Of a stretch of 32,324 nucleotides of DNA, positions 1 to 32,324 are shown one piece after another. How positions within the stretch are numbered: the stretch's first letter is position 1; each line of letters opens with the position of its first letter. This stretch comes from a virus. Position numbers and translations under genes: made by a program. Location: IMG/VR virus record IMGVR_UViG_3300033146_000555, positions 1 through 32,324 of that record, one strand, 5' to 3'. A model generated the notes under the pieces. The model was not told the origin of the DNA. It made no database searches and saw nothing but the letters and a program-made list of their open reading frames with translations.

Positions 1-12
1 GTCCCAAACATA

Positions 13-1824
13 ATGAAAATAATTAAAAACACTTACGATCAATTATTTGATTTCCAAAAAGAGGGGGTTGACTTTCTTATTTCCCGAAAGAATGCGTTGT
101 TGGCATCAGAAGTAGGAACTGGAAAGACTGCACAAGCGATTCTTGCGTGTCAAAAAGTAAAAGCGAGATCTATTTTGGTTATATGTACCGCAAGTATAAA
201 AGAAAACTGGAAAAGAGAAGCGATAAAGTGGGGGTATGATGAGAGAGAAATTTATATTGTGGGTAAAAAAGCAATCGACTATTCAAAATCAAAAGGGCTC
301 TTTATTATCAATTATGATATCTGTTGGCGGAAACCGTATTTTAATTTTCTTACGAACCGACAATTCGATGTCCTTATCTGCGATGAAAGCCATCGTGCGA
401 AATCTATACTCGCAAAACGATCTAAAGCGATATGGAACAAAGGTGGGTATATAGATAATTCTATATATCATTGGATGGTTACTGCAACCCCTGTGTTAAA
501 TCGCCCAGTTGAGTTATACCCAATGTTAAAAAAACTCTATCCACAAGGATTAGGTGAGTATGACAGTTACATGAAATATACCGCTTATTATTGTGATGGG
601 AAATATGGGCATTGGGGATATGACGCAACAGGGGCGACAAATCTTAATGAGCTTGCAAAAAACCTTCAAGGATTTATGTTAAGACGATCAAAAGACTTGT
701 TACATGGGAGAATGTTACAAAAAATATACCTCCCATTTTCTAAAGAAATTCAAACCTATATATTGGAAGGGGAAGAAAACGAATCAATAAGAAAAAAGAT
801 CGGGATCGCGAAAGTTCCTGCATGTGTTGAGATAATAAAACAATTATTGGAGTCCGAACCAAAACTAGTAGTGTTTGCGTATCATACTCAAGTAATATTG
901 GATTTAGAGACTAAATTAAAAGCGTATAACCCTATCATTTTGTATGGGAAAACAAGCACCAATAAACGATCTTCTCTTATTGATACATTCGTTAAGGATA
1001 AAGAGAAAAGAGTGTTTATAGGGCAAATTCAAGCAGCAGGAGAAGGGGTTGACGGACTCCAACATTCTGCACGAGTGGGAGTATTTGTTGAAATAGTCCA
1101 TGTTCCCGGAACAATTAAACAAGCGATGGGCAGATTATACCGACAAGGTCAAAGGGATTCATGTGTGTTTTGGTTTTTGTTGGTAAAAGGAACGATAGAT
1201 AATCAAGTATTAAACAGTACGATATTTAAGGATAAGAACATCCAAACAATTATGCAAGATAACTCATACGGATTAGATTTTTCTAATTCAAACAATAACA
1301 AAAAGGGGAAAAAAGAAATGGAAACAGAACAATTAAAACGTATTGCGGATAGTTTAGATAAGTTAATCGAGATTATGGAGAATAAATCTATCGTATCTGA
1401 AAGTGAATCAGTAAAAAGAAGAAAAAAGATTCAAACAGGAGTAAAAGAACCAGAAGTAAAACAGGAAGAGGTAAAAGAACCAGAAGTAAAACAGGAAGAA
1501 GTAAAAGAACCAGAAGTAAAACAGGAAGAGGTAAAAGAACCAGAAGTAAAACAGGAAGAAGTAAAAGAACCAGAAGTAAAACAGGAAGAATTTACTCCTG
1601 ATCAATTAACTAAATTATATAGGGCAAAAATGGAGAAAGTTGCGAATATTATTACTGAGTATTCAAAAGACGCAGTACAAGCGAATAAATTTTTCACTGC
1701 GTTACAGATTAAATTTAAAACTGCGTATCCAAATTATGAACATGTATACATGGTAGAATCGAAAGATTATAAAGCGGTATCTGATTTAGTGAATGAGTTT
1801 TTAAAAGAAAATGAAATAATATGA
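13..1824 (+). CDS. SNF2-family helicase/ATPase with repeat-bearing C-terminal extension
   Basis: Superfamily 2 DNA translocase of the SNF2 type, of the kind found in phage replication modules. Visible motifs are Walker A SEVGTGKT (residues 32-39), DESH motif II (124-127), TATP motif III (157-160) and motif VI QAMGRLYRQGQ (370-380), so both RecA-like lobes are complete and the ATPase should be active. After about residue 420 the helicase homology ends in an Asn/Lys-rich stretch. Residues 436-603 form an unrelated extension: a helical start, five copies of a 10-residue acidic/Lys repeat (477-526) and a short C-terminal domain. Met436 is preceded by a ribosome-binding-site-like sequence, so the extension may be a fused or independently started gene. 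Only 12 bases precede the first ATG and the frame is open to the window edge, so the true start could lie upstream. The 3' end overlaps the methyltransferase start (ATGATG). Confidence 0.93.
   Translation: MKIIKNTYDQLFDFQKEGVDFLISRKNALLASEVGTGKTAQAILACQKVKARSILVICTASIKENWKREAIKWGYDEREIYIVGKKAIDYSKSKGLFIINYDICWRKPYFNFLTNRQFDVLICDESHRAKSILAKRSKAIWNKGGYIDNSIYHWMVTATPVLNRPVELYPMLKKLYPQGLGEYDSYMKYTAYYCDGKYGHWGYDATGATNLNELAKNLQGFMLRRSKDLLHGRMLQKIYLPFSKEIQTYILEGEENESIRKKIGIAKVPACVEIIKQLLESEPKLVVFAYHTQVILDLETKLKAYNPIILYGKTSTNKRSSLIDTFVKDKEKRVFIGQIQAAGEGVDGLQHSARVGVFVEIVHVPGTIKQAMGRLYRQGQRDSCVFWFLLVKGTIDNQVLNSTIFKDKNIQTIMQDNSYGLDFSNSNNNKKGKKEMETEQLKRIADSLDKLIEIMENKSIVSESESVKRRKKIQTGVKEPEVKQEEVKEPEVKQEEVKEPEVKQEEVKEPEVKQEEVKEPEVKQEEFTPDQLTKLYRAKMEKVANIITEYSKDAVQANKFFTALQIKFKTAYPNYEHVYMVESKDYKAVSDLVNEFLKENEII
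1318..1824 (+). other. possible internal in-frame start giving the 168-aa C-terminal domain alone
   Basis: Inside the helicase gene an AAAAAGGGG purine tract at 1310-1318 region lies about 9 bases before ATG 1318 (Met436). The product would start METEQLKRIADSLDKL, which resembles the N-termini of many free-standing small phage proteins. The codons just before it read NNNKKGKKE, as if an intergenic spacer were being translated. Either two genes have fused in frame or the C-terminal domain is also made separately. This is inference from sequence only. Confidence 0.4.
1441..1590 (+). repeat. five tandem copies of a 30-bp unit
   Basis: Units start at 1441, 1471, 1501, 1531 and 1561. They are identical except for the last base, which reads g, a, g, a, a. 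The difference is silent (GAG/GAA, Glu). Each unit encodes VKEPEVKQEE. The near-identity indicates recent expansion, probably including a 60-bp duplication step. Confidence 0.97.
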
Positions 1825-2366
1825 TGTTACCAAATAAAAAATATTCTATCATTTATGCAGATCCACCATGGAGTTATAGGGATAAAGCTCTTGCAGGGAA
1901 TAGAGGGGCTTGTTGTAAATACCAAACACAGTCGATAGAGTGGATTGAAAATTTACCAGTAAAAAACATTACAAATCCTGATTGTTGCCTATTCCTTTGG
2001 GTTACCATGCCAAAACTCAATGAGTGTTGGAGTGTAATAGGGAAATGGGGGTTCACCTATAAAACTGTTGCATTTGTTTGGGTTAAAACCAATAAAATAC
2101 AACATACTTTATTTTGGGGGATGGGAAGCTGGACAAGAGCAAACGCAGAAATATGTTTATTCGCTACAAAAGGGAATCCAAAACGAATAAGTGCGGGTGT
2201 TCATTCAGTGGTGATAGATAAGATCCGCAATCATTCACAAAAACCAGAAAAAGTTAAAGATAAAATAATTCAATTACTTGGGGATCTTCCACGGATAGAA
2301 TTGTTTGCAAGACAACAAACAAGCGGATGGGATGCTTGGGGGAATGAAATAACAAAGGAGAAATAA
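1821..2366 (+). CDS. MT-A70-family DNA N6-adenine methyltransferase
   Basis: A 181-residue methyltransferase of the MT-A70/Dam-like class that transfers a methyl group from SAM to N6 of adenine. The catalytic DPPW motif is at residues 14-17 in the context YADPPWSYR. The family C-terminal features follow: SWTRANAEICLFATKG, the HSQKP motif and a terminal GWDAWGNE. The length is normal for stand-alone phage members and all key residues are present. The start overlaps the helicase stop, with a weak ribosome binding site, so translation is probably coupled; ATG 1824 is an alternative. The likely role is to protect phage DNA from host restriction, but the target sequence cannot be read from the protein. 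Its last codons contain the ribosome binding site of the next gene. Confidence 0.95.
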   Translation: MMLPNKKYSIIYADPPWSYRDKALAGNRGACCKYQTQSIEWIENLPVKNITNPDCCLFLWVTMPKLNECWSVIGKWGFTYKTVAFVWVKTNKIQHTLFWGMGSWTRANAEICLFATKGNPKRISAGVHSVVIDKIRNHSQKPEKVKDKIIQLLGDLPRIELFARQQTSGWDAWGNEITKEK

Positions 2367-2373
2367 AAATGAT
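2351..2373 (+). repeat. repeated translation leader, copy 1 of 3
   Basis: A 23-bp sequence with AAAGGAG and an A-rich spacer running through the start codon. It recurs exactly at 2600-2622 and 2958-2980. This copy overlaps the 3' end of the methyltransferase gene. Confidence 0.9.
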
Positions 2374-2575
2374 ACAACTCCAATTAAACGAAAAGGAGAA
2401 TGTTCAAAAAACAGAAATATGGTTAAATCCTAATCATGTAATAGGGGCAAAACTCACAAAAAATTTATTGATCATTTCAACCACTGAATATTCAAAAAGT
2501 TTTGCACTTAAATATTCAATACCAGAGGATATAACCTATAAAAATGCACAACGATTTATATTATATTCAGTGTAG
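2369..2575 (+). CDS. small phage protein, paralogue A (68 aa)
   Basis: Unrecognised small protein, predicted mostly beta from its alternating hydrophobic pattern. It is near-identical to the 74-aa protein at 2976-3200: 8 differences across the first 64 residues, mostly conservative (I/V, L/V, D/E). The two copies diverge abruptly at residue 65. Here an indel of about 5 bp shifts the frame and ends the protein with LYSV, although the DNA beyond the stop still matches the coding tail of the other copy. It follows the methyltransferase by 2 bases, and GGAG lies 8 bases before ATG. Function unknown. Confidence 0.85.
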   Translation: MIQLQLNEKENVQKTEIWLNPNHVIGAKLTKNLLIISTTEYSKSFALKYSIPEDITYKNAQRFILYSV

Positions 2576-2590
2576 GAAGATCAAAAGGGG
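2571..2590 (+). pseudogene. untranslated tail of paralogue A
   Basis: This 20-bp stretch is identical to 3173-3192, where it encodes the C-terminal GRSKG of paralogue B. In copy A it lies in or past the stop codon because of the upstream indel, so it is a decaying coding remnant. Confidence 0.75.
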
Positions 2591-2599
2591 AGATGAAAT

Positions 2600-2622
2600 A
2601 ACAAAGGAGAAATAAAAATGAT
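2600..2622 (+). repeat. repeated translation leader, copy 2 of 3
   Basis: Exact copy of the 23-bp leader, placed before the RyR gene. The match with copy 1 extends upstream to ATGAAAT, which in copy 1 is methyltransferase coding sequence. Copy 2 therefore looks like a duplicated gene end. Confidence 0.9.
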
Positions 2623-2959
2623 AAATAAAATTGCAAAAGTATGCCATGAGGTAAACAAATCTTATTGTGAAGCAATAGGAGATTTTTCACAGCAATCATG
2701 GGAAGACGCTCCACAATGGCAAAAGGAGTCAGCGATTAATGGTGTTAAATTCCATCTTGAAAACAATGTGTTACCAAAAGATTCACATGATAATTGGTTA
2801 AAAGTGAAAAAAGCGGAGGGTTGGAAATATGGGGAAGTAAAAGATGTAGAAAAGAAAGAACATCCTTGTTTTCTCCCTTATGATAAGCTACCACAAGAAC
2901 AAAAAGTAAAAGATTATCTCTTTAAATCAATAGTCGATAATGTGTCGCAAATAGTTTAA
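2618..2959 (+). CDS. RyR-domain protein
   Basis: A 113-residue single-domain protein recognised as a RyR (ryanodine-receptor repeat, Pfam RyR) protein. Supporting landmarks are the N-terminal helix with CHEVNKSYCEAIGD, the WEDAPQWQKESAINGVKFH segment, a central SHDNWLKVKKAEGWKYGEVKD and the hallmark HPCFLPYDKLPQEQKVKDYLF. Bacterial and phage RyR proteins are small and made of the domain alone, as here. Their biochemical role is not established; literature on nucleotide-based conflict systems has proposed ligand (nucleotide or ADP-ribose-like) binding. It sits between two near-identical small genes with copied leaders, which suggests insertion during a duplication. A strong GGAG site lies 8 bases before ATG. 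Confidence 0.9.
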   Translation: MINKIAKVCHEVNKSYCEAIGDFSQQSWEDAPQWQKESAINGVKFHLENNVLPKDSHDNWLKVKKAEGWKYGEVKDVEKKEHPCFLPYDKLPQEQKVKDYLFKSIVDNVSQIV

Positions 2960-2980
2960 CAAAGGAGAAATAAAAATGAT
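2958..2980 (+). repeat. repeated translation leader, copy 3 of 3
   Basis: Exact copy of the 23-bp leader before the second small paralogue. The identity continues into that gene, as in copy 1. Confidence 0.9.
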
Positions 2981-3200
2981 ACAACTTCAATTAAACGAAA
3001 ATGAGACTGTTCAAAAAACAGATATATGGTTAAATCCTAATCATGTAGTAGGGGTAAAACTCACAAAAAATGTATTGGTTATTTCAACCACTGAATATTC
3101 AAAAAGTTTTGCACTTAAATATTCAATACCGGAATGTATAACCTATAAAAATGCACAACGATTTATATTCGATGTAGGAAGATCAAAAGGGGGGAATTAA
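2976..3200 (+). CDS. small phage protein, paralogue B (74 aa)
   Basis: Paralogue of the 68-aa protein at 2369-2575 and probably the intact form, ending DVGRSKGGN. Residues 1-64 are 56/64 identical to paralogue A. The hydrophobic pattern suggests a small beta fold with a motif IWLNPNHVVGVKL, loosely reminiscent of small FlbD-like proteins; that resemblance is not strong enough to assign. The stop overlaps the next start by one base (TAATG), so it is translationally coupled to the nuclease gene. Function unknown. Confidence 0.85.
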   Translation: MIQLQLNENETVQKTDIWLNPNHVVGVKLTKNVLVISTTEYSKSFALKYSIPECITYKNAQRFIFDVGRSKGGN

Positions 3201-4384
3201 TGACACATTCAAATATAAGCCCATCATCCGCAGAACGATTTTTTAACTGTCCTGCATGCGTGAAGGAACAAGCGAAAGTAAAATTTAAAGAACCTTCTAA
3301 TCAATACGCATTAGAAGGAACAGCACTTCATGAACTCGCAGCAAAATGTCTTACCTTGGATAAAAACCCAAAAGAATTTATGGGTACAACAATTGAAGTA
3401 AAGAATAATTTTGATGAGATAATTGAATTTGAGGTAACAGAAGAATTTGTTAACGCAATCACTCTTTACCAAAATGTTATATATGATATATTGGATTCAA
3501 AAGGTGCGAGTAAAAAAGCATTACGAATAGAATCAAAAGTAACACTCCCAGAAATTGACAAAAAAGCAAAAGGAACGGTAGACTGTTCATTCATTGCAGG
3601 AGATACACTTTATGTAATTGATTTCAAAGGGGGGGCGGGAATAACGGTCAATCCAGAAGAAAACAAACAATGTATGTATTATGCTCTGCGCCCTTATTTG
3701 GATGCAAAGATGCTTATCCAAAAAATAGTTATTGGGATTATTCAACCAAGAACAACACAAGGTGATACCATTAAAATATGGGAATGTAGTCCGCAACGAT
3801 TAGATGAATTTGCAAAAGAATTAAAAACCGCAATTGCAAAAACAAGAGTAAAACAACCAAAATATCAAACAGGTCCTTGGTGTAAATACTGTAAAGCGTT
3901 AACCGTTTGTAAACCAATGCAAAATACTATTATGGAACCTGTGAAAGAAATGATCCCAGATATCACAGATTTTTTCCCAAAATTAACCGACATCACTGCC
4001 GATCAAATCGGGAAAGCACTTCCAGTCCTTGAAATATTAAAAGGATATATGGAAGCATTATATAAACACGCATTCTCATTGGCAACAATGGGGGAAACCA
4101 TTCCTAATTACTGTATGGTAAAAGGGAAAAAACAAAGGAGGTATACTGATGAAATAGCCGTGCAGGAAGCGTTTGCAAGTCTTGGGGATAAGATTTTCAC
4201 CACGCCGAAACTAAAATCTCCCGCTCAACTGGAAAAACTAGTCGGGAAAAATCAATTAGCCGATTATGTATATGTACCAGAAGGAGATTTAAAACTTATC
4301 CCAACAAAAGATACTAAAGATCAAATCAAAATGAGTCTTGATGATATCTTTAGTGAATTACCAGAAGAAAAATTAACGAATTAA
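3200..4384 (+). CDS. DUF2800 protein, Cas4-like PD-(D/E)XK nuclease
   Basis: A 394-residue member of the DUF2800 family, related to the RecB/Cas4 nucleases. The family N-terminus SPSSAERFFNCPAC carries Cys17 and Cys20, followed by EGTALHELA (residues 39-47). The nuclease core shows Asp128 in KGTVDCS and D141-F-K143 in the DFKGG motif. A C-terminal Cys group, C228, C231 and C237, would complete an iron-sulfur site with an N-terminal Cys. It probably processes DNA ends for recombination or replication. The DUF2800-DUF2815-PolA order that follows is a standard phage replication block. Substrate polarity cannot be told from sequence. Confidence 0.93.
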   Translation: MTHSNISPSSAERFFNCPACVKEQAKVKFKEPSNQYALEGTALHELAAKCLTLDKNPKEFMGTTIEVKNNFDEIIEFEVTEEFVNAITLYQNVIYDILDSKGASKKALRIESKVTLPEIDKKAKGTVDCSFIAGDTLYVIDFKGGAGITVNPEENKQCMYYALRPYLDAKMLIQKIVIGIIQPRTTQGDTIKIWECSPQRLDEFAKELKTAIAKTRVKQPKYQTGPWCKYCKALTVCKPMQNTIMEPVKEMIPDITDFFPKLTDITADQIGKALPVLEILKGYMEALYKHAFSLATMGETIPNYCMVKGKKQRRYTDEIAVQEAFASLGDKIFTTPKLKSPAQLEKLVGKNQLADYVYVPEGDLKLIPTKDTKDQIKMSLDDIFSELPEEKLTN

Positions 4385-4429
4385 AACGATCGAACTTAAA
4401 ACCGGTCAAAACGAAAAAGGAGATTTACC

Positions 4430-5074
4430 ATGAGTCAACATACTACTACCCCAGTTGGAAGATTATCATTTCCACATCTCGTAACCCCATCAAAATACAT
4501 GCCAGATTCAGCACCTCGATTTTCATTCCAGTTATTTTTGGATAAGAAAGATCCAAAAACAATTGAGTTTGTGAAATGGGTAAAAGAAGCGGTAACGGCA
4601 GAAGCAAAAGCAATAGGCGGACAGACTGGGTTTGCACAAATCATATCTAGTTTCACTGCCTTAAAAGACGGTGATAATCCTTCACTATTTAAAACCTATC
4701 GACCTGAATATCAAGGGCAGTATGTTCTTAACGTAGGGAGAAATGCTGATCTTATGCCACAACCACGGTTTGTCAATAGAGAGAAGATTGATATCCCTGC
4801 ACAAGAACTGTACGCTGGTTGTAACGCACGTGCGAGTGTAAGTGTGTTTGGTTACAATATTGGTCCAAAAAAGGGAGTGTCAATGAGTTTTAATCATATA
4901 CAAAAAACAGGGGAGAATACTCCGTTTTCTTCTGCCCCGACAGTTGATGCGTTCTCTGATCTTGATCTGCCACCAGAAGATATGAATGCGGGACTTACTC
5001 CATTGGATACTCCAAAACTATTGGATATCCCAAAACCAATGCCATCTACAGATAATCCGTTTGGTACGGTGTAA
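4430..5074 (+). CDS. DUF2815 protein, predicted ssDNA-binding protein
   Basis: A 214-residue DUF2815-type protein. Members are small OB-fold-like proteins (Enc34-related) thought to bind single-stranded DNA in phage replication. The N-terminal half has the family pattern GRLSFPHLVTPSKYM, then PRFSFQLFLDKKD. The C-terminal third is Pro/Asp-rich and probably flexible, like the acidic tails of SSB proteins. The AAAGGAG site lies 8 bases before ATG. It sits between the DUF2800 nuclease and the DNA polymerase, only 2 bases from the latter. The assignment rests on family pattern and context. Confidence 0.88.
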   Translation: MSQHTTTPVGRLSFPHLVTPSKYMPDSAPRFSFQLFLDKKDPKTIEFVKWVKEAVTAEAKAIGGQTGFAQIISSFTALKDGDNPSLFKTYRPEYQGQYVLNVGRNADLMPQPRFVNREKIDIPAQELYAGCNARASVSVFGYNIGPKKGVSMSFNHIQKTGENTPFSSAPTVDAFSDLDLPPEDMNAGLTPLDTPKLLDIPKPMPSTDNPFGTV

Positions 5075-5076
5075 CT

Positions 5077-7038
5077 ATGAAACGTATCCGATTAGATTTT
5101 GAAACTCGATCTGAATTGGATATTTGGAAGTGTGGTGCGTGGGAATACTCTCACGCACCCTCAACCAAAATCCTTTGCACTGCATGGGCAGAAGACAATA
5201 ATCCTGTTATTGGAGTATCTACTATCGCTGGGTTAGAGAGATTAAAAGACTATGTAACTCAAGAAGATTGTTTATTCGTTGCACATAACGCATTCTTTGA
5301 ACAATGTATTTGGAAAAATATCCTAGTAAAACGATATGGATTCCCACCAATTCCACTTAAACGATGGCGATGTACATTGGCGAAAGCGTGTGCATACGCA
5401 ATCCCTAGAGGACTAGAAAAAGCAGTCCAAGCGTTAAATCTTCCTGTTCATAAAGATATGGGCGGTCGTCAAATAATGTTACGACTTTCTAAACCACTTC
5501 CGACAAAAACAGGGGAGATTAAATTTGATAACGATCCAATAAAACACAGACAACTTTTAGAATATTGTATGCAAGACGTAGAAACCGAACGTGCATTAGA
5601 TAACGCAATCCCTGATCTTATTTATCAAGAACAAGAGATTTGGTTTTATGACCAATTAATAAATTTTCGGGGAGTGAGAGTTGATATTGATTTGGTCAAG
5701 AAATTCATTGAAATTCTTAATGAAAAAGCATTAGAATTAAATGTTCAACTCGCACATATTACAAATGGAGAGATAACAAGAGGAACGCAAACTGTTGCGA
5801 TTTTAAAATATTTAAACAAAGAGGGAGCAGGACTTGATTCTATTAATAAACAATCAGTAAGCGAAGCGATCAAGTCCGGAAGATTAAACGCTAAACACAT
5901 TCAAATCTTACGACTTCGGCAACAACTTGGAAAATCTTCTCTTGCAAAATATAAACGATTGATAGATGCAACAGATGAGAATGGGATATTAAGAGATTGT
6001 TTTGTCTATCATGGTGCGTCAACTGGTAGATTTGCAGGGAAACTTGTTCAACTTCAAAATCTCCCTTCAGGAAATCTATCTCAAGATATAGATAAAACTA
6101 TCCATAATCTAACTACATTACCTGGTCCCATGAGAGAAATGCTGTATCCAAATAAAGTTATGGATACTCTGTCCTCATGTATCCGTGGGGTGTTTATCCC
6201 AAAAGATAACCATGAATTATATATCACGGATTATTCTGCGATTGAAGCAAGAGTATTGATGTGGCTTGCAGATGAAACCCTTGGGCTTACAGAATTTCGT
6301 AATACTGATACTGGACAAGACGAAGATATTTATGTAAAAATGGCACAAAGAATTTACCACGATCCAACTCTTACCAAAAAATCTAATAAGAAAGAACGAA
6401 CACTTGGAAAACAAGCAATTCTTGGGGCGTCATATGGAATGGGGCCAGATAAATTTAAAATCGTTTGTCATAATTTTGGGATAGAAATTTCAGAAGAACA
6501 AGCTCATAAAGTAATTTATTTGTATCGAGCAACATATACAAAGATTGTAGACTTTTGGAAAGATATTGAGCAAACATTTCGACAAGCATACCATTTCCCT
6601 AACCATATTCTTAATTGCGGGAGAATCGATTGTATTTATGATAATTCAAGAGATGTAATATTTTGTAAACTCCCATCAAATAGGATTCTTTCTTATCACA
6701 GTCCGAAAATCCAACTGAATAGATTTGGAAACCAAGGATTAACCTTTATGACTGAAGTAAGTAGTCAATGGGTTCGCCGAGATACTTATGGGGGCTTATT
6801 GACTGAAAATTGTACCCAAGCAGTTGCAAGAGATATTATGACCTATTCCTTTCCAAAACTTGAACAATCAGGATTTGAAATCTTGATGCATACTCATGAT
6901 GAAGTAGTATCTCAACGACCGTTGAAAGAGAATAGATTGTTAGAAATGATAAATATTATGTGTGATCTTCCTGATTGGGCACAAGGTTGCCCTATCACTG
7001 CGGAAGGATTCACTAGTAACCGATATAAGAAAGGATAA
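5077..7038 (+). CDS. family A DNA polymerase with 3'-5' exonuclease domain
   Basis: The replicative phage DNA polymerase, 653 residues. The N-terminal DnaQ-like exonuclease has LDFET (Asp7, Glu9), VAHN (68-71) and CMQDVETE (Asp167), so proofreading residues are present. The polymerase domain has motif A TDYSAIEARVL (Asp385), motif B KKERTLGKQAILGASYG (from about 438) and motif C HDE (607-609). Both catalytic aspartates (385, 608) are present. It lacks a 5'-3' exonuclease domain, as expected for phage members. It lies in the core replication block. The start is 2 bases after the DUF2815 stop with no clear ribosome binding site, so translation may depend on coupling. Confidence 0.97.
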   Translation: MKRIRLDFETRSELDIWKCGAWEYSHAPSTKILCTAWAEDNNPVIGVSTIAGLERLKDYVTQEDCLFVAHNAFFEQCIWKNILVKRYGFPPIPLKRWRCTLAKACAYAIPRGLEKAVQALNLPVHKDMGGRQIMLRLSKPLPTKTGEIKFDNDPIKHRQLLEYCMQDVETERALDNAIPDLIYQEQEIWFYDQLINFRGVRVDIDLVKKFIEILNEKALELNVQLAHITNGEITRGTQTVAILKYLNKEGAGLDSINKQSVSEAIKSGRLNAKHIQILRLRQQLGKSSLAKYKRLIDATDENGILRDCFVYHGASTGRFAGKLVQLQNLPSGNLSQDIDKTIHNLTTLPGPMREMLYPNKVMDTLSSCIRGVFIPKDNHELYITDYSAIEARVLMWLADETLGLTEFRNTDTGQDEDIYVKMAQRIYHDPTLTKKSNKKERTLGKQAILGASYGMGPDKFKIVCHNFGIEISEEQAHKVIYLYRATYTKIVDFWKDIEQTFRQAYHFPNHILNCGRIDCIYDNSRDVIFCKLPSNRILSYHSPKIQLNRFGNQGLTFMTEVSSQWVRRDTYGGLLTENCTQAVARDIMTYSFPKLEQSGFEILMHTHDEVVSQRPLKENRLLEMINIMCDLPDWAQGCPITAEGFTSNRYKKG

Positions 7039-7042
7039 TAGA

Positions 7043-7498
7043 ATGGTTATAATAGGAGTTGATCCAGGGAAACTTGGTGCGTATGCGGTAATTAAAGACG
7101 GAAAATTGAAACTTGTACGACCGTTTAAAGGAGATATAAGAGAATGTAGATCGTTACGTGATATATGTAAATCTTTTGACGCAATCTGTTATGTAGAACA
7201 TGTTACTGCATCTCCACAAATGGGAGTGGTGAGTGCGTTTACATTTGGCAGATGGGCGGAATCGATTGATTCTGCAGTGTTTCATGCAGGAAAAGAACCG
7301 ATAAAAGTCCGACCTGCTATTTGGCAAAACACACTTGGAGTATTTGCTCAAGGAAATAAAAATGTTCTCTACCAAAAATGTAAAGAAATCTTTCCCAATG
7401 AATATAAATCAAAACTGTTTAATAAATCCTCCAGTGATGCCGTTTTAATCGCTCATTATGGGTGGTGCCATTACAAAATTACGAAAGGAAAAAAATAA
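7043..7498 (+). CDS. RuvC-like Holliday-junction resolvase
   Basis: A 151-residue RNase H-fold endonuclease that would resolve branched replication or recombination intermediates before packaging. The N-terminal GVDPG (Asp7), the central VEH (Glu52) and the C-terminal SSSDAVLIAHYG (Asp132) match the spacing of RuvC-type acidic residues. The start at 7043 is chosen because AAAGGA lies just upstream and the protein then begins MVIIGVDPGK, as the family does; a longer reading from 6962 would overlap the polymerase by 77 bases. It ends in a TAATG overlap with the next gene. Confidence 0.88.
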   Translation: MVIIGVDPGKLGAYAVIKDGKLKLVRPFKGDIRECRSLRDICKSFDAICYVEHVTASPQMGVVSAFTFGRWAESIDSAVFHAGKEPIKVRPAIWQNTLGVFAQGNKNVLYQKCKEIFPNEYKSKLFNKSSSDAVLIAHYGWCHYKITKGKK

Positions 7499-7785
7499 TG
7501 CTATGTTTTCGATGTGAACATAGAGCAACGTATTTGGAAACAGGGGCTGGTCCCAGATGTGAATGTAAAGACCCCCTATCATCAGTACATTCATGCTATA
7601 TGTTTATCCCTTGTGCCCCTGTGATAACGGAAAAAACAAATCCAGACGACCCACGAGAAGAACACGGTGGGTATTTTGGATGTAGAATGACAGGGGTAGA
7701 AATTGCAAAAGATTGTACTTTAAAAACAAGTAAAACAGGATACTTATATTGGAACCCAAAAAAAAAAGGAGTAAATCATGGATAA
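7498..7785 (+). CDS. Cys-rich small phage protein (95 aa)
   Basis: Small protein with cysteine pairs CFRC near the N-terminus, CEC in the middle, and further single cysteines, suggesting metal binding (zinc-ribbon-like). The N-terminus CFRCEHRATYLETG resembles a common uncharacterised phage protein. The start at 7498 overlaps the resolvase stop by one base and has AAAGGA upstream; a longer reading from 7462 is unlikely. It overlaps the following gene by 8 bases. Function unknown. Confidence 0.82.
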   Translation: MLCFRCEHRATYLETGAGPRCECKDPLSSVHSCYMFIPCAPVITEKTNPDDPREEHGGYFGCRMTGVEIAKDCTLKTSKTGYLYWNPKKKGVNHG

Positions 7786-8101
7786 CAACACGTTTAACAC
7801 AATTGTTGCGAAAAGGGTTGAAAAAATTCATAATGTCTTAGGAACAAAAGCGATTGAGTATTCCCATGATAACGATAGACTTTATAATTTTAAAGTCGGT
7901 GCGAGAATGAATTATTCTAGCCCACAAAAAGTACTCTGGGGATTCGCGCTTAAACATCTTATATGTGTTGATGATATTGTAAATGGGAGACTTACTAACA
8001 ATGAACAATTAGTATCTGAAAAAGTCGGGGATCTTATAAATTATCTTATATTACTTGAAGCAGTACTTTATGAAGAAAGGGAAGAAAATGTTAGAACTTA
8101 G
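7778..8101 (+). CDS. small helical protein, possibly nucleotide-modification/MazG-like (107 aa)
   Basis: All-helical by pattern. The order of segments (an N-terminal helix, AIEYSHDNDRLYNFK, a central ALKHLICVDD and C-terminal EKVGDLINYLILLEAVL) resembles DUF1599-like/nucleotide-modification-associated and MazG-type all-alpha NTP pyrophosphohydrolase folds seen in phages. A full set of metal-binding acidic residues is not obvious, so enzymatic activity is uncertain. AAAGGAG precedes the ATG, and the gene overlaps both neighbours (8 and 14 bases). Placement in the DNA-metabolism operon fits a role in nucleotide pools, but this is inference. Confidence 0.7.
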   Translation: MDNNTFNTIVAKRVEKIHNVLGTKAIEYSHDNDRLYNFKVGARMNYSSPQKVLWGFALKHLICVDDIVNGRLTNNEQLVSEKVGDLINYLILLEAVLYEEREENVRT

Positions 8102-9473
8102 TATTGCGATAATCGCCAAGAATGAAAGTGAAATGATCGCTGGTTGTTTAGAATCAGTAAAAGACGCCGATGAAATTGTGGTGGTGGATACTGGAAGTGA
8201 AGATAACACTGTTGACATCGCAAAAAGTTATACTGATAAAGTATTCACCGATTATAAATGGGAAGATAATTTTGCCAATGCAAGAAATCATGCGATAAAA
8301 AAATGTAAAGGACACTGGATATTATCCATTGATGCAGATGATAGATTAGAAAAAGATGGGATAAAAAAGATTAGAGAAACAATAAGAAAATATCCAAGTC
8401 AAGACTGTTTCAACGTGTTGTTTAAAGCAAAACAATCGCCAAATACAACCCATGTTCTCCCTTATCTTTACCAAAACAACCCCGATACAATATTCTTTAG
8501 TGGTGCCGCACATAATTATCTGTCAGTTCCCGCCCATAAACACGCAGGAGTATCAATAATCTATGGACATAGCCCTGCTCATAAGAAAGACCCAGATAGA
8601 ACTCTTAGGATATTGGAAAAAGAAGTTAAGAAAAATCCGGATAAACCACGAGAATTATTTTATTTGGCAAGAGAATATCAGTATAGAAAACGCTGGCAAG
8701 ATGCAATTGATATGATTCAAAGATATTTAAAAGTATCTTATTGGGATCCTGAAATCGCAGACGCATATCTTAGATTATCAAAATGCTATTGTGCATTGCA
8801 CCAAATGCAAAACGCAAAACGAGCGTGTATGAATGCGATTAGTATTAATCCTAATTTCAAAGAAGCAATTCTCTATATGGCGTCAATATGTGAGTATAAA
8901 AACAGTGCGAATTGGATATTTATGGCAGAAGTCGCACGAAACACTAATGTTCTTTTTGTAAGAAACAAAACAGAAAAACCACTCTCTTATTTTGAAAAAG
9001 AAAAAAAGAAAGAACCTGATAAAGCGTATCTCAAGATTGAAGAAGCAATCTCAAAAGCAATTGGGAATAGACCGATGTTAGATATTGGATTTGGATTAAA
9101 CAATCTCAAACAATATATCCCACAATACCGCACATTTGAAAATATAAAGTCGCCGTATGACCAAGCGAAAATCTATTCAAAAATCCTTCAAGATTATAAC
9201 GTGTATGTATTTTTAAATGTCTTACAATATTTAGAACGAGATAAATATATGTTGGAATGTGTCCCAAGAAAAAAACAAGTGCTAATCGCAGTGCCTTCCT
9301 ATGATAGTTCATCTCATGTAAGACGGTATACAGAAGATATGATGAGATTTAGATATAAGGATATCATTCAAATATATGAAATCGTTCCATTCTTTTGGGC
9401 TAGTATTATATGGGATGTAGATACCCGGCCAACAAAAGATTATATTCTTCTTTGTGCAGGAGTTCGAATATAA
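8088..9473 (+). CDS. family 2 glycosyltransferase with TPR region and C-terminal methyltransferase-like domain
   Basis: A 461-residue protein with three parts. Residues 1-160 are a GT-A glycosyltransferase family 2 domain with IAIIAKNES, VVVDTGSEDNT and the metal-binding DAD at 82-84. Residues about 180-285 form helical TPR-like repeats. Residues about 325-461 look like a Rossmann methyltransferase: motif I MLDIGFG (330-336) and VFLNVLQYLERDKYMLECVP, a Methyltransf_23-type pattern, though the glycine-rich loop is imperfect. The start at 8088 has GGGAAG upstream; a start at 8055 would lengthen the overlap. It is the last gene of the + cluster and may modify phage DNA, a virion protein or host surface sugar; the acceptor is unknown. 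Confidence 0.9.
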   Translation: MLELSIAIIAKNESEMIAGCLESVKDADEIVVVDTGSEDNTVDIAKSYTDKVFTDYKWEDNFANARNHAIKKCKGHWILSIDADDRLEKDGIKKIRETIRKYPSQDCFNVLFKAKQSPNTTHVLPYLYQNNPDTIFFSGAAHNYLSVPAHKHAGVSIIYGHSPAHKKDPDRTLRILEKEVKKNPDKPRELFYLAREYQYRKRWQDAIDMIQRYLKVSYWDPEIADAYLRLSKCYCALHQMQNAKRACMNAISINPNFKEAILYMASICEYKNSANWIFMAEVARNTNVLFVRNKTEKPLSYFEKEKKKEPDKAYLKIEEAISKAIGNRPMLDIGFGLNNLKQYIPQYRTFENIKSPYDQAKIYSKILQDYNVYVFLNVLQYLERDKYMLECVPRKKQVLIAVPSYDSSSHVRRYTEDMMRFRYKDIIQIYEIVPFFWASIIWDVDTRPTKDYILLCAGVRI

Positions 9474-9482
9474 CCAAGAAAC

Positions 9483-9524
9483 AATCAAAGTGATAATATA
9501 AATTTTCTTATTATCACTTTGATT
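9483..9524. terminator. bidirectional terminator between convergent operons
   Basis: A perfect 16-bp inverted repeat (9483-9498 and 9509-9524) with a 10-base loop, placed between the ends of the convergent + and - gene clusters. The + side is followed by a pyrimidine-rich CTCCCCTTTT tract. On the - side the stop codon of the lipoprotein gene is part of the stem. Confidence 0.85.
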
Positions 9525-9723
9525 ATCTCCCCTTTTCTAATTTAATCTTTAACACATTTTCAAAATACCATTTACTCATAATAACTTCTGTGTCCGTTAC
9601 CCTTATATCAGTTGATTTAATTGGGTATAAAATTAAGGGTTTACTTACGCATCCTGTTAATGTTAAAGATAGCCATATTAACCCGAGAAACTTGACGATC
9701 TTTATCAGTCTCTTTAAACGCAT
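9523..9723 (-). CDS. lipoprotein, probable outer-membrane spanin (Rz1-like)
   Basis: A 66-residue lipoprotein: basic start MRLKRLIKIVK, hydrophobic core and lipobox LTGC with the acylated Cys at residue 25, leaving a mature chain of about 42 residues. The start at 9723 has AAAGGAG 7 bases upstream. Its first 83 bases overlap the preceding gene in another frame, the arrangement typical of Rz/Rz1 spanin pairs. It is the last gene of the - strand cluster. The likely role is outer-membrane disruption at lysis. It lacks the Pro-rich tail of lambda Rz1, so the spanin call rests on lipobox, size and overlap. Confidence 0.8.
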   Translation of the reverse strand: MRLKRLIKIVKFLGLIWLSLTLTGCVSKPLILYPIKSTDIRVTDTEVIMSKWYFENVLKIKLEKGR

Positions 9724-9838
9724 CGACAATCTCCTTTGCAATATCTGCTTTTTTATGAGCAAGTAATTCGTCTTTCTCTTTCCATAAATCACAAAAGAAT
9801 GAGAATATCTTTAAGAACTGAAAAATTAATTTAATCAT
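9641..9838 (-). CDS. small coiled-coil protein overlapping the lipoprotein gene (inner-spanin-like, 65 aa)
   Basis: Starts with a hydrophobic/amphipathic segment MIKLIFQFLKIFSFF followed by a charged helical region rich in Lys and Glu. The start at 9838 overlaps the stop of the preceding gene (GATGATTAA), so it probably depends on translational coupling, with no good ribosome binding site of its own. The 3' 83 bases are shared with the lipoprotein gene. Order and overlap suggest an inner spanin or other envelope protein, but the membrane segment is short and the call is tentative. The reading frame is open further upstream, so the start is uncertain. Confidence 0.6.
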   Translation of the reverse strand: MIKLIFQFLKIFSFFCDLWKEKDELLAHKKADIAKEIVDAFKETDKDRQVSRVNMAIFNINRMRK

Positions 9839-10019
9839 CTTTGTTTTTCGCATTCCCAAAATTCGCACCGAAAATATTAATGATATCATATAACGCCTGA
9901 ACAATTTTATTATCAGTAGTGTTTTTTGTTTTTGTGGCAATTAACGCAAATGCACCAATAAACGCTAACACAATGGGGACATACTCTTTTACTACTGAAA
10001 GAATTGATTGTAAATCCAT
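9831..10019 (-). CDS. small single-membrane-span protein, holin-like (62 aa)
   Basis: One clear transmembrane segment (about residues 12-29, VPIVLAFIGAFALIA) followed by a polar, partly amphipathic C-terminal half. AAAGGAG lies 7 bases before the ATG. Its small size, single span and place between another membrane protein and the spanin-like pair fit a class III-type holin or holin accessory. No residue-level signature confirms this. Confidence 0.72.
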   Translation of the reverse strand: MDLQSILSVVKEYVPIVLAFIGAFALIATKTKNTTDNKIVQALYDIINIFGANFGNAKNKDD

Positions 10020-10033
10020 GATAAACTCCTTTG

Positions 10034-10369
10034 TTAATTGTTATCGTTACATTTCCTCTCATTCACTAAGGTCTCTAATTTCACAATTATACTGGGGATA
10101 AGGGAGGTTTGTTTTAAAATCCCTTCAAGTTTCTCATCAATCTGTCTATGAGTAATACGACAAATATCTTTTCTCGCATATTCTTCTTCTGTCTTTTTTA
10201 ATATTCTATCTTTTGTTTTCTCTAATAATGACGTATGTTGGTCTTTTACACTGTCTAATCGTTCATAAATACGAATTCTTTGATTGGTATTATATCTATG
10301 GGCGACCATTATTAACCCAACAATCGTAACTACTACAGTAATAAATCCGATTAATATTTGAGTATCCAT
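10034..10369 (-). CDS. N-terminally anchored coiled-coil protein of the lysis cassette (111 aa)
   Basis: An N-terminal membrane anchor (residues 5-23, ILIGFITVVVTIVGLIMVA) is followed by a long charged helical region with a middle CRITHRQIDEKLEGI segment. The topology resembles inner spanins and XhlA-like phage membrane proteins. GGGGG lies about 9 bases before ATG 10369. The stop codon is merged with the ribosome binding site of the next gene, so the two are coupled. It could instead be the true inner-spanin partner of the lipoprotein downstream. Confidence 0.75.
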   Translation of the reverse strand: MDTQILIGFITVVVTIVGLIMVAHRYNTNQRIRIYERLDSVKDQHTSLLEKTKDRILKKTEEEYARKDICRITHRQIDEKLEGILKQTSLIPSIIVKLETLVNERKCNDNN

Positions 10370-10386
10370 ATGTAATGTTCCCCCAT

Positions 10387-11901
10387 TTATGCGATTATAT
10401 ATGCGTATACTTTAAGTGATGCTAATGCTTTAGTGTAAGCCCCCATTTCTGGGTTTGCATTTTTCCACGTGGTATTTGTAATATCCGTTGCAGGTGCCCC
10501 AGTTGATGTTCCTGTGTTTATACATGGGCTAGTAATATCCAAACTATAGTCATCATTCGCTGCGTCTTTAAATTTTGGATCTGATGATATATTCCCATTA
10601 CTTCCTGTGGGATCAGTCATATCTTTATAATTGGTATCACTTGCACCATATACATCACTATAAGTAACTACTGGATCAACCGATCCATTAGATTGGATCC
10701 CATATTTTGCGCCATAACAGATTACATTTTTAAGCGGGAATACATTCCCTGTAGCTAAATCCACATATACGTTAGCGTATAAACTCCCATTATCCACACT
10801 CGTACAATTGGTCATATAACTATCTGTTGAATTTGTTATTTCTACCCCATTCTGGGTATTCTCATAAAATAATGAGCTTTCTAATTCTACATATTTTGAA
10901 GGATTATCACTGACCAATCCTTGTTTTGAATTCCCATATCCAAAACATCTGTTTAATTCTGCAGTATGTACTTCAGATTGTGGGGAATACCCTGCGTCTC
11001 CATTAGAATACGCAGAACAATCATTACATATAAACCCGCCACCTGTTGAAGTTGGGTATACATAAAACCCATTTTTTGTGTTATTATACGCATCACAATT
11101 GTTATACGTAACATCACTTACGTTATTATATATGTGAAATCCACTGTTAACATTATTATACGCCCTACAGTTATCAATCGAAATTATATCACCATCTGTA
11201 GTATCATAAGAAGTGATATAGACACCCTGATACCCATCATAAAAATCCACATAATCAAATGTTACATCTAAATCCCCAGTACCATAAAGGTATATAAATC
11301 CATACCCACCGTTACTATCAAATACAATTCTATTTGAAGACGACCCAGGAGCGTTACACTCACCTTCTATTAAAAGATAACAGATGTTTGACCCATCACC
11401 AAGAGTATACGTTTTTCCTGCAGAAAAATTAAGAACTGTAAGATTGTCAAACGCATAACGTTTATAATTTACAGAACTGGTAAAACTCATTTTTTCAGGG
11501 AAAGAATATGTTCCTTTTGAAAATACATAATTCGCAGAAATAGAAAATGTCCCATATTTAAACGTGTGTGTCCCATCCCCATAATCAAAGGTCCCACTGT
11601 CAATAGTCCATGTCCAATTAGTTGTCCCTACTGATGCGGTTACTACCCAATCAATATCGTTATCATCAGTATCAATCTCACCACCAGAATTATCAATACT
11701 ACCACCGTCGGCAATTACCCATGTTTGATTCGCAGTGAGAGTAATTGTTGAGTTATTATCTAAAGTTTTAAATGTCGCACCAGTTGAACCAACACTCATC
11801 GCATGATCGACAACGGCATCATCTGATACTGTTGGCACTCCATTATCCCAATTACCCGCAGTGTTCCATGCCCCCGCACTTATAGTTGTCGTTGTTGCCA
11901 T
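10387..11901 (-). CDS. right-handed beta-helix tailspike-like protein (504 aa)
   Basis: Long, Asn/Ser/Thr/Gly-rich protein with no membrane segments. From about residue 230 to 400 it shows repeated rungs of the form NC.AYNN..NGF.IY, typical of parallel beta-helix repeats in phage spikes. It ends with SPCINTGTS and NPEMGAY, a motif common at the ends of such helices. The N-terminal 100 residues (NWDNGVPTVSDDAVV...) resemble a beta-solenoid cap. It probably binds or degrades host surface polysaccharide, although no catalytic residues can be named. GAGGGGT lies before the ATG. It lies between the fibre genes and the lysis cassette. Confidence 0.82.
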   Translation of the reverse strand: MATTTTISAGAWNTAGNWDNGVPTVSDDAVVDHAMSVGSTGATFKTLDNNSTITLTANQTWVIADGGSIDNSGGEIDTDDNDIDWVVTASVGTTNWTWTIDSGTFDYGDGTHTFKYGTFSISANYVFSKGTYSFPEKMSFTSSVNYKRYAFDNLTVLNFSAGKTYTLGDGSNICYLLIEGECNAPGSSSNRIVFDSNGGYGFIYLYGTGDLDVTFDYVDFYDGYQGVYITSYDTTDGDIISIDNCRAYNNVNSGFHIYNNVSDVTYNNCDAYNNTKNGFYVYPTSTGGGFICNDCSAYSNGDAGYSPQSEVHTAELNRCFGYGNSKQGLVSDNPSKYVELESSLFYENTQNGVEITNSTDSYMTNCTSVDNGSLYANVYVDLATGNVFPLKNVICYGAKYGIQSNGSVDPVVTYSDVYGASDTNYKDMTDPTGSNGNISSDPKFKDAANDDYSLDITSPCINTGTSTGAPATDITNTTWKNANPEMGAYTKALASLKVYAYIIA

Positions 11902-11913
11902 ATTATCACCCCT

Positions 11914-12363
11914 CTATGTGTTTGATATTGAACTTGAATCACATAAATCTTTTATCTCTTTATCAGTAAACTTATCAAACAATTTCCCAACATTACATTT
12001 TGCAGACCGTAAATCTTTTATCGGATATGGTAACTCTTTCTCAATCACTCCAGTAAAATTACATTGAAAAAATTCTGTCGATCTATCCTTGATCGCCTTA
12101 TCCAAATTCCTCGCAAAACTAAAATTCGCCCTCACAAATATTTGACCACGTAAATCCGCCTTGTTAAAATCACTAAAACTAAAATTCTGACCGTATCTGT
12201 TTTTCGATTTTATTACCAATGAAGAAAGATCAAATACAGATTTATTTCTTACGCTTTTTATCCCAGTCTGTGTTTTCTTCTCTCGTTTCAAATCATCTTT
12301 TAACTGTTCTTTTGTGGTTATTTTATCTAATGGAATCTTATCCTCTGTTTGTAAATCATCCAT
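11914..12363 (-). CDS. protein with pentapeptide-repeat-like centre (149 aa)
   Basis: Not firmly recognised. The N-terminal 40 residues are highly charged. Residues about 62-88 (FSFSDFNKADLRGQIFVRANF) fit the A(D/N)LXX/F periodicity of pentapeptide repeats for four to five units, with a further CNFTGV and CNVGKLF later. This is shorter than typical gyrase-protecting members. It is encoded between tail-fibre genes, so it could be a fibre chaperone or minor structural protein. AAGGAG precedes the ATG. Function unknown. Confidence 0.7.
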   Translation of the reverse strand: MDDLQTEDKIPLDKITTKEQLKDDLKREKKTQTGIKSVRNKSVFDLSSLVIKSKNRYGQNFSFSDFNKADLRGQIFVRANFSFARNLDKAIKDRSTEFFQCNFTGVIEKELPYPIKDLRSAKCNVGKLFDKFTDKEIKDLCDSSSISNT

Positions 12364-12367
12364 TTAA

Positions 12368-12841
12368 TTAACTCCTTGTTGCTTTTAAAGTAATTAAACA
12401 ATTCTTCGCTGCATTATTACTGTCAACATGATAGAAAAATCTATCGCCTGCAGCAACCGCAGTTGTCCATGAGGTTAATGTACTATCTGTTGCTTTCACT
12501 CCCGCAGTAATAGTGGGAGGAGTAGCTGATACAATACTGTCTGCGTCAGTTGGTGGATAATTTGCGTACGTGTCTTTCCAAATATCTACTACCATTGTCG
12601 CAGTTGGATAACAAGTCATTGTCATCTCTGTTATCGTACACGCAAATGGAACAGTTAATTGACGATATGTCCCAGTAGGGATAACAGAATCCCCATTGTC
12701 GATTAAAAATTCAATCGCTACTGTACTACTTCCACTTGCACCAGTTGGTCCTGTTGGTCCTGTTGGTCCTGTTGGTCCTGTTGCACCGCCCCCACTTCCA
12801 CTCGCAATAGGGGCATAACCCCCTCCTGAATATCCACCCAT
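12368..12841 (-). CDS. minor fibre/receptor-binding protein with short collagen-like segment (157 aa)
   Basis: Begins MGGYSGGGYAPI, almost the same N-terminus as the 423-aa protein upstream, followed by a Gly-rich linker and a collagen-like GPT run (residues 21-36). Residues 40-157 look like a beta-sandwich tip, with DIWKDTYANYPPTDADSI resembling domains seen in other phage and gut-virus fibres. It is probably a small trimeric fibre or decoration docking through the shared N-terminus. The collagen-like DNA repeat invites slippage. Confidence 0.78.
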   Translation of the reverse strand: MGGYSGGGYAPIASGSGGGATGPTGPTGPTGPTGASGSSTVAIEFLIDNGDSVIPTGTYRQLTVPFACTITEMTMTCYPTATMVVDIWKDTYANYPPTDADSIVSATPPTITAGVKATDSTLTSWTTAVAAGDRFFYHVDSNNAAKNCLITLKATRS

Positions 12842-12860
12842 AATAACCCCTCGCTTTCTT

Positions 12861-14132
12861 TTACCAAGTACTTATTGCAACTCGCTTCCATGTATCTGTA
12901 GCTGTGCAAATATAGATGTAGTTACTATCCCAACATATATCACCAAGTGTCCCAGTATCCCCCGCATTCGCAGGAGTTTTTACCCCCTGTAACATCCCTA
13001 CATTATCGTATTCTGTTTGGGAAAGATGAAAATAATCCCCACTACCACCACCCTGTAAATTGGATAATGCGTTGTGGTCATTACTCGTTATTACCGTTCT
13101 TGAAATCGTCTCACTTCTCCAATCAATATAATCATCGCCTTCATCAGTAGAAACAAATCTCGCATTTACAGAATTAGCATAGGTAAGTTTTGTCTGAACA
13201 ATAAATGTGGCAATCGGTCTGATCTCTGGGAACAATAACTCATTTAATATCAATCCCTGAATCTCAGTCTTCGCACCTTTTCTCGCCGCACGTTTTGTAG
13301 TATAAATATTCTGACCCATTATCACAATCATTGGATTGGATTTCTCTGTGGTTGCAAATACATGATATAATGCAAAATCTGCATGACTTACTTCGGTGAG
13401 TTTCCACGCACCATTTGAATATTGGTTAAACGCAAGACGAGTAGATGATGTTCCATCATAAGTTCTTACACTAAATCCACTCTCAATGTGTTTCTCCCAC
13501 GTGGGAGTTAAACCCAACATATAATATATCGGAAGCCCAACAGTAGAACCAATTGCCGAAATAGAAACATGTAAATCCTCATCTGCAACTGTCCCACTAT
13601 CAACCCCAAACTGTGCATCAACTGTTACCCCAGTCCCATCAATACTTATTGTGTTTAATCCAAGACCCGAAACATACGTAAGTCCATCTATGAAATGATG
13701 ATAGTTGTGAGAAGACGAACTCATGTTTTTTCCATGCCGTTCTTCACCAAGATATATCTGTTTAGATTCACTCACATCCCAATAAAGAATTGAAACTAAT
13801 GCAGTATGAAGAATACAATTCTGAATGTCGGAAGGAGACGGATTCGCAAGAGAAGTTAATACTCCATCGCTATTATAATAAATAACGTGAATCCCTTCTT
13901 TTGTATCATCAATGGTTACTGTATCCCCAGTCGATTCAAATTCTTTACCACCAACAAAAAACGAAAACTTACTCGCAGTTGGTTGGATAGGAAGAGTCGC
14001 CGAATCATCATCAAATGTAAAATCACTATCCGTTCTATTTGCAAATCCATTCTGATCCCAATCATCTCTTGGAACATATTTTGGATTATCTGCGGGTATT
14101 GGTGCATACCCCCCACCTGCATATCCACCCAT
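12861..14132 (-). CDS. tail fibre/receptor-binding protein (423 aa)
   Basis: Starts MGGYAGGGYAPIPADNP, sharing its first 12 residues (one difference) with the 157-aa protein. The central region contains an adhesin-like beta-rich segment with HNYHHFIDGLTYVSGLGLN. The C-terminal part ends GDICWDSNYIYICTATDTWKRVAI, a short beta-hairpin module found at the ends of many phage fibres. It is probably a receptor-binding subunit attached to the tail. The ribosome binding site GGGGG lies 6 bases from the ATG; its 18-base start region is identical to that of the structural gene at 26560. Confidence 0.8.
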   Translation of the reverse strand: MGGYAGGGYAPIPADNPKYVPRDDWDQNGFANRTDSDFTFDDDSATLPIQPTASKFSFFVGGKEFESTGDTVTIDDTKEGIHVIYYNSDGVLTSLANPSPSDIQNCILHTALVSILYWDVSESKQIYLGEERHGKNMSSSSHNYHHFIDGLTYVSGLGLNTISIDGTGVTVDAQFGVDSGTVADEDLHVSISAIGSTVGLPIYYMLGLTPTWEKHIESGFSVRTYDGTSSTRLAFNQYSNGAWKLTEVSHADFALYHVFATTEKSNPMIVIMGQNIYTTKRAARKGAKTEIQGLILNELLFPEIRPIATFIVQTKLTYANSVNARFVSTDEGDDYIDWRSETISRTVITSNDHNALSNLQGGGSGDYFHLSQTEYDNVGMLQGVKTPANAGDTGTLGDICWDSNYIYICTATDTWKRVAISTW

Positions 14133-14142
14133 AATAAACCCC

Positions 14143-14550
14143 CTATGAGTTAACTATCGTATTAATAACTAATCGTTCAAGCACTGTTGACGCATCATTT
14201 CCCACTTGTCCAGTAAGTTTTATTCGTAAGAAATTAGAAACTACGGGTGCGTAAGCAACCACATGAACATTGGTATCCGTTACATCCTCAATTAAATATC
14301 CAGCTCCGTCAGGAACCACCATATTGGAATCAGACGCACCTTCAGTCGCTGGGGCTGTGTTTCCTTGTTCAATCTCAATATCAACTTTCACCGACCCACT
14401 AGATTTAAACTTTAATTCAAACCCAAATGATACGTCTTTTGGGCAGGTGAAAATATAACTGTAAGCTGTAGCTGCAGCATTAACCGCAATATCCCCCGAT
14501 CCTGCTGCAAGTAAATCAAAATTCTGTACTACTCCATTTTGTTTCGCCAT
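14143..14550 (-). CDS. small beta-rich virion-associated protein (135 aa)
   Basis: Unrecognised, beta-strand-rich, with the features of a jelly-roll or Ig-like tip (SGSVKVDIEIEQGN, NFLRIKLTGQVGNDASTVLERLVIN). No cysteine network or membrane segments. AAGGAGAG precedes the ATG. Located among fibre genes, so it is probably a minor fibre or decoration component. Confidence 0.7.
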   Translation of the reverse strand: MAKQNGVVQNFDLLAAGSGDIAVNAAATAYSYIFTCPKDVSFGFELKFKSSGSVKVDIEIEQGNTAPATEGASDSNMVVPDGAGYLIEDVTDTNVHVVAYAPVVSNFLRIKLTGQVGNDASTVLERLVINTIVNS

Positions 14551-14568
14551 AACTATTCTCTCCTTATT

Positions 14569-15573
14569 TTATGGTGTAAATTCTTTTATCGTCATACTAC
14601 AACAACCAACACTCCCATAACTCGTTCCATCCCCTTGATTAAGCGTTACATTTGTCGTTCCAGTAGCCACCGCAACTCGAACTTTAAACGTAGTTGCCGA
14701 AGTAGAACCCGCTACCACCTTATGAGAAAAAGTCATAGAAAATCTACTCGTTCCAGAAGCGTCAGATATCCCTTGACTTGTCCATGCAATCGCATCTACC
14801 CCAGAATCCCTAAACAATGTCGCAATCGCAAATGTTCCATTACTCGCAGGTAAGGTCCCCGCTACAGTTACTGTTACTTCTAATATATTTGATGAATCAT
14901 CTGGGGTAATAGAAGTATCAATCTGACTATATGCACCACCTTCATCGTTCTGGGGAATGGTATTATCATTAGGAATAGCTTTTGCAACCACAATAGTTCG
15001 GGCAGTTGGGTCTTGAGTATACTCCATATTTACCATAATCGCATTAGGACCTGTAGGTCCAGTCGGTCCAGTCGGTCCAGTCGGCCCTGTTGGTCCAGTC
15101 GGCCCAGTCGGCCCCCCAGATGGACCTGTTGGTCCAGTCGGCCCAATCGGTCCCCCAGATGGACCTGTTGGTCCAGTCGGTCCTGTGATTAACTCAACGT
15201 TTTCAATCTCTCCATGAACCTGTTGTACTTGTCTTACAATCCTGTCCATTCCTTCTTCTAATGATTCTTCCCTTAAATTTCCATCAGTGGGGATATCAAC
15301 TGTTTGAGTATATGCAATATCAGAATCCATTACCACCCAATCATCTGATGTAGGAGCCACAAGTAAAAAAGTAATCGTTCCACCTTCTGCATTCGGACTG
15401 ATAGTTACTTCATAATCTACCCCCAATGTCTGAAGAGTTTGTACCCCTGTTGATTTATTTTCCAAATTTACCGTGATATCAGAATCAGTATAAATCTTAA
15501 AATCAAAACTAAATTCTAATGTCGCACCATCGCCTGAAACCTTTGCCTGAATTGATTGATTAGATATAGTCAT
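14569..15573 (-). CDS. tail fibre with T7 gp17-like anchor and collagen-like shaft (334 aa)
   Basis: Residues 1-125 match the N-terminal anchor of podovirus fibres: a first strand set through [17 protein letters not shown], then [23 protein letters not shown] and the helix [24 protein letters not shown]. Residues 131-173 are a collagen-like Gly-Pro-Thr shaft with two GPSGGP breaks. Residues 178-334 form a beta-sandwich tip. It should attach to the tail tubular proteins and carry or anchor the other fibre proteins downstream. The start at 15573 overlaps the stop of the ejection protein (TAATG) with GGGGG upstream; the longer reading from 15636 is rejected. Confidence 0.87.
15055..15183 (-). 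repeat. collagen-like GPT repeat tract
   Basis: Imperfect 9-bp period (GGTCC/TGTTGG-type units on the + strand) encoding Gly-Pro-Thr/Ser triplets, residues 131-173 of the fibre. Repeated DNA of this kind can change length by slippage. Confidence 0.9.
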
Positions 15574-18500
15574 TATTCCCCCTTCTCTCTGGTAGCATAA
15601 GAGGAATACCCCGCTACCATAAGTAATCGTCGCCAACTGTTTACAAAACTTCCTTCTGCATTCTCCTCAACTGCACCCACAACTCCTGCAACTGCATTAC
15701 TCACTGCACGAACACCCCCAGAATATACCCCACCAATAGGGGCTGTGGCTTCTGCTAAATTTGTAAGAGCATTAAAAAACTCAAACATGGTAATACCATC
15801 GCCATCACCAAGTTTTTCCATCTCACGCCAAACATCATTAATGTTTTTAAACATTGAACTGAATAAACCAAGTTGGATATCTCTTGTACTCATTCCTCTT
15901 GGTTTATTCAACTCACGCATATTTTTGGGATCAAGAACAGAATATGACGCCCACGTTGCATTCGATACCGCCCAATTAAGAATCGGACCTAAAATATATG
16001 CCCTATCAAATGGACCGATTGCAGTTTTTGCAATGTAATCTAATGTATCATCTTTATCAATTCTCATTCCGCTACTTACCAATGCAAACAATGAATTTAA
16101 TAATACCCCATAAATAAAATATGTTCTCGCAAATTTCTTGGCATTAAAATTATAGGTCCCAATATTAACCAACTCACCTAATATCTTATTCACATACTGC
16201 AACGGAGTATGAGTAAACGCAGTTAATGCTCGTGTGATTGGATTCCTACTTAACGCCGCAGTCGTCATTTCTGAATAATCAGCAGATTGTTGAGAACTGT
16301 TAATATGTTTTATCGCTTCTACTTTGGCTTGGGCAGGACTCATAGTTTTTAAATTATGTTGATACACTGCCCAGCCATTCATAATAACCCCTGCCATATC
16401 ACCCATCTGAGTTAATCGATACATATAATTATTAAATGTAATATCACGAAGTGATTGTTTCAATGTCTTTCTCGTACCAATCATATCCCCATACTCTTCT
16501 GTAATCTCTCGTAAATCTCTTGATATCCCTCTTCGTTTCCCACGTTCTGCAAAATATGGATCGTTTAAAAACTCCGATAATCTCCCATCTTCCATCGCTT
16601 TTGGGATGTCCATAAGTGAGGTAAAATAATCACCAACAGAAACAATATCCATTGCCGCAAACCCAGAGGTTAACTGTTTGAAAAACAACACTGGTTTAAT
16701 CGCAAACTGCATCTTGTTAAAATTGGTAATCGCTTTATTAAAATATGGAGTTAAATCCGATCCTTCGGTATACGTAGAATTTCTAGCCAACACGTCAACA
16801 AATCGTTTCATGTTCTTATAAAAACTCTTTCCGTGAATCCTCTCAATCTCAGCACGAACCCTATGATTATTGGTAATCGTTTGAACCCTGTCCATGGTCT
16901 CACTCATTCCAATATAATATGACATATCCCTAATATATCTATTAGTCTTATTAAAATCTGCGATATCAATTAACGGTTTATCACTTCCTACTTGTCGTTT
17001 AAGATATGACGGATCCCCAGATTTTCCTTTTGGTTGGGCACCAATAACCAATGATTCCATACTCTCATTCTTAATATCAAATCCCTCTCGAAGAATAGGG
17101 GAATAAAAATCTCGTCTGGGTAAATCTACTCCGTTTTTCTTTCGGTATATCTTATTTACTTGTTCATACATCTGATTGTATATCTCAAGTTGAGCGTGAA
17201 TATATTTAACATCAGAAATAGTAAGAGAATCTTCTATTTGTTGTGCAAATTCATCACTCCAATTTAACGCTTCTTTTCCCTCAGGACTTAACCATACCAT
17301 ATACTTATCCCTAGTTACTGCGCAATTTTTATCCCAAATAACTTTACCACTTTCATCAGTCAACGTAATCATATCGTAACTATCAAAGGCAAGTTTTTTA
17401 AATAATAAATAATTATTTTTCAAATTAAAAATCTCTTTACCTGCAGTATCCAACAGCCCTTCAAAATAAGAACGATGAGCTTCTGCAATTCTTAAACTGG
17501 GGAATACATCCATTGCATGTTTAAAGAAAGAAGACCCTGTTTCATTTGACAATCCTCTTACCAATGACCCGATAAAAGTATTATAGTTTCCCGTTAATGC
17601 TAAAAGATGATTCGTAACACCCTCAAAAAATCTCCCCATATCAGTTTTTGCACGAGGTTCTGTTTGTCGAAGTTCAGAAACCGACCGATCAATTTGTCGT
17701 TTTGTTTCTTCCGCTTTTACTTTGTTCTCCGTTATACTGGCAAGACGCCCCTGCTCAACAAATCTTCTGAGTTGCTTTTCTACCCAAGCATAATCTCTCA
17801 CCGTCATATCTTGTCCGTATTTATTTTTCCCTGTCTTTAACATAGCTGCAAAAACTCGCATTGTTCCTTTCGCATCTCCTAAATTATCTGCTTCTTTCCG
17901 AGTATTTAAATCTTTCTCCCGCATTGCTTCCAAAAAATAATTTGCAATCTTTTGAGACTGATAAGGAAGTTTCCCTTTCTTCCTTGTCTTTCGTTCTCCC
18001 ACTTTCATTGTCGCAATCGCACTATCAATCGACTTTTGAAAAATACCTTTATAATTCTCATCAATCATATTCTGTACTAGTTTCCGGATATCTGGAAGTC
18101 TCTTTTCCAACTGAGTAGCAGAATTAACATTTTTTAATCTTCCAAATAATTGACGCCGTTGGTTCAATGATAGTTCAGGTCGATTGATTAAAGTTTGAAG
18201 TACTGTTTTTATAAACTTAAATTCGTCTTTCACCATTTTCTTGCCAAGTCTAAAATTGCTGTCTACATTTGCAAGTAATTGGTCGATATGATTAGCAACC
18301 ACTTGTTCTATCATTTTTGCAGGGATAGTGATATTTGACTTCCCATCTATATGAACACCATTAGGATCTTGTGTGATTGCTGCGTATTCCACAAATAATT
18401 GAACGTATTTTTCTGAAAGTTTTTGTAATGTTTTGTTAGGTACGTTTTTTGACCCCTTATAATTACGAGCTTTTCGTACTTTCATTAGAGTGAAAATCTG

Positions 18501-20051
18501 TTTCCGAAGGGCAGTGGTTTTTTCTCTAATATATCGTAGTCTCCCCCTTACTACTTTCTTATATGTCGAACCTAATTTCCCACTTATTTTTGACACAACG
18601 GGTTCATAGTCAGGGAGTTCTGATCCTATTTTCTCCGTCAATTTCTCCGTCAATTTCTCCGTCTCATCTATAGTAGTTTGTGCTTTCTGTGCCTTCTCCC
18701 CACCTCTTACTTTAGAAGTTGGGGGTTTCTGGGCTTGTTCTTTATTCACCTCGGAAACTGATTCCTCATGGATTTGATTAAGCATACTAGTTAATGGATC
18801 TTGACTCTCTTTATACCTCTGTTGTGCATCCTCAAGATCAGAAGAAGATATCGCACGACCATGAGACGCTAAGTCTGCAATATCCCGAAGTTCAGTATAT
18901 GTTTGGTTTACCACATCCCCAAAACCTGCTTCCTCACCCATTGTGTCCAATATCTTAACTTGAGCTTTCTGCATCGCATGGTCAACCATTTTTGTTGCCT
19001 TAGCTCTATCTGCTTTAAACCTAAACATTGTATGCCTAATAGCTTGCGCTCGTTGAGGAATCGCAACTGCACTCACCATTCCACCACCAGAAAATGCACC
19101 CACTGCACCCGCATAAATAACTTGAGATAAAAAACTAAGAAATGTTAAACCTTTTTGAGCACCTGTTGCTTTTCCTGCCACAAGTTCAATAGCGGTCTGA
19201 AACGCTTCTGTCCCACCTTCAGCTACTACAGTAGAAAGTATATGTTTGGAAACTACACTTAACCCTTTTTTCACTGTCTTATCAAACACTTTCATCAATC
19301 CAAACTTCTCAGCTTCATTTACCACAACACCAGTAAATACACTCCATGCAAACGCAGTGTCAACATCAGTCCCCGCCAAAACTGCATTCGCCCCAACACT
19401 CGCCCCAGATTGTACAGAAAACACCCCCGCTGCAAATTCAGGACCGCCAACTGCACTCAATCCCAATGAAAGAATTAACGAAGACGCAACATCTCCCGCA
19501 AACATCGCAGCTTTATTGGTAACTGGATGCTCTTCTTGTCTCTCTTTAATCGCATTCTTCGATACATCCGCCATATATAACCCAAAATTAACTAACTTAT
19601 CACCATACATCTGATTAACTTTAGCGTATTCACCCTCACTTATTCTCAATATATCTCGCTCTATTCTCCCAATCTTTCGAGAGAATGCCGTTAACCCCAT
19701 TTCTAACGTCTTAGTAGAATCTATCATATCTAATGGAGTCCTCATCGTTCGTACTAATAACTCTTCCATTCCATGTTTCTTAATAGACGCACCTTCCATA
19801 ATCGCTACGTTCCCAATATCTTGAGGAACATTAAGAGCCACACCACGATAGGTTTGTTCTATTGCTTGAGGCATAAATCCACCATTAAACACCGCAGTAA
19901 GTTGAGATACAGGAGTAACTGGGTTATATTCATCTTGTAAATAATAATCTTTTTTATTGATACTATTAGTATGATAAAACCTGTTACGGATAGGATCGGG
20001 GAGATTTGCCCCCATTCCTAAATATCCTTTGTTAACCTTTATCTCACTCAT
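15573..20051 (-). CDS. very large internal virion / DNA ejection protein (1492 aa)
   Basis: Third and largest of three consecutive internal virion proteins, in the position of T7 gp16, which forms the DNA translocation channel across the cell envelope. Residues about 185-330 are Ala/Gly-rich and hydrophobic, likely to enter membrane. Long Lys/Glu-rich helical stretches follow (about 350-800), and a second, mixed region ends the protein. There is a small (EKLT)n repeat near residue 466-474. No transglycosylase motif was recognised, so peptidoglycan cutting is not asserted. The start overlaps the stop of the 608-aa protein (ATGA). The family is recognised from size, context and composition, not from a motif. 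Confidence 0.85.
18630..18663 (-). repeat. 12-bp tandem repeat, about 2.8 copies
   Basis: A 12-bp unit repeated in frame inside the ejection-protein gene, encoding EKLT units. It is a small likely slippage product in a Lys/Glu-rich linker. Confidence 0.9.
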
Positions 20052-21874
20052 AAATTATTCACCGCCTCTTGTAACCCCTCAGGAGTTTCAACTATTGGTT
20101 CCCCACTATCATTATCAAACCCAACAAACTTAACCGCACGCCCATTTGAATTAACATAATCCCCGGGTTTTGCACCCGCAAATGCTGGACTTCTTCTCAT
20201 ATTCATTGCATTTTTTATAGACGCAATCATACCCTGAACCATCTCTTCTGATGGCTCAATATCTAATTCATCTACCCATGTTGCAAGACGTGTCATCATT
20301 TGAGACTGGAGTTTATCTCTTGTTATTCTTCTCTCTTGATCACTACCATATACCATCATACTATGTGTGTATCTACCAAAAGCATTGTACCCATCAGTAA
20401 ACCAATTTCTCCCATAACTTGTAACCCTATCATAATTATTTGCCGTACTTAACGGACCTGTAAATTTAGCAACCAATAACTGTGCGTCTTTATTGGTAAG
20501 TTTTCCCTGAGCTCTCGCAGATAATATCTTCCCTTTAATCTCGTATAAACTCTTCATGTATTCGGAAATAGTTGCCCCCGCTTTTATATTCTCTTTACCC
20601 TCTTTTGACCCACTCTTAAACATCGGAACACCTGCTCTATCCAATACATAATTCGCAACAGTGGAAATAGGAAATAACGACCCAATAGGATTAGCTAACT
20701 CATAAACCCCTAAACCACCTGCATTTTTTTGCTTAGTAACTACATCTGCTCCCATTTGAAGAACAGTCTCTTTCTTATCACCAGAAGAAAATGGACTTAA
20801 TGTGTTTTTGATATCAGTTATCAATTCCATCTTTACCACTTCATCGGTCTGATATAAACTGTCATTTACGTTGCTTGCGATCTTTACCAAATCACTATAT
20901 AAATTAACTGCAGTTTGAGACTGTTCAATTACTTGATCATTCACTCCCTTTATATTTGACGCTTTCAACTGGGCTAATGTGTTCTTCTCCATTTGATACA
21001 AATTCTGCATATCACTTAAACCAAATCCACTCTCCTGTGAAAAAATCTTGTTCGTTAAATCAATCGCTTTCTCATCGTCTGACATCAATTTCTTAAACCC
21101 TAAACTTACTCCCATATTCTTAAAACTCTTATCCATAGATTTCGTAATCTTATTAAAGTCTTGGGTCCCAATCATTTTCTTTAACGTATTCGCATACTCT
21201 TTATTGGTTTCTAAATCTGACCAAAACTTAACAGGGTTCCCACCATTTTCAAAATCTAATCGGGCTAACATATGAGACTTAGCTATACTAGACTTTTGAG
21301 CTTTTGTCTTTGCAGAATATGACGCAGGGGTAACAAGTGGTCTATACGTCAACGCACTCTCTTTATACTCAGAAACTATATCCATAAATCCAGAAACATC
21401 AAATGTCTGAGACGCAATTAAACTCGCACCAGTTCCAAGTTCCGCAAAACCCTCTAACGCATTCCTGTTTTGTAAATTCATTACCCAATTAGTGTTCTTT
21501 ACTGATTGCTGAACTTGATGATGAGAAATTAACTTATCAAATTTTAACCCAACTCTACTTGGAAGACTTTCTTTTATCCCCTGAGAAATAACTTCCGCCC
21601 GAGAAGTATACTCCTGATGAAATGTCAATGGATCAACATTGGGGTCTGTCATATATTGTTTTTGAAGTTGAGCAGATTGGATAGCGTCTTTTACTACAAA
21701 TCCATTATACGCTTTCATCGCTTGAGCATTATCTAACGCATCTTGTCGCTGTTTCATCGCAACACCAAATGTGGAAACTGCACTGCCAATGATTGAACCC
21801 GCTTGACTTTGACGAGGGGCATTCGTTACTGATGACGCTAATTGTCTTCTTTGATACTCATTTATTTTTCCCAT
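20048..21874 (-). CDS. internal virion protein (608 aa, T7 gp15 position)
   Basis: Mostly helical, Gln/Lys-rich protein. It starts MGKINEYQRRQLASSVTNAPRQ and continues through QAGSIIGSAVSTFGVAMKQRQDALDNAQAM, a pattern seen in podovirus inner core proteins. It lies between the 151-aa and 1492-aa proteins, matching the order of T7 gp14-gp15-gp16, and would form part of the ejectosome. GGGGG is about 10 bases before the ATG, within the 3' end of the previous gene; its own stop overlaps the next start. Confidence 0.8.
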   Translation of the reverse strand: MGKINEYQRRQLASSVTNAPRQSQAGSIIGSAVSTFGVAMKQRQDALDNAQAMKAYNGFVVKDAIQSAQLQKQYMTDPNVDPLTFHQEYTSRAEVISQGIKESLPSRVGLKFDKLISHHQVQQSVKNTNWVMNLQNRNALEGFAELGTGASLIASQTFDVSGFMDIVSEYKESALTYRPLVTPASYSAKTKAQKSSIAKSHMLARLDFENGGNPVKFWSDLETNKEYANTLKKMIGTQDFNKITKSMDKSFKNMGVSLGFKKLMSDDEKAIDLTNKIFSQESGFGLSDMQNLYQMEKNTLAQLKASNIKGVNDQVIEQSQTAVNLYSDLVKIASNVNDSLYQTDEVVKMELITDIKNTLSPFSSGDKKETVLQMGADVVTKQKNAGGLGVYELANPIGSLFPISTVANYVLDRAGVPMFKSGSKEGKENIKAGATISEYMKSLYEIKGKILSARAQGKLTNKDAQLLVAKFTGPLSTANNYDRVTSYGRNWFTDGYNAFGRYTHSMMVYGSDQERRITRDKLQSQMMTRLATWVDELDIEPSEEMVQGMIASIKNAMNMRRSPAFAGAKPGDYVNSNGRAVKFVGFDNDSGEPIVETPEGLQEAVNNL

Positions 21875-21876
21875 GA

Positions 21877-22332
21877 TTAAATAACCCCCGCAGTTAATAT
21901 AGACGCTCCCGCATTTACTATCCCGCCAATTAACGCCGCTCTTCCCTCATCTCGAATTATATTCGCTTGACGATATGCGTAATCACGCCTAGCTCTTCCT
22001 CGCTCTTCTACTGCTCTTGCTTCTGTATTCGCATACTTCTTTGTCTGTGCCATGGTAATTAACGCAGACCCTACAATCTCAACCCCAGACCCAATATATT
22101 GTAAGGATTGACTCGCAGCAAAACTCTCCCCCTCTTCTCGAATTATAGACGCATCTCGTAATGATTCTTTCAACGCCAACAAACCCTGATACTCAATCTC
22201 TTGGGATTGCTGTTTTGATGCCTTAAATTTCGAATACCCAGAAAAAAGACTCCCAGCACCTGTAACCAATGAACCAAACGATAAATTGTTCATCGAATCC
22301 TTAAACATATTATTACTAAACATGTTTGTCAT
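21877..22332 (-). CDS. internal virion protein (151 aa, T7 gp14-like)
   Basis: Small protein with an N-terminal Gly/Ser segment, a charged coiled-coil middle (ASKQQSQEIEYQGLLALKESLRDASIIREEGE) and a C-terminal hydrophobic GGIVNAGASILTAGVI. This is the usual composition of gp14-type proteins, which insert in the outer membrane during DNA ejection. Its position directly after tail tubular B and before the two large inner proteins supports this. GGAG is 8 bases before the ATG, overlapping the TTB stop region. Confidence 0.85.
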   Translation of the reverse strand: MTNMFSNNMFKDSMNNLSFGSLVTGAGSLFSGYSKFKASKQQSQEIEYQGLLALKESLRDASIIREEGESFAASQSLQYIGSGVEIVGSALITMAQTKKYANTEARAVEERGRARRDYAYRQANIIRDEGRAALIGGIVNAGASILTAGVI

Positions 22333-22334
22333 TT

Positions 22335-25325
22335 TTAGTTCTCCTCACTCACTTCCATATCCATTGACATCGCATTTATTGTGCATGGATAAGGCAATGT
22401 TTGAATAATCCACATTGACCTTTGTTCACCAAAACTATCAAACCCCGGCTGTTCAATCGCACCATTAAATAATAATGGGGGGCGGTCGGTATATTGAGTT
22501 CCGTTTCTAAATCCAATCTGTTGCATATCATAAGGGTCCACTCCATAAGAAACTCCCAATACATTTCGAAACATAAGATTAACTTTATTGATAGACTTTA
22601 AATGCCCGACCGTAACCCCAGTGGTCATAAGAAGTTCCATTGGCATCGTCTTTACACGACCAAAATACGATAACCCAATAATCGCATAGGTTACTTGATA
22701 ATCTAAAGAAATCACCCCACCAGATACCACACAATCAGGATGAACACCACCATCAGTTAATACTGATACTGTCTCGCCCTCTAAATGATTTAACCCAGAT
22801 ATCGTGTCTTGTGTGAAATACCACTGACCATCAGTTAATGTAGCAGTAGAAACAAAGTCCTGAAGAATATCACACTTGACTTCTGTTTCCGATATATACT
22901 CAACAATTTTTGCAATTCCCTGTTCATCTCCATCTAAATATTTTACTTGAATTCTTCGAAGTAAATCAGAACTACTAAACATTGACGCACTCGCAGTAAA
23001 AGTTACCCCACTGCCAGTGGTCGCACTCGGAGTAATCTCATAACTTTGACTAGTATCTAATACCAAACTACTGTCTAAATGATTCTGTCTTTTCTGAGAA
23101 TAAAACATCTTATTCCTAAATGTCTCATCATCACTATCTCGAGCAGTTGAAGTCGACCCGGTAAAATAATCTGTCCTATCAGGAATAACAACGTTCTTTG
23201 CCATATACTCAACGTACCTACGAGTAACCCCATTGACTACTCTTGTTACTCCTACCCATACTCTGTCTTTATTGTCATCTTGAGGTTGGGTGCCTACGGT
23301 AAATACATCACCGTCTCCACCCAATAAATGTTCGTTCCATGCGGATATACCTTCAGTATCACTATACACAAATGATAATAACCGACCATCCCCAGTTACA
23401 CACCAAACTTGATTTGGATTCCCTTGTTGATACGCAATCTGAGTTATCCCATCTCTAGTAATCTCATCAGATTGTAACGTCTCATCATCTGATCTAAACC
23501 CATCACTAAATAATGTATATTTAAAACTGTAAACTACTTCACCACCACGTTGAACATAAATAATATCAGTACCAAAATTAATCGGCATAATATCCGCAAC
23601 ACCAAAATTATCAACTGGAAATGATTTGATCGAAGTACCAGAAATAGGGGTGGTGTCTGAACCACCGTTTACTTTTAACATCCCCGCATATGTCCCCACC
23701 GCAAGAAATTGACGAGTACCCATAAAAAATCTTATCCTATCCACCGAAGAAGTTGACGCTGAAGTTAACGCATAAGCTACCGCATCATCATCGTTTGCAC
23801 CTACCGTAAAATCTTCATACCTTGGCTCCCCAGTTGAAGTATCAGGAGCCCTTGAACCAAACAATAAATCAGGATCATTTACACTACCACCATGAAATAC
23901 ACGACCACCGTAAAACCCCACTGTCGCAGGGGCATTGCCCTTTTTTAAACATACACCACCAGAAATATATGTAGTGTATCTTGTAGTATCAATACCAATA
24001 GTGTAATTTGTAGCGTTAATAACCGTAATAGTAAATACTATATGATTAACTTCTGTCATTCCTGTTATATCTTCAATCAATATCTCATCACCAGTAGAAA
24101 ATCCATGGTTTGACCCAGTAGTTACTTGCCCTGGATTATTCTGCGAAATGTTGGTGATCTGAATCTGTTCGAATGGGTCATTGGTCCGGGTATACGTTTC
24201 CAATGTCCACGTTCCATCTCCCAATCGAGTAAGTTTTCTCGGGGCATAATCAGGGTGATCAATATACATAATATCCGCTTTTTGTGCAAATTTTAACTGT
24301 TTAAGATCATTTTCAAGGTAGGGAGATGCAATCTCGTATACTCGGGAAACCGTTCCACCCGACACATAAGCGTCATATCCAGTAGTGTCAATATCGTTTC
24401 CGTCTTGATCAGTAAGGTTAAATGTCTCATCGTCTGCAATCGTAAATTGAGTATGAATATTATTTAACTGCGGAGTTGCATTCACATCAGAAGTATGAAG
24501 AAATGCCTTAAATTTAAACGTTCCACTTGTACCAATACTCGCAATGTTAGTGTTTACATCACTGGCTAAATTACTCTGTGCGTATGAACCATCGCTAGCA
24601 ACCCACGCAACTCCACTCCAATACTTATACGTTACCCCATCGTCAATAGATATAATATACTTAATCTCAGTATTTACTGGTTTCACTGCATCTTCAGTAA
24701 ACCCTTCTAACGCTGCAGTAAATGGGAACCCACTGTTAACTTCAATAGTAGGATCCGTAATAGGATATGGAATCCCAACTAATTTTGCCACTCCCCCAGT
24801 AACCACCACACTAGCCCCATCATAAGTGTAATTAGCTCCATTAGAATATGTCCAGTTGCGTTCAGATGTTCCACCTCTTGTCGCCCCGCTTATTAAATAA
24901 AATTGTCCGTTCAGTTCATCAGGTCCAACTAATCCATCAATATATACTTCATCACCATCTACGTAATCATGACCAACTGCAGAAATAACAACAGGGTCTG
25001 CTTGGGTAACCCCACTTATCGCAAGCCCAGTCTCCAACACCACACCATTATCCGTGAATATACGCATATACCCATCAGTAAACGAAAGAATATACGCTTC
25101 GTCATCCGCAAATGTAAATGGGATAAAATGTGCAAAATTGTTTCTTCGAGTAGTTCGAGAATATATAAACCCAGGGCGATACTCAGTAGGACCATGTAAT
25201 AAGGTAAGAAAATTCTCACCCACTAATACCCCACTCTTATATAAATCAAGATTCGGTCGGTCTTTTAGTTTTGGCGTTAAAATCCCATGACGAAAATCAT
25301 AAATTGGAATATTAAGTTCTGCCAT
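22335..25325 (-). CDS. tail tubular protein B, T7 gp12-like nozzle (996 aa)
   Basis: Forms the distal nozzle of the short tail. The N-terminus has the family signature: IYDFRHGILTPKLKDRPNLDLYKSG, a GENFLTLLHGPTEYRPGF segment and a beta-propeller-type body with Asp/Gly/Thr-rich loops. The length is somewhat greater than T7 gp12 (about 800), suggesting one or two inserted beta domains in residues 130-330. The start is ATG 25325, with GGGGGTC closely upstream; a TTG start 12 bases earlier is rejected. It overlaps the tail tubular A stop by 14 bases. Confidence 0.92.
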   Translation of the reverse strand: MAELNIPIYDFRHGILTPKLKDRPNLDLYKSGVLVGENFLTLLHGPTEYRPGFIYSRTTRRNNFAHFIPFTFADDEAYILSFTDGYMRIFTDNGVVLETGLAISGVTQADPVVISAVGHDYVDGDEVYIDGLVGPDELNGQFYLISGATRGGTSERNWTYSNGANYTYDGASVVVTGGVAKLVGIPYPITDPTIEVNSGFPFTAALEGFTEDAVKPVNTEIKYIISIDDGVTYKYWSGVAWVASDGSYAQSNLASDVNTNIASIGTSGTFKFKAFLHTSDVNATPQLNNIHTQFTIADDETFNLTDQDGNDIDTTGYDAYVSGGTVSRVYEIASPYLENDLKQLKFAQKADIMYIDHPDYAPRKLTRLGDGTWTLETYTRTNDPFEQIQITNISQNNPGQVTTGSNHGFSTGDEILIEDITGMTEVNHIVFTITVINATNYTIGIDTTRYTTYISGGVCLKKGNAPATVGFYGGRVFHGGSVNDPDLLFGSRAPDTSTGEPRYEDFTVGANDDDAVAYALTSASTSSVDRIRFFMGTRQFLAVGTYAGMLKVNGGSDTTPISGTSIKSFPVDNFGVADIMPINFGTDIIYVQRGGEVVYSFKYTLFSDGFRSDDETLQSDEITRDGITQIAYQQGNPNQVWCVTGDGRLLSFVYSDTEGISAWNEHLLGGDGDVFTVGTQPQDDNKDRVWVGVTRVVNGVTRRYVEYMAKNVVIPDRTDYFTGSTSTARDSDDETFRNKMFYSQKRQNHLDSSLVLDTSQSYEITPSATTGSGVTFTASASMFSSSDLLRRIQVKYLDGDEQGIAKIVEYISETEVKCDILQDFVSTATLTDGQWYFTQDTISGLNHLEGETVSVLTDGGVHPDCVVSGGVISLDYQVTYAIIGLSYFGRVKTMPMELLMTTGVTVGHLKSINKVNLMFRNVLGVSYGVDPYDMQQIGFRNGTQYTDRPPLLFNGAIEQPGFDSFGEQRSMWIIQTLPYPCTINAMSMDMEVSEEN

Positions 25326-25962
25326 TTTGACCCCCAAATAACCCAGAAGTAGATGACCCCTTATATACTCTTCTACCCGCTAACATTTTACTCTCTCGAT
25401 ACGCAACAGGTGGATTAGACTTTCCATTCTTCGCTTTAGCGTTTAATTCAGATCGCTTTAACCCGTTCTCAATCCGTACTAAAAGAGAAGTGTTACCTGT
25501 GAGTTTATATGCCACTTCCAGTGCCAACGCATACGCAAGATATATCTTAAACGATGGGCTAAACTTTACCACTTCTTGACAATCATATACATACCCCACA
25601 TCTAACGATTCCCCACCATCATTGTCAATCAATAAATTACCGTCTTCTATCATGTAATCCCAACGAGATAACGGATAATCCCAATATCGAATAAACCCCA
25701 ATGAAAGATAATCGTTAGGAAGAACATACGCATCGTCAAAACCAAAAGCAGGAGCGGTAGAATTTAACGGAATAGAAGCACGAGTAGAAGCAAAACCCCA
25801 AGGAAACCCTTCAAGAGCATTGCGTTTCACATCATCATACCAACGATTGCAAATCACTGCAATTTTATTGCCCGCAGGGATTTCTACGTCATTGATATTT
25901 TCTGTCTTAATTATATCAAGAGAAAGATTAACTATATCAGTAGAACTATTTGCGACTGTCAT
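25312..25962 (-). CDS. tail tubular protein A, T7 gp11-like adaptor (216 aa)
   Basis: Gatekeeper/adaptor joining portal to nozzle. The N-terminus DIVNLSLDIIKTENI, then CNRWYDDVKRNALEGFPWGFASTRASI, the YVLPNDYLSLGFI segment and the C-terminal AYALALEVAYKLTGNTSLLVRIE helix are all typical of the family, and the length is normal. AAAGGAG lies before the ATG. A perfect hairpin lies between this gene and the preceding structural gene. The overlap with tail tubular B suggests coupled expression in fixed ratio. Confidence 0.93.
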   Translation of the reverse strand: MTVANSSTDIVNLSLDIIKTENINDVEIPAGNKIAVICNRWYDDVKRNALEGFPWGFASTRASIPLNSTAPAFGFDDAYVLPNDYLSLGFIRYWDYPLSRWDYMIEDGNLLIDNDGGESLDVGYVYDCQEVVKFSPSFKIYLAYALALEVAYKLTGNTSLLVRIENGLKRSELNAKAKNGKSNPPVAYRESKMLAGRRVYKGSSTSGLFGGQNGRT

Positions 25963-25986
25963 AATATCTCCTTTTTAAGGGGAGAA

Positions 25987-26014
25987 GCGTAAATAGCGAT
26001 GAGACTATTTACGC
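25987..26014 (-). promoter_or_regulatory. perfect stem-loop before tail tubular A
   Basis: A 10-bp perfect inverted repeat (25987-25996 and 26005-26014) with an 8-base loop in the 94-base gap between two structural genes. An outer stem (GGGAGAA / TTCTCCC) could extend it. No U-run follows on the - strand, so it may be an RNA-processing or stabilising element or a weak terminator. Confidence 0.6.
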
Positions 26015-26056
26015 CCAACATGACATTAGTTTTTCTCCCGAAGTTATACTAATTCC

Positions 26057-26560
26057 CTAAGACGCATACTCACGGCGAACTAATTTTAATCTCACTACTA
26101 CCACACCAGTTGCCCCTGCTGTCTTATTGATTTTTAACCCAATAACGTAGGTCTGACGCTCACCAGATGCATCTCCTGCAATTGTATAGAATGCAGCATC
26201 TTGATTAGCAATAGTAACCGCAGAAAGAGGACTGTATCCCGCTCCCGGTACTTTTGCTGCATGAATATCCATTCCATCAACAAACGCATCTGCATCAATT
26301 ACTGTATCCCCATTTTGTTCGTTTTCATAAAGACCAAGATCAGCGTCATCAACATCAACAATCGCATCACAAGTTATCTCACCACCCATTAATACAAAAC
26401 TCGCAGGAACTTCTGCGATTCTGTAAATAGACGCAGTTGTATCACCACTTGTAATAGACGCTTTTGCAATAATATTTATCGTGTCCGCACCTGATGCTTG
26501 AACCGCATCCGTTGGTGAATTATCTGTAGTTACATATTGTCTCTTATCTACTACCGCCAT
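26057..26560 (-). CDS. small structural (head-decoration-like) protein (167 aa)
   Basis: Beta-rich protein that resembles uncharacterised virion proteins found near the capsid gene in several phage groups. Landmarks are the ADTINIIAKASITSGDTTASIYRIAEVPASF strands, ADLGLYENEQNGDTVIDADAFVDGMDI and YVIGLKINKTAGATGVVVVRLKLVR. There are no membrane segments. It sits after the capsid and another small structural gene, so a head-completion or decoration role is likely but not shown. The GGGGG ribosome binding site is 6 bases from the ATG. Confidence 0.75.
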   Translation of the reverse strand: MAVVDKRQYVTTDNSPTDAVQASGADTINIIAKASITSGDTTASIYRIAEVPASFVLMGGEITCDAIVDVDDADLGLYENEQNGDTVIDADAFVDGMDIHAAKVPGAGYSPLSAVTIANQDAAFYTIAGDASGERQTYVIGLKINKTAGATGVVVVRLKLVRREYAS

Positions 26561-26595
26561 AATAAACCCCCTATGGTTAATATATTATTTTTGAA

Positions 26596-27132
26596 TTAAA
26601 CTAACATATACGTTATTGCAACAGTTAACCCAGTTGCAGTCGTTGCATCAAGACCAGTCTTCGTAAGTACCAATGCTTCACTTACTGTTATCCCTTCTGC
26701 TAACCCAACTCCCATCGTTACCCCTGTTGTGTCTTTAGAAAGAACTGCGTCATCTGTCATCTGAGCTTGCGCCAACGAACAAACATTCACTGTCGCACTA
26801 GAATCCTCTAACTCAACAGATGTAACCGCTGCAAACGACCCATCCATTACAAAGTTAAAATCCAAAACAAGAATCTGTTTACCTGTAACCGCAGGAATAA
26901 TCGTCTTACCCGCATTTACTTCTGCAAGCGATACTGCAACTTGAACCGACTTCGCAAGCCCTAAATCTTCAGACCCTACAAGATCAAGCATATCCTGAAC
27001 AGTCCAAATTTTAGGGTTCTTATTATCAGATACGTCCCCTATAATTATTTTATCGGCTGACGTAATATCCCCGCTACCGTCTTCTAATTCTGTGAATTTC
27101 TTAAATGTTAAATCGTATTCGTTATTCGCCAT
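26596..27132 (-). CDS. small structural protein following the capsid gene (178 aa)
   Basis: Unrecognised, beta-rich, Thr/Ala/Val-rich protein. It begins MANNEYDLTFKKFTELEDGSGDITSADKIIIGD, a start often seen in minor virion or decoration proteins. The C-terminal half is regular beta (TSVELEDSSATVNV, GVGLAEGITVSEALVLT). GGAGG is 6 bases before the ATG. It is separated from the capsid gene by a terminator, so its output is probably set by read-through. Confidence 0.72.
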   Translation of the reverse strand: MANNEYDLTFKKFTELEDGSGDITSADKIIIGDVSDNKNPKIWTVQDMLDLVGSEDLGLAKSVQVAVSLAEVNAGKTIIPAVTGKQILVLDFNFVMDGSFAAVTSVELEDSSATVNVCSLAQAQMTDDAVLSKDTTGVTMGVGLAEGITVSEALVLTKTGLDATTATGLTVAITYMLV

Positions 27133-27155
27133 ATTATCCTCCTATGGTATGCACC

Positions 27156-27209
27156 AAAAATAAGAAAATGGTAAAGGAGGAGGAGAACGTAGCTTACCCC
27201 TCCCCTACC
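27156..27209 (-). terminator. rho-independent terminator after the major capsid gene
   Basis: On the - strand a GC-rich stem of about 13 bp (GGTAGGGGAGGGG with its partner, allowing three G-U pairs; 27170-27209) is followed directly by the U-rich tract ATTTTCTTATTTTT (27156-27169). It starts 8 bases after the capsid stop. Confidence 0.82.
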
Positions 27210-27217
27210 AATTCTCA

Positions 27218-28168
27218 TTAATAGAATGCTGCTGGGTCTTTAACAGTTGTTTGAAATTTAATTACATTCATTCCATTAGTTCTTACCGCACCTGCAGTAA
27301 GCGTCATTCTCAGTCTTACTGTAGATATTTTTGTCTCCTCTAAAGGAATGATCTTAAATTCAACACCATCAGACGCTATACCATAAATAAGAGCATCACT
27401 TGCAAGAGCAATACAATCTCTCACTGCACTTGCTTCTGTAAGCATCTTTCCTGTTTCTGCTTGCGCACCAAATGTAACATTCATCATTCCAAGTTGACGA
27501 CCAAATCCAGATTCATTTGGCATTGCTTGTGCGTTCGCAGGATAGATACTTTGAAATTGCCAAGAGGTAAGTTGAGTAATCCCGCCCATGTCGTATTGTT
27601 CATCTTCTGTAATAACAAATTTAACATTGTTCATTCCGTTTGGAGAGATAACTTCTGTCCCTGTAAACCTGTGATTGATTTTTCTAAGAAGATCAATAGT
27701 TATACCACCAGTTGCATCAATAGTTATTCCATTGTCATTTGCAAATGTTAACGCAGTATCACCTTTCTCTCCGTAATACACAGTCGCAAACGCAGCGTTA
27801 ATCCCTACTTTATCCAAAAAGCGATAAGACGCTTTCATCATTTCATTGGTAATTAACGCAGATGGGTTTTGAGAAGTAGTCTTTCTAAACGAATGCTCAT
27901 CATAATCAATTTCAATAATCATTCGATCAGTGTCAAGTTTTCTACGAAAGAAACTTGCAGATGTTCCTTGAGACGTGGCATTGTACGAATTGTCCACTCG
28001 ATAATCAACTGGGGCAATCCCATCAATGTACATTTGCTTTCCTTCCACCGTTACATCAGCGAAAGTATTAAATAATCGTGTCTCTTGTTGTTGGGGAATC
28101 TTTAATAAGTTTCCGAGATAGTCGTCCTTTAATACTGTTTCAATTCCTGCATAATCTGATCTTGCCAT
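27218..28168 (-). CDS. major capsid protein (316 aa)
   Basis: HK97-fold-type major capsid protein by size, composition and position between scaffold and tail genes. Visible features: N-arm MARSDYAGIETVLKDDYLGNLLKIPQQ, the E-loop-like segment DVTVEGKQMYIDGIAPVDYR, the spine helix LITNEMMKASYRFLDKVGIN and the C-terminal RLRMTLTAGAVRTNGMNVIKFQTT. The ATG follows AAGGAGG by 6 bases, the best ribosome binding site in the window. It has its own upstream promoter and downstream terminator, so it can be made in excess. Confidence 0.88.
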   Translation of the reverse strand: MARSDYAGIETVLKDDYLGNLLKIPQQQETRLFNTFADVTVEGKQMYIDGIAPVDYRVDNSYNATSQGTSASFFRRKLDTDRMIIEIDYDEHSFRKTTSQNPSALITNEMMKASYRFLDKVGINAAFATVYYGEKGDTALTFANDNGITIDATGGITIDLLRKINHRFTGTEVISPNGMNNVKFVITEDEQYDMGGITQLTSWQFQSIYPANAQAMPNESGFGRQLGMMNVTFGAQAETGKMLTEASAVRDCIALASDALIYGIASDGVEFKIIPLEETKISTVRLRMTLTAGAVRTNGMNVIKFQTTVKDPAAFY

Positions 28169-28190
28169 TACATGCCTCCTTAATTAAGGT

Positions 28191-28213
28191 GTTAATAAAA
28201 AATTCTTATTAAC
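28191..28213 (-). promoter_or_regulatory. stem-loop in the capsid mRNA leader
   Basis: An 8-bp perfect inverted repeat with a 7-base loop (28191-28198 and 28206-28213), immediately upstream of the capsid ribosome binding site. Next to it, 28178-28189 is a 12-bp palindrome overlapping the AAGGAGG site. Confidence 0.65.
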
Positions 28214-28284
28214 GATCCCCGCTTAAAGACGGACGGACAAAATCCGATACCCGCACTTTCCTACGGACGCTAAGTTGTATACCT
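28214..28284 (-). other. GC-richer untranslated leader of the capsid mRNA
   Basis: About 70 bases between the promoter and the leader hairpin with no reading frame. It contains direct repeats of CGTCCGT and a CGGA/TCCG short inverted repeat and is richer in G+C than its surroundings. It does not match any riboswitch consensus that I recognise. Confidence 0.45.
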
Positions 28285-28286
28285 AT

Positions 28287-28315
28287 ATATTATACTCTTT
28301 TTTATCTTTTGTCAA
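28287..28315 (-). promoter_or_regulatory. sigma70-type promoter for the major capsid gene
   Basis: On the - strand a consensus TTGACA (28310-28315) is followed either by TATAAT (28289-28294, 15-bp spacer) or by the overlapping TAATAT (28287-28292, 17-bp spacer). It starts 5 bases beyond the scaffold stop codon. The leader to the capsid ATG is about 110 bases. Confidence 0.78.
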
Positions 28316-28320
28316 TAATA

Positions 28321-29214
28321 CTACTTAAATAAATCTATATTCGCAGAACTCGCTTTATTCCCTATTTTCATCATCTTTATATTTATATTCGCAAGTCGCA
28401 TTTTCTTTATATGTTCTGGTATATTTGGGTCTGTTTTTATCGCAATTTTCTGACTGGATAATGTTTGAAAATCTGACTTAATATCACCTGTCATATCACC
28501 GCCCGATTTCTTCCTCGATATTGGAGTGCTCTCACCCGCATATTTATCATGAAGATTCTTTCCCAATACAATAAGTGGGATTAACTCATCATTACTCAAG
28601 CTCTCTAACTTGTCTGCAAGATATGCCTTATCCCCCAATGCTTCCCGCATAACAGATTTAAACGAAGAAATCGCAGACGCTTTGTCCTCTCCTAATACTT
28701 CATCAGTTAATTTCTGAAACTCAATATCTCGTTTCGCATTCGCATCAATCAAAGGTTTATTCTGCTCATATATCAATTGCTCATACTCCTGAACAATCTT
28801 CTCGCCCGCAGTCTTGGGAATGCCATTCTCAAAAAATATCTTCTTCATTGAATGATCAAGTTCTGTATTACGCTCAATATCCTTTAACTCTTCCACACTC
28901 TTAAACTCATACCCTTCAACATTCTCAGGGCGACCAAGTTTCACATGAAACATATCAATCTCTTCCTGTGTCGCATTCTGTCCAGGAAGTACCAATTTAT
29001 CTTTACCTAATAACTTCTGAGCACCCGCCATCTTTGACCAAAGATCATCAACACTCTTTACTTCTTTCGCCCACGCCTCTTTCTGATATGCTTCTGGTAT
29101 CTTTACCTCACTTAACCGTGGATCAGAAGTACCTGTTGGAGCCGGTCCTGTTGGTTGAGGGGGAACTTGCCCTGTTGGGGCCACACCTGTTGGTTGTGGA
29201 GTTGGTTCTGTCAT
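28321..29214 (-). CDS. scaffolding protein (297 aa)
   Basis: Acidic/lysine-rich, helical protein directly before the major capsid gene, the position of T7 gp9. The first 30 residues are Pro-rich with repeated PTG, followed by IPEAYQKEAWAKEVKSVDDLWSKMAGAQKLLGKDKLVLPG, a pattern common to podovirus scaffolds. The C-terminal IPEHIKKMRLANINIKMMKIG is basic and helical, suited to binding the inner capsid surface. GGGAAA precedes the ATG. Confidence 0.85.
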   Translation of the reverse strand: MTEPTPQPTGVAPTGQVPPQPTGPAPTGTSDPRLSEVKIPEAYQKEAWAKEVKSVDDLWSKMAGAQKLLGKDKLVLPGQNATQEEIDMFHVKLGRPENVEGYEFKSVEELKDIERNTELDHSMKKIFFENGIPKTAGEKIVQEYEQLIYEQNKPLIDANAKRDIEFQKLTDEVLGEDKASAISSFKSVMREALGDKAYLADKLESLSNDELIPLIVLGKNLHDKYAGESTPISRKKSGGDMTGDIKSDFQTLSSQKIAIKTDPNIPEHIKKMRLANINIKMMKIGNKASSANIDLFK

Positions 29215-29228
29215 GTTGTTTCCCTTTC

Positions 29229-29561
29229 TTATTTGTTATTCTTTTCCCAAAAATGTTCTTCTATATCTAATACCTTGTCCATTGGTAATTGTAATCTAAT
29301 AGACTCCCATACACTTCTTGCACCAAGAAACACTATCGTCTCATTAATCGCCAATAACCCATCTTTATCCGTTCGCAATGACCCACTATCACCACCGCAT
29401 AACTTATATATATAACTCAATACTTCTTTACCACTTGGAGTCTTCGCAACTTGATCAAACGCAGTACGAAGCCCCGCCATCTTCTCCTCATACTCCTGTC
29501 GCTGTTTCGCCTGTTTCTCATTAATACTTTTCATGTTAAATGGTTTCTTATCTTCTGTCAT
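29229..29561 (-). CDS. Bbp19-like phage protein (110 aa)
   Basis: Small soluble protein found between portal and scaffold in many podoviruses. The core RTAFDQVAKTPSGKEVLSYIYKLCGG followed by ETIVFLGARSVWESIRLQL matches the Bbp19-like pattern. The N-terminus is charged. Function not known; the conserved place suggests a head-assembly role. AAAGGAG precedes the ATG. Confidence 0.8.
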   Translation of the reverse strand: MTEDKKPFNMKSINEKQAKQRQEYEEKMAGLRTAFDQVAKTPSGKEVLSYIYKLCGGDSGSLRTDKDGLLAINETIVFLGARSVWESIRLQLPMDKVLDIEEHFWEKNNK

Positions 29562-29600
29562 GTTTTCTCCTTTTATTTACCAATTTACTCTGTGTAGTAG

Positions 29601-31403
29601 TTACTGCTGTTGTGGACTGCCCATACTCATCTCGGTCATATTTCTCATCGCACCACTCTTTGCTGCTGCTGCTTGCCCATTCGCCTGATTCGCAGCCGCC
29701 ATCTTCGCCTCTATCTCTACCTGTGCCATCTGCATCTGCATCTGTTCTCTCGCTTGACGAATCGCAATCCTGTCTTTTAACGGACGTAATACCACCGAAT
29801 CAGTCGATGTCAATTCCTTAATCTTCTGGGCAGTCGCATCTGGATCAATAACATCAAGAAAATCTGGGCTTATCCCACCCGCTTCTCCCATTACGGATAT
29901 AAACTTTAATGTACTGTTTAATTCTTCGTTGTTCATTATCCTCGCCGCAGGAGAAATATACTGAATATCATACCAATTTAACCCATTCATTTGAAATTGT
30001 AATACCTGTTCTGGAATAGGAAATGGAGTAATCCCATTTTGTAATAACGCACTCACCTTTGGATCAGTAATGTTGGTGGGATCAATAACCCCCAACAACC
30101 CTTTTCCATACATTATATCTACACTCCTATTTATACTCTCAGTAAGAAATGACATTATCTGAGTGAATATCGGGGATAGTGAATCCGATCGAATCTGATC
30201 GCGCATTACCGCTTCCCCAAGTGTCATTCTCTGTTTCGCATTTAAATCATATAATTTATCCAATAAAAAATAACTCGCAACTTCTTCCTTTAACGCAGAA
30301 TACCACTCATACATTACCCGCAAATCCCCCACTTCATACAATGGGAATATAGGTTTTTCAGTAGGTACCGTTCCTGCCACATTAAATACGTTTAACGCAC
30401 CACTAGAGGCGTCTACCGCCAATCCCGCAAGTGAACCATTGTCATACATACCTAACGCAGGAATCGCAGTTAATTCACCACCTACCGCAAGAATCTCCGC
30501 TGCAACATTTAATTGGGTAACAGTAGGAAGTGCATCCATCCCTGGACTTCTTCCATACGATTCATACTCCAACTTATCATAAAACAAAACTTTAAGGGGA
30601 AGAGACTCATACCCACCCTCTTCCAAATAAATATTATCGTTTGGCATGAATATGTCGCTAGAAAACGGCATCGCCAGTTTTCCCAATTTTGATTTCCGTT
30701 GACTTAATGAACGTGGACGGATCGCTTCAGTAACCACAAACCGTTGTAAATAATTATTGTTGCGAATCGCTTCTAATACCTGATTGCCCGCTTTCTCCTG
30801 ATACTTATCGTATAACTCATACGCACTTAATACATAATCAATAAATAACTCCGAAATCTCCTGCTCCTTGTTGTAACCAATATAAAAAGAAAGAATAGAT
30901 TTTGAATGATATTTAAGCGGAGTATCATACACACCCTCTTTTACATATATCCCAGATGTACCATATATCACCGACTCCAAAATTGTCTTGTATAATGATA
31001 AAGTAAATCGAGATTGTGGGCGTTCCATCGCAGTAGTAATCACCTCAGTAATATGAGAATAATATTCTTTTACTTCTTTTGACTGCTCAATCGCTTTTGG
31101 AGGAATAATACGAAATGTCCCCTTCTCATTTTTCCACACCATACCCATCAATGAAGACGCCATAAGTTTTGCCGCCTTCGCCCCCGCATTATCATTTATC
31201 GATCCATCATTTAAATATTGACCCTGAGTTACTTGATTTATGTCTGTTTGGTATTCTGATTTTATCTGATAATAATACTCACTCAATGTATCATACTGAG
31301 TAGTGAAATTAACTTTCTCCGTCTGATACCCACGGCGAATAAGTTTTAATTTCTGAACTCTGTCATATAAAATATCATCTGTGGGGATAGTTGATTGCGC
31401 CAT
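29601..31403 (-). CDS. portal / head-tail connector protein (600 aa)
   Basis: T7 gp8-like portal through which DNA is packaged and ejected. The N-terminal GYQTEKVNFTTQYDTLSEYYYQIKSEYQTD, AAKLMASSLMGMVWKNEKGTFRI, the central MYEWYSALKEEVASYFLLDKL, and the MTLGEAVMRDQIRSDSLSPIFTQIMSF helix are family hallmarks, as is the Gln/Ala/Met-rich C-terminal tail. Length is a little above T7 gp8 (about 535). It lies 4 bases from the preceding small gene, with AAGG 10 bases upstream of ATG. Confidence 0.94.
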   Translation of the reverse strand: MAQSTIPTDDILYDRVQKLKLIRRGYQTEKVNFTTQYDTLSEYYYQIKSEYQTDINQVTQGQYLNDGSINDNAGAKAAKLMASSLMGMVWKNEKGTFRIIPPKAIEQSKEVKEYYSHITEVITTAMERPQSRFTLSLYKTILESVIYGTSGIYVKEGVYDTPLKYHSKSILSFYIGYNKEQEISELFIDYVLSAYELYDKYQEKAGNQVLEAIRNNNYLQRFVVTEAIRPRSLSQRKSKLGKLAMPFSSDIFMPNDNIYLEEGGYESLPLKVLFYDKLEYESYGRSPGMDALPTVTQLNVAAEILAVGGELTAIPALGMYDNGSLAGLAVDASSGALNVFNVAGTVPTEKPIFPLYEVGDLRVMYEWYSALKEEVASYFLLDKLYDLNAKQRMTLGEAVMRDQIRSDSLSPIFTQIMSFLTESINRSVDIMYGKGLLGVIDPTNITDPKVSALLQNGITPFPIPEQVLQFQMNGLNWYDIQYISPAARIMNNEELNSTLKFISVMGEAGGISPDFLDVIDPDATAQKIKELTSTDSVVLRPLKDRIAIRQAREQMQMQMAQVEIEAKMAAANQANGQAAAAKSGAMRNMTEMSMGSPQQQ

Positions 31404-31407
31404 ACTC

Positions 31408-31641
31408 TTACCTTAATTTCGTTGATGCAGTGTTAGGAGACTGATTAAGACCAGTTGGTGAAGTAAATAATATCCCTGAACGAAATGCCCGCTTTTTTGA
31501 TTGAGCTTGTGCCTGCGCCTCTGTTAACTGCCCAGTATCAGAAGAAGGTTGAGGCATTTGTAAATCACCAATACGACTGTCCTTACTAAACCCACCCGCT
31601 AATCCATATCCTAATAACCCCGCTGCAAGAAGTAATGGCAT
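31408..31641 (-). CDS. small protein preceding the portal (77 aa)
   Basis: Begins with a short hydrophobic Ala/Leu/Gly segment (LLLAAGLLGYGLAGG). It ends KKRAFRSGILFTSPTGLNQSPNTASTKLR, resembling a short C-terminal motif common to small proteins next to podovirus portals. A GGGGGG ribosome binding site precedes the ATG. Function unknown; perhaps a minor head component. Confidence 0.78.
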   Translation of the reverse strand: MPLLLAAGLLGYGLAGGFSKDSRIGDLQMPQPSSDTGQLTEAQAQAQSKKRAFRSGILFTSPTGLNQSPNTASTKLR

Positions 31642-31666
31642 GGTTTTATCCCCCCTTTTTATAAGA

Positions 31667-32113
31667 CTACAAAGTTTTAATAAACTTCGTCTCCATTGGA
31701 ATAAAATGTAATTTCTCGTAAAATCGAAACAATTTATCTGTCTTAGAATTATGCATACAAGAAAAAACTATTCGATGAACCCCCCTACTAAGACAGTAAT
31801 CCTCAACATATTGTACCATTTTTATACCATACCGTCTACTCTTTTTTGTAACGAACCATAATACTTCTTGGTAAATTGTATCAGGAGAACATAAATCAGT
31901 AGTGAATAAACCACTTAACACACCAGAAAGTTTGGGAGTGAACAACCCAAAACTAGTAGAGAAAATATCAGTAAAAACAGACTCTATTTTTTCTGAGGCA
32001 AGAGAAGGGATATACTCATATAATGATTCTTCGGTAAATTCTGTAACCAAATCCATTACCGCAGGAAGATCCCCTCGGGTAAGTGGCTTTATCTGGTAGG
32101 GCATATAGGGCAT
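31667..32113 (-). CDS. GNAT-family N-acetyltransferase (148 aa)
   Basis: Acyl-CoA-dependent acetyltransferase of the GNAT fold. The central strand and pyrophosphate-binding region read EVLWFVTKKSRRYGIKMVQYVEDYCLSRGV (R93-R-Y-G-I-K98 in place of the usual R/QxxGxG/A), and the C-terminal FYEKLHFIPMETKFIK is the typical last helix and strand. A long insertion at residues 25-75 is unusual. It could modify a virion, host or toxin substrate; the target is unknown. The GGAGG site favours ATG 32113, with ATG 32104 as an alternative. Confidence 0.85.
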   Translation of the reverse strand: MPYMPYQIKPLTRGDLPAVMDLVTEFTEESLYEYIPSLASEKIESVFTDIFSTSFGLFTPKLSGVLSGLFTTDLCSPDTIYQEVLWFVTKKSRRYGIKMVQYVEDYCLSRGVHRIVFSCMHNSKTDKLFRFYEKLHFIPMETKFIKTL

Positions 32114-32121
32114 ATAGGGTA
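32097..32121 (-). repeat. 9-bp tandem repeat over the acetyltransferase start
   Basis: Three units of CCCTATATG-type sequence run through the ribosome-binding-site spacer and the first codons, duplicating the start codon. Confidence 0.8.
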
Positions 32122-32150
32122 TCCTCCTTACTTTTACTGAGATTAATTAA

Positions 32151-32324
32151 TTAATTAGGAATAAACAATTCACTTGGTTTATTAGATGATTGATGGCGAT
32201 GGTGAACCTGTTTTTGTGCTAACCGTCTTGACTTAAATGGACTTCTTGCTCGCACTACATCAATGTTTGAAGTCGCCATATTATCTCGGGGTCTTCTCGC
32301 TAACACAGGCAATGCGAAGGTGAG
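32151..32324 (-). CDS. 3' end of an unidentified gene (57 aa visible, partial)
   Basis: A reading frame open to the right edge ends at 32151. The visible end contains LPVLARRPRDN, then MATSNIDVVRARSPFKSRRLAQKQ, a very basic tail and ELFIPN. A start at ATG 32279 would give a separate 42-aa gene with only a weak GAG site, so the frame is more likely the C-terminus of a longer protein. Not recognised; terminase would be plausible by position but no motif is visible. Confidence 0.5.
   Translation of the reverse strand, partial: LTFALPVLARRPRDNMATSNIDVVRARSPFKSRRLAQKQVHHRHQSSNKPSELFIPN

Follow-up and report, generated by a model that had tools for sequence, protein, structure and literature searches.

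The locus described here raises the question of whether a RyR gene, standing between two small paralogues that share its leader, belongs to an undescribed counter-defence system, as a sequence-only reading had proposed. The window, by which we mean the whole stretch of DNA that was analysed, is an IMG/VR virus record of 32,324 bases, and its source is best explained as an uncultured, podovirus-like phage; its portal protein shares 24-29% identity with the head-tail connectors of podovirus-type phages. The first 8 kb look like one early-type block that runs from an SNF2-like helicase through MID, MT-A70, small gene A, RyR and small gene B to a DUF2800 exonuclease, an ssDNA-binding protein, a family A DNA polymerase and a RuvC-like resolvase. 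Behind the replication genes, and still ahead of the strand switch, comes a long ORF of the same orientation (8055-9473), unusual cargo whose start resembles a family 2 glycosyltransferase. The features that matter to the argument are these:

1318-1824, + strand: MID, a core gene in frame behind the helicase and the left border of the putative accessory block; it matches L220 (50%) and L209 (31%) directly before DUF2800.
1821-2366, + strand: MT-A70 family DNA adenine methyltransferase (PF05063, E 1.2e-28; PADLOC MTase_II, E 1.1e-67), first gene of the probable insertion.
2338-2345, + strand: GGGGGAAT, left end of the proposed duplicated unit, inside MT-A70; one of two + strand copies in the window.
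2350-2374, + strand: leader 1, TAACAAAGGAGAAATAAAAATGATA, ribosome-binding, overlapping the MT-A70 stop; an exact triple repeat, 0 expected.
2369-2575, + strand: small gene copy A, 68 aa, with a 5-bp insertion that puts its C-terminus out of frame (ORF, copy alignment).
2599-2623, + strand: leader 2, before RyR; with 2587-2598 it forms a 35/37 copy of the MT-A70 end (repeat comparison).
2618-2959, + strand: RyR-domain protein of the RyDEP family, 113 aa, predicted to bind 2'/3'cADPR and to be anti-Thoeris, with residues H57/W60/H82/D99 (PF02026, alignment, model).
2957-2981, + strand: leader 3, before small gene copy B, overlapping the RyR stop codon; exact triple repeat.
2976-3200, + strand: small gene copy B, 74 aa, an orphan; four strands and a helix predicted at low confidence (pLDDT 51).
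3190-3197, + strand: GGGGGAAT, right end of the proposed duplicated unit, at the end of copy B.
3200-4384, + strand: DUF2800 exonuclease-like core gene (PF10926, E 2e-63), right border of the putative accessory block; HEL-MID-DUF2800-SSB-POLA synteny in relatives.

Comparison with 14 contigs that carry related DNA polymerases, some of them fragments, showed that the order of helicase, DUF2800 and polymerase is kept in nine. In the closest relatives, L220 (polymerase 58%) and L209 (55%), MID lies directly before DUF2800 with nothing between, and MT-A70, the small gene and RyR are all absent; in fact we found no RyR domain in any of the 14 records, fragments included. Considering that MID adjoins DUF2800 directly in these two relatives, the four genes at 1821-3199 were most likely inserted at this junction, and they are best explained as an accessory counter-defence cassette made up of an MT-A70, two copies of an orphan small gene and one RyR. 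The MID gene of the window contains five near-identical 30-nt repeats (VKEPEVKQEE) in the frame it shares with the helicase, and in relatives it stands before DUF2800, varies in length and has charged repeats. At 4097-5191 of L209 a different, unrelated DNA methylase lies in frame with MID, one gene away from the position of the window's MT-A70, and this spot therefore looks like a methylase exchange site.

The RyR protein itself is a clear member of its domain family (PF02026, E 8.7e-12, 45.6 bits vs a cut-off of 27.4), and the family is widespread: it matches 286 phage records at E 1e-3 and occurs in at least 93 viral contigs, the phages having Gammaproteobacteria, Actinobacteria and others as hosts and the gene contexts being unrelated. 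Phage RyR proteins were named RyDEP in a 2026 preprint by Lopez Rivera et al. from the Kranzusch/Sorek/Hatfull groups, where they are reported to be anti-Thoeris proteins that inactivate the messengers 2'cADPR and 3'cADPR, gp78 of phage DyoEdafos by cleavage and homologues from Ruegeria and Pectobacterium phages by tight binding; their features include a homodimer formed via helices 1 and 4, and phage growth on Thoeris cells is restored (PMC13232231). The ligand and catalytic residues of the DyoEdafos protein are H75, W78, H100 and D117, with H75/D117 as the catalytic pair (PMC13232231). We found that gp78 (MN234187) matches PDB entry 35tm along its whole length (E 3e-95), and that these four residues align with H57, W60, H82 and D99 of the window RyR; H57 and H82 do not vary among 50 phage relatives, and W60 and D99 are kept in at least 90% of them. 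The model of the window protein (pLDDT 95.7, built from 50 sequences) places helices at 2-19, 33-48, 53-66 and 93-109, which is the four-helix Repeat12 fold, and superposes over all 113 residues on nucleotide-bound human RyR3 Repeat12 (Z 9.8, rmsd 2.9), and with the same Z of 9.8 on a Bacteroides RyR/human chimera. The window RyR thus has the domain, the four helices, the H/W/H/D set and the single-domain size of about 110 aa of the published RyDEP proteins, and lies close to their Pectobacterium Cbunavirus and Ruegeria phage members. The Pectobacterium phage records with a RyR match, ten in all, are of one kind, and the Pectobacterium homologue tested in the preprint is therefore probably among them. 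The ligand-pocket Trp is Arg in Pectobacterium phage phiA41 (L087) and Trp in its sisters CB1 and Nepra (L224, L225), a natural variant.

These observations suggest that the window RyR would bind 2'cADPR and 3'cADPR, the messengers of the Thoeris TIR protein, in its H57/W60/H82/D99 pocket, a function that we infer from family membership and conserved residues. It most likely sequesters the messengers as a sponge rather than cutting them, and Thoeris effectors would thereby be kept from activation during infection. A rival reading is that the ligand preference of this RyR has drifted, so that it would recognise a different molecule derived from NAD or nucleotides and serve phage metabolism or a different signalling defence. 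The titles of animal RyR Repeat12 structures name ATP, ADP and AMP-PCP as ligands, and of the eight phage homologues tested, two failed to bind either cADPR signal (PMC13232231), so that RyDEP family membership is no guarantee of binding. However, every residue in contact with the terminal ribose and the phosphates is conserved here, and the family's neighbours are immune-signal sponges, which makes such a drift unlikely. That the protein might instead be a glycosidase-type RyDEP, hydrolysing 2'/3'cADPR to ADP-ribose, finds some encouragement in the retention of the catalytic H75/D117 as H57/D99, together with W60 and H82. We nevertheless think it quite unlikely, since the sole known enzymatic member is distant, eight homologues sampled across the family tree all failed to cleave the messenger (PMC13232231), and gp78 Q54, a position mutated in the glycosidase work, is Ser in the window RyR and likewise in the Pectobacterium Cbunavirus and Ruegeria proteins. 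The window protein shares 58% identity with its homologue in phiA41 and 45% with that of Ruegeria phage V21, vs 23% with gp78, and in our tree it groups with the sponge-type homologues, gp78 standing on a far longer branch. Moreover, unlike the DyoEdafos gene, it is not beside NARP1 NAD-synthesis genes, its neighbours being MT-A70, DUF2800 and the orphan paralogues that flank it. We therefore retain the sponge as the most likely mode of action, judged by relatedness, the Q54 position and the tree.

Additional support comes from the genes that surround RyR elsewhere. Of 125 ORFs adjacent to RyR genes, 11 were PF13876, the family of the anti-CBASS sponge Acb4 (PMC11722364), five were Acb2/Tad1 hairpin proteins and two were Tad2-like, vs one Acb2/Tad1 match in a control of 125 ORFs taken from these loci at a distance of more than 2.5 kb, counted among the 25 of 37 control families listed, such that a single Acb4 or Tad2 match could be hidden. 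Across 50 viral RyR records, 20 of the 27 Acb4, Tad1/Acb2 and Tad2 matches share the strand of RyR and are no more than 700 nt from it, where chance gives a mean of 1.0 and none of 20,000 permutations reached 20; this statistic counts related viral records as separate, and the effective sample is smaller than 50 (loci among L002-L080). A version of the survey that picked neighbours on both strands was dropped, as it returned spurious reverse ORFs in GC-rich contigs. The best cultured match, Klebsiella phage P19-618, has Acb4 directly upstream of RyR, and in four proteins that we checked Acb4 and RyR are fused in a single chain (L010 4671-5336, L062 4656-5348, L075 4632-5330, and UKH48585 of Vibrio phage vB_ValP_FGH, or FGH, at L082:5655-6323); in the L062 record a Tad2-like gene follows directly behind the fusion. 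Joining an anti-CBASS to an anti-Thoeris domain, these fusions look like dual-signal inhibitors. The association of RyR with sponge genes is a repeated one: it involves three sponge families, is seen in either gene order, and includes fusions that fall on different branches of the tree. Although the records are not all independent, this repetition supports an anti-signalling function for the RyR family and hence for the window RyR. Acb4 (PF13876), Tad1/Acb2 (PF24729) and Tad2 (PF11195) resemble RyR in being small phage proteins that sequester immune messengers and are often its neighbours or fusion partners; their folds, however, are unrelated to it, and in the window no known sponge gene adjoins RyR, whose neighbours are the orphan small genes. 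The text of the RyDEP preprint does not mention Acb4, Tad1 or Tad2 (PMC13232231), and our full-text literature search found no paper naming both RyR and Acb4-type sponges.

The counter-defence role guessed from the sequence is thus supported for RyR by family, ligand residues, fold and the sponge neighbours elsewhere, with a named mechanism already in print; the function being described, the cassette is not a new system. The idea that the trio forms an undescribed system found no support: RyR is a known and widespread family, no further record with the trio came to light, both genes are missing from the closest phage relatives, and selection for keeping the copies as a pair is not detectable. 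Around 80 RyR loci no small-gene relative, MT-A70 or DUF2800 was found nearby, and RyR turned up in none of the 14 related records. Occurrence of the two genes at unrelated places in relatives had been named as evidence against such a system, and this is the situation of RyR, while the small gene is without detectable relatives. For the latter, searches of viral_contigs, genome_contigs, phages and plasmids (the last two by tblastn), of Pfam, PHROGs, NCBIfam, PADLOC and PDB sequences, and of 224 loci with a local profile, gave nothing beyond chance; the two-sequence scans used N-terminal patterns only, and distant relatives can therefore be missed. An apparent kinship with DUF5438 (PF17506) was rejected: copy A scored 19.4 bits against a cut-off of 27, copy B gave nothing, and on rechecking none exceeded the cut-off. 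The model of the small protein, with four strands and a helix, is not reliable at pLDDT 51 and was left out of fold searches.

Could the three genes still work together, as a two-part sponge or with the small protein as partner or regulator, its dose raised by duplication? The genes are adjacent and have identical translation starts, both copies are open, and the changes between them are mostly conservative (I/V, L/V, E/D, A/V), which hints at some constraint. Yet the 13 substitutions include eight amino-acid changes, vs a neutral mean of 9.0 (P 0.37), and the dN/dS of 0.56, calculated from few sites, is indistinguishable from neutral, so that no selection for keeping the copies as a pair is detectable. 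The C-terminus of copy A is altered, the pair was seen in no other genome, the 80 RyR loci yielded no small-gene, MT-A70 or DUF2800 match, and RyR proteins work alone (PMC13232231). A functional module is in our estimation improbable. From what the sequences compared here suggest, the trio is not a conserved system and the cassette has so far been seen only in this phage; the small gene appears to be a separate, undescribed accessory gene, with no evidence of cooperation with RyR. It may have a counter-defence role, to judge from its position beside a methyltransferase and a RyDEP gene.

The repeats tell how this layout may have arisen. The description of RyR as lying between two small paralogues with 56 of their first 64 residues identical was accurate in both position and identity; with their leaders, the copies (2350-2562 and 2957-3169) align ungapped over 213 nt at 94% DNA identity, with 13 differences. 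Small gene A, RyR and small gene B all start with an identical ribosome-binding leader, TAACAAAGGAGAAATAAAAATGATA, exact at 2350, 2599 and 2957 (0 expected from shuffles) and without a fourth copy in the window at 3 mismatches allowed; its exactness had been recognised, and its length is 25 nt rather than 23 bp. Leader 1 is also coding, specifying the final MT-A70 residues and the stop. Because 35 of 37 nt at the MT-A70 end (2338-2374) recur at 2587-2623, leader 2 is a copy of the junction between MT-A70 and leader 1. Across the window, + strand copies of the 8-mer GGGGGAAT are found at 2338 and 3190 only, and the junction predicted from recombination between its copies, AAGATCAAAAGGGGGGAATGAAATAACAAAGG, is a 1-nt deletion and one substitution away from that observed, AAGATCAAAAGGGGAGATGAAATAACAAAGG. 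We infer from these junction sequences that a unit of MT-A70 end, leader and small gene would have been duplicated in tandem by recombination between the two 8-mers, and that RyR then came in behind the second leader, where it now lies between perfect 25-bp repeats (leaders 2 and 3). The tandem duplication with RyR inserted midway, as first suggested, thus fits the junctions and is refined here by the GGGGGAAT ends. Copy A would later have taken the 5-bp insertion that follows the 213-nt alignment and sets its last codons out of frame with copy B, giving the C-terminus RFILYSV in place of RFIFDVGRSKGGN. That the repeats are an assembly artefact is hardly credible even for a single metagenomic record of which no second copy was found, as a doubled read stretch would not yield 13 substitutions and a 5-bp indel, and the three ORFs are all open with good ribosome-binding sites.

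At the copies' divergence, 25 unchanged nucleotides have a P of about 0.17, and the perfect leaders, taken alone, are therefore no evidence of selection. A scan of the region for sigma-70-like promoters gave 28 sites vs 31.4 in shuffles, with none within the leaders, which consequently look like translational rather than transcriptional modules; being identical, they should give the three proteins similar translation starts. As a family marker the leader was discarded, an 18-nt piece having at least 119 scattered viral-contig matches and its core being an ordinary ribosome-binding site. The start-associated sequences of cluster K mycobacteriophages are reportedly short repeats located where neighbouring but unrelated genes have their ribosome-binding site and start codon; compared with that description, the leader of the window differs in having only three copies, tied to one duplication and one insertion, and in not being genome-wide.

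Taken together, we consider it probable, from sequence comparison and modelling, that this is an accessory cassette shaped by duplication and RyR insertion, in which RyR is a sponge-type RyDEP and the small gene is a separate entity. A clear RyDEP-family anti-Thoeris candidate is now placed in an uncultured phage group whose relatives are without one, and the locus shows how an operon of replication genes can take up a RyR-type gene next to a ribosome-binding leader that is repeated. We can only speculate that the small gene encodes an undescribed protein that counters the nucleotide-signal defence targeted by RyR or one parallel to it, perhaps as another small beta-rich sponge, with the block as a compact anti-signalling island; this is rather unlikely, and if true, the known Acb4, Tad1 or Tad2 partner of RyR would be replaced here by a new protein. 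More interesting than the window RyR itself, and of more general use, is a by-product, namely the linkage of RyR to sponge genes together with the Acb4-RyR fusions: because phage RyR genes adjoin or are fused with Acb4, Tad1/Acb2 and Tad2, the genes beside RyR are good hunting places for new inhibitors of nucleotide signalling.
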